From Candidatus Saccharimonadota bacterium (GTDB taxonomy: Bacteria > Patescibacteriota > Saccharimonadia > Saccharimonadales > UBA4665): a stretch of 64,000 bases of DNA. A program made the position numbers and the translations under genes. The notes beneath the pieces are model-generated. The model was not told the origin of the DNA. It did no database searches and saw only the letters and a program-made list of their open reading frames with translations. Positions 1 to 64,000 of the stretch are shown piece by piece. The stretch covers positions 124,001 to 188,000 of the forward strand of contig JAQBRY010000004.1 in NCBI GenBank assembly GCA_028286245.1. The letters are read 5' to 3'. How positions within the stretch are numbered: the stretch's first letter is position 1; the number at the start of each line of letters is the position of its first letter.

Positions 1-568
1 CAGTAACGCCGGCATAGTCGATGTTGGCACGGATGGTGTGCAGTGGTACTGAACCTTGGACTTCTTTTTCGGTTCGACTCATTTCAGCACCGTTCAAACG
101 GCCGGCTACTTGGATACGGATACCGAGAGCACCGGCACGCATGGTAGCTGCAGACGAAGACTTGATAGCACGGCGGAAGCTCATGCGGCGCTCGAGCTGG
201 TGAGCAATGTTTTCGCCAACGAGCTTAGCATAGAGTTCAGGCTTTTTAACTTCTTCGATGTTGACACGAGTAGGTGTGCCATAAATTTTTTCGATAGCAG
301 TCTTAAGTTCAGTTGCACCGGAACCACCACGGCCGATAACCACACCGGCTTTAGCCGTAGCAATGGTTACTGTAACGAGGTTAGGCGTGCGGGCAATATC
401 AACCTTATTAATGGCAGCACGGCTACCAAGCTTAGTCTTGATGAGGCGGCGAACAGCCAAGTCATCTTTGAGGTAGGCAGCGTAGTCACGCTTATCAACA
501 AACCATTTGCTGCGCCAGTCCTTGTTGACCTGAAGACGCATGCTAATTGGATTTACTTTTTGACCCAT
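1..568 (-). CDS. rpsC: 30S ribosomal protein S3 (3' part beyond window)
   Basis: The first 189 codons of S3 are present; the rest lies off the left edge. The protein starts MGQKVNPISMRL and contains the KH-type loop VVIGRGGSGATEL, as expected for S3, which binds 16S rRNA at the mRNA entry channel of the 30S head. The ATG at 568 shares one base with the rplV stop (TAATG), so translation is probably coupled. It is the last visible gene of the S10 operon read from the rplC promoter. Confidence 0.97.
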   Translation of the reverse strand, partial: MGQKVNPISMRLQVNKDWRSKWFVDKRDYAAYLKDDLAVRRLIKTKLGSRAAINKVDIARTPNLVTVTIATAKAGVVIGRGGSGATELKTAIEKIYGTPTRVNIEEVKKPELYAKLVGENIAHQLERRMSFRRAIKSSSAATMRAGALGIRIQVAGRLNGAEMSRTEKEVQGSVPLHTIRANIDYAGVT

Positions 569-948
569 TACTTTGTCTCCTTCTTATTGGCCGTTGCAGG
601 CTTTTTAATTTCACGGAGCTCGCCATCAACGGTGACGAAGATGTGGCTGGTGCGGCGCATAAATGGAAGGGCACGGCCGTGAGCTGCAGGACGGTAACGC
701 TTGAGGCGCGGGCCATGTGTAACGCTGATTTCAGTAATTTGGAGGGTTCCAGGCTTGTAGCCGTGGTTATGGTCGGCGTTGGCTTTGGCGCTAGCAATAA
801 CTTTGCTAACAGCTGAGGCGCTGCGACGTGGCGTGTGTTCCAGGATAGTAAGGGCGTCTTCGACACTTCGGCCACGAACAAGCGCAGCAACAACTGCTAC
901 CTTACGTGGGCTCATGCGGACACCTTTTGCGATTGCTTTAACTGGCAT
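568..948 (-). CDS. rplV: 50S ribosomal protein L22
   Basis: A 126-aa protein beginning MPVKAIAKGVRMSPRKVAVV and carrying the L22 signature near its C-terminus (SHIFVTVDGE). L22 lines the peptide exit tunnel with L4. It is slightly longer than the usual 110-115 aa because of a lysine-rich C-terminal tail (residues about 115-126). It sits between rpsS (5-nt gap) and rpsC (TAATG overlap), the standard order. Confidence 0.97.
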   Translation of the reverse strand: MPVKAIAKGVRMSPRKVAVVAALVRGRSVEDALTILEHTPRRSASAVSKVIASAKANADHNHGYKPGTLQITEISVTHGPRLKRYRPAAHGRALPFMRRTSHIFVTVDGELREIKKPATANKKETK

Positions 949-953
949 AATTC

Positions 954-1226
954 TTACTTCCCTTTCGCTAACTTACCGCCATGTGAACGGAACTTACGAG
1001 TTGGCGAAAATTCACCAAGCTTGTGTCCGACCATGTTTTCGGTAACAAATACTGGCACGTGAACCTTGCCGTTGTGAACGGCAATTGTCTTACCGACAAA
1101 TTCAGGTGCAATCGTGCTGGCACGAGCCCAAGTTTTAATAATGGTACGATCATCACTCCCAAGGGCGTTAACCTTCTTGGAAAGCTTGAAATCTATAAAT
1201 GGTCCTTTTTTTAGTGAACGACTCAT
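954..1226 (-). CDS. rpsS: 30S ribosomal protein S19
   Basis: A 90-aa protein starting [15 protein letters not shown], the conserved S19 N-terminus, with the conserved [20 protein letters not shown] core and the [11 protein letters not shown] motif. S19 forms a heterodimer with S13 in the 30S head. Its length is normal. It is separated from rplB by 3 nt and from rplV by 5 nt, all on one transcript. Confidence 0.97.
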
Positions 1227-1229
1227 ACG

Positions 1230-2084
1230 TTATTTCCTCTTGGCCGAGTGACGGCTTCTTACGATCATATTATTAGTGTCCTTGCGCTTACGGGTCTTAA
1301 AGCCAAGAGTTTTCTGACCCCAAGGCGTTTTAGGCGCTGAACCGTGGTTCTTACCACCACCGATACCGTGACGACCACCATCACCACCACCATGCGGGTG
1401 ATCAGCAGCGTTCATAACAACACCACGAACGCCAGGGCGCTTACCGAGGTGACGGTTACGACCGGCTTTACCGATTTTGATGTTCTGGTGCTGCTCGTTG
1501 CCAAGCACGCCGATGCTGGCAGTACAGTTTTCGTTGATCAAACGGACTTCGCCGCTTGGCAAACGAACCTGGGCGTAGCCGTTTTCGCGGCCCATCAGCT
1601 GAGCACTGTTACCGGCGGAGCGGACCATCTGGGCGCCCTTGCCTTCTTTGATTTCGATAGCGTGAATAGTACTACCGACGGGAATATTCTTAATAGGAAG
1701 GCGGTTGCCATTTTCGATAGGGGCTTCTGCGCCGCTCTCTACAACTTGACCAACGGTCATGCCCTTGGCGGCCAGAATGTAATGGTAAACACCATTGGCT
1801 TCTTTAACACGAGCGATACGGGTACTACGATTTGGATCGTATTCGATGTGCTCAACAGTTACCTGCGTGCCGGCTGCAAGGTTGAAGTTAACAATACGGT
1901 AAAACTTCTTAGCACCACCGCCCTTGTGGCGGGTAGTGATTCGGCCCTGGTTGTTGCGGCCATTGCCACGACGCTGTGGTACCAGCAGTGAACGAAGCGG
2001 CTTACGAGTAGTAATCGCATCAAAATCCTGGCTGGTCATGCCACGGCGGCCAGGGGTGGTTGGGTTATATAGTTTAATAGCCAT
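1230..2084 (-). CDS. rplB: 50S ribosomal protein L2
   Basis: A 284-aa L2, close to the usual 275. It has the N-terminal RGRNNQGRITTRHKGGG segment and the C-terminal HPHGGGDGRH-type histidine/glycine loop (here HPHGGGDGGRHGIGG) that reaches the peptidyl-transferase centre. L2 is needed for subunit association. It lies 2 nt after rplW. The C-terminus is strongly basic, as in the family. Confidence 0.97.
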   Translation of the reverse strand: MAIKLYNPTTPGRRGMTSQDFDAITTRKPLRSLLVPQRRGNGRNNQGRITTRHKGGGAKKFYRIVNFNLAAGTQVTVEHIEYDPNRSTRIARVKEANGVYHYILAAKGMTVGQVVESGAEAPIENGNRLPIKNIPVGSTIHAIEIKEGKGAQMVRSAGNSAQLMGRENGYAQVRLPSGEVRLINENCTASIGVLGNEQHQNIKIGKAGRNRHLGKRPGVRGVVMNAADHPHGGGDGGRHGIGGGKNHGSAPKTPWGQKTLGFKTRKRKDTNNMIVRSRHSAKRK

Positions 2085-2086
2085 AA

Positions 2087-2518
2087 CTATTTATCCTCTT
2101 CCTTTTTAGCACGACGGATGCCGCGTCGAGCAGGCTTAGCTTCTTTGTCGGCAGCTTTGGCAGCTACTTTATCGAGCTTTTCCTGGGTTGCCTGGTCTTG
2201 TTCAGCGGCTTCGTCAACAGCTGCAAAGAATGGCAGGCTGTTGCCTTCGGCGAGCGTTACATAGGCTTTCTTAATATCATTACGCTTACCATTAGCATTG
2301 ACGCTGCGCTTGCCAGTAAGGCTGACAATACGCTTGGCTTTGCCAGCAATGTTAACAATGTTCACTTCGGTTACCTTAACTTCGAACTGAGCCTCAACAG
2401 CGCGAGCAACGGTGTGCTTGTTTACGTCCAAAGGAACGGAAAATACGTAGACTCGCTTTTCGCTTAAGGCGTAGGTCTTTTCACTCAAGTGAGGCTTGAG
2501 GGCAATAGTTTTGCTCAT
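2087..2518 (-). CDS. rplW: 50S ribosomal protein L23 with long charged tail
   Basis: The start is placed at the ATG at 2518, which shares a base with the rplD stop (TAATG); an upstream in-frame ATG lies inside rplD and is less likely. The first 95 residues are an ordinary L23 (KPHLSEKTYALSE, then NVHTV-like NKHTVARAVEAQF). L23 surrounds the tunnel exit and docks trigger factor and SRP. Residues about 100-143 form an extra Ala/Lys/Glu/Arg-rich tail not found in typical 95-100-aa L23. Confidence 0.95.
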   Translation of the reverse strand: MSKTIALKPHLSEKTYALSEKRVYVFSVPLDVNKHTVARAVEAQFEVKVTEVNIVNIAGKAKRIVSLTGKRSVNANGKRNDIKKAYVTLAEGNSLPFFAAVDEAAEQDQATQEKLDKVAAKAADKEAKPARRGIRRAKKEEDK

Positions 2519-3150
2519 TATTTGTCTCCTAGCCATTCATTAACAATCGTAATTGCTGCCGTCGAAATCAGGACGGTATCAGCGTTCAAAAGATCATAGA
2601 CGTTTAAGTACTTAGCGGATGCCAGCTTAACTTGCTGTAAGTTACCCGCAGCCCGGATAAGCTCATCGCTCTTAGTATCAACCACAATCAGCGTACGGCG
2701 GTTAGCACCGACTTTAGCGAGCAGGCTCGCGAGGTCAGCAGTGCGACCAGTGACCGGTAGGGATTCGATAACGGCAAGTTTGCCGCTGTCTGCAGACAGG
2801 CTGAGGGCTTGGCGGATTGCCAGGCGCTTAGCTTTTACATTAACCTGCTTAGAGTAGTTTTCGAGTCCGGTTGGACCGAAAGCAATACCACCACCGCGCC
2901 AGATAGGGTTACGGGATGATCCGAAACGAGCACGGCCGGTTCCCTTTTGCTTCCATGGTTTTTTACCACCACCGCTGACGAGTCCGCGAGTTTTGGTAAC
3001 GGCGAGGTTTTCTCGGCCATTTGCCAAGTAAGCATCATAAACTTGCTTTAATAATTCGTGGTTGCTAGGAACCACACCAAAGACGCTAGCGTCGAGCTTA
3101 GCAGCAGTCGTAGCTTTGGTGCCCGACTTGGTATACGTTGCAATCGCCAT
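2518..3150 (-). CDS. rplD: 50S ribosomal protein L4
   Basis: A 210-aa L4. The conserved tunnel-loop region is present (KPWKQKGTGRARFGSSRNPIWRGGG in two runs: KPWKQKGTGRARFGSSR then NPIWRGGGIAFGP). In several bacteria L4 is also the repressor of its own S10 operon, which matters because a folded leader precedes rplC here. It overlaps rplC upstream and rplW downstream by one base each (TAATG). Confidence 0.97.
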   Translation of the reverse strand: MAIATYTKSGTKATTAAKLDASVFGVVPSNHELLKQVYDAYLANGRENLAVTKTRGLVSGGGKKPWKQKGTGRARFGSSRNPIWRGGGIAFGPTGLENYSKQVNVKAKRLAIRQALSLSADSGKLAVIESLPVTGRTADLASLLAKVGANRRTLIVVDTKSDELIRAAGNLQQVKLASAKYLNVYDLLNADTVLISTAAITIVNEWLGDK

Positions 3151-3764
3151 TACTTAGCCCCTTTCAAAATAACAATACCCTTGCGTGGTCCTGGCACAGC
3201 ACCGGTGACACCGATAACATTGTGCTCAAGGTCGACAAGGGCGATCTTTAGGTTTTGGATGGTAACTTGCTCGTGGCCCATCTGTCCGGCCATCTTTTTA
3301 CCTTTAAAAATGTGCTGTGGGTACATCGAACCAATAGAACCTGGTTGACGCGTATTACCCTTACCACCGTGAGTTTTGCGCTGGCGGTGGAAGTTGTGAC
3401 GCTTAATAGTACCGGCCCAACCCTTACCCTTGCTGGTGCCTGTCACATCGACAGTGTCCCCAACACTAAAAATGTCGGCAGTGAGTTTGGTGCCGACAGT
3501 GAGATCATCTGATATTTCGTCCATGCGGATTTCACGAATAATCTTAGGAGTTGCGTTGGCGGCCTTCATATGACCAGCCACGCTCTTTGAGAGTTTCTTG
3601 GCAGTTTCAGCACCGATTTGAACAGCGGTATAGCCGTCCTTTTCTACAGTCTTGTGGTGGGTGACGGTATGGTCACCAACTGACAACAAAGTGACAGCTT
3701 GCATAACGCCATCTTCTGCGATGGTGCTGAGCATGCCAACCTTGCGTGTAATGAGTGCTTTCAT
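3150..3764 (-). CDS. rplC: 50S ribosomal protein L3
   Basis: A 204-aa L3 starting MKALITRKVGM, with the methylated-Gln loop region (GGKGNTRQPGSIG) and the DVTGTSKGKGWAGTIKRHNF motif. L3 organises the peptidyl-transferase centre. The start has a clear ribosome-binding site (AAAGGA, 7 nt before ATG). It is the first gene of a separate promoter unit: unlike the usual arrangement it does not directly follow rpsJ, but has its own promoter and about 175 nt of leader. Confidence 0.97.
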   Translation of the reverse strand: MKALITRKVGMLSTIAEDGVMQAVTLLSVGDHTVTHHKTVEKDGYTAVQIGAETAKKLSKSVAGHMKAANATPKIIREIRMDEISDDLTVGTKLTADIFSVGDTVDVTGTSKGKGWAGTIKRHNFHRQRKTHGGKGNTRQPGSIGSMYPQHIFKGKKMAGQMGHEQVTIQNLKIALVDLEHNVIGVTGAVPGPRKGIVILKGAK

Positions 3765-3813
3765 TGTTTATTCCTTTATTAGTTTAGTGGTCGATCTTTT
3801 TGATAAATGTATC

Positions 3814-3837
3814 ACTGACTGGGGTGACCCAGTTAGT
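3814..3837 (-). promoter_or_regulatory. leader hairpin before rplC
   Basis: A 10-bp stem (3814-3823 with 3828-3837, one A-C mismatch on the transcribed strand) closed by a 4-nt loop lies about 50 nt before the rplC ATG. No U-run follows it on the transcript, so it does not look like a simple terminator. It may be part of an autoregulatory leader together with 3864-3920. Confidence 0.5.
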
Positions 3838-3863
3838 TTTACCGGAAGTCCGACATAAAAATG

Positions 3864-3920
3864 CTTGGTAATTAGTGGTTTCCGCCCCTGTTATGGGCTG
3901 GACCTACGTAATTTACCAAG
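3864..3920 (-). promoter_or_regulatory. folded rplC leader element (candidate r-protein binding site)
   Basis: A perfect 8-bp outer stem (CTTGGTAA at 3864-3871 with TTACCAAG at 3913-3920) encloses an inner imperfect helix (GTAGGTCC with GGAAACCACTA) topped by a GCCC/GGGC hairpin. It lies in the transcribed leader between the promoter at 3947-3976 and rplC. Multi-branched leaders at this place in other bacteria bind an r-protein; the partner here (L3, L4 or another) is unknown. Confidence 0.55.
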
Positions 3921-3946
3921 TCTTGTTTCTCAAAAGATACTCTAAC

Positions 3947-3976
3947 AGATTACCACGCATTGGTAACTCCTGTCAA
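3947..3976 (-). promoter_or_regulatory. sigma70 promoter of the rplC operon
   Basis: On the minus strand, TTGACA (3971-3976) and TAATCT (3947-3952) are 18 nt apart. Transcription would start near 3940, giving a leader of about 175 nt that contains both hairpin elements. The promoter explains how rplC-rpsC is expressed apart from rpsJ. Confidence 0.75.
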
Positions 3977-4021
3977 TGTGTTGCAAATACTACACTGACC
4001 AAATTGGCATAGTACTGCAAA

Positions 4022-4342
4022 TTACTTATCTGCAGCTTTGTCGTCGGATTTTTCGATAGTACGGCGGGCACGCTTAACGGTAGTCGCAACATCATCGGCA
4101 TCAACCGATTTAACGCTGTCTTTAACATAATCCTTAGCCTCAGAAGCACGCTGCTCCATATCGGTCTTTGAGTTCTTCATGCGGGCTTTTGCCTCCTGAG
4201 CGCGCGTTCGTATGGCTTGGCGCGTCTCGGTACCTGATTTAGGTGCAAATAAGGTGGCAACAACCGCACCGACTGTGGCAGCCAGTAGCGCTATTCCGAC
4301 AACTTGTTTAGGATCATCAGTAACTGAATGTGAATGTGACAT
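4022..4342 (-). CDS. YtxH-domain small membrane protein
   Basis: A 106-aa protein with a YtxH-type layout. A short N-terminal hydrophobic segment (residues about 13-31, VVGIALLAATVGAVVATLF) is followed by the family-typical APKSGTETR motif and a long charged helical tail. YtxH proteins are membrane-anchored and usually stress-linked; no enzymatic role is known. RBS AGGAGA precedes the ATG. It lies, unusually, between rpsJ and rplC and is preceded by the rpsJ terminator. A second YtxH protein is at 59254-59658. Confidence 0.85.
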   Translation of the reverse strand: MSHSHSVTDDPKQVVGIALLAATVGAVVATLFAPKSGTETRQAIRTRAQEAKARMKNSKTDMEQRASEAKDYVKDSVKSVDADDVATTVKRARRTIEKSDDKAADK

Positions 4343-4377
4343 TAGGTATCTCCTATTATTAGTAATCCCTCTAGTAT

Positions 4378-4420
4378 AAAAAATCCCTCTGCGTTGGTAT
4401 ATAAAATACCTTACAGAGGG
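4378..4420 (-). terminator. intrinsic terminator after rpsJ
   Basis: The minus strand shows stem CCCTCTG/CAGAGGG (4385-4391 with 4414-4420) with an inner GGTAT/ATACC helix, followed by a run of six T. It begins about 20 nt after the rpsJ stop, so rpsJ forms its own transcription unit. Confidence 0.85.
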
Positions 4421-4441
4421 AAAATAATAATGTAACCAGGA

Positions 4442-4768
4442 TTACATCTTGATTTCGACGTCGCAACCGGCAGGCAAGCTGAGGTTCATGAGCGAGTCAA
4501 TCGTTTTGGGCGTAGGCTCAAAAACATCGATAAGACGCTTGTGGACGCGCATTTCGAACTGCTCGCGGCCCTTCTTGTAGACGTGCGGGCTTTTAACAAC
4601 TGTGAAAGTGCTGCGGCGAGTTGGCAACGGGATTGGGCCGGCGAGGGTGGCACCGGTGCGAAGCGCCGTGTCAACAATCTGCTTGGCAGCCTGATCAATC
4701 ACTTTGTGGTCGTAGGCCTTTAGGCGAATACGAATACGCTGTTTTACATCTGGTTTGGCGTCTGCCAT
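4442..4768 (-). CDS. rpsJ: 30S ribosomal protein S10
   Basis: A 108-aa S10 with [17 protein letters not shown] near the N-terminus, GPIPLPTRR in the middle and the [19 protein letters not shown] motif. S10 is a 30S head protein and, as NusE, a NusB partner in transcription antitermination. It is normally the first gene of the S10 operon; here it is monocistronic, with its own promoter and terminator. Confidence 0.97.
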
Positions 4769-4872
4769 GGGTAATTCTCCTACCGAGCGTGATCCCGGCG
4801 TGGCGCTGTAACATCCTTAGGCTCAAAGTAGACCCTAGTGACTTTTAGTCAGCACAATTAGTTAGTACCAGA

Positions 4873-4901
4873 ATTCTATAGCAATTACGCTGCGGTGGCA
4901 A
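4873..4901 (-). promoter_or_regulatory. sigma70 promoter of rpsJ
   Basis: TTGCCA (4896-4901) and TAGAAT (4873-4878) on the minus strand are separated by exactly 17 nt. The predicted leader is about 100 nt and contains small inverted repeats, for example GGGTC/GAGCC near 4820-4840. Confidence 0.75.
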
Positions 4902-4906
4902 GCGTT

Positions 4907-5074
4907 TTACTGTTGGGACTGTCTTCTAGCCTCTTCTATACGTTTTAGTTCAATAACATAGCTGGCATCTGGCTCGTCGCTGAGCTCTACCGGATCGAGG
5001 TAATAGGTCAAAATTTTGGCAAGCTCAGCTGCTACTGGGTCCAAGGTATTGCTATCGGAAACGGTTTCGGCCAT
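4907..5074 (-). CDS. hypothetical 55-aa acidic protein
   Basis: A short ORF reads MAETVSDSNTLDPVAAELAK and ends EEARRQSQQ. It has an RBS (AAGGAT, about 8 nt before ATG) and its own promoter at 5102-5129. It is strongly acidic in its first 40 residues. No family was recognised. It is one of several unknown ORFs between tuf and rpsJ, and its stop lies just upstream of the rpsJ promoter. Confidence 0.6.
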   Translation of the reverse strand: MAETVSDSNTLDPVAAELAKILTYYLDPVELSDEPDASYVIELKRIEEARRQSQQ

Positions 5075-5101
5075 CGTATAATCCTTATGCTTATAATTTG
5101 G

Positions 5102-5129
5102 ATTATACTCCGGAGCGCACGCTGTGCAA
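5102..5129 (-). promoter_or_regulatory. promoter of the 55-aa ORF
   Basis: TTGCAC (5124-5129) and a perfect TATAAT (5102-5107) on the minus strand are 16 nt apart, about 30 nt upstream of the ATG at 5074. Confidence 0.65.
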
Positions 5130-5146
5130 TAGCTATTTTTTGCTGG

Positions 5147-5470
5147 CTAGGAGGCTATTCGATATTGTGGTAGTTCAAGAGGAATTTCCTGGCCCCACAC
5201 CCGCGCTCGCAGGCCGTTTAAATCACCTGGTTCATTTGCACCTACTGTGTGATCCCAATCCACATCACGTCCTTCGACATGTACGGCTGCGGCTGCAAAG
5301 TCAGCAGCCATTTGTGCGAATTTATCACTAGCTATTATAGCCTCCGAAACGGCAATCGAAGCAATAACTTCGGTTCGCGGCTTCTCAGCCCGGTCGCGTG
5401 CTCCTGCCTCAGGCCCGTTAACTACTTTTAAAAACTCAACTGTTTCAGCTGGTACTGTATTTTTTGCCAT
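5147..5470 (-). CDS. hypothetical 107-aa protein
   Basis: The ORF starts MAKNTVPAETVEFLKVVNG after a strong RBS (AAAGGAGAG). The middle is alanine-rich and probably helical (residues about 35-65), followed by a loop-rich C-terminus. There is no signal peptide or membrane segment. The function is unknown. It sits in the accessory interval between tuf and rpsJ. Confidence 0.7.
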   Translation of the reverse strand: MAKNTVPAETVEFLKVVNGPEAGARDRAEKPRTEVIASIAVSEAIIASDKFAQMAADFAAAAVHVEGRDVDWDHTVGANEPGDLNGLRARVWGQEIPLELPQYRIAS

Positions 5471-5550
5471 ACGTCTCTCCTTTTGTTTTTACCTAACATA
5501 ACCAGTATACACCTCCGTCAAGCCGTAATGCGAGTGCATTTAAAAGGAAA

Positions 5551-5898
5551 CTAATCAAGCCCGGGTTCTGTGCCAAGTATCTCGGCGATTGCTTTTTCAA
5601 CAATCGCTGGGTCTTCACTCCGTAGCATCGCAGACATATGCTGCGTTCGCTGGGCTATATCTCTCGCAAGTTCGTGTGCGTCTTCGGACGCCATACTGGC
5701 CGCTGTTGCAAATTCAGCAAAAGAGGCGAGACGCGCGGCGCGCACCTTCGGATCGCTCACCGTGTTGTGCGTCTCTAACTCAATCTCGTCAGAGGGAAAC
5801 TCGATAGCCCATACTTGCCCATAGGCTGGGTCAATAGGACCCTGTTCGGCTGACTTTCGGCGCGCCCCGTCTATTATTTGTTGTATGCCTTGCCACAT
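5551..5898 (-). CDS. hypothetical 115-aa protein, leaderless start
   Basis: The start is set at the ATG at 5898 (MWQGIQQIIDGARRKSAEQ) rather than an upstream frame extension. An extended -10 lies exactly 6 nt before this ATG and no RBS is present. The C-terminal half is helical and alanine-rich (residues about 55-110). No family was recognised. It lies downstream of the tuf terminator and a structured element. Confidence 0.7.
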   Translation of the reverse strand: MWQGIQQIIDGARRKSAEQGPIDPAYGQVWAIEFPSDEIELETHNTVSDPKVRAARLASFAEFATAASMASEDAHELARDIAQRTQHMSAMLRSEDPAIVEKAIAEILGTEPGLD

Positions 5899-5904
5899 AC
5901 CGCA

Positions 5905-5913
5905 ATTGTAACA
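5905..5913 (-). promoter_or_regulatory. extended -10 (leaderless) for the 115-aa ORF
   Basis: TGT-TACAAT on the minus strand ends 6 nt before the ATG at 5898, so the first transcribed base would be about the A of ATG. Confidence 0.55.
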
Positions 5914-5958
5914 CGACTGCAGCTCAAAGGTGCTGCATAGGCGTGCAGTTTGGACAAA

Positions 5959-6022
5959 GGGCGAGCACCGGAACGGAAGCGTACTACAGGTACGCTGGAG
6001 AGAGGAGCGGAGCCGCTTGCCC
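5959..6022. other. 64-bp inverted-repeat element, possible structured RNA
   Basis: Outer arms GGGCGAGC (5959-5966) and GCTTGCCC (6015-6022) pair with one wobble and enclose a perfect hairpin AGCGTAC/GTACGCT (5978-5984 with 5990-5996). It lies between the tuf terminator and the next gene and does not code for protein. It is not a recognisable tRNA or SRP RNA. Confidence 0.35.
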
Positions 6023-6040
6023 AAAATGCGCCCAAAGAAA

Positions 6041-6068
6041 AAAGGACTCGGAGTAATCCGAGTCCTTT
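6041..6068 (-). terminator. intrinsic terminator after tuf
   Basis: An 11-bp perfect stem (6041-6051 with 6058-6068; core GGACTCGG/CCGAGTCC) is followed by a T-run on the minus strand and starts about 17 nt after the tuf stop. Confidence 0.9.
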
Positions 6069-6084
6069 TTGCGGTGCAGTAACC

Positions 6085-7269
6085 TTATTTGTCGATTTTA
6101 GTTACTACGCCGGCGCCAACAGTTCGGCCACCTTCGCGGATAGCGAAGCGGAGTCCCTGTTCCATAGCAATTGGAGCGAGCAATTTAACCTTAAAGGTAA
6201 TGGTGTCGCCAGGCATGACCATTTCTTTGTCAGCTGGAAGCTCAACTTCACCAGTTACGTCCGTAGTACGGAAGTAGAACTGTGGCTTGTAGCCCTTGAA
6301 GAATGGCGTGTGACGACCACCCTCTTCTTTGGTCAAGATGTAGACCTCAGAATCAAACTCAGTGTGAGGAGTGATAGAACCTGGCTTAGCAAGGACCTGA
6401 CCACGCTCAATGTCGTCGCGCTCGATACCGCGGAGCAAAAGTCCAGCGTTATCACCGGCCTGACCTTGGTCGAGCTGCTTCTTAAAAGCTTCGATTCCGG
6501 TTACAACAGACTGCTTAGTAGCACGGACACCGACGATTTCGACTGGATCGTTAATTTTAACGATACCGGTTTCGATACGACCAGTGGCAACAGTACCACG
6601 ACCCTTAATAGAGAACACATCTTCGATAGGCATTAGGAATGGCTTGTCGAGTTCACGCTTTGGTTCTGGAATAAAGTCATCCATAGCCTTAACAAGTTCC
6701 ATAATAGCGTCTTCGCTAGCAGCGTCACCGGCAAGTGCCTTAGTGGCTGAGCCTTTAACAATAGGACATTCGCGGTCGTAACCGTTCTTTTCGAGAAGGT
6801 CGCGGATTTCTTCCTCAACCAGCTCAACGAGGTCAGCATCAGCCAGGTCCATCTTGTTCATAAAGACCACGATCTTTGGCACACCAACTTGGCGGGCAAG
6901 TAGAACGTGCTCACGAGTTTGTGGCAAAGGACCATCATTAGCACCCACAACCAGGATGGCACCATCAATCTGAGCCGCACCGGTAATCATGTTCTTGACG
7001 TAGTCGGCGTGACCAGGCATGTCCACGTGTGCGTAGTGGCGCTTTTCTGATTCGTACTCCTGGTGAGAGGTTGCGATGGTAATACCACGGGCGCGCTCTT
7101 CAGGGGCGTTGTCAATCATGTCGTAAGCGACAGGCTTGTTAACTGCGCTAGGCAAACGCTTAGCAAGGACTGCAGTAATTGCAGCGGTTAGTGTAGTTTT
7201 ACCGTGGTCCACGTGACCCATGGTACCGACGTTAACATGTGGTTTGGTACGGTCGAATAGATCTGCCAT
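6085..7269 (-). CDS. tuf: elongation factor Tu
   Basis: A 394-aa EF-Tu, the GTPase that delivers aminoacyl-tRNA to the ribosome. The G motifs are present: GHVDHGKT (residues about 18-25), RGITI switch I, DMPGHADY (G3) and NKMD (G4), followed by two beta-barrel domains of normal length. It has RBS AAGGAG, its own promoter and its own terminator. It is separated from fusA by an unknown 185-aa ORF, although the two are usually adjacent. Confidence 0.98.
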
Positions 7270-7354
7270 ATGCTGATAACTCCTTAAATAGTTATTAATT
7301 TCGTAATAATCGTTTATACAAGGTTACTAGAACTCGTACAAAGTGACCTGACAA

Positions 7355-7383
7355 AGTATAGAGAAGTCCAAGGTGTTTGTAAA
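7355..7383 (-). promoter_or_regulatory. strong sigma70 promoter of tuf
   Basis: TTTACA (7378-7383) and TATACT (7355-7360) on the minus strand have a 17-nt spacer. The leader is about 80 nt long. Confidence 0.8.
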
Positions 7384-7420
7384 GTGTTAGCCCTATTATT
7401 TAGACAATAGGTCCCATGCC

Positions 7421-7978
7421 TTATTCCTCGGAGTATGCGGGCAAGCCAAATCGCTCTCTAAACTGATTGAGCTCGTCGATTTTTGCTTGTGAAGGCATCA
7501 ACAATTGAACATTGCGCTGCATAACTGCCTGTTTAATGACTGCCCTGGGCCGCAGCCATTCGTCTGGATTTGTAGCAACACGTAACTGTTCGTCGTACTC
7601 CTTGACGTCATCTTGCTGGGCCCACACAATATCCATGATATCAGGGTCTCCCCTGTCCTTGGCGTAAATTGCATCGACGATCAAACCACACTTTGATGCC
7701 AGCTCCACTCCGACAGTCGTCCGTCGTACTTCAATGCTGCCATCATCGAGTAACTGTACGTCAGGACCAAGCAGCTCATGTTCTTCATAATCAGTACGAA
7801 TTTCCCAGCTATCGACGAGTTTGAATTCTTCGAGCGGTCCGGTCACACAGTTTTGCATCCTTCGAACCGTGTCAGAAACAATTTGTTCGTCCTCGGAAAG
7901 ACTAGGCAGCGCTGAACATCCTTTGCATTGCACTGGAATATCAGCAGCAGTAAATTGAATCGGTAATCGTTCTGCCAT
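7421..7978 (-). CDS. hypothetical 185-aa protein between fusA and tuf
   Basis: The ORF starts MAERLPIQFTAADIPVQCKG. A CxxC pair (residues 18 and 21) lies near the N-terminus, with single later cysteines at about 43 and 97. The protein is acidic and soluble, with no membrane segment, and no family was recognised. Its RBS (GAGGGAG) is part of a 10-bp hairpin that directly follows fusA, so its translation is probably conditional or coupled. Confidence 0.75.
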   Translation of the reverse strand: MAERLPIQFTAADIPVQCKGCSALPSLSEDEQIVSDTVRRMQNCVTGPLEEFKLVDSWEIRTDYEEHELLGPDVQLLDDGSIEVRRTTVGVELASKCGLIVDAIYAKDRGDPDIMDIVWAQQDDVKEYDEQLRVATNPDEWLRPRAVIKQAVMQRNVQLLMPSQAKIDELNQFRERFGLPAYSEE

Positions 7979-7982
7979 AAAT

Positions 7983-8007
7983 AAACTCCCTCGGTTAGAG
8001 GGAGTTT
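7983..8007 (-). promoter_or_regulatory. fusA-distal hairpin that buries the next RBS
   Basis: A perfect 10-bp stem (AAACTCCCTC 7983-7992 with GAGGGAGTTT 7998-8007, 5-nt loop) lies between the fusA stop (8041) and the ATG at 7978. The right arm on the transcript is the GAGGGAG ribosome-binding site. The stem followed by TTTATTT may also act as a weak terminator. Confidence 0.65.
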
Positions 8008-8040
8008 ATATAATTATCTGCACCTAGGCAAGCAGTAGGA

Positions 8041-10152
8041 CTATTTAGCGTTTTTGGCAATGATGGCTTCGGCGACGTGGTTTGGTACGTCGGCGTAGTG
8101 GTCGAGTTCCATGCTGGAACTGGCACGACCCTTGGTCATCGAACGAATTTCGGTGGTATAGCCGAACATTTCACCTAGGGGCACGAAGGCGGTGATCTCT
8201 TTGACGTTGCCGGAGAGGTCTTCCATGCTTTCGATGCGGCCACGCTTGGAGTTAAGACCGCCAATGACGTCGCCCATGTTCTCTTCGGGAGTAACAACAA
8301 CAACTTTCATGACGGGCTCAAGCAGGACTGGGCTGGCTTTACGAACACCTTCTTTAAGTGCCATAGAACCGGCAACCTTAAAGGCCATTTCGTTGGAGTC
8401 AACTTCGTGGTAACTACCGTCGTAGAGCTCAGCTTTAACGTCAACAACCGGATAACCGGCTAGAACGCCTCCAGCTAAGGCTTCGATAATTCCCTGCTCA
8501 ACGGGCTTGATGTATTCACCAGGAACCACACCACCCTTGATAGAGTTAATAAATTCAAAGCCTTTACCTTCTTCGTTTTCGGACAAGCGAAGCCAAACGT
8601 CACCGTATTGACCGCGACCACCGGATTGGCGGACGAACTTACCCTGGACTTCAACACCGCTCTTACGGATCGTTTCGCGGTAGGCAACCTGCGGCTGACC
8701 AATGTTCGCTTCTACGCCGAATTCGCGCTTCATACGATCTACGAGGATTTCAAGGTGTAGCTCACCCATACCGCTAATAATGGTCTGGCCGGTCTCATCA
8801 TCAACGCGGACGCGGAAGGTAGGATCTTCTTCTGCAAGGCGCTGCAAGGCAGTACTCATCTTATCTTGGTCGGCTTTAGTCTTAGGTTCGATAGCAATAG
8901 AGACGGGAGGATCCGGGAAAGTAATGTTTTCAAGAACAATAGGGTGTGCTGGGTCACATAGCGTGTGGCCAGTGGTAGTACCTTTTAGTCCAACGATAGC
9001 TGCGATGTCACCGGCAAAGACTTCGGTGACGTCTTCGCGCTTATCAGCTTGCAATCGGACAATACGGCCAATGCGTTCTTTTTCGCCGGTTGAGCTGTTA
9101 AGGACGTAGGAGCCAGCCACAACTTTTCCGGAATAGACGCGGAAGTAGGCCAGCTTACCCACAAACGGGTCGCTGGTAATTTTAAACGCTAGAGCAGCAA
9201 AAGGTTCGTTCTCGTCGTGCTTGCGCTCGATTTCGTCACCAGTTTTAGGGTGGATACCCCAGTTACTGCTGCGGTCGTTTGGTGCCGGCAAGAAATCAAC
9301 AACCAGGTCGAGTAACTTCTCAACAATAACCCCACGGCCATCGCCACCTGATACGGCGTAGAACTTACCGCTTAATACTGCAGTACGGATGGCTCGGCGG
9401 ACTTCCGCTTCGCTCAGGCCTTCTTCACCGACTTCAAAGTACTTCTCAAGAAGTTCTTCGTCTTCGGCAACGGCGTTTTCTATAAGTAGGCTGCGGTAGC
9501 GCTTTACCTGCTCCATCATGTCCTCAGGAATTTCGCCCTGCACCAGCTCGTGGTCAGTAAAGTCGCTGTAGGTGTAGGCCTTCATGTCTACGAGGTCGAC
9601 AATACCGTTAATGCTCTGCTCAAAGCCAATAGGCAAATGCACCGGGAAGGCGCGCTTGTTCAAGCGGTTGTGAATAGATTCGAGTGACTTGTAGAAGTCG
9701 CCACCGGTCTGGTTGATCTTGTTAATAAAGCAGATACGAGGAGTACCATACTTGTCGGCCTGACGCCAAACGGTCTCGGACTGTGACTCAACACCCATCT
9801 TGCCGTCAAAGACAACGCAGGCACCATCGAGCACACGGAGTGAACGCTCAACCTCAGCGGTAAAGTCAATGTGTCCTGGTGTGTCAATAATGTTGATCTG
9901 GAATTTTTTACCAGCGTTTAGGTGCTTGCCTTCCCAGTAACAGGTAACAGCTGCCGAAACGATGGTAATACCGCGCTCACGCTCTTGTGCCATGTAGTCG
10001 GTAGTGGTTTCACCGTCGTGTACGGCACCAATCTTGTGGTTAAGGCCCGTTCGGTACAAAATACCTTCGGTGGTAGTAGTTTTACCGGCATCAATATGCG
10101 CGATAATACCGATATTTCGGATTTGTGCCATTGGGGTTTTTTTGTCAGCCAT
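8041..10152 (-). CDS. fusA: elongation factor G
   Basis: A 703-aa EF-G, the GTPase that drives ribosomal translocation and, with RRF, recycling. G1 is AHIDAGKTTTTE (residues about 19-30), followed by RGITI switch I, DTPGHIDF (G3) and NKIN (G4). Domains II-V follow at full length, with the domain IV tip GRGQYGDV. It is part of the str block but separated from rpsG by two unknown ORFs, the nearer of which has its own leaderless promoter. Confidence 0.98.
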   Translation of the reverse strand: MADKKTPMAQIRNIGIIAHIDAGKTTTTEGILYRTGLNHKIGAVHDGETTTDYMAQERERGITIVSAAVTCYWEGKHLNAGKKFQINIIDTPGHIDFTAEVERSLRVLDGACVVFDGKMGVESQSETVWRQADKYGTPRICFINKINQTGGDFYKSLESIHNRLNKRAFPVHLPIGFEQSINGIVDLVDMKAYTYSDFTDHELVQGEIPEDMMEQVKRYRSLLIENAVAEDEELLEKYFEVGEEGLSEAEVRRAIRTAVLSGKFYAVSGGDGRGVIVEKLLDLVVDFLPAPNDRSSNWGIHPKTGDEIERKHDENEPFAALAFKITSDPFVGKLAYFRVYSGKVVAGSYVLNSSTGEKERIGRIVRLQADKREDVTEVFAGDIAAIVGLKGTTTGHTLCDPAHPIVLENITFPDPPVSIAIEPKTKADQDKMSTALQRLAEEDPTFRVRVDDETGQTIISGMGELHLEILVDRMKREFGVEANIGQPQVAYRETIRKSGVEVQGKFVRQSGGRGQYGDVWLRLSENEEGKGFEFINSIKGGVVPGEYIKPVEQGIIEALAGGVLAGYPVVDVKAELYDGSYHEVDSNEMAFKVAGSMALKEGVRKASPVLLEPVMKVVVVTPEENMGDVIGGLNSKRGRIESMEDLSGNVKEITAFVPLGEMFGYTTEIRSMTKGRASSSMELDHYADVPNHVAEAIIAKNAK

Positions 10153-10273
10153 AGAAAAGTAGTGTCCTCGAATTTATTTAGTAATTTGCCGTGCTAGCTG
10201 GGTATACGATTAGTAATTAATTTTACGCACAAATAGCACACAGCACTTGTCAATATTGTAGCATATTTATCTG

Positions 10274-10819
10274 TTAGCGTTCTATAGCTGCCTGCTCTGA
10301 ATCTGCGATAACTGCACTCAACACTGCCATTGCGGCCATTTCAGGGTGGTAATCGTTTCTACCCCATGGGACAAACTCCACGACTGGTGGTACGATTTTA
10401 TACCTATCTAGCAGATAGTTGAAGGTACGAACTATGGGGTTTTCGGCTCGATTTACTCGGGGCACAAAAATATCAGCCATTCCGTACTTGGTGTCGCTGA
10501 CGCCAAAAGATTGTGAATACGTAGCGAGCAGTCCGGGCGTGCCATCTGGGACCATGCCGCTCGGGCCTGCCATAGGTTTATCAAGCAAGAAGGCGTAGAA
10601 CTGATAATCGGGATCATTCTGCATTTCTGCGAGGGCTGTAGCTCCAGCAAATTTCTTGGGATTAAAATAGATATTTTGATTAGGGTCGCAAGGCTGCGGC
10701 GGAAGATCCCACCGAAGAGCTCCGCTAGGGAGTTCTGTTTCAACCACCGTAAGCTGCTGCACATGAAGGTGTTCCATTATTTGTTCTGTTGTTTCTGGGG
10801 TGAATGGTCGTATACTCAT
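10274..10819 (-). CDS. hypothetical 181-aa protein, leaderless start
   Basis: The protein starts MSIRPFTPETTEQIMEHLHV. It is mixed alpha/beta, soluble, proline-rich in places, and without cysteine clusters or a signal peptide. A distant GNAT-like fold is possible (C-terminal helix MAAMAVLSAVIADSEQA) but no acetyl-CoA motif is clear, so no function is assigned. It sits between rpsG and fusA, driven by an extended -10 that ends 6 nt before its ATG. Confidence 0.75.
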   Translation of the reverse strand: MSIRPFTPETTEQIMEHLHVQQLTVVETELPSGALRWDLPPQPCDPNQNIYFNPKKFAGATALAEMQNDPDYQFYAFLLDKPMAGPSGMVPDGTPGLLATYSQSFGVSDTKYGMADIFVPRVNRAENPIVRTFNYLLDRYKIVPPVVEFVPWGRNDYHPEMAAMAVLSAVIADSEQAAIER

Positions 10820-10825
10820 GTAAGT

Positions 10826-10834
10826 ATTATAGCA
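10826..10834 (-). promoter_or_regulatory. extended -10 (leaderless) for the 181-aa ORF
   Basis: TGC-TATAAT on the minus strand has a perfect hexamer ending 6 nt before the ATG at 10819. There is no Shine-Dalgarno sequence. Confidence 0.7.
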
Positions 10835-10916
10835 CTTATTTTACATTTTAGTAATATTTAGGTTTTAACCAGTTAAATCTCGACCTGCGAGCATCCACAT
10901 CAGCTGCTCGCTGACG

Positions 10917-11252
10917 TTACTTAGCTAATAGTAAATGTAGCTGATATGGGTCAGAGCCTTGTACGACAGTAGCAACCAAGACCGCTTCGCCAACAATTCG
11001 ACAAGCTTCTTCCGGGCTACATGTAGTTTGCTCAAGCCTCCGGATAGCATCTATAAGTCGACTGTCCTCATCTACTGCTTCAATAGAAGGTTTGAGGCGG
11101 AGTGCGTCAGTCATTACGTGCACGCCAGCTGCGGCTATCTGTTGTTCGGTGAAGTTGGCAAGAATTTCATCTTTGCGAAATCTAGCTTCTTGCTGGAGAT
11201 CCGTTACCGGATCTCCAGTCAGCCATTCGCTAGCAGAAGGTCTGTCAGCCAT
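10917..11252 (-). CDS. hypothetical 111-aa protein after rpsG
   Basis: The ORF starts MADRPSASEWLTGDPVTDLQ. It is an acidic all-helical protein (residues about 15-110), with one cysteine pair around positions 77-84 and no family recognised. The start is 5 nt after the rpsG stop with no separate RBS, so translation is likely coupled to rpsG. Confidence 0.75.
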   Translation of the reverse strand: MADRPSASEWLTGDPVTDLQQEARFRKDEILANFTEQQIAAAGVHVMTDALRLKPSIEAVDEDSRLIDAIRRLEQTTCSPEEACRIVGEAVLVATVVQGSDPYQLHLLLAK

Positions 11253-11257
11253 AGCTA

Positions 11258-11737
11258 TTAGGTACGAGCGAAGTGAGCGAACGCGCGGTTGGCGTCAGCC
11301 ATCTTGTGGACGTCTTCACGCTTCTTGACTGCGGAACCTTGGCCGTTGTAGGCGTCTTGGAACTCGGCAGCAATGCGGTCAGCCATGCTAATACCCTTAC
11401 GGGCGCGGCAGGCGGCTACAAACCACATAGTGGTCAAGTGGTTCTGGCGCTGACCCTTCACTTCGAAAGGAATCTGGTAGTTGGCACCACCCACGCGGCG
11501 AGAGCGAGTCTCGAGGTGTGGCTGGATGTTTTTGAAAGCCTGTTCAAAAACTTCGACAGGGTTCTCTACCTTTAGGCGCTCGGCAGCTTTCTGAAGACCA
11601 TCGTACACGAGGCGTTCAGCAATTTGCTTCTTACCATCCTGCATAACACGGTTGATAAGCTTCTGGATCTGTTGGTTGTCGTAGAGACGGTCGCCCGGTA
11701 CTTCACGAACAAGTGCTTTAGTCTTTTTCCTAGGCAT
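11258..11737 (-). CDS. rpsG: 30S ribosomal protein S7
   Basis: A 159-aa S7 with a normal start (MPRKKTKALVREV), the rRNA-binding helix region and the conserved GGANYQIPFEV motif. S7 nucleates 30S head assembly and in E. coli represses the str operon. RBS AAGGAG lies 6 nt before the ATG and inside the end of the 52-aa ORF, whose stop overlaps the first codons of rpsG. Confidence 0.97.
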   Translation of the reverse strand: MPRKKTKALVREVPGDRLYDNQQIQKLINRVMQDGKKQIAERLVYDGLQKAAERLKVENPVEVFEQAFKNIQPHLETRSRRVGGANYQIPFEVKGQRQNHLTTMWFVAACRARKGISMADRIAAEFQDAYNGQGSAVKKREDVHKMADANRAFAHFART

Positions 11738-11888
11738 TTTGAGCTCCTTCTAATACTAAGAGACCGAGATCGGCAACAACGCTATCAAAAATAGGGGTTT
11801 CAGTTGTAGGGACGCTAGCTTCGCCGCTAAGTGATAAGCCGTTACTAGTGGGGTCAAAATCGAGGTCAAGCAATTCTACATCTCTCAT
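11730..11888 (-). CDS. 52-aa small ORF coupled to rpsL and rpsG
   Basis: The ORF reads [20 protein letters not shown] and ends VLEGAQNA. Its ATG shares one base with the rpsL stop (TAATG). Its TAG lies 8 nt into rpsG, so both ends overlap r-protein genes. It is acidic and rich in Leu, Asp and Ser. No family was recognised. The double overlap is the main evidence that it is translated; it could instead only relay ribosomes from rpsL to rpsG. Confidence 0.6.
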   Translation of the reverse strand: MRDVELLDLDFDPTSNGLSLSGEASVPTTETPIFDSVVADLGLLVLEGAQNA

Positions 11889-12301
11889 TACTTGCTCTCT
11901 TTCTTAGTACCGTACTTGGAACGGCCCTGCTTACGGTTGCTGACACCCTGGAGGTCAAGGCTGCCACGGACGATGTGATAACGCACACCAGGAAGTTCCT
12001 TTACGCGACCACCACGGATAAGCACGGCTGCGTGCTCCTGTAGGTTGTGGCCTTCGCCGCCAATGTAAGCCCACACTTCGTAACCGTTAGTAAGGCGCAC
12101 GCGGGCAACCTTACGGAGGGCTGAGTTAGGCTTCTTTGGTGTTTTGGTGGTGACCTTAACACAGACGCCGCGCTTAAATGGCGCTGGCTTCTCGTAGTTT
12201 TTGGTCTTGAGGTTGTTGACCACGCGCTGCATAGCCGGCGACTTACTCTTGGTAGTCGCACGAGTACGCGGTTTGCGGACTAATTGGTTAATTGTTGGCA
12301 T
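11888..12301 (-). CDS. rpsL: 30S ribosomal protein S12
   Basis: A 137-aa S12, part of the decoding centre. The conserved segments [21 protein letters not shown] and [20 protein letters not shown] are present in shorter runs. The two lysines equivalent to E. coli K42 (in TKTPKKPNS) and K87 (in the [11 protein letters not shown] loop) are lysine, the streptomycin-sensitive state. It is the first gene of the str block, with a good RBS (AAGGAG). Confidence 0.97.
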
Positions 12302-12334
12302 AACACTCCTTGTGTTTGCAATCTACTGCGACTT

Positions 12335-12353
12335 GGGGAAATGCCGTTTCCCC
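12335..12353 (-). promoter_or_regulatory. leader hairpin of the str operon
   Basis: A perfect 7-bp stem (GGGGAAA 12335-12341 with TTTCCCC 12347-12353, 5-nt loop) lies in the rpsL leader about 35 nt before the ATG. It could be an autoregulatory or stabilising hairpin; no U-run follows. Confidence 0.55.
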
Positions 12354-12381
12354 GGCTCGGACTGCTTAAATAATCTTGTTA

Positions 12382-12410
12382 ACTCTAACAGATGTGGTGC
12401 CGTTTAGCAA
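12382..12410 (-). promoter_or_regulatory. sigma70 promoter of rpsL/str operon
   Basis: TTGCTA (12405-12410) and TAGAGT (12382-12387) on the minus strand are 17 nt apart, directly after the rpoC-distal hairpin. The leader is about 75 nt. Confidence 0.65.
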
Positions 12411-12411
12411 G

Positions 12412-12437
12412 TGCCGCCAACCCGGAGGCTGGCGGCA
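12412..12437 (-). terminator. strong hairpin after rpoC
   Basis: A GC-rich stem (12412-12422 with 12427-12437, one mismatch, CGGA loop) starts 9 nt after the rpoC stop. It lacks a U-run, so it may be a U-less terminator or an mRNA-protecting 3' hairpin that separates rpoBC from the rpsL promoter. Confidence 0.55.
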
Positions 12438-12445
12438 GTGTACTA

Positions 12446-15400
12446 CTAGGCGTTTACTTCTTCGACTTCGCCGATGATCTCGGCGGCTTCGGCTTCGATG
12501 TCGTCAGCGTCGCTAGGATCTTCTTTCCAACCGGTTCCCACAGGAATCTTGCGGCCCAAGATAACGTTTTCTTTGAGGCCATAGAGTCGGTCGATCTTAC
12601 CGCTAGTACCGGCAGCGATCAGTACACGGGTAGTGTCCTGGAACGATGCAGCACTAAGGAACGAGTCAGTACTCAGTGATGCCTTGGTAATACCAAGCAG
12701 CAACTGGTTGTACTGAGCGGGGTTCTTGCCTTCGGCCACGAGGGCGTCGTTGGCTTCAACGGCGGCGAGCTTACTAACAATGTCGCCAGTTACGAATTCA
12801 CTATCGCTAGCGTCTTCGATCTGAACACGGCTGAACATCTGGCGCACAATGATTTCGAGGTGCTTGTCGGCAATATTCTGACCCTGGCCAGCAAAGATGC
12901 CGAGAATCTCATTCATTATGTAACGCTGAGTCGATTCGACACCCTGCAGAATCATCAGATCTTGCAAGTTGATAGAACCGTTGGTCAGGCGCTGGCCGGC
13001 AACTACAACGTCGCCGTCCTTAACCTGTAGCTGCTTAAAGCCTGGAATTTCGTAACGAGCCACGCTTTGCTTGTTTGGAGCAATTACAATTGACTTGTTA
13101 GTAATTTCCAGCTTGCCGGAAATTGGCGCAATGAGCGGGTCTGAGTTGTCAGGCTTGGCAGCAACTACGTCGCCAATAGCAACGTCTGAGCCAGTGGCAA
13201 TCTGTGCCTTGCGGCCCTTAAGGTCGATGGTAACGCTCTCCTTGTCGTCGGCCGTAACCTGAACAACGTAGTGGTCACCCTCTTCCCAAGCGTTGGCAAT
13301 GCCAGAAATTTCAGTCAGGTATGCCTGACCCTTTGGAGTACGGACTTCGAAGAGCTCTTCGATACGGCTGAGCCCCTGGGCAGTGTCGTCGGCAATCGTG
13401 GCACCGGAACGGTGCTTTGAGTCAAGACTAAGCTGCGTACCAGGCTCACCGATACTCTGGGCTGCGATGACACCAATTGGGTGGTGGTCGGCAACCAGAT
13501 TACCGGTAGCCGGGTCAACACCGTAAGACTTCTGAGACACACCGCGTACATTTGTACAGCTGAGCGCGCTCTTGATTTTAACCGCGTCGAGGCTTGCGTC
13601 GGCATCAACCTTGGCAGCAATATCAGGGGTGAACATTTCACCTTCCTTAATTGTGCCCTTGATGGTCTGAGCGGCAAATCGGCCGGTCAAGCGAGAAGCG
13701 TAGCTAACTCCAATCTGGGCAGCGTCGGCGCGTAGTAGCGCAAAACCAGGATCACCGGTTTCGTCACTAATAGTAAAGACGTCTTGGGAGACATCAACTA
13801 AACGACGAGTCAGGTAACCGGCATCAGCCGTTTTAAGGGCGATGTCAATCAGTGCCTTACGAGTACCACGAGTACCGGTAAAGTATTCTAGTGGGTTTAA
13901 GCCTTCGACGTAGCCGGATTTAATTGGAAGCTCAATGGCGTTTCCGGCAGCATCCTGCTGGATACCAAGCATACCAACGGCGTTGTTCAGCTGGGAGATG
14001 TTACCACGGGCACCAGAGTTAATGGCCACGGCCATGGCAGAATCTTGACCCTGCATTTGGTTGGTGAGCATACCCTGGACTTGCTCCTGAATCTTAATCC
14101 AGTTATCAACTGTTAAGCGGTGACGCTCATCGTCGGTAATGAATCCTTGATCGTACTGGTCAGAAATAGCAGCTGCGCGCTCTTCACCCTTGTCAACAAC
14201 GACATTCATGCCCGTAACAGCGGTAAAGTCACCCATGCCCATACTAAGGCCGGACTGGGTGGCGTAGTCAAAGCCAATATCCTTAAGTTTGTCGGCAATT
14301 TCGGCAGTAAGGTCTTGGCCATACTGCTGGTAAATGCTGGCCATAACTTTTTGGAGACGCTTCTTAGTCATGGTTTCGTCTTGGAACTGGAAATCCTCGG
14401 GGAAGGTTTCGTTAAACAAGAAACGGCCAAGTGTCGAAGTCAATATTTCGCCGCGGAATGGCAGGCGTACAAAGTTTTGTAACTTTATGTCACCATTGTC
14501 GTAGGACATGAGCGCCTCTTCTAGGCTTGAGAAAGTTTTAACTTCGGCAGCCGAAACAAGGGGCCGCTCGTAGGTAAGGTAGTAACAACCCAGGACGATA
14601 TCCTGCTCAATGTGCAGAATTGGCGAACCATCAGCAGGCTTGAGCAAGTTCTTGTTAGCAGCCATGATGTCGCGGGCTTCGGCTTGCGCTTCGTCACTAA
14701 GCGGCAGGTGCACAGCCATCTGGTCACCATCAAAGTCGGCGTTAAAACCCTTACACACAAGTGGGTGCAACTGAATGGCGCGACCTTCGATCAGTACGGG
14801 CATAAAGGCCTGGATACTGAGGCGGTGAAGCGATGGAGCACGGTTTAGTAGTACGTACTTACCCTTAATGACTTCGTCGAGCGCGTCCCACACAACTGTT
14901 TCGCCCATTTCGATCAAACGAGAAGCTGAACGGATGTTGTGAGCGTGCTCGTTGGCAATTAGCTCGCCAATCACGAATGGCTTAAAGAGTTCAAGAGCCA
15001 TCATCTTAGGAAGACCACACTGGCTAATCTTAAGTTCTGGACCGGCGACGATCACTGAACGACCGGAGTAGTCAACACGCTTACCAAGCAGGTTCTGACG
15101 GAAACGACCCTGCTTACCCTTGAGTAAGTCACTCAAAGATTTGAGGCGGCGGCGTTGGCCGGTAGCGGCAACGGCACGGCCACTGCGGGCATTGTTGTTG
15201 TCGATTAGGGCATCAACGGCTTCCTGAAGCATACGCTGCTCGTTGCGGCGAATGACTTCTGGAGCGTTCAAGTCCATGAGCTTCTTTAGACGGTTGTTAC
15301 GGTTAATAACACGGCGGTAAAGGTCGTTTAGGTCGGAGGTCGCAAAACGGCCACCGGTTAGCTGCACCATTGGACGTAGGTCCGGTGGAATCACAGGCAG

Positions 15401-16300
15401 AACAGACAGACACATGCTGCCTGGCTTGATGCCGGCGCGGTCCATGCTTTCCAGCAAACGAAGACGCTTCATAAGCTTCTTCTTACGCTGTCCTTTAGCT
15501 TCTTCTGATTCGGCGCTCAGCTCGGCAATAAGTTCCTTGAGGTCGATATCGTCCAGAAGGTCCTTAAGAGCGTTGCCACCCATGCCGACCTTAACAAGCG
15601 CGCGAAGTTCATCGGGCAAGTTACGGAAGTCGGTTTCGTTAATGAGGTTGAGCTTAACAAGTCCGGAAATTTGCTCCTTAAAGAGGTCAAAGTCTTTGGT
15701 GACTTCTTCGGTCTCTTTGGTTTGCATTTCGGCGAGAGCCTTAACGTTGGCATCCTCGGCCTGTGCTTCTTTTTCGTAACGAATTTTAATGGCTTGCTTA
15801 GCGGCAGCCAGTTCGGCTTCGCGGTCAGCCAGCAGTTTGTCGCGAGCATCGTTGTCAACGCTCTTAACGATGTAACCGGCAAAGTAAGCAATACGCTCGA
15901 GGTTCTTTACGGTCATACCGAGCAAGAGGCCCATGGCACTTGGTGTACCACGAAGGAACCAAATGTGGGCTACCGGAACGGCCAAGGTAATGTGGCCCAT
16001 GCGCTCACGGCGAACAATACTACGAGTAACCAGTTCTCCGTTTTTATCGGTAGCGGCTTCGCGGGAGCGAACACCCTTGTATTTAGCGTCGTGGGGGTTA
16101 ATGTCTTTGACCGGTCCAAAGATCCGTTCGCAGAATAGGCCGTCACGTTCAGGTTTTTGGGTACGGTAGTTAATGGTTTCCGGCTTGGTAACCTCGCCGT
16201 AACTCCATTCTAGAATGTCAGTTGGGCTAGCGACTGCTAACCGAACTGCGTCAAAATCAGCAATATCAGTGCTGGGACTTGCAAAAGGTTGTGGTGTCAT
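12446..16300 (-). CDS. rpoC: RNA polymerase beta' subunit lacking zinc-site cysteines
   Basis: A 1284-aa RpoC. The catalytic NADFDGDQM motif binds the active-site Mg, and the bridge/trigger region [15 protein letters not shown] is present. The N-terminal zinc ribbon segment (residues about 66-92) contains no cysteine; the usual four are gone. In the second zinc site only C915 is kept, while the next two positions are S922 and S925 and the first is replaced in an ETGD turn. It overlaps rpoB by one base (TAATG). The sequence is otherwise normal and in frame throughout. Confidence 0.98.
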
Positions 16301-19300
16301 TAGGCAGCCTCCTCCTGGTTATCTTGGTTATCGTCATTGTCCGTGCCGGCTGCTACAAGCGCAGTATCATCGGCGTCATCACCATCAGTAATGGCAAAAT
16401 CTTCTACTAGTACTTCTTCTGTTACATCAACGTCAGAAATTGCAGCCTGTGGAACATCTACGACAATAGGGTGGGTCGCTTCTTCGTGGATGTTTGTAGC
16501 GAGTACTTCTTCGGCGTCAACAACTGTTTCGGAATGGATCAGGTCAACCTTAAGGCCGAGTCCCTGTAGTTCCTTAACAAGCACATTAAAGCTTTCTGGA
16601 ACCTTAGGCCCAACAATGGCAGTCTTTTTAATGATGGATTCGTAGGCTTTGCTACGTCCGTAGACATCATCAGACTTGATGGTGAGCATTTCTTGCAGCG
16701 TTGTTGCGGCGCCGTAAGCTTCGAGGGCCCAGACTTCCATTTCTCCAAATCGCTGACCACCATTTTGTGCCTTACCACCGAGTGGCTGCTGGGTGACCAT
16801 AGTGTATGGTCCGGTTGAACGAGCATGGATCTTGTCGGCAACCATGTGGTTTAGCTTAATCATGTACATGCTACCAACAGTAGTCATTTCCTTGAAAGCT
16901 TCACCGGTACGGCCATCGTAAAGCTGCTGCTTGCCGTCTTCCGGTAGGCCAGCTTCCTTAAGGAGCTCTTGGATCTTAGCAACGGGTACACCGTTAAACG
17001 ATGGGCTGGCAACTTTGATGCCGAGGGCACGAGCAGCCATACCAAGGTGGGTCTCAAACAACTGTCCGATGTTCATACGGGATGGCACACCGAGCGGGTT
17101 AAGCACGATGTCTACAGGGGTACCGTCTTCCATGAATGGCATGTCTTCGATAGGCAAGATGCGGGCAATAACACCCTTGTTACCGTGGCGTCCACCGAGT
17201 TTGTCACCAACGGCAATTTTGCGCATCTGGGCCACAAAGACCTGGATTTGCATAATAACACCGGCTTTAAGCTCGTGGCCGTTTTCGCGGCTAAAGATCT
17301 TAACGCCAACAACCTTACCGTGCTTGCCGTTACTCATGCGCTGCGAAGTATCGCGGACTTCCTTGGCTTTTTCACCAAAGATTGCGCGGAGCAAACGCTC
17401 TTCTGAGCTGAGTTCCTGCTCACCCTTAGGGGTAATCTTACCAACAAGGATGTCGCCGGGGTGCACTTCGGCACCGATACGGACAATGCCGTCTTCGTCG
17501 AGGTGACGAAGGGTTTCTTCGGAAACATTAGGGATATCACGGGTGACAACCTCAGGTCCCAGCTTGGTTTCGCGAACTTCAATCATGAAGTCAACGATGT
17601 GCACGCTGGTAAGCGTGTCATCTTCCACCAGCTTGCGGCTGATGATGATGGCATCCTCAAAGTTGTAACCGCCCCATGGCATAAAGGCAGCAATCAGATC
17701 TTTACCGAGAGCAAGCTCTCCGTTAGCAATTGACATACCCTCTATAAGGACGTCACCGGCTTTGACTTTGTCGCCAGTGTTCACGACCACTTTTTGGTTG
17801 ACGCTGGTACCTTCGTTTGAACGGAGGAAGCGCTGTGGCTCGTAGGAAACATTACCCTCGGCGTACTTAACAACAACTTCTTGAGCGGTTGCCTTGGTAA
17901 CTTCACCGGCAGCTTCGGCTAGAATAACCTGACCGGTGTTGCGGGCAGCCACGGCTTCGAGGCCGGTACCAACAATTGGGGACTGGGGCTGAATCAGCGG
18001 CACAGCCTGACGTTGCTGGTTACTACCCATAAGTGAGCGGTAAACGTAGTTCTTTTCGATGAATGGAATCAGACCGGCACTGGAACCAATAATCTGGTTG
18101 CGAGAAGCGTCCATATAGGTAACGTCATCGGCATCAACTTCACCGGACTTTAGGCGGAAGCGAGCACTAACGCGCTCGTCTATAAAGTAACCGTTTTCGT
18201 CGAGCTCAGTACCGCCGCCAGCAATAATCTGCGGCTCTTCGTCGTAGGCGTCTAAGTAGACGATTTCGCCGGTAACACGGGCTTTAACGGGCCAGGTAAC
18301 AGTAGTCGTAACTTTTGCGAGCTTGGCAGCATCGGCAGCAGTTACTTTGGCACCCTTTTTAACAATGAGTTTGCCGGATGTGTCTTCGAGATTGGCAGAA
18401 GCAATTAAACCTTCGATGTTTTTAGCAGATACGCTGTTAACAACCTTACGGTAAGGAGTTTCTACAAAGCCGTAGTCGTTAACGCGGGCATAGTTAGCTA
18501 GGTTAAGTACCAACCCAATGTTGGCACCTTCTGGAGTTTCTACTGCACAGATACGGCCGTAGTGTGTGGCATGGGCATCACGGACTTCAAAACCAGCACG
18601 TTCACGGGAGAGTCCACCGGGACCCATCGAGCTCAAGCGTCGCTTGTGAGCGAGTTCTGACAAGGGGTTGATCTGGTCCATAAATTGCGATAGTTGAGAG
18701 CTGGCAAAGAATTCACGGACAGCGGCGACAATCGGGCGAGCGTTTATCAGCTGGCCAGGAGTAACCGTCTCGATTTCGGACATGCTCATGCGGTCCTTGG
18801 TATTGCGCTCCATACGCAGCAGCCCAATGCGGAACTGGCGCTGAACGAGTTCACCGACCAATTTAACGCGGCGGTTCGCCAAGCTGTCGATATCGTCAGC
18901 CGGCTCCTGAGAATTGTTGAGACGCATAATCTCGGCGATGATAGCCTGAATATCTTCAAGGCGCATAACGCGGTTTTCCAGCGTGTTAGGCACATCAAGG
19001 TCAAGGCGCTTGTTGAGCTTGTAACGACCAACGCGGCTAAAGTCAAAGCGCTTGTAGTTGTAAAACATGTTTTCAATAAGGCTCTTTGCGTTATCAACAG
19101 TTGCCAGGTCACCAGGTCGCAGGCGTCGGTAGACTTCGATGAGTGCATCATTCTGACCCTTAGTAGGATCTTTTTCGAGGGTCATTTCCAAGTGGCTAAG
19201 CTTACCGGTGTCAACGTGCTTAAAGGCATCGCGCATACCGGCTTCGGATACACCGAGCGCACGCAGGAGGGTGGTAACGGCCATTTTGCGCTTACGGTCG

Positions 19301-19845
19301 ATTTTTACAAAGATTGCACCGTTAGCGGCAGTCTCAAACTCGAGCCATGCACCACGGCCAGGAATAACCTTAGCGCCGTAGAGATTGCTGGTGCCATGCA
19401 TATCGCTCGTAAAGAACACACCGGCTGAACGAATCAGCTGGCTCACTACGACACGCTCGGCACCATTTATAACGAAAGTTCCACGAGTAGTCATCCAAGG
19501 GTAGTCACCCAAGTAGATTTCCTGCTCTTTTACTTCGCCGGTTACTTTGTTGGTCAGTTCTACGTTAGCCAGTAAAGGTGCATCGTAGCTGACGTTATTT
19601 TCGCGGGCCTCTGCTTCGGAGATTTTTGGGTCGCCAAAGTGGTAGTCCTTGAATACTAATGATAATTTGCCACCGGTATAGTCATCGATTGGGCTGATTT
19701 CAGCGAGTAATTCGCCGAGGCCTTCATCAACAAACCATTGGAAAGAACGGTTCTGGTGGTCTACTAAACTTGGTAAATCTAATGCATCGTCTACGCTGGT
19801 GTAAAAAACACGCTTGGTAGAACTAGTTGTTGCAGCTTTTGCCAT
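16300..19845 (-). CDS. rpoB: RNA polymerase beta subunit
   Basis: A 1181-aa RpoB, close to Gram-positive length. The rifampicin pocket reads SQLSQFMDQINPLSELAHKR then RLSSMGPGG: the positions equal to E. coli D516, H526 and S531 are unchanged, which predicts sensitivity, while N518 is Ile and L533 is Met. The C-terminal clamp motif GGQRFGEMEVWALEAYGA is intact, followed by an acidic tail of about 80 residues. It is transcribed with rpoC, and the RBS is AGGGGG. Confidence 0.98.
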   Translation of the reverse strand: MAKAATTSSTKRVFYTSVDDALDLPSLVDHQNRSFQWFVDEGLGELLAEISPIDDYTGGKLSLVFKDYHFGDPKISEAEARENNVSYDAPLLANVELTNKVTGEVKEQEIYLGDYPWMTTRGTFVINGAERVVVSQLIRSAGVFFTSDMHGTSNLYGAKVIPGRGAWLEFETAANGAIFVKIDRKRKMAVTTLLRALGVSEAGMRDAFKHVDTGKLSHLEMTLEKDPTKGQNDALIEVYRRLRPGDLATVDNAKSLIENMFYNYKRFDFSRVGRYKLNKRLDLDVPNTLENRVMRLEDIQAIIAEIMRLNNSQEPADDIDSLANRRVKLVGELVQRQFRIGLLRMERNTKDRMSMSEIETVTPGQLINARPIVAAVREFFASSQLSQFMDQINPLSELAHKRRLSSMGPGGLSRERAGFEVRDAHATHYGRICAVETPEGANIGLVLNLANYARVNDYGFVETPYRKVVNSVSAKNIEGLIASANLEDTSGKLIVKKGAKVTAADAAKLAKVTTTVTWPVKARVTGEIVYLDAYDEEPQIIAGGGTELDENGYFIDERVSARFRLKSGEVDADDVTYMDASRNQIIGSSAGLIPFIEKNYVYRSLMGSNQQRQAVPLIQPQSPIVGTGLEAVAARNTGQVILAEAAGEVTKATAQEVVVKYAEGNVSYEPQRFLRSNEGTSVNQKVVVNTGDKVKAGDVLIEGMSIANGELALGKDLIAAFMPWGGYNFEDAIIISRKLVEDDTLTSVHIVDFMIEVRETKLGPEVVTRDIPNVSEETLRHLDEDGIVRIGAEVHPGDILVGKITPKGEQELSSEERLLRAIFGEKAKEVRDTSQRMSNGKHGKVVGVKIFSRENGHELKAGVIMQIQVFVAQMRKIAVGDKLGGRHGNKGVIARILPIEDMPFMEDGTPVDIVLNPLGVPSRMNIGQLFETHLGMAARALGIKVASPSFNGVPVAKIQELLKEAGLPEDGKQQLYDGRTGEAFKEMTTVGSMYMIKLNHMVADKIHARSTGPYTMVTQQPLGGKAQNGGQRFGEMEVWALEAYGAATTLQEMLTIKSDDVYGRSKAYESIIKKTAIVGPKVPESFNVLVKELQGLGLKVDLIHSETVVDAEEVLATNIHEEATHPIVVDVPQAAISDVDVTEEVLVEDFAITDGDDADDTALVAAGTDNDDNQDNQEEAA

Positions 19846-20061
19846 ATTGCAATCAACGCCCCCTGTATTAAGTGATTAGTATTGTGCAATCAAATAGTAA
19901 GCATACACACAGGCAAGCCCATGGTAATTATTTACTAGTAATAGCGGTTTGTGTTGATCGGTTGTTTGTTTTATTTGGTGATTCGGCCGAAGAAAACTAA
20001 GTTGGATATTTTTTGGCATTGATGCGTTCAATAATGAATACAATCAGAAGCTCCCCAACTT

Positions 20062-20089
20062 ACACTACTTCTTGACTATAGTGTGTCAA
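20062..20089 (-). promoter_or_regulatory. probable rpoB promoter and 5' leader
   Basis: TTGACA (20084-20089) and TAGTGT (20062-20067) are 16 nt apart on the minus strand. This would give rpoB a leader of about 210 nt (19846-20055). The leader contains a 7-bp inverted repeat AAGTTGG/CCAACTT whose arms are about 50 nt apart, and no convincing gene. A second weak match, TTGATT-17-TAATAC, lies nearer to rpoB. Confidence 0.45.
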
Positions 20090-20091
20090 AG

Positions 20092-20823
20092 TTAGGCGGC
20101 GGTGTCAAGGCCCTCAGGGCCAAAACGGGTATAAAAGACCCCGACGGGAGGCGTTTCCGGTGGAAAGAGGCGCACCGACTCCCCATCATCATAAACGCCA
20201 CGCCCTGTCTCCTCTAGGCCAGCTGACCTAATAGCAATATGAAACAGCTTAGCAGCCTCTAGCGGTTCGATAGTCCATGCGTTACTCTCGACTACCATAG
20301 GGGTGCGGTGAGGCCTGTTAGTTTGCTTTTGACGTCGGGTAGCAAAAACAGTATCCGCAATACCCTGTGGTGATAGTAGCTGGCGATAGGCATCAACAAG
20401 ATGCTCCCCGCCATTTTGCTCGTTAGTCCAAGCGCTTACTTCTGGACCAGTAACAGGAACTTGTTCTACAAGTGGGCCTTTAGCAAGCAGCGGAGGTAAG
20501 GATATTGGCATGGAAGGCAATCGGAAGCGTTGCCTTTTAAGCTTAAGGTCGGGCAATACCGTAGCCATTCCAATAATCCTGTCCGCATCATCCAGAATGG
20601 TATAGGCCGCGTATTCACTACGGGCAGTTCCTATTCTAGCTTTTCTAAATCTAGCAATCGCCTCATCATCAGAAGGGGCATAACGTCGCATTACACCGAG
20701 CAAATTGCGACCACGAAGCTGGTCCCTAACTTCGGGGTCGCGTACCAGTTTGCGTACCTGCTGGGCAGCCTTACGCTGGTCAAAATCATCCATGTATCGA
20801 TCCAGAGGGACTAGTTCAGCCAT
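20092..20823 (-). CDS. hypothetical 243-aa protein downstream of clpP
   Basis: The ORF starts MAELVPLDRYMDDFDQRKAA. The N-terminal third is charged and helical. A beta-rich middle (AYTILDDADRIIGMATVLP, residues about 72-90) looks like an acetyltransferase-type strand pair, but no cofactor motif is clear. The C-terminus has proline loops. It starts 3 nt after the clpP stop and so is probably cotranscribed under CIRCE/HrcA control. The function is unknown. Confidence 0.75.
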   Translation of the reverse strand: MAELVPLDRYMDDFDQRKAAQQVRKLVRDPEVRDQLRGRNLLGVMRRYAPSDDEAIARFRKARIGTARSEYAAYTILDDADRIIGMATVLPDLKLKRQRFRLPSMPISLPPLLAKGPLVEQVPVTGPEVSAWTNEQNGGEHLVDAYRQLLSPQGIADTVFATRRQKQTNRPHRTPMVVESNAWTIEPLEAAKLFHIAIRSAGLEETGRGVYDDGESVRLFPPETPPVGVFYTRFGPEGLDTAA

Positions 20824-20826
20824 AGT

Positions 20827-21423
20827 CTACTTTTCGAGTGCCTTAGGGTTAGTAATTATGTCATCAACTATACCATAGGCCTTGGCTTCGGCGGCAGTCA
20901 GCCACTTGTCGCGCTCCATATCTTCGTGAATGCGGGCAGTCTTCTGTCCCGTATTCTTAGCCATAATACTTTCCAGTAAGTGTTTTATGCGCAGGCTTTC
21001 CTTGAGGTCGATTTCTTGATCGGTGACCTTACCACGGGTGCCGCTGGAAGGCTGGTGGATCATTACAGTAGCGTTGGGCAACACAAAGCGTTTGCCCTTA
21101 GTGCCGCTGCTGAGCAAGAAGGCAGCTGCCGAAGCCTGCATACCAATACCGACGGTTTGGACGTCGTTAGTGACGTACTGCATGGTGTCGTAAATGGCGA
21201 GCGCATCGTAAACGCTGCCACCGGGACTGTTAATGTAAAAATAGATGTCTTTTTTTGGGTCTTCGGCTTGCAAGAAGAGTAATTGTGCGACCACAATATT
21301 AGCACTGGCTTCATTGACATCGCTGCCTAAAAAGACAATACGATCTTTTAATAAACGAGAATAAATATCGTAGGCGCGTTCTGAACGGCCATCACTCTCG
21401 ATAACGGTTGGAATTAGTACCAT
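20827..21423 (-). CDS. clpP: ATP-dependent Clp protease proteolytic subunit
   Basis: A 198-aa serine protease that forms the 14-subunit ClpP barrel and works with ClpC or ClpX. The catalytic triad is S98 (GMQASAAAF), H123 (MIHQP) and D172 (ERDKW), at the same numbers as the E. coli mature family layout. RBS GGAGG precedes the ATG. The promoter overlaps a perfect CIRCE operator, like that of clpC at 42.1 kb. Confidence 0.97.
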
Positions 21424-21458
21424 AGAGGCCTCCTTGTAGATAATAAGTTACTGCTCTC

Positions 21459-21496
21459 ATTATAAGAAATTAGCACTCTAAGGTCAAGAGTGCTAA
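21459..21496 (-). promoter_or_regulatory. CIRCE operator with embedded clpP promoter
   Basis: A perfect CIRCE, TTAGCACTC-N9-GAGTGCTAA, spans 21470-21496. A near-consensus promoter sits in it on the minus strand: TTGACC (21482-21487), 17 nt, TATAAT (21459-21464). Bound HrcA would cover the -35 and spacer. The operator also overlaps the stop codon of the 70-aa ORF. Confidence 0.93.
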
Positions 21497-21705
21497 TTTG
21501 ACATGCCATGGTCGAATCTGACTGCCATTTCGCCCACTAGTCTGGCGGTAATTAACTGCTTTTCCTGCCGTGTAAGCTCTTCGTTACTTGGCTCACCCAA
21601 CTGCGCCGCCACCACCACTGGTCCGTCAGAGGCCCGCGCAACGTCAGCTACGTCTACGTCGGATCTTATGCCAAGCTTATCGCCTATAAAAGAGCGGATA
21701 CCCAT
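21493..21705 (-). CDS. hypothetical 70-aa protein between tig and clpP
   Basis: The ORF starts MGIRSFIGDKLGIRSDVDVA and ends FDHGMSN. It starts 1 nt after the tig stop without its own RBS, implying coupled translation with trigger factor. The C-terminal half is helical and charged. Its stop codon lies inside the CIRCE element of clpP. No family was recognised. Confidence 0.7.
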   Translation of the reverse strand: MGIRSFIGDKLGIRSDVDVADVARASDGPVVVAAQLGEPSNEELTRQEKQLITARLVGEMAVRFDHGMSN

Positions 21706-21706
21706 A

Positions 21707-22993
21707 CTACTTACTCGCGATCATTTCTTTAATACGGTCAAGGGATTTTTGGCTCAGGATGCGGTTAAAGATATCGCGGCGGTTATCAGGCTTGTCGAGC
21801 TCGGACTGCATGGCAGCATCATTGTAGCGACCCTTTAGGAGTTGAATCTGCATCTCAAGTTCTTCTGGCAGGACCTGTAGTTTTTCCTGTTCAGCAATTT
21901 CACCTAAAATAAGGCCAGCCTTAACGCGGATCTCGGCCGCAGGACGCTGCTTAGCCTTGTGTTCTTCGGCGGTGACGCCTTCGGCATCGAGATGTTCCTG
22001 CCAGGTCTGGCCGCGGTAAACAATGTTTTTGCGGTCCTCTTCTTCGATGCGTTCAACTTCTTCTTCAATCAGTTCGTCGGGGAGCGCAACTTTAGTTTTG
22101 CTGGCTACAAGTTCCAGAATCTGGTTCTCGAACTCTCGCTCAGCCTGCTGCTCGCGCTCTTCGGTAATCTGCTTCTTGATGTCGGTTTTGAGCTGCGCCA
22201 GCGTTTCGAATGGCCCAACGGTTTTTGCGAACTCATCATCGAGCTTTGGCAGAGCCGTTTGTTGGACGGCATTTACTACTACCGAAAAAATAACTTTACG
22301 GTTCTGTAGGTCGGCTGAGCCGTAGTCAGCTGGAAAAGTAATAGTAAAGTCTTTGGCGTCGCCGGCTTTTAGGCCAATCAGCTCTTCTTCAAAGCCGGGA
22401 ATAAAGCTCTTACTGCCGAGAGTTAGCGGGTAGGCTTTGCCATCGGCACCATCAATAGGCTCCTTGGTCTTAGCATCTACGCCCGTAAAGTCGATGACTA
22501 CTTGGTCGCCGTCCTTGGCCGCTCGAGCCACATCTTCGTGGCTGGCAGCGCGGGTCCGTAAGTTTTCAACAACTTCATCAACGTCTTTGGCGGTGATTTT
22601 AACCGCTGGCTTTTCGATAGTGAGCTTAGAAAAGTCTGGCAAGGTAATGTCGCCCACAACTTCGGTTTCGTAGACAACTTCGAGCGTTTCGTAAGGTACA
22701 AACTTACTAATTGCTACTTGGGGTTGTGACACCGGACGCAGGTTTTCGTGCTTGGCGGCATCAACATAGAGCTGATTAACGGCAGTCTCTAGGAACTCGG
22801 ATTGCAGTATCTGGTCGTCAAGCTGCTTTTCGATGAGGTGTTGAGGAGCCTTACCGGAACGGAAACCCTGGACTTTTACATTTTTTCCAAGACGGCTAAT
22901 AACAGCCTGTTTGATAGCGGTTAAAACTGCTTCGTCGGCAGTAATTGTCATTTTGACACTGGTGGGGGTGGGGTTTTCGCGGGATATTTTCAT
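21707..22993 (-). CDS. tig: trigger factor
   Basis: A 428-aa ribosome-associated chaperone and peptidyl-prolyl isomerase. The N-terminal ribosome-binding signature is GFRSGKAP (residues about 43-50), which docks on L23. The FKBP-type domain is at about 155-245 (DQVVIDFTG to FSVVVNA), followed by the helical C-terminal substrate cradle. The start follows an extended -10 by only 8 nt with no RBS, so the mRNA is probably near-leaderless. Confidence 0.96.
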   Translation of the reverse strand: MKISRENPTPTSVKMTITADEAVLTAIKQAVISRLGKNVKVQGFRSGKAPQHLIEKQLDDQILQSEFLETAVNQLYVDAAKHENLRPVSQPQVAISKFVPYETLEVVYETEVVGDITLPDFSKLTIEKPAVKITAKDVDEVVENLRTRAASHEDVARAAKDGDQVVIDFTGVDAKTKEPIDGADGKAYPLTLGSKSFIPGFEEELIGLKAGDAKDFTITFPADYGSADLQNRKVIFSVVVNAVQQTALPKLDDEFAKTVGPFETLAQLKTDIKKQITEEREQQAEREFENQILELVASKTKVALPDELIEEEVERIEEEDRKNIVYRGQTWQEHLDAEGVTAEEHKAKQRPAAEIRVKAGLILGEIAEQEKLQVLPEELEMQIQLLKGRYNDAAMQSELDKPDNRRDIFNRILSQKSLDRIKEMIASK

Positions 22994-23001
22994 AGTGCTC
23001 T

Positions 23002-23010
23002 AGTGTAACA
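23002..23010 (-). promoter_or_regulatory. extended -10 for tig
   Basis: TGT-TACACT on the minus strand ends 8 nt before the ATG at 22993. There is no Shine-Dalgarno sequence. Confidence 0.5.
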
Positions 23011-23027
23011 GTTTTTAACCCCTTTGA

Positions 23028-23480
23028 CTAGACCGCTATAAGCGTAAGCATTGTTATAAACGCTGCCGCCCATACAATCTCTACCGCCGCTCCGGATGGT
23101 CGTTCAAACCACTGAATAGCGCCGTGGAACCGTAGTAGTAAGGGCACCTCGCTCTTAAAGGATACGCCTCGCCGGGCACGGATAAAGTGCGGCAGCCACA
23201 TTGCGTCCGGAGAGGTTGCTAAAACAGCACAGACAATAGCCAAGAACCAGTGCTCGGGCCGGGCAGTCGCAAATACTCCGGCGATCACCACGCACACGCC
23301 AATGTCCACGATCAATAGCCGTTTAAACCAGTTTGCCTCAATATGGTCATGCCCCGATCCAAAATGCGGAATAGCATCGCACACAAAGTGCGACAGTAGC
23401 GCCAGTGGCAAAGCAATGAGCGGATTTATGATCACCAGGCCAATAAAGGCGCCAGTAAGCGCATGATTAGTGGCGGTCAT
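23028..23480 (-). CDS. membrane protein, DUF457/YdjM-like putative metal hydrolase
   Basis: A 150-aa protein with about four membrane segments (residues about 8-30, 52-72, 76-90 and 130-150). The N-terminal TNHALTGAFIG and HFVCDAIPHFG motifs, with histidines and an aspartate placed as in membrane-bound YdjM/DUF457 proteins, suggest a metal site; activity is unproven. It starts 3 nt after the hydrolase gene at 23484 and so lies in the same unit. Confidence 0.7.
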   Translation of the reverse strand: MTATNHALTGAFIGLVIINPLIALPLALLSHFVCDAIPHFGSGHDHIEANWFKRLLIVDIGVCVVIAGVFATARPEHWFLAIVCAVLATSPDAMWLPHFIRARRGVSFKSEVPLLLRFHGAIQWFERPSGAAVEIVWAAAFITMLTLIAV

Positions 23481-23483
23481 GTG

Positions 23484-24065
23484 TTAGGACACTTTGTTTA
23501 TAAAATGAATAAAACTTGGGGCACCGAGAATAAGCTGACTGGCGATGGTAAAAAAGTGTCCGATACTAGGAACGGCTCGATTGCGGGCTCCCGGTATACG
23601 GCTGTCGGCAGGAGTTACCACACCATCGATAATGCCGTAGCGCGAAAGAATACGCCTGCGATCCTCAGGTGTTAAGGAAGCCAGCGCCGCCTGGCTGTCG
23701 AAGGCCGAGGTGCCAAAAGATGGATTGTTACGAATGAGCGCGGGATGAATGGCATTGGCCCGGTGGACCTTGCCGGCAATAAGTACCACGGCATTCACCA
23801 CGTTCTTACGGCTGGCATAGGCGTTAATTGCCGCCGAAGCACCGGCGCTGGCCGCCACAATTGCTACCCGCCTACCCTCGCCCACAAGTGTATCTATCCG
23901 GCTAAGTAAGCGCTCAAACTTTTTATCCCATGGTTCTTGATCTGTCCAATGCATCTGAAACAACTCAGGCTTTACGCCGTACCAGGCCCATGTCTTAATG
24001 GCACGGCGCTGTCCGGTTAGGCGTTCGTCGCCTAGTCCCGGAATATAGATCACCGCCTGTTTCAT
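23484..24065 (-). CDS. alpha/beta hydrolase
   Basis: A 193-aa single-domain hydrolase. The nucleophile elbow is AASAGASAA (Ser at about residue 73), a later acid is in DGVVTPADS (about 147-155) and the histidine is in SIGHFFT (about 168). It starts with the strand VIYIPGLGDE typical of the fold. The substrate is unknown. The start is supported by an extended -10 ending 6 nt upstream. Confidence 0.75.
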   Translation of the reverse strand: MKQAVIYIPGLGDERLTGQRRAIKTWAWYGVKPELFQMHWTDQEPWDKKFERLLSRIDTLVGEGRRVAIVAASAGASAAINAYASRKNVVNAVVLIAGKVHRANAIHPALIRNNPSFGTSAFDSQAALASLTPEDRRRILSRYGIIDGVVTPADSRIPGARNRAVPSIGHFFTIASQLILGAPSFIHFINKVS

Positions 24066-24071
24066 GACTCA

Positions 24072-24080
24072 ATCATACCA
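24072..24080 (-). promoter_or_regulatory. extended -10 (leaderless) for the alpha/beta hydrolase
   Basis: TGG-TATGAT on the minus strand ends 6 nt before the ATG at 24065. Confidence 0.6.
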
Positions 24081-24092
24081 GGTAAAGGCCAG

Positions 24093-24290
24093 TCAGAGGG
24101 TAAGCTGCCTGAGCCGAACCACTTGGCTGTCGGCCATCAAAAGCGTGGCGTCCAGTTTTCGCTCAATGCGGTCTATGGTGCCGGCCTGCGCCTCGACTAT
24201 CCTACTGTAAACATCATTGGCAATTTCATGGCGAATCCGCAGTATTAGTTTTTCTACATCTTGTTCGGTAATGGTGGTAATTATTTTCAT
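24093..24290 (-). CDS. hypothetical 65-aa coiled-coil protein
   Basis: MKIITTITEQDVEKLILRIR begins an almost fully helical 65-aa protein with heptad-like hydrophobics through residue 60. There is no membrane segment. The ATG follows an extended -10 by 6 nt, as in other leaderless genes here. The function is unknown. Confidence 0.6.
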   Translation of the reverse strand: MKIITTITEQDVEKLILRIRHEIANDVYSRIVEAQAGTIDRIERKLDATLLMADSQVVRLRQLTL

Positions 24291-24296
24291 GACCGT

Positions 24297-24305
24297 ATGC
24301 TAGCA
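24297..24305 (-). promoter_or_regulatory. extended -10 (leaderless) for the 65-aa ORF
   Basis: TGC-TAGCAT on the minus strand ends 6 nt before the ATG at 24290. Confidence 0.55.
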
Positions 24306-24386
24306 CCCGCTTTTGGCCGAGTCTTTAACTTTTCATTAAATTTTAATAATTTGGCAATTTGGCAATCGATTACCCCTGTAATATGC

Positions 24387-24833
24387 CTATTCAATAGTCA
24401 CTGTTTTGTCTAGGCTCCAGTTGCCCTCAGAATCTTTGGCAAAAGGATAAACTGATGAGCTCTCTGGGCCCGTTGCCGTGTCATAGCATGCGCCATCAAC
24501 CCGTGCCTTAGTGCCATTGTCCGAGTAAACAACCGAGATGCCCTTATTAGGGCTGTCGCTGCTCGTATTCAAGAAGAATGAGAACGTCTTACCGGCTGGA
24601 GCAATGCTAACACAGTAATCATGGGCAGCCTGGAAAACTTTGGCATTTTCGGTTTTGCCGGCTGCAGAATCAGACTGCTTACTCGCAGTGTCAGAGCTAT
24701 TTGTGGAGCTGTCCTTGTGACGTGTCACAACAAACGCGCCGACACCAAGAATTGCCGCTAATACAATGATAACTGCTATAAGTTCAACCGTTCCAAATCC
24801 AGATTGGTTACTAGAAGTATGACTAATCTTCAT
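24387..24833 (-). CDS. type IV pilin-like protein
   Basis: A 148-aa prepilin. A short leader ends in SG, then FGTVELIAV gives the processing site G/F with Glu at +5. A hydrophobic helix (residues about 14-37, LIAVIIVLAAILGVGAFVV) follows. The rest is a Ser/Thr-rich stalk and a small globular domain with two cysteines (about 73 and 117) that could form a disulfide. RBS AAGGA lies 6 nt before the ATG. The motor gene pilB is at 51.8 kb. Confidence 0.88.
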   Translation of the reverse strand: MKISHTSSNQSGFGTVELIAVIIVLAAILGVGAFVVTRHKDSSTNSSDTASKQSDSAAGKTENAKVFQAAHDYCVSIAPAGKTFSFFLNTSSDSPNKGISVVYSDNGTKARVDGACYDTATGPESSSVYPFAKDSEGNWSLDKTVTIE

Positions 24834-24862
24834 GCTATGTCCTTGCTTAGTAATTTAAGCTC

Positions 24863-24891
24863 ATACTAAGGTATTAGCGGTGCTTTAGCAA
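24863..24891 (-). promoter_or_regulatory. sigma70 promoter of the pilin gene
   Basis: TTGCTA (24886-24891) and TAGTAT (24863-24868) on the minus strand are 17 nt apart, 30 nt upstream of the ATG. Confidence 0.65.
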
Positions 24892-25000
24892 TAGACATAA
24901 GCATAATGACTGTAGGCACCGGATTCGTCTATATTGCACCTGGTGAACTGTTAATATTATAATTTAACATTGTTGCGTTCTAGCAAAAATCATGCGAAAG

Positions 25001-25009
25001 TGATATTAT
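25001..25009 (+). promoter_or_regulatory. extended -10 for the XRE regulator
   Basis: TGA-TATTAT on the plus strand ends 12 nt before the ATG at 25022, giving a leader of about 6 nt without an RBS. Confidence 0.5.
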
Positions 25010-25021
25010 CATAGCTATATT

Positions 25022-25441
25022 ATGCCAAATAGAGTCCGCATGCCATCGCAAGAGAATAGTCCTACAGCGCTAGGCCGTGCCATATTCAACCTTCGTCATG
25101 AAACCGGGCTTACCCAGGCCGACATGGCTAAGATTATTGGCGTCCGACAACAAACTATAGGGTCATGGGAACATGGACCTAATGTCCCGCAGACACGTTT
25201 CCGAGAAACGATAGACAATGCACTTGCTTGGATAGTCGAGATGCATCCTGGCGTCGTCTTAAATGAGCAGGAAGCTGAGCCACTGCCTGAAGAAACTGAC
25301 AGCGCTCCATCCTTGGAGTCTAAACGTGAGAGAATGTTTGGCGCTCTGATAGTACGACTCGAAAATGGGCCGCCTCTGAGCGAACCCGAAGCTAGTATCC
25401 TGCGTGACCTTGCTGCCTTGCCCGCTATTCCAGTTGAATAA
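25022..25441 (+). CDS. XRE-family HTH regulator
   Basis: A 139-aa protein with an N-terminal helix-turn-helix (residues about 18-65: LGRAIFNLRHETGLTQADMA then KIIGVRQQTIGSWEHG), the classic Cro/CI-type DNA-binding layout. The C-terminal part is acidic and of unknown role. It lies divergent to the pilin gene, 188 nt away, so it may regulate pilin or itself, although no operator repeat was identified. Confidence 0.85.
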   Translation: MPNRVRMPSQENSPTALGRAIFNLRHETGLTQADMAKIIGVRQQTIGSWEHGPNVPQTRFRETIDNALAWIVEMHPGVVLNEQEAEPLPEETDSAPSLESKRERMFGALIVRLENGPPLSEPEASILRDLAALPAIPVE

Positions 25442-25447
25442 ACCAGG

Positions 25448-25476
25448 TTGTAAATCGCCGCCAGCTCCACTATTGT
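25448..25476 (+). promoter_or_regulatory. promoter of the 266-aa ORF
   Basis: TTGTAA (25448-25453) and TATTGT (25471-25476) are 17 nt apart on the plus strand. A leader of about 24 nt contains the RBS GGAG. Confidence 0.6.
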
Positions 25477-25506
25477 ACGTATAGTATCTAATAGGAGACC
25501 GACAGC

Positions 25507-26307
25507 ATGAAACCACAAGAAATTGGCGCCGAGCTAGCAGCTCGTTTAGCAGTTCCTGAGCCAGAAAAAATTGCTGGTATAGACAATGACGAAGTGCAGG
25601 CTGCCGTCAATGAGCAAGCTGCTCGACTCTGCGCACTTTTTGAGCGGTTGGATGTCATTCCACAGGAGAGCTACGATAGGATGGTCCGTAGCGGTGATTA
25701 CGACGGACCTGAGTTTAAGCTACACGGCGGTGAAGTCACCTTGGACGAAATAAACAACGGCAGCAGCGAGATGGCATACCACTCAATAACAAAGGCACGT
25801 GCCGTGGAATTTTACTTGCCTATGTCACCGGAAGCAGTTGGTCTACCAGCAGATGTGGTTGAGAGCGTCACTTGCAATGTGCTCATAGGTTACAATCGCC
25901 GCGAAGACTACGATATTAAAGATGGTAAATCAACCTTGGGACAGACCTGGTGGAACATCGAAGCTGCCACGACGCTGATGATTGATAAAGCATCCACTGC
26001 CCCTAGCAGCGAGAGCGGGCCCCTTGAAGCTGTGGTGGATGACTTTGTGGTACTAGAGCGAACAGATATGGTGAGCATGTTTATGGCCCGTGCCAAGTTC
26101 TTACCCTCCCAAGGTGAGCTACCAGCCGATAAGCTGTACACTGTCGATGCGAACAGTTATGATTATGATCAAGCCGAGGAGCTTCTGGCGTATCGCCAAG
26201 ACACTGTGCCAGGCTTGCAATTGCTCGAATCCTTTGATATCGATGGTATCGAAGCTGCAATTATCGAGATCGAGCAGGCTGTTGCTCAGCTCGCAGTTAG
26301 TCAGTAG
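25507..26307 (+). CDS. hypothetical 266-aa protein
   Basis: The protein starts MKPQEIGAELAARLAVPEPE. It is acidic and soluble, with a helical N-terminus (to about residue 65), a mixed middle and a helical C-terminus ending EIEQAVAQLAVSQ. No signal, membrane segment or known domain was recognised. It follows the XRE gene with its own promoter. Its 3' end overlaps the convergent gene at 26297 by 11 nt. Confidence 0.75.
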   Translation: MKPQEIGAELAARLAVPEPEKIAGIDNDEVQAAVNEQAARLCALFERLDVIPQESYDRMVRSGDYDGPEFKLHGGEVTLDEINNGSSEMAYHSITKARAVEFYLPMSPEAVGLPADVVESVTCNVLIGYNRREDYDIKDGKSTLGQTWWNIEAATTLMIDKASTAPSSESGPLEAVVDDFVVLERTDMVSMFMARAKFLPSQGELPADKLYTVDANSYDYDQAEELLAYRQDTVPGLQLLESFDIDGIEAAIIEIEQAVAQLAVSQ

Positions 26308-26872
26308 CGCCTACATGCATGAGGCCAGCTATCCTGGAGGCAACACTTGTGCGAGCAATCACGCTCGAAACTTCTGCGGTCATTGCCTGCGCTAAGTCTA
26401 CGCCAGTTTGATCACGCGCATCGTATCCTATTCGGCCATGCGTTTGGGGGCTAAGTGGGGTCATTCCTGAATCGGCATCAACGGGGTAAAATATATCAAA
26501 TACTTCATCCGGGCTCAGTGATGTTGGCTCCGGCAAGGCCAAGGCACTATATCCAGCATAGTCGTAGCCATCCACATATAAGTCCCCATCGAGCGTAACG
26601 TAGCGGGTAAACACATCATAGCCTCCTCCCTCTGCTGGCTTAAGGCTACAGGCAAAACGCCCAACATCAAACAGATATCGTCCCCTTTTACCGGCAACTC
26701 GTAGTGATGGATCTTCCAGGCTACCGGTATCGACTAGCCCTCTAATTTTGTGATTTGGTCTCTTTGTATAAACTGCTGTCATAAAGCCATACGTGTATGG
26801 CACATACAACATTGATAACTGTTGCTCCAAGGCTTGGTCTGCATAGACTGTTTCCGTACGATGTAAAGGCAT
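26297..26872 (-). CDS. hypothetical 191-aa protein
   Basis: The ORF starts MPLHRTETVYADQALEQQLS. It has a beta-rich first half (GRYLFDVGRFAC, YVTLDGDLYVDGYDY) and a helical C-terminus. The Gly/Tyr-rich centre (residues about 80-110) is unusual, and no family was recognised. A promoter with its -10 ending 7 nt before the ATG predicts an almost leaderless mRNA; the nearby AGGAGAG sits inside the promoter spacer. Confidence 0.7.
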   Translation of the reverse strand: MPLHRTETVYADQALEQQLSMLYVPYTYGFMTAVYTKRPNHKIRGLVDTGSLEDPSLRVAGKRGRYLFDVGRFACSLKPAEGGGYDVFTRYVTLDGDLYVDGYDYAGYSALALPEPTSLSPDEVFDIFYPVDADSGMTPLSPQTHGRIGYDARDQTGVDLAQAMTAEVSSVIARTSVASRIAGLMHVGATD

Positions 26873-26879
26873 AAGACTT

Positions 26880-26908
26880 ACTATGCTCTCCTATTCCCAA
26901 TATGTCAA
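26880..26908 (-). promoter_or_regulatory. promoter (leaderless) of the 191-aa ORF
   Basis: TTGACA (26903-26908), a 17-nt spacer and CATAGT (26880-26885) on the minus strand. The hexamer ends 7 nt before the ATG at 26872. Confidence 0.6.
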
Positions 26909-27010
26909 ACTCGTGACATGTTCCTGCCGTATAGCTATGCTAGCCGAGCTTATTTCGTCTCTTGCATTCCAACGTACAAATTTGTGCTAGTAATAAAGTA
27001 AACTTAGGTC

Positions 27011-27016
27011 TATAGT
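27011..27016 (+). promoter_or_regulatory. -10 element (leaderless) of the 96-aa ORF
   Basis: TATAGT ends 7 nt before the ATG at 27024. The -35 match is poor (TAGTAA at 17 nt) and there is no Shine-Dalgarno sequence. Confidence 0.45.
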
Positions 27017-27023
27017 TTTATCT

Positions 27024-27314
27024 ATGTCAAAAGAATGTTTAAATACCTGTCCTTATGCCTCACAATTTCCTGGCTTGCTTGGAATAATCCGCGGCAATGC
27101 ACCGGACGGCCGTAGCGACTTACAAGGTGCAATCGAAGCTGAGAGGGCGGAATCTAAACTCTTAGCAAAAATCGAAACTGTCAAGCTGCGCTGTCCGGAT
27201 CCTGAAATACTGCCGAGTCGGCCTTCGATAGTAAATAATGACCCACCCAGGGAATACCGTTGCATGCTTCCAGCTGCATTTGCGATCGAAACCTTCGGTC
27301 TAAACGAACAATAG
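27024..27314 (+). CDS. hypothetical 96-aa cysteine-containing protein
   Basis: MSKECLNTCPYASQFPGLLG begins a 96-aa protein with a CxxxC pair (C5, C9) plus later cysteines (about 57 and 80); four cysteines could bind a metal. A helical segment lies at about 35-55. No family was recognised. It stands alone between convergent minus-strand genes. Confidence 0.6.
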   Translation: MSKECLNTCPYASQFPGLLGIIRGNAPDGRSDLQGAIEAERAESKLLAKIETVKLRCPDPEILPSRPSIVNNDPPREYRCMLPAAFAIETFGLNEQ

Positions 27315-27363
27315 TCATAAACGCTGAGCGGGCTTGAACACCGCTCCAAAGAAGTAAGTCTAC

Positions 27364-27897
27364 TCAATGTTCCGTTTCAAGACTCAGCTCAACTAGCTGC
27401 GTCAGTGTATCAAGGTAAGTAGTAAGCTGTTCGCCACCAAAGATCTGCGTGAACCTTTGAGCTACAGCTGCAGCATCTGCAGCGTGTGGCTCAACAATTT
27501 GCTCTGTCATAATTCCATCAAGTAAATATTTACCGTAGAGAATTATATTTATGATGGCTGAGGCGGTATTAAAGTATGGTACGTCGGGTGGTCCAGCGTT
27601 TGCTTCTTTTGCCTTATCACTTATACCTTGCAAATGAACTTTCATAGATCCAAACAACATGTCGCTATAAATCTCACCTGGATTTGGGAAACTCGCTACA
27701 TCGTCTGCCATCATGGCTACCTGAAAAGCACGGAGTCGTTCATTATAGCCATCAACATACTCAGGTGGATCAAGCTCACCATATAGCTCAGCATTGAAAC
27801 GAGCAGACAGGTCATCCAAAAATTGATGGGCGTCTTGTAAAAGCTCTGGGTCTTTTTTAGGTGGCTCGCGGTTGAACCTAAAGAATTTTGGTGGCAT
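27364..27897 (-). CDS. hypothetical 177-aa protein
   Basis: The start is placed at the internal ATG at 27897 (MPPKFFRFNREPPKKDPELL) because a promoter with its -10 ending 6 nt upstream fits it and the upstream extension looks non-coding. The protein is mostly helical with an acidic C-terminus; a hydrophobic stretch at about residues 108-125 (TASAIINIILYGKYLLDG) may be a buried helix. No family was recognised. Confidence 0.65.
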   Translation of the reverse strand: MPPKFFRFNREPPKKDPELLQDAHQFLDDLSARFNAELYGELDPPEYVDGYNERLRAFQVAMMADDVASFPNPGEIYSDMLFGSMKVHLQGISDKAKEANAGPPDVPYFNTASAIINIILYGKYLLDGIMTEQIVEPHAADAAAVAQRFTQIFGGEQLTTYLDTLTQLVELSLETEH

Positions 27898-27903
27898 ACA
27901 ATA

Positions 27904-27932
27904 AGTATTGGATACAGACGATAGAAGTGCAA
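27904..27932 (-). promoter_or_regulatory. promoter (leaderless) of the 177-aa ORF
   Basis: TTGCAC (27927-27932), a 17-nt spacer and AATACT (27904-27909) on the minus strand. The hexamer ends 6 nt before the ATG at 27897. Confidence 0.5.
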
Positions 27933-27963
27933 CCTTAAGTAGTAAGGAATAAGTACAAAAGGG

Positions 27964-27995
27964 AAAGCCATCGTTATACATAAACGATGGCTTTT
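27964..27995. terminator. long hairpin, possible bidirectional terminator
   Basis: A 12-bp perfect stem (27964-27975 with 27983-27994, core GCCATCG/CGATGGC, 7-nt loop) is flanked by A and T runs. On the minus strand it would end a transcript from the 28.0-28.2 kb RNA locus or read-through from tRNA-Leu. Confidence 0.6.
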
Positions 27996-28014
27996 GGTAT
28001 CTGTCGTCCAGTTT

Positions 28015-28163
28015 GGTGCGGATGCTCGTGAAATGTGCCGTAGGCAGAGGACTAGCGGACTGCGTCCTTTATCCGCCCCACCATGCTCGATGCAAGCATC
28101 TGCGCCTGGTGCCGCTCCACGACCTCCTGCTACGCAGACGAGGTTCAAGTCCTCTCACCTCCA
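28015..28163 (+). ncRNA. candidate structured RNA with tRNA-like 3' end (relic or new)
   Basis: In this 302-nt non-coding gap (27898-28199) the plus strand folds into stems. GGTG-CGGAT (28015-28023) pairs with ATCCG-CACC (28071-28082); ATGCT/AGCAT pairs near 28083-28099; TCTGCG (28099-28104) pairs with CGCAGA (28133-28138). A T-arm-like GAGGTTCAAGTCCTC (28140-28154) follows, with CCA at 28161-28163. The 5' acceptor strand needed for a tRNA or tmRNA is missing. The opposite strand could be the expressed one. Confidence 0.3.
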
Positions 28164-28202
28164 AATAAAAAAGGCCAGCTTTTGCTGACCTATTTTATTT
28201 GG
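28161..28202. terminator. terminator of tRNA-Leu, symmetric inverted repeat
   Basis: Stem GGCCAGC/GCTGACC (28173-28179 with 28184-28190) with a TTTT loop lies inside a longer A/T-rich inverted repeat. On the minus strand it ends in a T6 run and would terminate tRNA-Leu; on the plus strand it would terminate the candidate RNA. Confidence 0.8.
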
Positions 28203-28283
28203 TGCGGATGAGAGGACTTGAACCTCCACACCTTGCGGCACCGGCTCCTAAAACCGGCGTGTCTACCATTCCACCACATCCGC
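28200..28283 (-). tRNA. tRNA-Leu (anticodon TAG)
   Basis: An 84-nt class II tRNA. Acceptor GCGGATG pairs with CATCCGC. The D-arm contains TGGTAGACAC. The anticodon stem CCGGT/GCCGG encloses loop TTTAGGA with anticodon TAG. It has a variable arm and T-arm AGGTTCAAGTCCT, and the terminal CCA is encoded (28200-28202). A terminator follows directly. Confidence 0.95.
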
Positions 28284-28339
28284 GCGTGATCGTATCGACT
28301 CGGGGTATTTTACCGTGTTCCGGGCAAAAACACCACCCC

Positions 28340-28894
28340 TTACGCCTCGCGGCCGGCCGGGGCGTGGTGGCGATAAAAATGCAGCTCTATGTCGCCGTAA
28401 GACTTATGGATTAGTCGTTCAAAGCTCTCAGGCAAAATTACGCGGGCATCCGGTGGCAAGGACAGCACTAATAGGCCGCCCCAGGCAGTCCGTTTGGCCA
28501 GGCGCTCAACCAGTTCCATTTGCAACATGTCATAGGGTGGATCGCAGAGGACCAGGTCAAAACGCTCTACGAGCGGTGCCTTTTTAGTCCAGCCGGCAGC
28601 GTTGGAGCGAATAACCTTAATCCGGTCTTCTACGCCGAGGACTTCGGCGTTATGCCGGATGGTCGTGACGGCGCTGGTTTCAATATCGATGGCCGTTACC
28701 TGCGAGGCACCGCGGCTGATGGCTTCAAAGCTGAGCGCACCGCTACCGGCAAAGGCATCGAGCACTGTCAGACCTTTTATGTCGCCCAGGGCGTTAAAAA
28801 GCGCGCCGCGGGCTTTGTCGCTCATAGGGTGCGTACGGTTGCCGGGGGGCGAATCGAAGTTACGACCGCCCAGCTTGCCACTAATAACGCGCAC
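28340..28894 (-). CDS. rsmD: 16S rRNA (guanine966-N2)-methyltransferase
   Basis: A 184-aa RsmD-type methyltransferase. MRVISGKLGGR is the family N-terminus, DAFAGSGALSFEA binds SAM and the catalytic motif is DPPYDML. It methylates G966 of 16S rRNA in the 30S head. The start is GTG at 28894, overlapping the stop of the upstream gene (TAGTG), so translation is coupled. Confidence 0.93.
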   Translation of the reverse strand: MRVISGKLGGRNFDSPPGNRTHPMSDKARGALFNALGDIKGLTVLDAFAGSGALSFEAISRGASQVTAIDIETSAVTTIRHNAEVLGVEDRIKVIRSNAAGWTKKAPLVERFDLVLCDPPYDMLQMELVERLAKRTAWGGLLVLSLPPDARVILPESFERLIHKSYGDIELHFYRHHAPAGREA

Positions 28895-29730
28895 TAAGCC
28901 CCCTGCCCGAGCAGCGTATTATCGGCAATACCGGCATCGCGAGCAGCGGCATACCAAACTAGCGTGACAGACCGGACGAGTGTTGGACCAAGTTCTTGGC
29001 GAATCTGACGCCCCAACCGAGCGGTCCAACCATATTCGTAAAAATCATCATAGAGGTGCTGTTTGGCCACCATCTGAGCCATGTCACGGTACCAATCGCC
29101 CAGACTTGAGGCTTGCAACAGCTGCATGTCGTTGTTAGTTGGCAGGGCATGCAGCATACGGAGTGGTTTAATAAGCGTGGCCACGCCCCATTCAAAGGTC
29201 CAGTGTGTGGTAAATAAGCCCTTGGGCCCCCAGAACTTCCAGTTGTTTGAGGCCTGGTCCCGCAGGCTGCTGCCGGGAAAGAGCACTTTATCTTTAAAAG
29301 TTGTGCGGCTTTCTACGCCTTCGCCGCCGCGTAGCTCCACTAGTTTTTCCTCGTATGGATAGTGGTGAGCCGGTGTTAGGCCATCGACGATAGCGTGCGA
29401 CAGCCAGGCGGCCTCAAAGGCAGCCCGGATGTGGTCGGACTGCTTGAGGGCTGCTACCAGTTTTATATAGTGGCCGTCGATTATTTCCAATAGCTGCGTG
29501 TCAGTGGTATCAAAAGGCTGCATGTAATGCCAAGGCTCGTCCTTAGCCGGGCTCTTGCGCTTAATGGCATCCGGGCCGTTATAACCCTCAAAGTGCAGGA
29601 TAGCCTTAACGTGCGGAAACGGGCAACCAGGAGCAAGCCGTTCCAGATGCCGCCTAGCTACCCGGTCGATTTTTTGGTGGGCACCAAATAAGTGACCGGA
29701 GTAGGACGTGAGCGTTGTGCCGGAATACAT
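28894..29730 (-). CDS. zinc-dependent phospholipase C-like protein
   Basis: A 278-aa helical protein. Histidines and aspartates occur in the spacing of the zinc-PLC / S1-P1 nuclease fold: H13, H18, H46, D64 with W67/H68, and the core HAIVDGLTPAHHY (H112, D116, H122, H123). No signal peptide is evident, so it may act in the cytosol. Substrate and activity are inferred only. It is coupled to rsmD. Confidence 0.6.
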   Translation of the reverse strand: MYSGTTLTSYSGHLFGAHQKIDRVARRHLERLAPGCPFPHVKAILHFEGYNGPDAIKRKSPAKDEPWHYMQPFDTTDTQLLEIIDGHYIKLVAALKQSDHIRAAFEAAWLSHAIVDGLTPAHHYPYEEKLVELRGGEGVESRTTFKDKVLFPGSSLRDQASNNWKFWGPKGLFTTHWTFEWGVATLIKPLRMLHALPTNNDMQLLQASSLGDWYRDMAQMVAKQHLYDDFYEYGWTARLGRQIRQELGPTLVRSVTLVWYAAARDAGIADNTLLGQGA

Positions 29731-29771
29731 TATCGAATAATTTCCATGTAAATTTTAGCTGTCATTTCTTA

Positions 29772-31808
29772 CTAGTTTAGATTGGTTACGGCCCTAAGTC
29801 TAGTCACTCGCTTGTGTAACAGAGGGTATTTGCTAAGCACAATACCTCTGTCCAGGCAGTCTGCCGCGCTCTTTCTGGCCGCTGCAATCAGCTTTGTGTC
29901 ACTGAGCTTGGCAACCCGTAGATCGAGTTGGCCATGCTGCATACTGCCATAAATTGCACCTGGACCGCGCAGCTCCAGGTCAAGCTCAGCTAGCCGGAAG
30001 CCATCATTTGAGCTTTCTAGGGCCCGCAGCCGCTTATTGGGCGCTTTGGAATCGCTGAGCATGAGATAACAGTAGCCCTGATGTTCACCGCGCCCGACCC
30101 GGCCGCGCAGCTGATGCGCCTGGGCCAGGCCAAAGCGCTCAGCAGCTTCGATCAGCATCATGGTGGCGTTCGGGACATCAACGCCAACTTCGATAACAGT
30201 GGTAGAAACTAATATATCCAGCTCCCTATTCACAAATTTTTGCATAATATCATTCTTCTCTGTTGGCTTGAGCTTGCCGTGTAGCAGGCCGACCCGGCGG
30301 TGTTTAAAATCCTTTTTAGAAAATTCTTCGTAAATCTTTTCGGCCGAGTTTGCCTTTAGGCCTTCGGATTCGGCGATGAGTGGGCAGACCACAAACAACT
30401 GGCGACCTTCCGTCAGTTGGAGATCAATTTTTTGATAGAGCTGTGCCCGTGAGTTTGGCGAAACTATCTCAGTAATAATTGGCTGGCGGCCAGCCGGTTT
30501 TGTAGCCAAAATGGAAACGTCTAACTCGCCGTAGAGCGTCAGGGCCAGCGAACGAGGAATCGGCGTAGCCGTCAGGCTGAGCACATGGGGCATGTGGCCC
30601 GCCTTGGCTTGGAGCGTTTTACGCTGCTGTACGCCAAAACGGTGCTGCTCGTCTACGACCACCAGGGCCAGGCGATGCATATCAACCTTATCCTGAATTA
30701 ATGCCTGGGTACCCACAATTAGCTGTGCACTGCCGTTACTGATTGCCTCCCGGGCTTTGGCTTTTTGCGGTGCCTTAAGGCTGCCCACTAACAGGTCAAT
30801 CGACCCTTCCTTACCGAGCGGCTTAAATAATTTGTAGAGCGTGTCGGCGTGTTGCCGGGCAAGCAGTTCTGTGGGTGCCATGAGCGCCACCTGCCAGCCG
30901 GCTTCCATGGCCATGAGTGCCGCCATGGCAGCCACCACAGTTTTCCCGGAGCCGACGTCACCCTCTACTAAACGGTTCATTGGCTCGGATTTTTGCATGT
31001 CCAAAAATAACTGCCAGACCACCCGACGCTGATCGTCAGTGAGCGTAAAAGGCAAATGTCCCACAAAGGTACGTGCCAGCGATTCGTTAAAACCGATAGC
31101 TAGGCCCTTTTCGTGCTGATGTTCGCGCTTATTTATGAGCGCCGCCATACTAAGTTGAAAGACTTCTTCAAAGCCCAGGCGGCGGCGTGCCTCTGCCAGT
31201 TGCTCGCCCGATGCCGGAAAATGTATGGCCATGACGGCCTCACCGTAGCTCATGAGCTTATGTTCCTTGATAGTTCTTGCCGGCAAGGTCTCTGGCAAGG
31301 TCTTGATTGCCCCCATGACCTGGCCGAGAGCAGTGCGTATCAGCCGGGAAGGCAGGCCCTTGGTTTCGCGGTAAATTGGCACAATCCGGGCAGTCGACAC
31401 CGGAAAGTCACTCACCAGCTCCATACTGGGATTCATAATCACAAAACGCTGGCCGCTACGCTCGTAGACGCCGGAAATGTAGTAGGCGTGGTCATGTTTA
31501 AGCGCTGTGGCCCGATACGGCTGATTAAACCACACCAGCCGCACACTACCGGTGTCGTCGCGCGCAACCGCTTCGGTGATATGTAGCCCGCGCCGAACAT
31601 AGCGCCCAGTGGCCTGCGTGATAGTTCCCTGCAGCGTTACGGCGCCCGGTACCAGCTCCGCCATGATGGTCACCTGTGAGTAGTCGTCGTAACGCCTCGG
31701 AAAATAATTTATCAAATCACCAACGGTGGCAATCCCTAGGACGGCAAATTTTTTGGCAATCGCTTCGCCAACACCCTTCAGTTCAGTTATAGGATAGTCA
31801 AACTCCAT
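29772..31808 (-). CDS. recG: ATP-dependent DNA helicase RecG
   Basis: A 678-aa RecG (E. coli 693). The N-terminal wedge/OB domain spans about 50-160. Walker A is EGDVGSGKTVVA (about 283-294), Walker B/DEQH is VVVDEQHRFG, and there are a VSTTVIEVGVDVPNA motif and a QLRGRVGRG motif VI. It reverses stalled replication forks. TATACT ends 7 nt before the ATG and may serve as an internal near-leaderless promoter; an AGAGGT also lies there. Confidence 0.96.
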   Translation of the reverse strand: MEFDYPITELKGVGEAIAKKFAVLGIATVGDLINYFPRRYDDYSQVTIMAELVPGAVTLQGTITQATGRYVRRGLHITEAVARDDTGSVRLVWFNQPYRATALKHDHAYYISGVYERSGQRFVIMNPSMELVSDFPVSTARIVPIYRETKGLPSRLIRTALGQVMGAIKTLPETLPARTIKEHKLMSYGEAVMAIHFPASGEQLAEARRRLGFEEVFQLSMAALINKREHQHEKGLAIGFNESLARTFVGHLPFTLTDDQRRVVWQLFLDMQKSEPMNRLVEGDVGSGKTVVAAMAALMAMEAGWQVALMAPTELLARQHADTLYKLFKPLGKEGSIDLLVGSLKAPQKAKAREAISNGSAQLIVGTQALIQDKVDMHRLALVVVDEQHRFGVQQRKTLQAKAGHMPHVLSLTATPIPRSLALTLYGELDVSILATKPAGRQPIITEIVSPNSRAQLYQKIDLQLTEGRQLFVVCPLIAESEGLKANSAEKIYEEFSKKDFKHRRVGLLHGKLKPTEKNDIMQKFVNRELDILVSTTVIEVGVDVPNATMMLIEAAERFGLAQAHQLRGRVGRGEHQGYCYLMLSDSKAPNKRLRALESSNDGFRLAELDLELRGPGAIYGSMQHGQLDLRVAKLSDTKLIAAARKSAADCLDRGIVLSKYPLLHKRVTRLRAVTNLN

Positions 31809-31850
31809 TACCTCTAGTATAGCGGTTGCTCCCGGCGGAAGCGAGAAGTG

Positions 31851-32651
31851 TTAGGCAGCTTTGCGCACCAAGAAAAAGATGCTAGGACCAAAGTAGGTGC
31901 TAGAAAGCGGCTTTTGCAGGACGTTTTCGACATTGAGCAGTACACTTTTAGGCAGCAGCTTTTTAAGCCTTTGACTCCGCAGGTTAGATACCGACAGAGT
32001 TGTCTCAACTTTAAGACCGGCGTGGCTGAGCTGGCGAATAACGGTTTTTGGATTATGATTTACAAAGGCAATTTCGTCGTCGCGCTTGTTTTGCTCAGAG
32101 CGAATATCAACCGGCTTTACAGGCATACGCTGACCTTTTAAAAGGTGCTTAACGCGGTTGCGGGCATGGGAATAATTAGCGACCTCGATAATAGCGTAGC
32201 CGTCACTGGCTAGGGCTCGGCTAATTTCTGCAAATTCCGCACTTGGGTCCGGCAAATGATGCATAACTCGGATCATGGTAAACAGATCAACCGAAGCATC
32301 CTTAAACGGCATACTATCGGCCTGTACCAGCTGACGATCAATTTCCGGATGGTCTTTTAAGAAGTCGGCGGCAATGTCGAGCTGCTGCTGACTCGGTTCG
32401 GCCAAAGTAACTTTGTCGGAATAATTTTCTAGCAATACACACAACCGGCCATAGCCGCCACCGATGTCAACGGCGTGCTTAAAATGCTTGTGGCGCAGTA
32501 ATTTCTTAATGGCCATTTCTTCTGCAGCATGTTCGTAGTCACGGCCGTCCCAATAGTGGAGGTAGTTGTGCGTAGGATCATTATACTGGTCGGGCTTTTT
32601 TTTCGGTATTTTGCTTGTTGTCTGGGGCGTGGGGGTGGTTGTTTTTGGCAT
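31851..32651 (-). CDS. class I SAM-dependent methyltransferase
   Basis: A 266-aa protein with a Rossmann-type methyltransferase core: HAVDIGGGYGRLCVLL (motif I, residues about 60-75), VTLAEPSQQQLD (motif II) and DLFTMIRVMHHLPD (motif IV). A C-terminal extension ends in hydrophobic FGPSIFFLVRKAA. This is the pattern of small-molecule methyltransferases; the substrate is unknown. Its N-terminus is Pro/Thr/Lys-rich. It lies 42 nt upstream of recG. Confidence 0.85.
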   Translation of the reverse strand: MPKTTTPTPQTTSKIPKKKPDQYNDPTHNYLHYWDGRDYEHAAEEMAIKKLLRHKHFKHAVDIGGGYGRLCVLLENYSDKVTLAEPSQQQLDIAADFLKDHPEIDRQLVQADSMPFKDASVDLFTMIRVMHHLPDPSAEFAEISRALASDGYAIIEVANYSHARNRVKHLLKGQRMPVKPVDIRSEQNKRDDEIAFVNHNPKTVIRQLSHAGLKVETTLSVSNLRSQRLKKLLPKSVLLNVENVLQKPLSSTYFGPSIFFLVRKAA

Positions 32652-32686
32652 AATGTCTCCTAGTATAGCAGCGTCTTAGAGTTCAG

Positions 32687-33937
32687 TTAAGTAGTGACCT
32701 CTACCAGGGCCGCATCTTTGAGCGCTTTGCCGCGCCGTAACAGGAGTCGGCCGTCAATAAAATCAGCAGGCTCAAATTGTTCGCGGGCAATTTTTTGACC
32801 ATTAATCGCAATAGCGTTGCCGCTCACCAGTCGCCGGGCCTCCGAAAGCGAAGTGGCTAGGCCACTGCTGACCAGCGCCTCAAGAACGGAACCGCCAACA
32901 GCTGCTTGGAGCGACGGAATCTCAAGACGGAGTGCGCGCAGGTCATTTTCTTCAAGCTCTTCCAGCGACATTTGGCCTGTTAACACCGCTGTCATCGCTT
33001 GCGCCTGGCCCAGCGCCTCTGAGCCGTGTACTAACAGCGTCACGGCCTCTGCAAGACGTTGTTGCGCTACACGCTTACCGGGCTGCAGCCTGTGCTCATC
33101 TACGATAGTTATAATTTCTTGCTGAGAGAGCAGCGTGTAAACCTTTAAATAGTCCTCAATTCCCTCATCATCACAGTTAACCCAAAATTGGTAAAACTGG
33201 GTAGGGGTGGTTTTTTGCGGATCAAGCCAGATGGCACCATCTTCGGTTTTACCAAACTTTAAGCCGGTTGCCCTATTAATAACGAGCGGGGAGGACCATA
33301 CATGGGCTTCGCCACCAGTTACGCGCCGTATGATATCAACGCCTGCCAGGCTGTTTCCCCATTGGTCAGCACCACACAGCTGGAGTGTAACGCCTTTTTC
33401 TTGGTATAAATGTAGGAAATCGTAGCCTTGTATCAGCGAGTAGCTAAACTCGGCATAGCTAATACCGGCACCGTCTTCACCGAGACGGCTCTGCACAAAA
33501 TCCCGGCCCAGCATCTGACTAACCGGCACATGCTTACCAATGGTGCGCAGGAAATCCAAGTAGCCCATATCTTTAAACCAGTCGTAATTATCAACAATCT
33601 CAAAGTTCTGGCCAGCAAATACTCGGCGGTACTGCTCGGCAATGTGCGCCTTGTTATGGGCAATTGTCTCTAGCGTTAATAGATCGCGCTCCTGCTTTTT
33701 GCCATCCGGGTCGCCAATCATGCCCGTGGCACCGCCCACCAGTAAAAACGCCTTGTGGCCGTGGTTAATAAAGTGCCGGACCATCATGGCCGCCGCCAAA
33801 TTACCAATAGTCATAGAGTCGGCACTGGGGTCAACGCCAAAATAAAAGCCAATCGGCTCGCCATCCAGGGCCGCCGGGTCTTTAAAGGTCGTTTGATTTT
33901 TGAAGCCGCGCCAGGTAAGTTCTTGGGATAGAGTCAT
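32687..33937 (-). CDS. tyrS: tyrosyl-tRNA synthetase with altered HIGH motif
   Basis: A 416-aa bacterial TyrRS that charges tRNA-Tyr. The Rossmann catalytic domain has GVDPSADS then TIGN (residues 43-46) where HIGH is expected, GGATGMIGDP downstream, and KFGKT as the KMSKS loop. An S4 RNA-binding domain is at the C-terminus (about 340-410). The HIGH change removes both histidines. RBS AGGAAA precedes the ATG. Confidence 0.95.
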   Translation of the reverse strand: MTLSQELTWRGFKNQTTFKDPAALDGEPIGFYFGVDPSADSMTIGNLAAAMMVRHFINHGHKAFLLVGGATGMIGDPDGKKQERDLLTLETIAHNKAHIAEQYRRVFAGQNFEIVDNYDWFKDMGYLDFLRTIGKHVPVSQMLGRDFVQSRLGEDGAGISYAEFSYSLIQGYDFLHLYQEKGVTLQLCGADQWGNSLAGVDIIRRVTGGEAHVWSSPLVINRATGLKFGKTEDGAIWLDPQKTTPTQFYQFWVNCDDEGIEDYLKVYTLLSQQEIITIVDEHRLQPGKRVAQQRLAEAVTLLVHGSEALGQAQAMTAVLTGQMSLEELEENDLRALRLEIPSLQAAVGGSVLEALVSSGLATSLSEARRLVSGNAIAINGQKIAREQFEPADFIDGRLLLRRGKALKDAALVEVTT

Positions 33938-34054
33938 TTTATTTCCTATTTGATAGTGTCAGTATAGCCCAGATGATGACAGAGGCGCAAACTGAGACTG
34001 GACTGAGTGGTTACACGAAAACATAGGCATTTTCGGCGTTTTTGGGTTGGGATT

Positions 34055-34063
34055 TGCTATAAT
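34055..34063 (+). promoter_or_regulatory. extended -10 promoter of the PBP gene
   Basis: TGC-TATAAT (perfect hexamer at 34058-34063) on the plus strand. The leader is about 24 nt and contains RBS GAGGAG. Confidence 0.65.
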
Positions 34064-34093
34064 GTCCACAAATGAGGAGACAACAACATAGCT

Positions 34094-37051
34094 ATGAACG
34101 CTTCTAATGGTACGGGGCGTAACCGCCGCAATCGCAATACGTTTACAACAAAAAGCGGCAAAACAATCAAGGTAAATCGCACAATGGGCGAGACTAGTCG
34201 TGCCCGCAAAAATGCCCAAGCGGCTAAAAAGGCGCTCTACTTAAGCAGCCTCCCTAAGAACCGCTTTAAGCGCCTGGCCTATCGCCTGCACCCACAGCGT
34301 GTTGCCCGTTACTGGTTTAGCCGCGAAGGCGCCATCATGGGGCTCAAAATTACCGGCGTGGCTATTATTGCCGGCTTTTTATTGATTATCGGTTTGTTTG
34401 CGTACTTCCGCAAAGATCTGCCAAAAATTAAAGACATCGCCGGCAGTGACGTTGGCGGTAGTATCACCTACTACGATAGAACCGGTAAAACCGTACTTTG
34501 GCAGGATTATGACGCCGTTAAGCGTATCCCCGTCGAAGATAATGAGATATCGCCCTACATTAAAGAGGCCACTGTCGCCATCGAAGACAAAGACTTTTAC
34601 AAGCACGGTGCTTTTGACGTCCAAGGTATTACCCGGGCCGCCTACCAGAACGTAAAAGGTGGTGGTGCCGTGCAGGGTGGCTCTACCATCACGCAGCAGC
34701 TCGTAAAGCTTAACGAGCAGTGGACTGATAACCGTACCATCACCCGTAAGGTCAAAGAGCTCATTTTAGCCGTGGAGCTAGAAAGGAACTATTCTAAAAA
34801 GGATATCCTCACCGGATACCTGAACATCGCTCCTTATGGAGGTGTCCAGTACGGTGTTGAGAGCGCGGCGCGCGACTACTTTAAGGTAGCGGCCAAAGAC
34901 CTTACCTTGCCCCAAGCATCTATGCTGGCGGCAATACCGCAGGCACCGAGTACCTATTCGCCCTACAGTAGCGTCAAATATAATCCGGCTGTAACTAGTG
35001 AGCTGTTTGATCCGGGAGCATTAATCGGCAGGCAGCACTACATTCTCGATCAAATGGTTAAGCAAGGCTATATCACTAAGAAACAAGCCGCCGATGCCAA
35101 GGCGGTCGACATTTTAGCCCAAGTACAGCCACAGTCACCGAAGTATGAAGGCATCAAAGCGCCGTACTTTGTGCTGGCGGCAAAGCAGGAGCTGGAACAA
35201 AAGTATGGTGCCACCACTGTTCAACGCGGTGGCTGGAAGGTTATTACCACGCTCAACCTCGACCTTCAGAACAAAGCCGAAGAGCTGGTTGCAAACAACC
35301 TAAAGAGTATTACTCGCTATGGAGCCGACCAAGAGGCAATCGTCGCCTCAGACGTTACCACCGGCCAGATTGTATCACTGGTGGGAGGTACCGACTTTAC
35401 CAACGCCACCTACGGTCAGAACAACTACGCGGCTGGCATTTTAATACCGCCGGGCTCGAGCTTTAAGCCCTATGACTATGTAACGCTCCTAAATAACAAT
35501 AATAACGTGGGTGCCGGTTCCGTACTTTACGACTCGCAGGGACCACTTCCCGGCTATCCTTGTACCAACAAAGCCCTGCCGAAAAACGGCGGTAACTGTT
35601 TGCAAGATTACGACTTCCGCTATCCCGGTGCCTTAACACTCCGTTATGCGCTAGGCGGCTCACGTAACGTGCCGGCCGTAAAAGCCATGCTCGAATCAGT
35701 ACCAGGCGATACCAGCAACGGTCACGTTAACTCCATCAATAAAACTATTGAGACTGCCTCAGCTATGATGGCCAACACCTACAATCAGTCCAAAAAGCGA
35801 AACTCATACAATTGTTACGGTGATGAAGCCCTCACTCAACCCACCCAGTGTTATGGTGCAGCTGCTATTGGTGACGGAGCTTTCCTCCGCCTAGACGACC
35901 ACGCCAACGGGCTAGGAACCATGGCACGACTTGGCAATGCGCTGCCTAAAACCTACATTTTGCAGGTGACCGACTCAGCCGATAAGCAACTGTACAAATG
36001 GACCCAGCCAAAAGGAACACAGGTTGTTAAACCGGATGCGGCTTACATTGTTAATGACATGGCCAGTGATCCAAAAGCCAGTTACCTACCCGGTTCGTGT
36101 ACCGATACCACTTGTACGGCCCTGGCGCGTGGCGGCTATAAGTTCCAACGTTACAATGGCTGGCACTTTGCGGTCAAAACCGGTACCACCAATGATGGCT
36201 ACGATGGTCTAATGACCTCATGGTCCACCAAGTATTCGGTAGTGACCTGGGTTGGTAATCACAACCGTAACGTTACCCTGACTTCGTCAATGGAAAGCCT
36301 TACAGAGCCCATGGCACGCGGTTGGATGGAATATGCCCACACAGGAGTTACACCCGTCAACTGGACCCCACCGGCCGGGCTTAAGACCAGCGCAGCCTAT
36401 GTCTTGCGAACCCATGTTGGTCTTGGCAGTATTGAGCCAAGTCCCGCCATGGATCTATACCCCAGCTACTACAGTGGCGGCGCAGTTAAGAGTAATACTT
36501 CTCAGGTAAATGATAAGGTTTCCGGCAAGGTTGCTACCAGCTGTACGCCAGCACTCGCAAAGCAAACCGTCACCAATGCCAATACTGCTTTCTGGAACGT
36601 CGACACCTTTAGCGGCGGCAAGGCTAACACTACTAGTACGGCCAGCCCGAGCGGAGCGACCGTGGCGGCAGCTACCGACGACGTGCATAATTGTAACGAT
36701 TCGCCGCCAACGGTAAGCTTATCCGTACCGGGCGAGTGCGTTGACAGCTGTGTCATCACTGCTACGGTTACCCAAGGTACGCACAGCCTCACCGATCCGG
36801 CCTTCCCCAGCTATCCGGGTACGCTGTCATTTACCCTCAACGGCCAGACAATTGACAGTCAAAATATTAGCGATTCACCGAGTACCATCTCGTTTAGTTA
36901 CACGCCGACGGCTGATGGCAGTGGACCCTTAGTGGCGACCATTACGGACAGCGTGCTCTACCAAGGCAGCGATACGGCCACCCTCAACTTTAGCAAGACC
37001 ACCACACCGGCAGCCACCCCGACTCCGCCGAGTACCGGCACCGGCCACTGA
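34094..37051 (+). CDS. class A penicillin-binding protein
   Basis: A 985-aa bifunctional peptidoglycan synthase. A basic cytoplasmic tail (1-80) is followed by one membrane helix (about 84-105) and a GT51 glycosyltransferase domain with catalytic E164 (VAIEDKDFYKHGAFD) and GGSTITQQLVK. The transpeptidase has S455-x-x-K458 (GSSFKP) and K695-T-G. The C-terminus adds a Ser/Thr-rich linker and an Ig-like domain (about 870-965). It polymerises and cross-links the cell wall outside the membrane, and is longer than typical PBP1a. Confidence 0.95.
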   Translation: MNASNGTGRNRRNRNTFTTKSGKTIKVNRTMGETSRARKNAQAAKKALYLSSLPKNRFKRLAYRLHPQRVARYWFSREGAIMGLKITGVAIIAGFLLIIGLFAYFRKDLPKIKDIAGSDVGGSITYYDRTGKTVLWQDYDAVKRIPVEDNEISPYIKEATVAIEDKDFYKHGAFDVQGITRAAYQNVKGGGAVQGGSTITQQLVKLNEQWTDNRTITRKVKELILAVELERNYSKKDILTGYLNIAPYGGVQYGVESAARDYFKVAAKDLTLPQASMLAAIPQAPSTYSPYSSVKYNPAVTSELFDPGALIGRQHYILDQMVKQGYITKKQAADAKAVDILAQVQPQSPKYEGIKAPYFVLAAKQELEQKYGATTVQRGGWKVITTLNLDLQNKAEELVANNLKSITRYGADQEAIVASDVTTGQIVSLVGGTDFTNATYGQNNYAAGILIPPGSSFKPYDYVTLLNNNNNVGAGSVLYDSQGPLPGYPCTNKALPKNGGNCLQDYDFRYPGALTLRYALGGSRNVPAVKAMLESVPGDTSNGHVNSINKTIETASAMMANTYNQSKKRNSYNCYGDEALTQPTQCYGAAAIGDGAFLRLDDHANGLGTMARLGNALPKTYILQVTDSADKQLYKWTQPKGTQVVKPDAAYIVNDMASDPKASYLPGSCTDTTCTALARGGYKFQRYNGWHFAVKTGTTNDGYDGLMTSWSTKYSVVTWVGNHNRNVTLTSSMESLTEPMARGWMEYAHTGVTPVNWTPPAGLKTSAAYVLRTHVGLGSIEPSPAMDLYPSYYSGGAVKSNTSQVNDKVSGKVATSCTPALAKQTVTNANTAFWNVDTFSGGKANTTSTASPSGATVAAATDDVHNCNDSPPTVSLSVPGECVDSCVITATVTQGTHSLTDPAFPSYPGTLSFTLNGQTIDSQNISDSPSTISFSYTPTADGSGPLVATITDSVLYQGSDTATLNFSKTTTPAATPTPPSTGTGH

Positions 37052-37077
37052 AGAGTACCGCAAGTAAGAAACCGCCG

Positions 37078-38430
37078 TTAGTCTTTTTCTAAAAATTCGT
37101 TCAGCGCGTCCCGAACATTACTGACGCCGTGGAGGCCGACCAACTTTTTAGCGCTACCCTTTACCTGGGGACCAATCGCACCGTCAAAGCCAAGCTTTTT
37201 AGCCTCTGCTATCCGTTTGTCGGCATTGGGAACGTGGCGAACTTCACCACTTAGGCCTATTTCTCCAAACACAACAGCATTCTTTTTGAGTTGTAAGCCC
37301 TTAGCAGCCGACCCTATGGCTAGGCATACTGCTAAGTCGGCCGCCGGTTCACGAATCTGCATGCCGCCAACAATATTGATATAAATGTCCTGCTCTGCCA
37401 AATTAAGCTTTGTGCGGCGCTCAAGCATAGCAACCAGAAGATTGAGCCGGTTTAAGTCAAACCCGCTTGCAGCGCGCTTAGGATAGCCATAGCTGGTCTT
37501 ATTTACCAGGGCCTGGACCTCTACTAGTAACGGTCGGGTACCCTCAAGCGTTGCGAGCACAACAGAGCCGTCGCTAATTTGACGCTCAGCCAGTAGTGCG
37601 GCCGAGGGATTCTGTACGGCTTGCAGCCCCTGCTCTACCATTTCAAAAATCCCGGCTTCATTGGTAGATCCAAAGCGATTTTTAATAGCCCTCAAAATTT
37701 TAAAGCCCCCGTATCGGTCGCCCTCCAGCTGCAAGACAACATCAACCACATGCTCTAGCACCTTCGGCCCGGCAATGGCACCTTCTTTAGTGACATGCCC
37801 TACCAGTATTACTGCCGTATTTGACTGCTTAGCGGCAGCCGTCAGCAACTGGGTACTATTAGTAATCTGCGAAACCGTGCCGGCCGACGATGCGACGGCA
37901 GCAGCAGTAATAGTCTGGATAGAATCGACAATAACTAATTGATACTGCTCACTGGCAATTGTAGCCGCAATGTCATCGGCCGAAGAGCTGGTAGCCAGCT
38001 GGAGTTCCGGTCTAAGCGTGCCCAGGCGCTTGGCGCGCAGCCCTATTTGATAGGCTGACTCCTCACCGCTCACATACAGAACACTGGCGTCGGCGGCCAC
38101 CGCATAGGCCAGTTGCAGCAGTAGCGTGCTCTTACCGATGCCCGGCTGTCCGGCTATGAGGTTAACACTACCGGCAACAATGCCACCCCCAAGCACTGCA
38201 TCCACATCCGGAATGCCACTGCTTAAACGAGGCTGATCGGCACGAACCGAGGCCTCCACCGACTGTGGTGCCAGGAGATGTCCATTACTCACACTGGTGG
38301 CAATAGCCGTAGCGGTCAATTGCTCCTGCATAGTATTCCATTCGCCGCATTGTGGGCAACGGCCGCTCCAATTGGTCGTCATTGCGCCGCAATTGGTGCA
38401 TTCAAATCGTGTTGCCGTTCTCTTGGCCAT
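37078..38430 (-). CDS. radA: DNA repair protein RadA
   Basis: A 450-aa RadA (Sms), a branch-migration ATPase of recombination. The N-terminal zinc finger is intact (C11, C14, C25, C28). Walker A is GQPGIGKSTLL (about 96-106), the RadA-specific KNRFGSTNE motif is present, and a Lon-protease-like C-terminal domain is inactive. RBS AGGGAG precedes the ATG. The retained zinc finger contrasts with RpoC and PilB in this window. Confidence 0.96.
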   Translation of the reverse strand: MAKRTATRFECTNCGAMTTNWSGRCPQCGEWNTMQEQLTATAIATSVSNGHLLAPQSVEASVRADQPRLSSGIPDVDAVLGGGIVAGSVNLIAGQPGIGKSTLLLQLAYAVAADASVLYVSGEESAYQIGLRAKRLGTLRPELQLATSSSADDIAATIASEQYQLVIVDSIQTITAAAVASSAGTVSQITNSTQLLTAAAKQSNTAVILVGHVTKEGAIAGPKVLEHVVDVVLQLEGDRYGGFKILRAIKNRFGSTNEAGIFEMVEQGLQAVQNPSAALLAERQISDGSVVLATLEGTRPLLVEVQALVNKTSYGYPKRAASGFDLNRLNLLVAMLERRTKLNLAEQDIYINIVGGMQIREPAADLAVCLAIGSAAKGLQLKKNAVVFGEIGLSGEVRHVPNADKRIAEAKKLGFDGAIGPQVKGSAKKLVGLHGVSNVRDALNEFLEKD

Positions 38431-38489
38431 GAACTCTCCCTTATCGCTTGTCTAGCTAGTCTACCACCGAGCTATTAAATATTGGTTAA

Positions 38490-39539
38490 CTATTTCTGAA
38501 TTGGTGCCACACTACTACTGAGTGCGTCGGTGAGGGCAGTTATCTCTGATGCCACCGCATTACGGGCCACCACCAGGGTGTTGTACTGGTCGACCAGGCG
38601 TTGTACCGACTGCACCCCGGCATTGTAATCACTTACCTGCTTATTGTAGCCCGGCACACCGGCGTTGTAGCTAGCAATATCCCCACTTGCCTGTAGCGAT
38701 TCTAGGTGCTGGCGGCTAGTCGTAATATCGGTTTGCTGTTGCTTTAAATTGGCTTCGGTGTCGCTAATTTGCTTCTTTAGCCCCGTCAGCTGTTTGTCAT
38801 CCTCTTCGACCTGCGTTTTTCGCGAGCTAAACTCTTGCTCATACTGATCGGCAAACTGTGCGATCTGCTTGCGGTTTGTAAAATACTGGCTGTAGTAGGC
38901 TTCCAGGCCCGGCGGCAGATCGGTAATTTCCGTACCGAATATACTGTGCATTTCGTTTACGACATCATTGGGTTCAGAAACTCTATAGCCGTCAATCGTC
39001 TGCCGAATACGCTGATCAGTCACGGTTTTGTAAAAATCCATCAACATAGCATCAACCCGTTGCCGCTCACTGCCGCTCAGGCGATCATAGGCTGCATGCA
39101 GCATCTCGTGCGCCGCCGTAACCTGTACTACACCGTTTAATCGAGCATCGTCAACGTTCAGCAGATATATACCAGCCTGATTACTGCGGTAACAACCGAG
39201 GACGATGGTCTGTTCCCGACTCGAAGACGGGCAGCTGGCATTAAAATCTGATTTTTGGGTGATGGCCGGCTTGTTCACATAAAAAATGTTACGTGATTTA
39301 TCGGTCATAGTGTCCTGCGTCGCAAGGGCGGCAATGGTAGCTGGTGGCTGGTAATTACGAAGCGCTATCCAGTCAGAAATTTGCTGCCGCCCCGTAAACA
39401 CTACGCCCAACACCAGAAACCAGCCGACCAGTATCAGTATACTCAGCAGTAAGCTGAATTTACCTGACTGGTATAGCTGGAAGCGTGAGGCTGGTGTCTG
39501 TTTGTTATTCGGATGATGTTGCATATGCAAGTGCGCCAT
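38490..39539 (-). CDS. predicted membrane-anchored gluzincin-type metallopeptidase
   Basis: A 349-aa protein with one N-terminal membrane helix (about 27-49). An outward domain carries AAHEMLHAAYDRL: H144-E145-M-L-H148 is an HExxH zinc motif, and N195-E196 (VVNEMHS) is placed like the third ligand of gluzincins. A coiled coil (about 225-320) ends the protein. The gene starts 35 nt inside clpC; an alternative ATG is 15 nt later. Its substrate is unknown, but a role in surface-protein turnover or wall processing is plausible. Confidence 0.7.
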   Translation of the reverse strand: MAHLHMQHHPNNKQTPASRFQLYQSGKFSLLLSILILVGWFLVLGVVFTGRQQISDWIALRNYQPPATIAALATQDTMTDKSRNIFYVNKPAITQKSDFNASCPSSSREQTIVLGCYRSNQAGIYLLNVDDARLNGVVQVTAAHEMLHAAYDRLSGSERQRVDAMLMDFYKTVTDQRIRQTIDGYRVSEPNDVVNEMHSIFGTEITDLPPGLEAYYSQYFTNRKQIAQFADQYEQEFSSRKTQVEEDDKQLTGLKKQISDTEANLKQQQTDITTSRQHLESLQASGDIASYNAGVPGYNKQVSDYNAGVQSVQRLVDQYNTLVVARNAVASEITALTDALSSSVAPIQK

Positions 39540-41982
39540 TTTTGGCTGCTACCTGAATAATATCACCTTTTGCAAATTTGTCATCGAGTAAATCTAGGGC
39601 CACATGGTCCTCAATAGTGTCCTGGATCAGACGACGTAACGGCCGGACGCCATTTCGAGCGTCGTAGCCCTTTTCCAGTAAGTATTGCTTAGCGGCCGGT
39701 GTCAGTTGCATACTGAGTCCCTTGCGCTGCAATCTGGTCTTAAGTTCGTCAATTTGCAGGTCTATAATCCTAAAGATATCCTTTTGTGTGAGTGCTCTAA
39801 AAACAATGGTCTTGTCGATGCGGTTAAGCAATTCCGGGCGGAGAAGCTTCTTGAGCTGCTCCAGCACCAGGCTCTCGTTCTCTTCGTGCAGCGCATCAAG
39901 ATCTTTGAGTTCGCTGGACTTTTTGGCCCTAAAGCCAAAGTTAGCCTCTTTCTGCAATTTGTCGGCACCGACATTACTCGTCATGATGACGATGGTATTC
40001 GTAAAGTCGATCTTCCTGCCTTTAGCATCTGTTAAATACCCATCTTCAAGGAGTTGCAGCAGCATATTAAAGACATCTGGGTGGGCCTTTTCGATCTCGT
40101 CAAATAACACCAGGCTGTAGGGTTGGCGGCGAATCTTATCGGTCAGTTGGCCACCCTCATCATAGCCGACATAGCCAGCTGGTGCACCGACAAGTCGGGA
40201 GACGTTGTGATGCTCACCAAATTCACTCATGTCGATCTTAACCAAATTATTTTCGGAGCCAAAGAACTCTCGCGCCAGCACGCGGGCTAGCTCAGTCTTA
40301 CCTACTCCTGTAGGTCCAAGGAAAACGAATGAGCCTATAGGTCGCTTCTCACTACCAATGCCGCTTCTGTTACGTCGAACAGCGCGGGAGACAGCCTCGA
40401 CAGCTTCATGCTGACCTATAACGTATTTACTAAGTGACTTTTCAAGTGTAAGTAAGTATTTTGCTTCTGAGCGAATTACTTTCTTAACAGGAATTCCGGT
40501 TATCCGTGACACAACATCTGCTAGATCTTCGCTAGTAAGCGTTAGCCGCTTGGTTTCTTTGTTGCTATCACGAAGCTTATTTAACTGGTCGTTGATCTGG
40601 CTCGCCTTAGTCTTGTGCTGGGCAGCCTTTTCGTAATCTTCGGCATCAACAGCATCTTCGATACGAGTATTTACTAGTTTTAGTTCTTTTTGTAACTTAC
40701 GGACTTCTGGACTCGTCTTGCCCTTATCTACTCGCAAATGGGCGGCTGATTCGTCAATAAGATCGATGGCCTTATCGGGCATGAAGCGCTCATTAATGTA
40801 ACGATCAGCCAGCATAACAGCGTCACTTAGTACTTCGTCACTAATAGTCACGCCATGGAAACTTTCATAGTGCTTGCGCAGGCCCTTAAGGATGGCCAGC
40901 GTTTCACTTGGGGTAGTTTCCGGAACCTGGATAGGTTGGAAGCGGCGTTCCAGGGCGGCATCCTTTTCGATGTGCTTGCCGTATTCAGCCGTAGTAGTGG
41001 CACCAATAACCTGGATTTTGCCGCGCGCCAGTGCTGGCTTAAGAATATTACCCGCATCCATGGCACCTTCGGCAGCGCCGGCACCAACGATCAAATGAAG
41101 CTCGTCGATAAATACCACTGTCTTAGTGTCCTTTTCGAGTTCGCTCATTACTTTTTTGAGGCGTTCTTCAAATTCACCGCGGTACTTGGTACCGGCAATC
41201 ATGCCGGCTAGGTCAAGCATGACAATGCGCTTATCAATCAAGCTGTCTGGAACGTCCTCGCTAATAATGCGTTGGGCTAAACCTTCAACGATGGCAGTCT
41301 TACCAACACCCGGCTCACCAATGAGCACAGGGTTGTTCTTTGTGCGGCGATTAAGGATGGTAATCAAGCGGCGGATTTGATTGTCGCGCCCGACCACTGG
41401 GTCAAGCTTGCCTTGGCGAGCCTGCGCCGTAATGTCAGTCCCATAAAAGTCGAGAGCAGTCTTTTTAGTCTTTTTACTGCGACGCTGCGTATCAGATTCA
41501 TTGTCGCTTTCTTCGTACTGCTGCTTGTTGAGAAATTGCTCAAGTTCGGTAGTGAGGCTGTCGAGGTCAATATTCATGTCACGGAGCAGTATCGTTGCCC
41601 GGGCGTTCTTTTGAGTAAGTATGCTGTAGAGGATGTGCTCAGTGCCGCAAAGGTCCTGACTGTAGTCTTGGGCTACGTCATAGGCCATTTTAAGCGTCAG
41701 CTTAGCCGTTTCGCTAAAGCCCTTAGCTCCTACATTAATAACAAGTGTTTTAGGAGTCATATTAAGCGCAATGCGGGCGCGGTCGAGGGTTACCCCAACG
41801 CCTTCGAGAAGTTTTGAACCCATGCTGCCGTCTTGGGCGAGTACGCCAAGAAGCAAGTGCTCTGTTCCTACATAAGCACTACCGAAACTACTGGCGATGG
41901 CGTTTGCGTGCTTGAGGCTCTGCAAAGCGTTATTCGTCAAGTGATTTAGGAATTGTTCAAAATCAGGTGAATTAGGCATCAT
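39505..41982 (-). CDS. clpC: Clp protease ATPase ClpC
   Basis: An 825-aa HSP100 unfoldase for ClpP. Two N-terminal Clp repeats span about 5-150. D1 has Walker [14 protein letters not shown] (about 222-234). A UVR-type middle segment ([18 protein letters not shown], about 425-442) marks ClpC rather than ClpB, and D2 has [11 protein letters not shown]. The promoter carries a perfect CIRCE like that of clpP. The 3' end overlaps a predicted peptidase gene. Confidence 0.95.
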
Positions 41983-42068
41983 AATTTTTATACCACCTTT
42001 CGTTGTAAGTTAGCTGTGAGTTTTCTCATGTCAGCTGCAAATCATTTTGGATTTGATTCACTAATTCC

Positions 42069-42106
42069 ATAATAACTAATTAGCACTCTCAGGTCAAGAG
42101 TGCTAA
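42069..42106 (-). promoter_or_regulatory. CIRCE operator with embedded clpC promoter
   Basis: A perfect CIRCE, TTAGCACTC-N9-GAGTGCTAA, spans 42080-42106. On the minus strand TTGACC (42092-42097) and TATTAT (42069-42074) are 17 nt apart, the same geometry as at clpP. The leader is about 80 nt. Confidence 0.93.
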
Positions 42107-42135
42107 TTACAATACTTCTACTCCTAGTGATAGAT

Positions 42136-43350
42136 CTATTCGCCGTGTTCTTCGATTGCTTCCAGGAGACTGTTTTCGAGTTCGCTCTTTTTCTTAAGCT
42201 TGGGAGTGATTGGCTTAACCTTTTCGACCGTGCGCGAGTGCTGCTGGTTTTGAGGTGCCTGTGCTGGTGCCGCGGCCTCAGGTGCTGCAGCTGGTGCTTC
42301 TTGCTGCTGGGGACGATCAGCTTCGATATCGAGTTCGTAGCCGGTGAGCTTGCTGGCTAGGCGCACGTTCTGCCCGCTTTTACCAATTGCGATGCTCAGC
42401 TGGTCTTCGGGAACGATTACCTTGGCTTTTTGGCCTGAGGCATCAATCTCCACACGACTCACCTTAGTAGGGCTGAGTGCTTCGGCAATGTATTCCTTGG
42501 CGTCTTCCTTCCAAACAATGATGTCGATTTTTTCTTGCTCGCCGACTTCGCTCATAACAGCGTTGACGCGAGTACCGTGGCCACCAACGAAGGTGCCAAC
42601 AGGATCAACACCAGGGACGGTGCTGGCAACAGCGATCTTGCTGCGTACGCCGGCTTCACGGGCGATACCCTTAATTTCTACGGCACCGGATTCCATCTCT
42701 GGAACCTCACCGCGGAAAAGCCATTCAATAAACTCTTTATTACCACGGCTAACAACGAGCTGCGGGCCACGGAAACCACGCTCAACGTCCTTCAAGTAGA
42801 CCTTGATGCGTTGGCCAGGGTAGTAGCGTTCGCCTTGAATTTGCTCACTGCGGGGCATAATTCCTTGAGCTTTGCCTAGGTCTACGCGGGCAATGTTGCC
42901 TTCAACACGAGAAATAGTAGCGTTAATGACAGTACCGATTTTGTCTTCGTATTCAGCCATAACAATTTCGCGCTCAGCTTCGCGAAGACGCTGCAAGATA
43001 ACTTGCTTAGCGGTCTGGGCAGCCACACGACCAAAGGTCTCGACCTTTTCGTGAATTTCGATCATGTCGCCAATCTTGGCGTCTTTTTTCATAAGCTGTG
43101 CTTCGATGAGGCTTATCTCGTAGGCATCGCCACCAACACGCTCAACGACCTCTTTAGTAATGTAGGCATCTACTTCACCGGTGTTTAAGTTCATAGTCAC
43201 GCGAATTTCCTGCTCGCGGTCACCGTAATCACGGCGGTAGGCAGCAGCCAGCGCTTGCTCAACGGCTTCTTGCACGACTTCTTCGGGTAAGTTCTTTTCT
43301 TCGGCAATTGCTTTAATAGCAACACCTAATTGTTTGAAATCTAATTCCAT
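42136..43350 (-). CDS. nusA: transcription termination/antitermination protein NusA
   Basis: A 404-aa NusA that binds RNA polymerase and modulates pausing and termination. The N-terminal domain (1-125), S1 domain (about 130-195, IGTVINATISRVEGN) and two KH domains (about 225-345, VGTFVGGHGTRVNAV and SIAIGKSGQNVRLA) are present. An Ala/Pro/Gln linker and charged tail replace the acidic repeats of E. coli. RBS GAGGAG precedes the ATG. An intrinsic terminator lies between its promoter and its start. Confidence 0.96.
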   Translation of the reverse strand: MELDFKQLGVAIKAIAEEKNLPEEVVQEAVEQALAAAYRRDYGDREQEIRVTMNLNTGEVDAYITKEVVERVGGDAYEISLIEAQLMKKDAKIGDMIEIHEKVETFGRVAAQTAKQVILQRLREAEREIVMAEYEDKIGTVINATISRVEGNIARVDLGKAQGIMPRSEQIQGERYYPGQRIKVYLKDVERGFRGPQLVVSRGNKEFIEWLFRGEVPEMESGAVEIKGIAREAGVRSKIAVASTVPGVDPVGTFVGGHGTRVNAVMSEVGEQEKIDIIVWKEDAKEYIAEALSPTKVSRVEIDASGQKAKVIVPEDQLSIAIGKSGQNVRLASKLTGYELDIEADRPQQQEAPAAAPEAAAPAQAPQNQQHSRTVEKVKPITPKLKKKSELENSLLEAIEEHGE

Positions 43351-43440
43351 AGTATTTCTCCTCTAGTTTTAATTTCTAAAAATAATTGATATTTCTATAA
43401 GATACAGTTCTCGTAAAGTCCTAAACAGGTTTACCTTACG

Positions 43441-43465
43441 AAAAAATCCGACCACAGCGGCCGGA
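43441..43465 (-). terminator. promoter-proximal terminator (attenuator) of nusA
   Basis: On the minus strand, stem TCCGGCC/GGTCGGA (43459-43465 with 43447-43453, one G-U pair, 5-nt loop) is followed by T6 (43441-43446). It lies only about 6-30 nt after the predicted nusA start site and about 90 nt before the ATG. A second hairpin (CGTAAGG with CTTTACG) follows. Confidence 0.8.
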
Positions 43466-43477
43466 CGTAACTCATTA

Positions 43478-43506
43478 ATAATACCGCTAAGCGCTCTTAC
43501 TGTCAA
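43478..43506 (-). promoter_or_regulatory. sigma70 promoter of nusA
   Basis: Perfect TTGACA (43501-43506), a 17-nt spacer and TATTAT (43478-43483) on the minus strand. The start site would be near 43471. Confidence 0.85.
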
Positions 43507-43544
43507 TGTACAGCGCGGTTACTATTCCAATTATAGCTGTAAGA

Positions 43545-43553
43545 TGTTAAAAT
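43545..43553 (+). promoter_or_regulatory. extended -10 (leaderless) of the lipoprotein gene
   Basis: TGT-TAAAAT on the plus strand ends 6 nt before the ATG at 43560. There is no Shine-Dalgarno sequence. It is divergent from the nusA promoter. Confidence 0.6.
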
Positions 43554-43559
43554 ATATTA

Positions 43560-44111
43560 ATGAAAGTTTTTGAGCGCGAAGTTTCCCGACCCGAGGTATC
43601 ACGAATAATTAAGGGCGCAACAGCAGCTGCAGGTTTAGCCCTCTTTATGACCGGTTGCGGTGCAGGCGGCACCAGCCACGCGACTGCAGAAAGTCCTACG
43701 CCTACCATCGCACCCCGCAGTGTCCTCGACGCCTGCACTCCCTTTACCGTTATTGCCCAAAATCGCTGGGACCCCTTAGGAACAGCTGTCCGCGATCAGC
43801 CTGATGTAAGCCTGCCAAATAAGGGTGGCTTTGCAGGTAACCTGCCTATCAGCGTTGACGGTTACTACGATACCGGCGTGCCATTAGACGCCCACAATCC
43901 CGCTCCCTTTAACAGTGGTATCTGGTTTCATCTAACCCCCGGCGCTGATACAAATAAAGGCCAAGAAGGGTTCGTGAGTTACCGCGGCGTTCGTGACGAA
44001 ACGACCGAACCGGACCCCGATCCCCGTGATAATCCGCCCGGCGATGGCGGTAAGCCAGTGCCGCTTCGCCCGGAGTGCCGTATAGTTGCTCTACCTACCT
44101 CGGCACAATAA
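43560..44111 (+). CDS. predicted lipoprotein
   Basis: A 183-aa protein with a lipoprotein signal: basic N-region, hydrophobic helix (GATAAAGLALFMTG, about 19-32) and lipobox MTGC with C33. The mature part is Thr/Pro-rich, then a loop-rich domain with two cysteines (about 59 and 174), and an Asp/Pro-rich patch (TEPDPDPRDNPPGDGG) near the end. No family was recognised. It is probably exported and lipid-anchored. Confidence 0.75.
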   Translation: MKVFEREVSRPEVSRIIKGATAAAGLALFMTGCGAGGTSHATAESPTPTIAPRSVLDACTPFTVIAQNRWDPLGTAVRDQPDVSLPNKGGFAGNLPISVDGYYDTGVPLDAHNPAPFNSGIWFHLTPGADTNKGQEGFVSYRGVRDETTEPDPDPRDNPPGDGGKPVPLRPECRIVALPTSAQ

Positions 44112-44121
44112 TTAGGTAATA

Positions 44122-46836
44122 CTACTGCGTGTAGAGGTTAGCCTGTGGAATAATGGTGTTTGTAATAGTAGGCGTACTCCAGAATAATTGGACTGTAGCA
44201 GTGCTAGTAGCTTCGTAATATTCCATTTTAATGGAGTAGTACTGGCCGGCGGTCAGTGCAACCTTGGCGGTGTTTGTCGTAACACTGTGCGTAACCCAGT
44301 TATTAATGATTAGCTTGCCGTCGATCCATAGCCGGACACCATCATCGGTCTTTGTTTGGAAAGTATAGGTCTCCGTCTTGGGTGCTCGGATCCGACCTGT
44401 CCAGCGAGCACTAAAGTTGTCTGCCTTAACCGGCGCACCTGGCGTACCGGTACCAAAGCTAAAGTTTATAGTTTTATCAATCCGGCTTAGGGCCAAGGTG
44501 TTAAAGGCGATGCCGTTATAGTATGTAGCCGTCAAGCCGGTTCCCGGTACCGGGTTAACCACCACTGATTTGGTCAAAGTATTATTAGTGGTGCTAGACT
44601 CGTTAAAACGCTTAGCGTAATTAGCCGTAGCCACCACGCTATACGTACCTGCTGCCCCCGATTTCCAGCTTGCTTTTGCGGTGGTACCGGTTGTGGCAGT
44701 AATAACCCGGCTAGCTCCTGCTGCCAAGCTGGTAGTACTGGCATCGGACCAGGTAACTTTTGTGCCGTTAACGGTAAACGATACCCCGATTGCAGTGCCG
44801 GCAGGCGTAGCTGCTTTGCCGGTATTTTTAATAGTCGCAGAAAAAGTGACCTCATTACCAGAGACCACAGTAGCTGGTGTCCAGGTAAGAGCGCTCACCG
44901 TCAGATCAGACAACAGAGCTGGAGCTGGCGTAGGTACAGGTGTTGGAACTGGGGTAGGTGTCACGGGAGTTGTAACCGGTGGCGGCGCTGGAACCGGCGT
45001 AGGATCAGGGACTGGGACAGGTGTCACGACAGGTGGTGTAGGGACGACCGGAACCGGCGTAGGATCGGGAACGGGTGGCGTAGGATCAGGCACGGGAGCT
45101 GGGTCAACAGGTAGCACTACTGGTGGCTCTGACGGTGGTACTGGATCAGTTAGTGGCGGCGTGGGGTCAGGAACTGGCTCTGTGGGGACAGTAACCGGCG
45201 GGTCAACAGGCACAACGGGATCAGTTGGCGGTATTACTGGGTCGGTTGGGGTATCCACCGGCGGATCAACTGGAGGATCAACTGGCGTGTCAACAGGTGC
45301 TACAACCGGGGCCGGTATCTCAACACCGCTGCGACCAGAACTCACAAAGCGATACAGTAAATCTTGGGCCGGCAAATTAGCTTGCACCAGGTAGGGTGAG
45401 GTAACGGTAAACGAACTATTATCCGCCCTTACAACGCTGGCCGATACCTCACCGGGAGCAAGTGGAAATGTTTTGGCAAACTGTCCAGCCGGGGCGTTAT
45501 ACGTCTCGCTATGATCGCCGACCTTAACGGTAATGGTGGCAGGTGCCGTCAAAAAGCTCAGTGCCTCAACAGTGTCACGAGCGGGACTACTGCCGGCGCG
45601 CAGTTTCATAAACTTTGTCTGGGTGCCCGTAGGCATGGCGGCGTAAGGTTGAATCCGATGCGAGAGGTACACAACATCACGCTTAATCTCCGGCTGTACA
45701 CCGGTCTTGTACCAAGATAGATAGTAGGAGTTAATATCCAGTGGACTCCAGCCAATATTTACTGATGGTGCGATCTGCGTATTTTCCGAATAATCGTTCC
45801 AGGTTGGTAGTTGCACCCAGTCGGCACCACCGCTAATGGCGGCATTCCAGGTGGTTCGAAAATTCTCGGTGTTATCAGCCTCATCATAAATTGACTGGTT
45901 AGGCCGGCTATCTTGCAAAGAAACAGGTTGCATCCAAATTTTTCCGTAAGTATTGTGGGCATCATTTATACTGCCGCTAAGCGTCGAATTTGTAGCGACA
46001 CTGCGGTTGCCCCAGTTTGAAAAACCGTAGCTAAATGAGTTATACGCTGCAACATTGGCACTATAGCTTAGAAAACATGGCACAAACGCCACTTTCTGGC
46101 CCGTGCCTTCGAGTGTGGTAATAAACTTTTTCCAAAAAGCGACGCCCTTATCGCCGTTAACGGCCTTTACCTCTGGGTTAAAGGGCGATATCACTAATCG
46201 GCCATCGGCTAGACGGTACAATGAGCTCCCTGTTGGCCCGGTTGCTAATTGAGCTATTGCCTTAGCTAAGGCTACCGGATCAGCTGCCGCACCGGAATCG
46301 GCATCGGGCATGAGCATAATCTTAAAGTTAGGATCCACATCAACTGCCGCTTGCATCATAAGGCCCAGTCGATCCCAGTGCACGCCCTTATTAATACCGA
46401 GCATATCAAACGTAAAGCCATCCAGTCCGGCTGCGGTTGCCCGCTGGACTTCCGTTTGCATATCTTGCAGCTGCCAATCATTACCATCTATGATAGCCCG
46501 CGGCAAAGGGCGATCACGTAAAAAGCCGCCATACTCGGCGTGCAAGTAGGGCTTAGCCGCCTTAGTAGCTGCGTCGGGATTAGGTTCACCCCTGAGGCTT
46601 AGGTAGTTGACGGTGTAATAATCACTGGCACTATCTTTATTATCAAGCGAAATAGGATAGGCCGAAAAATAGTGGGCAAAGACTTTTTTGTTGGCAGCTT
46701 TTAGATCGGTCTGGCTTGGCAGGTCGATGGGGAGCGGACTAGTGCCGTCAGCACTAGTGACTATTGTCGGCAAGAGGGCGGCTAACACTACAAGCGTGAT
46801 GCCTAAAAGAGTTGCATGCAATTTATATATACGCAT
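44122..46836 (-). CDS. secreted GH71-like alpha-1,3-glucanase with CARDB and PA14 domains
   Basis: A protein of about 904 aa starting at ATG 46836 (a TTG 12 nt upstream is possible). It has a signal helix ([20 protein letters not shown]). The GH71-like catalytic domain (about 45-480) begins [12 protein letters not shown] and has the GLDGFTFDM and [14 protein letters not shown] motifs. A Pro-rich PVDP/PDPTP linker spans about 515-635, then a CARDB-like domain (about 640-765) and a PA14 domain (about 770-900). GH71 enzymes cut alpha-1,3-glucan (mutan). Confidence 0.8.
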
Positions 46837-46889
46837 AAGAGTGCTCAACCAGGTTCTTGCCTAAAGTGCAGTAACTTGTTTGAATTTAA

Positions 46890-46898
46890 ATAATAACA
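46890..46898 (-). promoter_or_regulatory. extended -10 for the GH71-like gene
   Basis: TGT-TATTAT on the minus strand, with a predicted leader of about 45 nt and no strong RBS. Confidence 0.4.
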
Positions 46899-46931
46899 TC
46901 GGCCTAAATGAGTGTCAATTACAGCGACGGC

Positions 46932-46940
46932 TGCTACACT
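46932..46940 (+). promoter_or_regulatory. extended -10 promoter of the M1 aminopeptidase
   Basis: TGC-TACACT on the plus strand, 26 nt before the ATG, with RBS GGAGGA at 46955-46960 in between. It is divergent from the GH71-like gene. Confidence 0.55.
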
Positions 46941-46966
46941 ATATAGATTGAATTGGAGGAATAATA

Positions 46967-49546
46967 ATGACTAAATCCGTGACCAGACTATTCGAGCATT
47001 TTCAGCCCGACAACTACCAGCTCCATTTACTACCGGATGCGGACGCCATGAAGTTTAGCGGCAGCGTAACTATTACGGGCAAAAAAATCGGCCGGCCCTC
47101 GGAGCGCATCACCTTTCATCAAAAAGGCCTCAAGATTACTGCTGCTACCATCGTAAAGCAAGACAAAAAAGGCAACCAAGAATTTACGGTAAGCCGTATT
47201 AATAACCAAGCCAGCTTTGACGAAGTCCGTTTGCATGCCGGCCAGCAACTCTACCCCGGTAACTACGTGATAACCATGGAGTTTGAGGGTGTTATTACTA
47301 AGCCCATGCACGGTATCTACCCCTGCTTCTTTAAGCAGGATGGTGTCGAAAAAAAATTAATTGCCACCCAGTTCGAAAGCCACCACTCACGCGAAGCTTT
47401 TCCATGCATTGACGAGCCGGAAGCCAAGGCAACCTTTGACCTTACCCTTACCAGTCCAGTCGGCCTAACGGCCATCGCCAATACGCCAGTTGCGACCCAG
47501 GTAGAGCAAGACGGTGCCCTCGTTACTTCATTTGAAACCACACCAAAAATGTCCACCTACTTACTGGCCTTTATTTATGGAGAAATGCGTTACCTAGAAG
47601 CCACTACTTCTAACGGCGTACTCGTCCGCACCTACGCTACGCCAGACAATGTCCAGCATACACAGCACGCCCTCAACGTGGCCGTCAAAGTTTTGGAATT
47701 TTTTGATGACTACTTTGGCATTGCCTACCCGCTGCCTAAGCTAGACATGGCTGCCCTGCCCGACTTTAGTGCCGGTGCCATGGAAAACTGGGGGCTCGTT
47801 ACCTACCGAGAAGTCGCTATGTTGCTTGACGAAAACCACGGCACCATCGAAAGCCGACAATACATTGCCGTGGTGGTGGCCCACGAGCTATCGCACCAGT
47901 GGTTCGGCAACCTGGTTACCATGAAGTGGTGGGACGATTTATGGCTTAATGAAAGTTTTGCCAACCTCATGGAATACCGGGCCGTGGATGCCATCTACCC
48001 GGAATGGCACATCTGGGAACACTTTATAAGCCAAGAAATGGGGGCCGCCAAACGCCGCGACAGCCTAGAAGATGTGCAGTCTATTCAGACCAAGGTCAAC
48101 CACCCAGACGAAATCAGCAGCATCTTTGATCCGTCTATTGTGTATGCCAAGGGCGGAACCGTGCTGCACATGCTCATGCACTATATTGGTGAAGAGGCCT
48201 TCCGCACCGGGCTTAAGGCATACTTTCAGCAGCATCGCTACGGCAATACCCAGGCCGCCGACCTGTGGTCGGCGTTTTCTGCCAGTAGTGGTCAGGATAT
48301 TGCCGATTTTATGGATAAATGGGTAACTACCTCGGGCTACCCGATTGTGAGTATTGACTGGAAACCAGGCAGCAAGACAGCCAGTCTTACCCAAAAGCGC
48401 TTCCTGAGCGATCCCAATGCCACCCCTGATGCGAGAGCACCGTGGCAGGTGCCGTTAGCGGCTACCCTGCCTATAGCCGACCCGCTGCTGAGTAACCTTT
48501 CTCAGACGATAACGGTTGCTACTTCTGCCAACAAAGCCCTGCTCCTTAACCACGATGGCCACAGCTACTACCTACCCCACTACCAGCAAGCTGAGCACCT
48601 CAGCCAGATAACCACCGCCATAAGTAACGGTCAGGTCGACACCATCGACCGTTTGCTGTTGCTCGACAATTACACCATGCTACAGCGCGGCGGCTACGCC
48701 AGCCTTACCGAGTTACTCGACCTACTGACCGCCTACGAGGGTGAACAGAGTGAAAGCGTTTGGGGTACGATCGTGCTGCCGATCGCTGAAACTCGTAAGC
48801 TAATCGAAGGCGACGAGGTCAGCGAAGCCAAACTAGAAGCTCTCATCGCTAGCCTTACCGCTCCCTTAGTCGAAACGTTAGGTTGGGATGATGCTCCAGA
48901 CGAGAGCGCTGAAACGCTACGCCTGCGCGGACTGGTTATTTCTCTGGCAGCCGGCGCCAAAGTGCCAGCCGTACTAGAAGAGGGGCAGCGCCGCTTTGCA
49001 GATTTTACGCAACCCGGTGACCTTAGTCCGAGCACTCGCTCAGTCGTCTACTTCATTGGTGCCCGCCATGGTAGCGCCGCAGACTTTGATAAATTGCTGG
49101 CCCTTCACAACGCCTCAACCAGCGCCGATGACCGAGACGAACTGGCCGGTGCGCTTACCTCCGCCAAAGATCCGGCTCGCTACGAAGGCGTTATTGCCAT
49201 GCTAACGGGCAACGACATTCGCCGCCAGGACCTGATGCACTGGTTCGTCTATCTGCTCCGCAACCGCTACAGCCGCACTGCGGCATGGGAATGGCTCACC
49301 AGCCACTGGGACTGGATAGAGGCTGAGTACTCTAGCGACAAGAGCTACAGCTATTTTGCGCGCTATGGTGGCAGTATTTTTTCCCATCCAGCAGAGCTCG
49401 CCAAGTTCCAAACCTTCTTTGGCCCTAAAAAATCCGTAGTCGCCCTAAACCGAGACATCGCTCTTGGCGAGCAAGAAATCGCCAGTCGCATCGCCTGGCG
49501 CGAACGCAATGAAGCCCCTGTCAAAGCCTGGCTCGCTAAGCACTAA
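46967..49546 (+). CDS. pepN: M1 family aminopeptidase
   Basis: A full-length 859-aa zinc aminopeptidase. The substrate motif GAMENWG (about residue 270) and the zinc motif HELSHQWFGNLVTMKWWDDL with downstream NES (HExxH-x18-E) are intact, followed by an ERAP1-type C-terminal helical domain (about 530-850). There is no signal peptide, so it is likely cytosolic and frees amino acids from peptides, which suits an organism with little biosynthesis. Confidence 0.94.
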   Translation: MTKSVTRLFEHFQPDNYQLHLLPDADAMKFSGSVTITGKKIGRPSERITFHQKGLKITAATIVKQDKKGNQEFTVSRINNQASFDEVRLHAGQQLYPGNYVITMEFEGVITKPMHGIYPCFFKQDGVEKKLIATQFESHHSREAFPCIDEPEAKATFDLTLTSPVGLTAIANTPVATQVEQDGALVTSFETTPKMSTYLLAFIYGEMRYLEATTSNGVLVRTYATPDNVQHTQHALNVAVKVLEFFDDYFGIAYPLPKLDMAALPDFSAGAMENWGLVTYREVAMLLDENHGTIESRQYIAVVVAHELSHQWFGNLVTMKWWDDLWLNESFANLMEYRAVDAIYPEWHIWEHFISQEMGAAKRRDSLEDVQSIQTKVNHPDEISSIFDPSIVYAKGGTVLHMLMHYIGEEAFRTGLKAYFQQHRYGNTQAADLWSAFSASSGQDIADFMDKWVTTSGYPIVSIDWKPGSKTASLTQKRFLSDPNATPDARAPWQVPLAATLPIADPLLSNLSQTITVATSANKALLLNHDGHSYYLPHYQQAEHLSQITTAISNGQVDTIDRLLLLDNYTMLQRGGYASLTELLDLLTAYEGEQSESVWGTIVLPIAETRKLIEGDEVSEAKLEALIASLTAPLVETLGWDDAPDESAETLRLRGLVISLAAGAKVPAVLEEGQRRFADFTQPGDLSPSTRSVVYFIGARHGSAADFDKLLALHNASTSADDRDELAGALTSAKDPARYEGVIAMLTGNDIRRQDLMHWFVYLLRNRYSRTAAWEWLTSHWDWIEAEYSSDKSYSYFARYGGSIFSHPAELAKFQTFFGPKKSVVALNRDIALGEQEIASRIAWRERNEAPVKAWLAKH

Positions 49547-49566
49547 TATTCGGCTAGCCTAATTGC

Positions 49567-49911
49567 TCAGTAAACGTTCTCTATAAAACCGGTGATTTGA
49601 AAATTCGGGTCGGTGACTTCTACGGCCGAGAGGACCAGCTCACCGGGCCACTTTGTTTCGTCGCGCCATATGATGGCCCCGTAGCGCATCTTTTTAAGCT
49701 TGGCGGGGGTAATAGCATCCCAACCGCCGCCTTGATCGTCGTTGCGGCGATACTTTACTTCCACTAGGTGTACTACACCGTCTTTTTTGGCAATAATGTC
49801 AATTTCGCAGTTAGGTCGGCGAAAATTTTGCTCAATTATCTCAAAGCCCCGCATATCGAGGTAGGCAGCAGCCGCCCGTTCGGCCTTACGTCCAACTTCT
49901 GTAGTACTCAT
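49567..49911 (-). CDS. yraN: YraN/UPF0102 family endonuclease-like protein
   Basis: A 114-aa protein with the family pattern GRKAERAAAAYLDMRGFEII, then NCEIDIIAKKDGVVHLVEVK, which holds the E-x-D / E-x-K residues of a Holliday-junction resolvase-like nuclease fold. Its function is not established in any organism. The ATG overlaps the rnhB stop (ATGA), the usual rnhB-yraN pairing. Confidence 0.92.
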   Translation of the reverse strand: MSTTEVGRKAERAAAAYLDMRGFEIIEQNFRRPNCEIDIIAKKDGVVHLVEVKYRRNDDQGGGWDAITPAKLKKMRYGAIIWRDETKWPGELVLSAVEVTDPNFQITGFIENVY

Positions 49912-50504
49912 TCCTCTAATTGTAACAGAGCCTTGATGGGCTTGTAGGATTTGCGGTGCAGTTCCGTGACGCCATGCTCTTTAAGTGCCGCGATGTGCGC
50001 AGCAGTGCCGTAGCCAACATGCTTTTCAAAGCCGTACTCCGGAAAGGCTAAGCCGGCCAGGCGCATGTGTTCATCGCGGGCCACTTTGGCTATAATACTG
50101 GCCGCGCTCACCGCTGGCACGGTAGCGTCAGCTTTAACAAGGGTGGTAATTTTACGCTGCGCCTGATCCATATGCGCTAAAAAGTTATAATTACCGTCAA
50201 TAACTACGTCGAGGTCTGGCATAGCCACGGCGTGAAGCGCCTCCTCCATAGCCATCCGGACGGCCGCCGTCAGGCCATACATATCAACTCGCCGGGGCGA
50301 CACCCAGCCAATGCCAATCGCCAGGGCATGCTGCCGAATTTGAGTATCCAGCTTTAGACGCTGAGCCCGGCTCAGTACTTTTGAATCGCGCAGCGACTTA
50401 AGAAGCTCAGTGCTGGTTGCATCTAGCTCGGGCAATACAACCGCAGCCGCCACCACCGGTCCGGCCCAACAACCACGCCCCACCTCATCAATGCCTACAA
50501 TCAT
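49908..50504 (-). CDS. rnhB: ribonuclease HII
   Basis: A 198-aa RNase HII that nicks DNA at misincorporated ribonucleotides. It starts MIVGIDEVGRGCWAGPVVAA, with the D-E pair and GRG loop. Further conserved parts are a central DSK and the acidic DVVIDGNYNF. Its length is normal. It ends in TGA, which supports use of TGA as stop. Confidence 0.95.
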   Translation of the reverse strand: MIVGIDEVGRGCWAGPVVAAAVVLPELDATSTELLKSLRDSKVLSRAQRLKLDTQIRQHALAIGIGWVSPRRVDMYGLTAAVRMAMEEALHAVAMPDLDVVIDGNYNFLAHMDQAQRKITTLVKADATVPAVSAASIIAKVARDEHMRLAGLAFPEYGFEKHVGYGTAAHIAALKEHGVTELHRKSYKPIKALLQLEE

Positions 50505-50520
50505 GTTTCTGTCACTTATG

Positions 50521-51093
50521 TTAGGCTGCCCGAATCGAAGCTAGCATGGCTACGGTCAACCTACCGCCCCGCCGTATATCTTGGACCGCATTAACGCCCT
50601 TAAAGATTTGACCGCCAATTGCAGCCAAACGACTATAATCATGCATCGGTAGTTCTTCGAGCGGACAGCTTGCATCGTAGGTACTCTCGCCCGTATCCGG
50701 ACCTATGTGTATATTCCCTCGCACTATCCCAAAAGACTGAAAATCAAGCATATACGGTAGTTGACCTCTTTGCAACCTAACACCGGGAGCCTCTAGCAAA
50801 TAGGGTATAGCGAGGCCTCCCTTTATGGCATCTGTCCGCGCGAGTAGCTGCACGCCACCGATGTTTGTTTCGGCATAGGTTGGATCAACAGCCTCAAAAT
50901 ATAATTTATTAGTTATCGGATGGGATCCCCTTACTGGCGACAAATCACGCTGTGTTTCCCTACCCTCAGAAGGTCGGCCGTCATCTAAGGCTGCGCCGGA
51001 CCATTGGGCCAGCCGATTAAACACATCGGCAACAAGCTGATCGTCATTAATGCCTATTGCTTCAAAGTTCTGATGTTCATAGGATGCTGGCAT
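50521..51093 (-). CDS. hypothetical 190-aa protein
   Basis: The protein starts MPASYEHQNFEAIGINDDQL. It is mixed alpha/beta and soluble, with conserved-looking segments NIGGVQLLARTDA and QSFGIVRGNIHIGPDTGES, but no recognised family. It lies between rplS and rnhB, after the rplS terminator, with 16 nt to rnhB. Confidence 0.7.
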   Translation of the reverse strand: MPASYEHQNFEAIGINDDQLVADVFNRLAQWSGAALDDGRPSEGRETQRDLSPVRGSHPITNKLYFEAVDPTYAETNIGGVQLLARTDAIKGGLAIPYLLEAPGVRLQRGQLPYMLDFQSFGIVRGNIHIGPDTGESTYDASCPLEELPMHDYSRLAAIGGQIFKGVNAVQDIRRGGRLTVAMLASIRAA

Positions 51094-51139
51094 ACTGAGG
51101 TTCCCGATTATTTACCTTATTTGTACCCTAAACATTAAA

Positions 51140-51167
51140 AAAGGGCAACCAAGATCGGTTGCCCTTT
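51140..51167 (-). terminator. intrinsic terminator after rplS
   Basis: A perfect 11-bp stem (AAAGGGCAACC 51140-51150 with GGTTGCCCTTT 51157-51167, 6-nt loop) followed by a T-run on the minus strand. Confidence 0.93.
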
Positions 51168-51184
51168 GATGAAAACAGCCATGA

Positions 51185-51649
51185 TTAGGCTTCTGTAGGA
51201 ACTTCTTCGGGCTCTTCGACAGAGGCTTCGGCAACCATGGCTTCGAGAGTTTCGTCGGCTGGAGCTTCGACTTCGGGGAGAGTGTTAACAGCGCGGCGAT
51301 CAAAGTCGAGGCCCTGCATACGAGCTTTTTTACCGGTAAGACTACGCATGTAAGTAAGGTAGTTACGGCGAACCTTGCTACGCTTAGTCACTTCTACCTG
51401 CACAACCAGTGGGCTGTGGAGTAAGAAGCTTTTTTCGACACCAACGCCACCAGTAGTACGGCGAACGGTGATACGGCTCAAGTGGCCACCTTTTTTACCG
51501 GTGCGAATAACCAGACCCTGAAAGATCTGCACACGCTCTTTGCTACCTTCACGAATCTTTTGGTGAACTCGAACGGTATCACCGGAACGGACGTCAACGA
51601 CGGCAGACTTCTGGTACTTGGCTTCAATTTTTTGGATAACGGATTGCAT
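51185..51649 (-). CDS. rplS: 50S ribosomal protein L19 with acidic tail
   Basis: The start at 51649 (MQSVIQKIEAKYQKS) has RBS AAGGA; an in-frame extension upstream is rejected. The core (VRVHQKIREGSKERVQIFQG, RRTTGGVGVEKSF) is ordinary L19, which sits at the subunit interface. Residues about 118-154 form an unusual acidic, Glu/Ala-rich tail (typical L19 is about 115 aa). It has its own promoter and terminator. Confidence 0.95.
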   Translation of the reverse strand: MQSVIQKIEAKYQKSAVVDVRSGDTVRVHQKIREGSKERVQIFQGLVIRTGKKGGHLSRITVRRTTGGVGVEKSFLLHSPLVVQVEVTKRSKVRRNYLTYMRSLTGKKARMQGLDFDRRAVNTLPEVEAPADETLEAMVAEASVEEPEEVPTEA

Positions 51650-51724
51650 AGCTGTCCTTCTTCTCTCTCTTCTCGAACGCGATATTACTGCGGCATTCAT
51701 CATTTTGTAATAATACTTCCGCCA

Positions 51725-51753
51725 ATTGTAGCACTAATTACGGCTTTTCTCAA
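51725..51753 (-). promoter_or_regulatory. strong sigma70 promoter of rplS
   Basis: TTGAGA (51748-51753), a 17-nt spacer and TACAAT (51725-51730) on the minus strand, with TGC before the hexamer (extended -10). The leader is about 70 nt. Confidence 0.8.
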
Positions 51754-51799
51754 GGGGTAGTTTTTATTTTAGATACGTTTATTATAACCGCTCGTATTG

Positions 51800-53404
51800 C
51801 TAGCCGACAACACGGAAAATTTCATCCATAGTCGTTTCGCCGGAAAGAACCTTAAGGATGCCATCCTGCAGCATAGTGTGCATACCACTGGCTGCGGCGG
51901 CCGCCTCAATAGTTTGTGCAGACAGCGAGTTACCCGGTGCCTCCAAAAGATCCCGGAGTTTATCGGTCATAGTAAATTGCTCACGGATGGCCATCTGGCC
52001 CTGGTACCCAAAAGGATTAGCGTCCGACTTGCCCGGCTTATAGAGCTGTAGTCCTTCGAGGCTAGGACGCTCGCGACCAGCAGGCAGGGTATCAAGGACG
52101 TCCTGAATCATTTTAAGCTCGGTGGCGCTCGGGTCGTAGGCTAGCTTGGTGGTGTCGTCGAGCTTACGGATAAGGCGCTGGGCCATGACCAAACGAATAG
52201 CTGACACAAACAGGGGATTCTCACCAATAATATCGCCCAGGCGCGTCAGTGCCGCCGAGGCTGAGCTAGCATGAAAAGTAGTCAGCACCAGGTGCCCAGT
52301 GAGAGCGGCTTGCAGGGCGGTTTTAGCCGTATCCATGTCGCGGACCTCACCAACCATCACCACGTCCGGGTCCAGTCGCAGCACCGCCCGTAGCTTGTCG
52401 GCAAAGCTGGCATCGTTACCACCCTCTTGGCTGGTGACCGATATCTGGGTGATGCCCGGAAACTGATACTCCACCGGGTCTTCGATGGTAATAATTTTGC
52501 GCTGCTCATTGTTGAGGGTATTGAGCATGGAATAAAGGGTAGTAGTTTTACCTGATCCGGTCGGGCCTACTACCATAACCAGCCCGCTTGGCTTGGCAAT
52601 AATGCCATCCACAACTGCTCGCTCTTCTGGGTTTAGCCCCAGCCGATCAAGGGTATACATTTCGGGATCCATATTAAACAGCCGCATCACCACGTCCATA
52701 CTATTAATAGTAGGTACGGTCTCAAGGCGAACATTGACGTCCACGTGGGAGCCGTCAGCCATGGTTACTTCCTGGGCAATATGCCCCTGCTGGGCTTCTT
52801 TGGAGGAGGTAGAGACATTCCCGGCACTGGCAATAGCCGATATCAGCACGCGGTACTTATCGTAGTCGAGCGTGGCAATGGCGTGTAGCACACCGTCAAT
52901 ACGCAGCCGGATACGGACATCGTCCTTTTGGGTCTCGATGTGAATATCTGAGGCGTTTAGGTGGTGAGCCTGCACCACGAGGTAGGCCAGCATATCGTCG
53001 GCCCGAACCTGATCGAGCATGATCGATATTTGCTTAACCGACTCTTGGCTGGCCGTTTGGTTAATATCAATATCCTGATACACCACCTGCTTTGGTGGAT
53101 CATAGAGCAGCATGTAATCGGTAAAGCCGTTATCAGAAATAATGGCAAACTCAACACGTTGATCCTGAAAGCGTTGCCGAATGCCGGCCATAGTCTGCTG
53201 AGAAGTAGTGGTAGTAACGCCAAATAAAATATTGTGCTCGTCAGCCTGCAGTGGCACCACACGCAGCTGCTTGATCTCTGGGACCGACAATATTTCATGA
53301 TAAAGGATTTTTTGTATGGATGAAGTATCGACGTAGTTCATACCGAGCACGCGGGCTCGACGTGAAGTTGCCTGTTCTTCATCAAAACGGGCGTCTTGAC
53401 TCAT
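51800..53404 (-). CDS. pilB: type IV pilus assembly ATPase PilB
   Basis: A 534-aa GspE/PilB-type motor starting at the second ATG (MSQDARFDEEQ), 7 nt after a TATACT -10; the first ATG would lie 1 nt from it. The N-terminal T2SE-N domain spans about 20-150. Walker A is GPTGSGKTTTLYSM (about 288-301), the Asp box is DPVEYQF and Walker B is VVMVGEVRDMDTA. The usual zinc tetracysteine before GYQGQMAIREQF is absent. It would power polymerisation of pilins such as 24387-24833. Confidence 0.92.
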   Translation of the reverse strand: MSQDARFDEEQATSRRARVLGMNYVDTSSIQKILYHEILSVPEIKQLRVVPLQADEHNILFGVTTTTSQQTMAGIRQRFQDQRVEFAIISDNGFTDYMLLYDPPKQVVYQDIDINQTASQESVKQISIMLDQVRADDMLAYLVVQAHHLNASDIHIETQKDDVRIRLRIDGVLHAIATLDYDKYRVLISAIASAGNVSTSSKEAQQGHIAQEVTMADGSHVDVNVRLETVPTINSMDVVMRLFNMDPEMYTLDRLGLNPEERAVVDGIIAKPSGLVMVVGPTGSGKTTTLYSMLNTLNNEQRKIITIEDPVEYQFPGITQISVTSQEGGNDASFADKLRAVLRLDPDVVMVGEVRDMDTAKTALQAALTGHLVLTTFHASSASAALTRLGDIIGENPLFVSAIRLVMAQRLIRKLDDTTKLAYDPSATELKMIQDVLDTLPAGRERPSLEGLQLYKPGKSDANPFGYQGQMAIREQFTMTDKLRDLLEAPGNSLSAQTIEAAAAASGMHTMLQDGILKVLSGETTMDEIFRVVG

Positions 53405-53411
53405 AAGCATA

Positions 53412-53417
53412 AGTATA
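53412..53417 (-). promoter_or_regulatory. -10 element (leaderless) of pilB
   Basis: TATACT on the minus strand ends 7 nt before the ATG at 53404. There is no Shine-Dalgarno sequence. Confidence 0.5.
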
Positions 53418-53448
53418 AAGGTTTTGGCCGCCTTTTTACATAGATAAC

Positions 53449-53457
53449 TGATAAACT
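53449..53457 (+). promoter_or_regulatory. extended -10 (leaderless) of the SpoU methyltransferase
   Basis: TGA-TAAACT on the plus strand ends 6 nt before the ATG at 53464. This selects the second of two in-frame ATGs. Confidence 0.6.
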
Positions 53458-53463
53458 ATGGCC

Positions 53464-53970
53464 ATGCGCCAAATTATTTTAATTGCCCACAATTTACGGA
53501 GCACTCACAACATTGGCTCATTGCTCCGAACGGCCGATGGCCTAGGTGTCCAAAAAGTATACCTAACAGGCTACACACCCTATCCGCTGGCTAGCGCCGA
53601 CGGCCGACTGCCCCACCTGGCCCAAAAAATTAATCGTCAAATCAGCAAAACGGCGCTCGGTGCCGAAGATGCCAAAAACTGGGAACACGCCGATGAGGTA
53701 GCGCCTGTTATTGCCAATCTTAAGGCACAGGGCTTTGCCATTATTGCCATCGAGCAAGCCCAAGCGGCAGTTTCGCTCCCCGATTACGCGCCACCAGAAA
53801 AACTGGCACTCCTGGTTGGCCGCGAGGTTGAGGGTATTGAACCAGAAATAGTAGCGCTCTGCGACGTCGTCGTCGAAATCCCGATGTATGGCGACAAAGA
53901 ATCCTACAACGTGGTCCAGGCAGCCGCCATGGCCCTCTATCACTGCCGCTTCTATGCTGCGGGCGAGTAG
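53464..53970 (+). CDS. SpoU/TrmH-family RNA 2'-O-methyltransferase
   Basis: A 168-aa SPOUT-fold enzyme. Motif 1 is NLRSTHNIGSLLRTAD, motif 2 LLVGREVEGIEPE, and motif 3 EIPMYGDKESYNVVQAAAMA, which forms the knotted SAM site. The single-domain size fits TrmH/TrmL-like enzymes; the exact RNA target cannot be read. The start at 53464 is preferred over 53458 on promoter grounds. The 3' end overlaps the convergent kinase by 19 nt. Confidence 0.9.
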   Translation: MRQIILIAHNLRSTHNIGSLLRTADGLGVQKVYLTGYTPYPLASADGRLPHLAQKINRQISKTALGAEDAKNWEHADEVAPVIANLKAQGFAIIAIEQAQAAVSLPDYAPPEKLALLVGREVEGIEPEIVALCDVVVEIPMYGDKESYNVVQAAAMALYHCRFYAAGE

Positions 53971-54551
53971 CCAGTGATTACCGCTACAAGATCAGCCGCC
54001 ACGGATTCTTTGGACTGAGTGCCATCAATCACGCTGAGCGAATACTGCGCCGTCAGCGCTTCAATGGTTGGGACAGCGTTTTTATAATAGCCATCGATTC
54101 GCTTCATAATAAACGCCTCGTCTTCTTGGACGTCGGCAATACGTTGCTCGCGTCCGCCCAAACGTTGATAAGCAAGCTCGTCGGAAATCCTGATTTCACA
54201 GACGGCCAGGACATTTCCGTCGACTCGCTCCAGCGTTTCGTGAAATCCCGGTAGTCTATCCGTATACTGCGGATATCCATCAACTATTACGGTAGGTGCG
54301 GAGCTGGTTAGTATGCACTCCTCAACCACTAATGAGACGAGGTGGGGCGGCAGCGGCTTGTGCAGCCGTAACTCCTCTGCATACTGTTGGATTTCGGCGG
54401 CATGGGGCGAGGGCTTGCCGTGCAGGCCGCGAGCACGCATCTCTTCACCCAGGGAAAAGTGATAGGTATTACCAAGGCGAGCCGCCGCCAGCTCAGAAAC
54501 TGTGGACTTACCTGAACCTGGCTTGCCTAGTACCAGAAAGATGTTCTTCAT
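53952..54551 (-). CDS. adenylate-kinase-like P-loop kinase
   Basis: A 199-aa nucleoside-monophosphate-kinase-type protein. The P-loop is GKPGSGKSTVSE (residues about 9-20), followed by FSLGEEMRARG in the place of the NMP-binding helix, VIVDGYPQ (the Walker-B-like DGxP) and a lid region with paired arginines (about 131-138). It resembles adenylate kinase but is divergent, so the substrate is uncertain. A promoter element lies 8 nt upstream. Confidence 0.75.
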   Translation of the reverse strand: MKNIFLVLGKPGSGKSTVSELAAARLGNTYHFSLGEEMRARGLHGKPSPHAAEIQQYAEELRLHKPLPPHLVSLVVEECILTSSAPTVIVDGYPQYTDRLPGFHETLERVDGNVLAVCEIRISDELAYQRLGGREQRIADVQEDEAFIMKRIDGYYKNAVPTIEALTAQYSLSVIDGTQSKESVAADLVAVITGYSPAA

Positions 54552-54559
54552 TGCGTACC

Positions 54560-54568
54560 ACTATACCA
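54560..54568 (-). promoter_or_regulatory. extended -10 of the P-loop kinase
   Basis: TGG-TATAGT on the minus strand ends 8 nt before the ATG at 54551. Confidence 0.5.
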
Positions 54569-54604
54569 CATGGTAGACTGGAGGTAAGCGTAACAAAAAT
54601 AAAT

Positions 54605-55528
54605 ATGCCACTAGCTCAAAAAACCAAGAAAAAACCGGTACCAACTCCCGCTCATCATAAAAAGCGGGTGGCGGGACATCACAAAAAAAATAGCCACTAC
54701 GTAAAAACCTACTGGCCCTACCTGCCCATGCTTTTTGTGGTTGGGCTTGGCATGATTGCCAACAGCGTCTGGGGCGGCAGCCACAGCGTACTGGGTGCTA
54801 GTAGCGATTACAGCAGCCAGGCGCTGCTTGATGATACTAATACCCAGAGGGCCGCCGCTCATGAATTAGGTTTAACAATTGACACCGAACTGACTGAGGC
54901 CGCTCAGGCCAAGGCAGTCGACATGGTACAACGCAACTACTGGTCACACAATACTCCGGACGGCCTGGCGCCTTGGACCTTTATAGCTAAGGCCGGCTAC
55001 AGTTACGAAAAGGCTGGCGAGAACTTGGCCTACGGCTTTGATAATGCCGATGAGACCATCACCGGCTGGATGAATAGTCCGGAACATAAGGCCAACATTC
55101 TTAATACCGGCTACAAAAATGTTGGTTTTGGCGTGGTAAGCGCGCCGCACTTCCAAGGTAAGGAGGGGGCTATTGTAGTAGTGGCAATGTATGGCGCGCC
55201 AGCAGATGCCGGTGCCAATATTAGCTTTAGCGTACCGCAGACTACCGCTAATACCCCCGTTAAGCTCAACGATAAAGAACCGGCAGCTCGGCTCGTTTCA
55301 CGGGTGCAGACCCTCAGCAGCGGCGAAGCCGCTTGGACCACGCTAGTACTGTCCGTCATAGCCGTTATGGCTTTAACACTCTTCCTTATCCGTCACGGCT
55401 ATCGCCTGCACCGCTTGGTCACTAAGGGCGAGCACTTTGTCATGAAGCACCCGCTACTAGACATTGGCTTTATAGCCATAGCCACCGTCGGCTTTGTGTT
55501 GACCCGCACCAGTGGCATCATCCGCTAA
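54605..55528 (+). CDS. CAP/SCP-domain membrane protein
   Basis: A 307-aa protein; the start is at ATG 54605 because the open frame upstream lies over the divergent kinase. A Lys/His-rich cytoplasmic tail (1-35) is followed by one membrane helix (about 38-58). An outside CAP domain (about 70-205) has the NYWSHNTPDGLAPW, AGENLAYG and GWMNSPEHKANIL motifs. Two C-terminal membrane helices (about 245-265 and 285-302) follow. CAP proteins act in adhesion, lipid binding or as peptidases; the role here is unknown. GGAGG lies 20 nt before the ATG, farther than usual. Confidence 0.85.
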   Translation: MPLAQKTKKKPVPTPAHHKKRVAGHHKKNSHYVKTYWPYLPMLFVVGLGMIANSVWGGSHSVLGASSDYSSQALLDDTNTQRAAAHELGLTIDTELTEAAQAKAVDMVQRNYWSHNTPDGLAPWTFIAKAGYSYEKAGENLAYGFDNADETITGWMNSPEHKANILNTGYKNVGFGVVSAPHFQGKEGAIVVVAMYGAPADAGANISFSVPQTTANTPVKLNDKEPAARLVSRVQTLSSGEAAWTTLVLSVIAVMALTLFLIRHGYRLHRLVTKGEHFVMKHPLLDIGFIAIATVGFVLTRTSGIIR

Positions 55529-58500
55529 CTACTGGATTTTTATATTGTCGGCACCAACTAGTTCACGGAGTTGATCGAGGGCTTGGCTGTCGCGGTCGAC
55601 ACCGGCTGGCAGCTTAATAGCCTGGCGATCGGTGGCTTCGCCGAGCACCAGTACAACTTCGGTAGAACCTTGATACTCGTCTAAGGTTTGTTTAAGAGAC
55701 ATAAGCTTGGCCTGGTCTTTACTATTGGCCAGCCGGATATACAACCGCTCAATACCGGTTTTTTCTGCTACGGCCTTAGCGCCTGGGCCTATCATCGAAG
55801 CTTTGATCCGTGGTGGCTTGAGTACCTTGGGTTTACGGCCGGTTGCTTGGTACTGGGTGGCCTGCTGGGTAGTGATTTCGCGGGCGTCATCCACCATAAC
55901 TTTAACGTCCTGCGAAATATTGCCCTCACGGTCTTTGGCATTTACCTTGCCCCGGATAAGTACAATCCGGTCGCGTTCCCAGAGCCCAATGGTTTGCTGG
56001 AAGGCATTCGGGAATAATATAACCTCAATTTCACCGGTTTGGTCCTCTAGCTTTACAAAGGCCATTTTTTTGCCGGTTTTGGTGGTAATTTCACGGATTT
56101 CTGAGATGGCACCACCGATGGTAACGTTTTTACCGTCATGACCGGATTTGAGCGAATTAATAGGCGTGGTCTGTTCCTTTAGGAAGTCCTGAAAAGCCTC
56201 AAGCGGATGTTGGCTCAAATACAGTCCCAGCAGTTCGCGTTCCCATACCAGCTGCTCACGCTTATCAATCTGTACCGGTGGTATTTGTAGCTCGAGCTTA
56301 GGCGCTTCAAAGACGGTCTCGTCGCCGGTAGACATGCCAAAGAGATCTGTCTGGCCGCTGCTGGCCTGCTTTTGGGTACGCGAGGCAAAGGCCAGAAGTA
56401 CGTCGATACTGTGCAGTAGCGTGGTGCGCTCGCCGTAACGGTCAAAGGCCCCGGCTTTAATAAGGCTTTCCAGCGCCTTACGGTTAACGACGCGGCAGTT
56501 TACGCGCGTTAGGAAGTCTTCCAGGCTGCTAAACTGGCTCTCGTTGCGAGCCCGCAAAATTTCTTCCACCGCCCCGGTTCCAACATTTTTAATGGCCGCC
56601 ATACCAAAGCGAATTTGATTAGTTTCTTTAACGACGGCAAATTCCAGGTATGATTCATTGACATCCGGCGACATAACTTTGATGCCCATTTTCTGACACT
56701 CGGCAATTTCGATGGCCAAACGATCCGTATCGTCGTAATCACTAGTCATAAGGGCGGCCATGAAAGCCGCTGGGTAGTTGGCCTTTAAGTAGGCCGTCCA
56801 GTATGATATTTGAGCATAACAGGTAGCATGAGCCTTATTAAAAGAGTAATCAGCAAAGGGCTGAATCTGGGCCCAGAGCTGCTTGGCCCCCGTGGTGGTC
56901 AGCCCTTGCTTAAGACAGCCTGCCAGGAATTTAGGCTCTTCGGCGGCCATAATGTCGCGCTTTTTCTTACCGATTGCCTTACGCACCAGATCGGCTTCTC
57001 CAGGCGAGTAGCCAGCAACCAACTGCAGAATTTGAATAATTTGCTCCTGGTAGACCATCACGCCGTAGGTGTCACTCAGGATTGGTTCCAACGACTGGTG
57101 GAGATAGCTAATTGATGAGGAGTCGTTTTTGCCCAGTACAAAACGCGGAATTTCGGCCATTGGGCCGGGTCGATACAGGGCGCCCATGGCAATAATGTCC
57201 TCAAATAGTGTTGGCCGCAACTCCTTAAGGTAGCGTTTCATACCCGCCGATTCAAGCTGGAAAACACCAGTAGTATCAGCGCGCTGCAGCAGTTCAAAGG
57301 TTTTTTCGTCGTCATTGGGGATAGCGCCCAGCTCTATGTCATTGTCATAGACCTTGCGGATGATTCGAAGGGCGTTATTTAAGATGGTGAGGTTGGACAG
57401 CCCAAGAAAGTCCATTTTGAGTAGCCCTAACTCTTCTACCGGACCCATTGGATACTGCGTGGCCACCACGCCCTTTTGGGCCATTTCCAGCGGCACATAC
57501 TTAACAATGTCATCGGGAGCAATTACCACGCCGGCAGCGTGAACCCCGTGCGAACGAATCGTCCCCTCAAGCTGAACAGCCAGGTCAAAGACCCGGCGCG
57601 AAGATTCGTTAGTTTCATACTCCTGTTTAAGATCCGGATCATTTTTAAGCGAGGTCTGCAGGGGGATATGCCTGCCTTGCACCGGCTGGGGGATCATCTT
57701 GCTCAAACGGTCGGCTTCGGAGTAGGGCACTTGCAGGACGCGGGCCACGTCACGCACGGCGTTGCGGGCGGCCATCCGGCCAAAGGTCACGATGTTAGCC
57801 ACCCGGTTAGTGCCATACTTCTCGACGCAGTACTGGATCACTTCTCCACGCCGCGTGTCTTGAATGTCAATATCAATATCAGGCATGCTAATACGCCCTG
57901 GGTTCAAAAACCGTTCAAACATGAGCTTGTACTGCAAGGGTTCAATTTCGGTAATACGCAGTGCGTAGGCCACAATGGAACCAGCCGCCGAGCCGCGACC
58001 CGGCCCAAAGACAATGCCCTGATCTTTGCCCCAGCCCATAAAGTCCTGGACAATCAAGAAGTAACCGTTATAGCCCATGGAGTCCATAATGCCCAGTTCG
58101 TAATCGGCACGTTCAATGATTTTAGAATCCAGGCTGGCCCGAGCGTCCTCGATGCTAAGCGTAGCCGTCGACTCGTGTGTGAGGTCAGGATTGTATCGCC
58201 AGGCCAGGCCTCTCCAGACGAGCTTGTGGAGGTAGGTTTTTTCGTCTTCGCCGTCCGGCACCGGAAACTTAGGAATTAGGATTTTACCGAGTTCAATCGT
58301 TACATTACATCGATCGGCAATAGCCCGGGTATTAGTGATTGCCTCCGGCATGTCCTTGCCCCAGCGATCAATGATGGCCTGAGGCTCGGTAACGTGCAGC
58401 TCAAAGTCACTAAGACTCATGCGCTTTTCGTCGGTCAAAAAGGCACCTGTTTGCACGCACAGCAAGATTTCGTGTGCGGTTTGATCATCATGCTTGAGAT

Positions 58501-59167
58501 AGTGAGCGTCACAGGTAATAACACAAGGAATATCGAGCTCTTTGCTGAGCTTAATCTGCTGCTCAGTTACGGCAACCTGCTCATCCCATTTGGCAGGATG
58601 ATCAGCGTGGCCGTGGTCTTGCAGCTCTATGTAGTAACGGTCGCCAAAAACTTTTTTGTACCACTTTGCCGTCTCTAGCGCCTGGGCGTACTGGCCATTG
58701 CGAAGACTATCACCAATTTCGCCACCGATACAACCGCTCAGGATAATCAGGCCTTCGTTGTATTGCTCAAGGATCTCGTGGTCGACACGCGGCTTGTAGT
58801 AAACTCCCTCGAGGTTGGCTATTGTCGACAGGCGCATCAGGTTTTGATAGCCCGTATTATTCATGGCTAGGATAATCAGGTGATAGTATACCTTGTCCTT
58901 ACCTGCCTCTTTGTCGCGGCGGCTGCGAGCGGCCACGTAGGCCTCCATACCGATGATAGGCTTAATCCCGGCGGCGTTAGCTGTTTTATAGAATTCGATG
59001 GTCCCACTCAGGGTGCCGTGGTCGGTCATAGCTACGGCCGACATGCCGCTATCTTTTACATAATCTATCAGCGCCGGAACTTTCGTAAGTCCGTCGAGCA
59101 GGCTGTACTGCGTGTGATTATGGAGGTGAACATAGTCACTCGCCTTAAGATCAGTTTTTAGCGCCAA
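55529..59167 (-). CDS. dnaE: DNA polymerase III alpha subunit
   Basis: A 1212-aa DnaE-type replicative polymerase with a TTG start (RBS GAGGG, 7 nt). The PHP domain keeps its metal ligands: H16, H18, D25, H50, E75, H96, C146 and the later CDAHYLK pair, suggesting an active PHP exonuclease. The polymerase catalytic aspartates are in MPDIDIDIQD (about residue 425). A helix-hairpin-helix and an OB fold (VTIGGAISEIREITTKTGKK) are near the C-terminus. It abuts the CAP gene end to end. Confidence 0.96.
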   Translation of the reverse strand: MALKTDLKASDYVHLHNHTQYSLLDGLTKVPALIDYVKDSGMSAVAMTDHGTLSGTIEFYKTANAAGIKPIIGMEAYVAARSRRDKEAGKDKVYYHLIILAMNNTGYQNLMRLSTIANLEGVYYKPRVDHEILEQYNEGLIILSGCIGGEIGDSLRNGQYAQALETAKWYKKVFGDRYYIELQDHGHADHPAKWDEQVAVTEQQIKLSKELDIPCVITCDAHYLKHDDQTAHEILLCVQTGAFLTDEKRMSLSDFELHVTEPQAIIDRWGKDMPEAITNTRAIADRCNVTIELGKILIPKFPVPDGEDEKTYLHKLVWRGLAWRYNPDLTHESTATLSIEDARASLDSKIIERADYELGIMDSMGYNGYFLIVQDFMGWGKDQGIVFGPGRGSAAGSIVAYALRITEIEPLQYKLMFERFLNPGRISMPDIDIDIQDTRRGEVIQYCVEKYGTNRVANIVTFGRMAARNAVRDVARVLQVPYSEADRLSKMIPQPVQGRHIPLQTSLKNDPDLKQEYETNESSRRVFDLAVQLEGTIRSHGVHAAGVVIAPDDIVKYVPLEMAQKGVVATQYPMGPVEELGLLKMDFLGLSNLTILNNALRIIRKVYDNDIELGAIPNDDEKTFELLQRADTTGVFQLESAGMKRYLKELRPTLFEDIIAMGALYRPGPMAEIPRFVLGKNDSSSISYLHQSLEPILSDTYGVMVYQEQIIQILQLVAGYSPGEADLVRKAIGKKKRDIMAAEEPKFLAGCLKQGLTTTGAKQLWAQIQPFADYSFNKAHATCYAQISYWTAYLKANYPAAFMAALMTSDYDDTDRLAIEIAECQKMGIKVMSPDVNESYLEFAVVKETNQIRFGMAAIKNVGTGAVEEILRARNESQFSSLEDFLTRVNCRVVNRKALESLIKAGAFDRYGERTTLLHSIDVLLAFASRTQKQASSGQTDLFGMSTGDETVFEAPKLELQIPPVQIDKREQLVWERELLGLYLSQHPLEAFQDFLKEQTTPINSLKSGHDGKNVTIGGAISEIREITTKTGKKMAFVKLEDQTGEIEVILFPNAFQQTIGLWERDRIVLIRGKVNAKDREGNISQDVKVMVDDAREITTQQATQYQATGRKPKVLKPPRIKASMIGPGAKAVAEKTGIERLYIRLANSKDQAKLMSLKQTLDEYQGSTEVVLVLGEATDRQAIKLPAGVDRDSQALDQLRELVGADNIKIQ

Positions 59168-59253
59168 TTTGTACCCTCACGCGTTTTCGTTTATCTCTAA
59201 ATTATAGCGCGTTTGATGGTACTTGCTAAGCGCTAACTTTTACAACAAGCGGC

Positions 59254-59658
59254 TTACTTCTTTAAAAAGTCTTTGATGTGATCAATGGAGTGGCGGGCAT
59301 CGTTGATAGCGCGCTTAAGATCCTTATCATTGGCGTCGCCGTCTTTGGCGGCAGCTATCAGATCGCTCACCTTGCTCTTGCTGTCTTTTGCGGCCTCAAC
59401 CAACTTACTGAGTTCCTTCTGGGTTTTCCCGGAAAAATCTTCGCTTTTATCTTTGGCTTCGTCAACTAATTTGCCTAGTTCAGCGTGCAAATGCTTTAGC
59501 TGCTTTTCAACTTCGCTCTTGCTTGATTCGGCAGTATTTTTGAGCTCTTCTCGGGTTTCTTTGCCACTCTTAGGTGCCGTGAGAATACCGGTAATATAGC
59601 CGGCCGCACCGGCGACTGCTGCTCCAATTGCTAGGATTTTGAAAGTTTTTTTGGCCAT
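59254..59658 (-). CDS. YtxH-domain membrane protein
   Basis: A 134-aa protein; the start at 59658 (MAKKTFKILAIGAAVAGAAG) is 8 nt after AAGGAG, a better fit than the ATG 6 nt upstream. An N-terminal membrane helix (about 7-26) is followed by TAPKSGKETREEL, the YtxH signature, and about 95 residues of charged coiled coil. It is cotranscribed with the small membrane protein at 59671, whose stop overlaps the RBS. Confidence 0.88.
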   Translation of the reverse strand: MAKKTFKILAIGAAVAGAAGYITGILTAPKSGKETREELKNTAESSKSEVEKQLKHLHAELGKLVDEAKDKSEDFSGKTQKELSKLVEAAKDSKSKVSDLIAAAKDGDANDKDLKRAINDARHSIDHIKDFLKK

Positions 59659-59670
59659 ACTCATTACTCC

Positions 59671-59919
59671 TTATTTACGCTTTTGTACCATGTCTACAAT
59701 ATTTTTAATAACACGTAGAGTGGCGAGGGGTCCGGAGGCATTTTTAACGACGTCTGCGGCGCTCTCAACAGAGTCGACAACCGATTCTGCCTTGGATACA
59801 ATCCGCTTGACGCTTTTAAGGAGTTTAATGGTGATAGTAACAGCCGTAATTGCCAGGAGTAAGAACAAGGCAAGAAATACTGACAGGATAATAAGTAATA
59901 CATTTTCAGTCGTAGTCAT
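59671..59919 (-). CDS. small membrane protein, DUF948-like
   Basis: An 82-aa protein with an N-terminal membrane helix (VLLIILSVFLALFLLLAITA, about 7-26) and an amphipathic coiled-coil tail. DUF948-type proteins commonly pair with YtxH proteins in Gram-positives, as here. A TAAAGT hexamer ends 6 nt before the ATG. The function is unknown; a membrane-scaffold or stress role is likely. Confidence 0.7.
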   Translation of the reverse strand: MTTTENVLLIILSVFLALFLLLAITAVTITIKLLKSVKRIVSKAESVVDSVESAADVVKNASGPLATLRVIKNIVDMVQKRK

Positions 59920-59925
59920 AGCTAT

Positions 59926-59931
59926 ACTTTA
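59926..59931 (-). promoter_or_regulatory. -10 element (possibly leaderless) of the DUF948-like gene
   Basis: TAAAGT on the minus strand ends 6 nt before the ATG at 59919. There is no Shine-Dalgarno sequence. Confidence 0.4.
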
Positions 59932-59947
59932 CAGTATTTCTTAAATT

Positions 59948-60847
59948 CTACTGTAATTTTTTTCGCAGATATTCGGTCAGCTCTGGTCCAACGTCCGGCC
60001 GCTGCAGGGCAAAATCAAAGACTGTTTTTAAATATTCCAGCTTGTTACCGGTATCGTAGTAGCTCGCATCAGTTAATTTACAGCCATAAAATTTTTTGTG
60101 GGCTTGGATCATGGGCTCTAAAACGTAGGTGGTCAGGTAAAATTCCTGGCCGGCGGGCAGTTTGTCGCGGGCATCCTCCAGGAAGCCAAGCACATCCGGC
60201 GTCAGCAAGTAGCCGCCAACGCTGGCAAAGTTAGATGGTGCGGCCGCCCTGCCAGGCTTTTCGACCAGCTTGGTCATGGCCAGCACGTCATCGCGGACCG
60301 GCGTGCCGGCGACAACACCGTAGCGTTCGAATTCTTCGTCCTTAGTAATCTCGATACAGGGAAAGATACTGCCACCTAGCTCGTCATGCAAATCCATCAT
60401 TTGCTTGAATCGATTGGGGCTGGCCGTAATAAGATCGTCAGCATAGGTGTAAATAAAGGGCTCGTCGCCAATTAAATGGGCGGCGTTCATTATGGGCGTG
60501 GCGCTGCCATAGGGACCCTTTTGGCGAACAAAGGCAAAATTTGCCAGGTTAGCGATGGCATTAATCTCATCGATGTAGCCTTTTTTGCTGGGACCGCCAG
60601 CTAGCAAATTTGAGAGTAAGTCCTGATTGGGTTGGTCAAAATGATCCTCAATAGCCCGTTTACTGTAGTTGCTAACAATAATAATATCTCTAATGCCGGC
60701 TTCTACCAGTTGCTCAACCACATACTGGATAATGGGCTTGTCGACAAGCGGCAGCATTTCTTTGGGCATGGCCTTAGTTTGGGGTAAGAATCTTGTCCCA
60801 AATCCGGCGGCTGCAATGACGGCTTTTGTAACGGTAGTGGTTGCCAT
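59948..60847 (-). CDS. galU: UTP-glucose-1-phosphate uridylyltransferase
   Basis: A 299-aa GalU making UDP-glucose from UTP and glucose-1-phosphate for surface glycans. The start is set at ATG 60847 (MATTTVTKAVIAAAG) because an extended -10 ends 6 nt upstream. The nucleotide-binding GFGTRFLPQTKAMPKEMLPL, the DKPIIQYVVEQ motif and EKPGRA are present. Confidence 0.94.
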   Translation of the reverse strand: MATTTVTKAVIAAAGFGTRFLPQTKAMPKEMLPLVDKPIIQYVVEQLVEAGIRDIIIVSNYSKRAIEDHFDQPNQDLLSNLLAGGPSKKGYIDEINAIANLANFAFVRQKGPYGSATPIMNAAHLIGDEPFIYTYADDLITASPNRFKQMMDLHDELGGSIFPCIEITKDEEFERYGVVAGTPVRDDVLAMTKLVEKPGRAAAPSNFASVGGYLLTPDVLGFLEDARDKLPAGQEFYLTTYVLEPMIQAHKKFYGCKLTDASYYDTGNKLEYLKTVFDFALQRPDVGPELTEYLRKKLQ

Positions 60848-60853
60848 ACATGT

Positions 60854-60862
60854 AGTGTACCA
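60854..60862 (-). promoter_or_regulatory. extended -10 (leaderless) of galU
   Basis: TGG-TACACT on the minus strand ends 6 nt before the ATG at 60847. It is divergent from the promoter at 60879-60907. Confidence 0.6.
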
Positions 60863-60878
60863 TGCAGCCACCTGACAC

Positions 60879-60907
60879 TTGCTATTATTTTAAATATGTG
60901 ATATAAT
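60879..60907 (+). promoter_or_regulatory. promoter of the 326-aa ORF
   Basis: TTGCTA (60879-60884), a 17-nt spacer and a perfect TATAAT (60902-60907, preceded by TGA). The ATG at 60917 is 9 nt later, so the leader is about 2-3 nt without an RBS. Confidence 0.75.
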
Positions 60908-60916
60908 TTATTAATA

Positions 60917-61897
60917 ATGAGCGGTGTTAGCCCTGAGCATACCCGAGATATCAGCCGCATCGAATGGCAGCGGTCGGTGGGCCATATTATTTTTTCCGAG
61001 ATGGCAGAAGAGATTTTGGCGGCCGTTCCTGAGAGTACCTGGAATCCACTATGGTTCGCTGAGCTCAAAGATTGTGAGATTGATGCTAGCAATCCCTGGG
61101 AAGTTGCCTATCAGGCAGGGCTTATGTTCGAAGACCTGGCTAGTGTGGCGCTGGAAAACTCACCGCTCCGCCAAAAAATTGATAAAAGCGGAGTAAATTT
61201 TCAGTTTAGCGAATTTAGTTTCCACCGCAGCATGCAGAACCTAGCTCAGGAGACAATTCCAACCGCTGCACACTTTCCGCTGCACGTTTTAGGAACGCTT
61301 AACAGGCTTCATGAAGCGGTCTACAGTACGCCACTCATAACGACAACTTCTTCATTGCAAAGCGCATTAAGGTCCTCGGACTTTAGTGGCATGCTGCATG
61401 CGATGGCACTCGCGCCAAATTCATACTGGCCAGGAGATTTTTCCAGTCGGCCTTACGAAAGCGATCCCATAAAGTATTACCGGACTGACGACTATGAAGA
61501 AGCCTCTGACTTCCCGGTAAAATACAAGAAGCTAGATGAAGCACTCCTACCCGATGACACTTCAGTGCTTGGGTTTCGCTACAAGCCTAATCGGGCTCTA
61601 GCCCAGATACGAGACCAGAACCAAAAAGGCTTGAGTGCAAGTGAGAGCACGGTACTGCATAGGGCAACCTCCGGTTGCCCAGTCAGGCTTGCCACTGGCG
61701 CATTTAATACACCTAAGTCGCAACAAGCTGTTGCAAAGCTGGCGGCCGTTCTCGGCAAATCCCCTGCTGAACTCATGGCCCGCCGTGAACGAAGCGGCAT
61801 ACAGATCGGACTCGATAGCTTAATCTCAGTTTTAGAGCAGGTAGATGATTTCTTACAGGTACATCGTGGACTAGCGCCCGCTAAGTTACAATCCTAA
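60917..61897 (+). CDS. hypothetical 326-aa protein
   Basis: The protein starts MSGVSPEHTRDISRIEWQRS. It is soluble and mostly helical; the C-terminal 90 residues (from about LSASESTVLHRATSGC) are a compact helical region. No signal, membrane segment or known domain was recognised. It lies divergent to galU and overlaps gatB at the 3' end by 12 nt. Confidence 0.75.
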   Translation: MSGVSPEHTRDISRIEWQRSVGHIIFSEMAEEILAAVPESTWNPLWFAELKDCEIDASNPWEVAYQAGLMFEDLASVALENSPLRQKIDKSGVNFQFSEFSFHRSMQNLAQETIPTAAHFPLHVLGTLNRLHEAVYSTPLITTTSSLQSALRSSDFSGMLHAMALAPNSYWPGDFSSRPYESDPIKYYRTDDYEEASDFPVKYKKLDEALLPDDTSVLGFRYKPNRALAQIRDQNQKGLSASESTVLHRATSGCPVRLATGAFNTPKSQQAVAKLAAVLGKSPAELMARRERSGIQIGLDSLISVLEQVDDFLQVHRGLAPAKLQS

Positions 61898-63358
61898 GTG
61901 TTTTTTGATGAGTTGGCCAGCTAGGGCCGGGTTGGCCTTGCCCTGTGAGAGTTTCATAACCTGGCCGGTCAAAAAGCCGATGGCTTTCATTTCGCCGTTA
62001 CGGACGTCTTCGGCAGCCTTGGGGTTGTCGGTTATAACCTGAGCGACTATGGCGGCAATAGCACCCTCATCGGATTCTTGGATATAGCCTTTGTCGCTGG
62101 CATAAGCGGCAATATCATCCGGCAAGGACGGCGCAGCTAACAGCTCTACCAGCATTGCCTTGGTGTTCGTTGAGCTGAGCTTACCATCGGCAACAAGCAC
62201 GGCAGTCGTTCGGTACAGGCGCTCACGGTCAATCGTTCGAACTGATTCGGCAGGCTGTTCGCGGACGTAGGGCACGTCAACGTTTACCAGCCAGTTGGCA
62301 ATCTGCTTGGCCAGCGCATTATCGTTGATCACCTTTTCGAGGAGCTGCAGGTAATTTTCCTGTAAAAAGTCTACTTGGGCATCGATGAGCGTCTCTGTTT
62401 GGGCGGTATCTAGGCCTAAATTGCTAAGACGCTTACGCCAAACGTTGGGCATGTCCGGCATCTCTGCCTTAATAGCTGCAATATAATCTTCGGCTAGCAC
62501 CACTGGTGGAATATCCGGGTCGGGCATGTAGCGATAGTCATCGGCGTTTTCTTTGCTGCGCTGGCTAAAGGTACTCTGTTTGGTGTCATCCCAGCCGCGC
62601 GTTTCCTGAACGATAATCTCACCGGCCTCCAGTTGTTCTATTTGGCGGGCAATTTCGTAGTCCACGGATTTTTCGACGGCCCGGAAGCTGTTGATATTCT
62701 TAGTTTCGGTACGGGTACCTAACGCATCTGTTTTACTAACACTAACATTGACGTCAAAACGCATGTTTCCGTAATAAAGGTTGGCGTCCGAAACGTCGGC
62801 GTAGCGCATGCGGAGGTAGAGCTCACGGGCGTAGGCCTTGGCTTCGGCGCTGGTGTGCATGTCGGGTTCACTCACTATCTCTAACAGCGGCGTGCCGGCT
62901 CGGTTGAGGTCTACCAGGCTGTAATCTTTGCCCGCCGGGTGGGTGCTCTTGCCGGCGTCCTCTTCCATGTGGGCTCTGGTAATGCCAATTGTCCGGATCT
63001 GGCCGTCAACATTGATGTCGATAGCGCCCTTACCTATGATGGGCTCGTCGAACTGGCTTATCTGGTAGCCCTTTGGCAGATCCGGGTAAAAGTAATGTTT
63101 GCGGTCAAATTTACTAAAGCGCTCCGGTTCGGTGCCAAGCGCAAAGGCTGCTTTGACGGCTAGGTATAATGCCTGCTTATTGAGGACGGGCAGAGCGCCG
63201 GGCATGCCAAAATCAATGTGGCTTACCAGGGTGTTGGCCGGTGCTTCACGGGCGTCATTGCCGACGGCCGAAAAAAGCTTGGTGGCAGTTTTGAGCTGCA
63301 CGTGGCACTCAATACCGATGGTGGCGGTGTAGTCAGCTAAAACTTTTGGGTCTATCAT
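61886..63358 (-). CDS. gatB: aspartyl/glutamyl-tRNA amidotransferase subunit B
   Basis: A 490-aa GatB, the kinase subunit of GatCAB that converts Glu-tRNA(Gln) and Asp-tRNA(Asn) to Gln- and Asn-tRNA. The motifs IGIECHVQLKTATKLFS, DRKHYFYPDLPKGYQISQFD and a C-terminal YqeY-like helical domain (about 345-490) are intact. It overlaps the membrane-protein gene upstream by ATGA. Its presence suggests indirect Gln-tRNA synthesis. Confidence 0.96.
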   Translation of the reverse strand: MIDPKVLADYTATIGIECHVQLKTATKLFSAVGNDAREAPANTLVSHIDFGMPGALPVLNKQALYLAVKAAFALGTEPERFSKFDRKHYFYPDLPKGYQISQFDEPIIGKGAIDINVDGQIRTIGITRAHMEEDAGKSTHPAGKDYSLVDLNRAGTPLLEIVSEPDMHTSAEAKAYARELYLRMRYADVSDANLYYGNMRFDVNVSVSKTDALGTRTETKNINSFRAVEKSVDYEIARQIEQLEAGEIIVQETRGWDDTKQSTFSQRSKENADDYRYMPDPDIPPVVLAEDYIAAIKAEMPDMPNVWRKRLSNLGLDTAQTETLIDAQVDFLQENYLQLLEKVINDNALAKQIANWLVNVDVPYVREQPAESVRTIDRERLYRTTAVLVADGKLSSTNTKAMLVELLAAPSLPDDIAAYASDKGYIQESDEGAIAAIVAQVITDNPKAAEDVRNGEMKAIGFLTGQVMKLSQGKANPALAGQLIKKHLGL

Positions 63359-63822
63359 GGCTTGTTTCCTTCGGCGGCTGCCTCGGGCTGCGCCGGCGGC
63401 GTAATTACTTTTTCTCGCAGTGCTCCCAAGTCCTTAAGCGCCTGCCGGAAGCCGCTTAGAGCCTCAAGGGTATCCTGCTTGCTGATTCTTTTTACGTCTT
63501 CTTGCTCGATACGATTTTTGAGCTTATGGCCAAACCACAGCGATTCATTATTAGTAAAGTCGTGCTGCGCACTCACCAAGCGTTCGCCGGGTGTTTTGCC
63601 CTTATAGTGACGGCGCTTGAGCACGTCATCGAGCAGCTTATCGGCTTCGGTCACTGCCTGGTGCCAGGTTTTACGATTTGAGCAATTCTTTTGTAGCTCC
63701 TGCCAGCGTTTTGTGCAGGCATCAGCGTTTATTTTTCGTGGGCGTTTTTTAAACACCACGGCAAGCACTAACAACAGGACTACACCGACAGCCCCACCTA
63801 TAACGATGTACTGGGAGTTCAT
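63355..63822 (-). CDS. membrane-anchored protein between gatA and gatB
   Basis: A 155-aa protein with an N-terminal membrane helix (IVIGGAVGVVLLLVLAVVF, about 6-24) and a basic soluble helical domain (about 35-140), ending in a Pro/Ala-rich tail. It overlaps both gatA (ATGA at 63822) and gatB (ATGA at 63358), so it is translated with the amidotransferase. No family was recognised; it may have taken the place of a separate gatC in the operon, but it does not look like GatC. Confidence 0.8.
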   Translation of the reverse strand: MNSQYIVIGGAVGVVLLLVLAVVFKKRPRKINADACTKRWQELQKNCSNRKTWHQAVTEADKLLDDVLKRRHYKGKTPGERLVSAQHDFTNNESLWFGHKLKNRIEQEDVKRISKQDTLEALSGFRQALKDLGALREKVITPPAQPEAAAEGNKP

Positions 63823-64000
63823 ATTTGCAGCTCCTCAACTTTTTTAGCAATTGATAAAAGTGCCCGATCCTGTCGCTGGGCGGCCATTAATTGCAGGCCG
63901 ACCGGCAGGCCATCGACACTACCAACCGGGATGTTTATAGAGGGCACGCCCACTAGGTTGGCGGCAACTGTTAGGATATCAGTAAGATACATTTTAAGCG
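63819..64000 (-). CDS. gatA: glutamyl-tRNA amidotransferase subunit A (C-terminal end)
   Basis: The last 60 codons of GatA: KMYLTDILTVAANLVGVPS, then NIPVGSVDGLPVGLQLMA, the conserved C-terminal amidase segment. The stop TGA overlaps the ATG of the following gene. The catalytic Ser-Ser-Lys region lies beyond the right edge. Confidence 0.93.
   Translation of the reverse strand, partial: LKMYLTDILTVAANLVGVPSINIPVGSVDGLPVGLQLMAAQRQDRALLSIAKKVEELQI

Follow-up and report, generated by a model that had tools for sequence, protein, structure and literature searches.

The known GH71 alpha-1,3-glucanases closest to the protein reported here are Agn1 of S. pombe (structures 8yfh and 9m6l) and AnGH71C of A. 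nidulans (9fnf). In AnGH71C, activity depends on an Asp-x-x-Glu dyad, D265/E268, whose substitution cuts activity 200- to 15,000-fold; for AnGH71B and AnGH71C alike, the dyad and the inverting mechanism have an experimental basis, and inversion is further backed by ligand structures (PMC12394665). The same work found that AnGH71B releases mainly glucose and that insoluble alpha-1,3-glucan is hardly attacked by either enzyme (PMC12394665).

A second group of comparable systems comprises type IV pilins with added domains. As regards how Saccharibacteria recognise and gain access to their hosts, both type IV pili and the C-terminal modules of PilX have been implicated in host binding by TM7x, whose PilX1 and PilX2 bear extra C-terminal domains; when pilX2 is deleted, binding to the host falls to about half (PMC12206443). 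Modular pilins are described as widespread in the available portion of PMC8179133, with adhesive or peptidase modules. In the literature searched, GH71 was not found paired with Saccharibacteria or Patescibacteria, and nothing pertinent linked Saccharibacteria to fungal wall glucanases.

Here we describe a GH71 protein encoded in the window, the whole 64,000-nucleotide stretch of DNA that was analysed. It resembles Agn1 and AnGH71C in its barrel plus beta-sandwich and in its DxxE dyad, but it is bacterial, carries a linker, CARDB and PA14, and comes from an episymbiont-type genome. That genome, a 94% complete MAG of 1.13 Mb, is Saccharibacteria-like, in keeping with the reduced bacterium that an earlier note on this DNA had envisaged.

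A secreted GH71 protein with CARDB and PA14 modules

The gene lies on the minus strand, which the earlier note left unstated, at 44122-46836, an open reading frame without internal stop that encodes 904 aa from its ATG; from an upstream TTG start, it would span 44122-46848 on the same strand. All modules below are likewise on the minus strand. The hydrophobic N-terminal segment (about residues 1-28; 46753-46836) ends near VTSA and, on reading the sequence, fits a signal peptide. Next come the GH71 catalytic barrel and its C-terminal beta-sandwich (residues 28-520; 45277-46755), and a Pro-rich linker (residues 508-640; 44917-45315; 58 Pro in 133 residues) separates GH71 from a CARDB domain (residues 643-756; 44569-44910; Pfam E=1.8e-12). 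A PA14 domain follows (residues 766-898; 44143-44541; Pfam E=1.6e-33), and its nearest match is the PA14 dyad of RsgI3 (6qe7, E=1.2e-62). The GH71, CARDB and PA14 matches all exceed curated Pfam cut-offs, and the secretion and module order anticipated by the earlier note hold up on these hits and on sequence reading. No C-terminal anchor was seen in the protein's sequence, so it is probably released or retained via its tail.

Profile search matched residues 121-473 to Pfam GH71 (E=1.4e-29, 103.5 bits against a cut-off of 34). A profile built from 55 relatives retrieved Agn1 (5.9e-54) and AnGH71C (1.4e-46), with GH99 far behind at 5e-12. The catalytic dyad, D348 and E351 in the motif WNDYSE (45784-45795), is invariant in the alignment of these 55 relatives, which reaches down to 25% identity. 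D348 aligns with the catalytic D237 of Agn1, the residue changed to Asn in the D237N structure 9m6l, and the D348/E351 pair aligns with D265/E268 of AnGH71C. The AlphaFold model of residues 28-520 (pLDDT 94.4) found its best PDB matches in Agn1 and AnGH71C, at a target-normalised TM of 0.80-0.81, and GH99 structures scored near 0.68.

Together, these analyses assign the window protein to GH71, an enzyme class that is well supported. The GH71-like domain claimed at the outset is confirmed, and neither outcome named there as a refutation came about: the domain scored well above cut-off and ahead of GH99, and the active-site acids are intact in the predicted structure. GH99 identity was rejected because the first residue of the dyad is Asp rather than the Glu of GH99 (ExxE), with profile and fold also favouring GH71. 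GH87 identity was likewise rejected on dyad, profile and fold, GH87 being a beta-helix (PMC12394665). By homology, the protein is expected to be active on alpha-1,3-glucan; since its GH71 part shares only about 20% identity with the characterised enzymes (about 18-22% overall with Agn1 and AnGH71C), a related alpha-linkage is possible as the target instead.

Two further GH71 proteins and the pilin fusion

A genome-wide profile search identified three GH71 genes over the cut-off; the two besides the window gene lie elsewhere in the genome, out of sight of the earlier note. One paralog (L005:1109-4612, 1167 aa) has the architecture signal peptide, GH71, three CARDB domains and transmembrane segment; its N-terminal segment is hydrophobic, and the C-terminal membrane segment with its basic tail was recognised by eye. 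The other (L004:5774-8347, 857 aa) is a fusion in which PilX_N (E=2.4e-8, 34.3 bits against a cut-off of 25.5) precedes a GH71 domain at residues 471-820 (E=4.7e-29), C-terminal to the pilin module. Judged from these architectures, the three proteins would represent three modes of display: secreted, membrane-anchored and grafted onto a minor pilin. Orthologs of all three occur in the sister species Ca. Saccharibacteria RYN_414. That genome also encodes a fourth, divergent GH71-like protein (L015:4054-6975) with three CARDB domains, which falls below the GH71 cut-off and reads LDDYQE at the dyad position.

The genomic neighbourhood of the fusion is that of a pilus locus: next to the fusion gene lie the gene for PilD peptidase and three prepilin-like genes, of which one passes the N_methyl cut-off and two fall short of it; the corresponding RYN_414 locus includes a PilC-like T2SSF gene. 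Over residues 1-385, the fusion shows homology to PilX proteins of relatives: identity is 57% with the RYN_414 protein and 39% with a congeneric PilX of 400 aa, whose sequence stops at the point where GH71 would start. In most relatives, PilX is 345-410 aa long and ends before the GH71 position. This homology to shorter PilX proteins suggests that a minor pilin already in place acquired GH71 at its C-terminus. In the model of the pilin base (pLDDT 77), the N-terminus forms a helix of 60 residues, the head is rich in beta structure, and a disordered linker leads to GH71; a fold search of the PDB with this base returned no significant match. Among the GH71 ORFs examined, just two are PilX-GH71 fusions, those of this genome and RYN_414. 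A position of this PilX within the pilus, and hence pilus display of GH71, appears plausible from these features.

Other PilX proteins of the group also carry additional domains. Adjoining the PilX-GH71 gene in RYN_414 is a second PilX-type pilin (L013:6188-9100), whose PilX_N score lies just below cut-off. It bears a VWA domain (E=3e-16) and, C-terminally, another region of beta-helical appearance; this arrangement suggests exchangeable pilus modules. The PilX of another relative (L119:1378-3153; 591-623 aa) is extended at its C-terminus by a domain that matches nothing in Pfam and looks jelly-roll-like by eye.

Distribution, genomic site and origin

GH71 above cut-off is rare in this lineage: among 393 genomes of the class, 4 have it, and among 380 sampled from the phylum, this one alone does. 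The RYN_414 ortholog of the window gene shares 66% identity over the GH71 part and the same nusA-pepN context. In both genomes, the interval between nusA and pepN holds the GH71 gene together with a convergent neighbour, a putative lipoprotein of 183 aa with lipobox MTGC (43560-44111, plus strand). In three relatives, nusA and pepN are adjacent with neither gene between them. The lipoprotein has a weak ortholog (36%) in RYN_414, none was found in these three relatives, and it matches no family at cut-off.

The nearest GH71 sequences outside the lineage are actinobacterial (Nonomuraea, Microbispora, Actinomadura), at 52-58% identity across the whole GH71 domain. In the GH71 tree, the Saccharibacteria copies fall inside a mainly actinobacterial clade (support 90/99); the tree does not separate one entry from more, and a single transfer into Saccharibacteria is neither established nor rejected (AU p=0.43). 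No relative of this GH71 was found in viral contigs. GH71 is also present in several actinobacterial MAGs of the RYN series (L039, L043, L044, L046, L092), a lead to shared habitat or hosts.

Contamination of the bin was considered and rejected: in the sister MAG, too, the gene sits in the nusA-pepN context, and rpoB and ribosomal protein genes are found on the contig. Nor did composition give a signal of recent foreign DNA, GC (51.6%) and GC3 (48%) being like those of neighbouring genes.

Proposed role and comparison with known systems

We propose, with a probability of roughly 55%, that the window protein is a secreted inverting alpha-1,3-glucanase and one of three GH71 proteins with which the cell grips and locally thins a glucan coat. 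D348 as base and E351 as acid would cleave alpha-1,3-linked glucan with inversion, and the CARDB/PA14 tail on its stiff Pro-rich spacer may keep the enzyme on its target. Acting together, the secreted, membrane-anchored and PilX-borne proteins would allow an episymbiont to grip and thin a coat that could be a fungal wall or a glucan matrix around or near the host, so that pili and cell might reach the host membrane. To our knowledge, alpha-1,3-glucan has not been established as a constituent of the hosts described for Saccharibacteria. There is no pointer to streptococcal mutan in particular, the polymer named in the earlier note; the relatives of the protein are mostly environmental Actinomycetota and myxobacteria.

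What we infer becomes less certain at each step, from enzyme class to substrate, pilus display and biological role, the last of which we see as a lineage-specific contact toolkit. A contact role is favoured by the TM7x data on PilX and host binding, by the wide occurrence of modular pilins and by the failure to find uptake and catabolism families. More tentative is the idea that a pilus bearing a working alpha-1,3-glucanase digests its way through the glucan coat, aided by the secreted and cell-anchored copies.

Nutrient acquisition, in which secreted GH71 would free glucose or nigero-oligosaccharides for import and fermentation, is the strongest of the rival explanations and yet improbable. 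It is the usual role of secreted glycoside hydrolases, enzymes of the AnGH71B type yield mainly glucose (PMC12394665), and entry via a PTS or MFS carrier is conceivable. However, GH13, GH31, GH65 and family-1 sugar-binding proteins (SBP_bac_1) had no match in the 94% complete genome, with control genomes positive, and the ABC-importer permease BPD_transp_1, present in all 14 control genomes, was found nowhere in this MAG. Feeding on alpha-glucan oligosaccharides therefore looks unlikely, and the fusion of one GH71 copy to a pilin would be an odd location for a feeding enzyme. Of the nutrient-acquisition or host-attack tool suggested earlier, the nutrient half consequently loses ground, and the case for attack on a host or surface is strengthened by the two paralogs, PilX-GH71 and the membrane-anchored protein.

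Somewhat less probable still is that the GH71 modules, as slow or weak enzymes, serve above all as adhesins that bind glycan and so fasten the cell or pilus to alpha-1,3-glucan. The PilX C-terminal modules of relatives are lectin- or adhesin-like, as in the jelly roll and beta-propeller of TM7x (PMC12206443) and the VWA of RYN_414, and the AnGH71 enzymes are poor on insoluble polymer (PMC12394665). Against this stands the dyad, which a pure adhesin would be free to lose but which the two sister species retain in each of their six GH71 copies above cut-off.

The weakest alternative is that the target is a different alpha-linked glycan of an actinobacterial host envelope. In its favour, the hosts known for Saccharibacteria belong to the Actinobacteria, the closest GH71 relatives are likewise actinobacterial, and identity to characterised enzymes is only about 20%. 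Against it, the dyad starts with the Asp of GH71 rather than the Glu of GH99, and alpha-1,3-glucanases are the best fit to the model, leaving this reading quite improbable.

If the preferred reading, a set of glucanases used in contact, is true, a pilus would display a glycosidase. A PilX module that is a recognisable enzyme leads to a testable glycan target and, through it, to a testable host or habitat. An alpha-1,3-glucanase family from this unexpected source is also relevant to research on antifungals and biofilms.

Comparison with bacterial GH71 proteins underlines the distinct architecture of the window protein. In the Nonomuraea protein that was scanned, CBM96 forms the N-terminal module and GH71 is the last one, unlike in the window protein, and no PilX fusion occurs in any of the actinobacterial GH71 proteins (Nonomuraea, Microbispora, Actinomadura). 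The GH71 of Myxococcales (L072) shares the pairing of PA14 with GH71; however, its PA14 is N-terminal, it lacks CARDB, and its GH71 domain is about 38-40% identical.

Among pilins, the modular type IV pilins PilB and PilC of S. sanguinis (PMC8179133) likewise place a functional module on the C-terminus of a minor pilin. The modules named in the available portion of that source are binding domains or S74/M26 peptidases, whereas the module here is a GH71 glycosidase. PilX1 and PilX2 of TM7x (PMC12206443) are similarly PilX minor pilins with an enlarged C-terminal domain, but bear a beta jelly roll and a beta-propeller in place of the enzyme of PilX-GH71. The window GH71 alone belongs to a family already known; what appears new, as a variation on modular pilins, is the predicted pilin-borne glycosidase together with the apparent three-way deployment of GH71.
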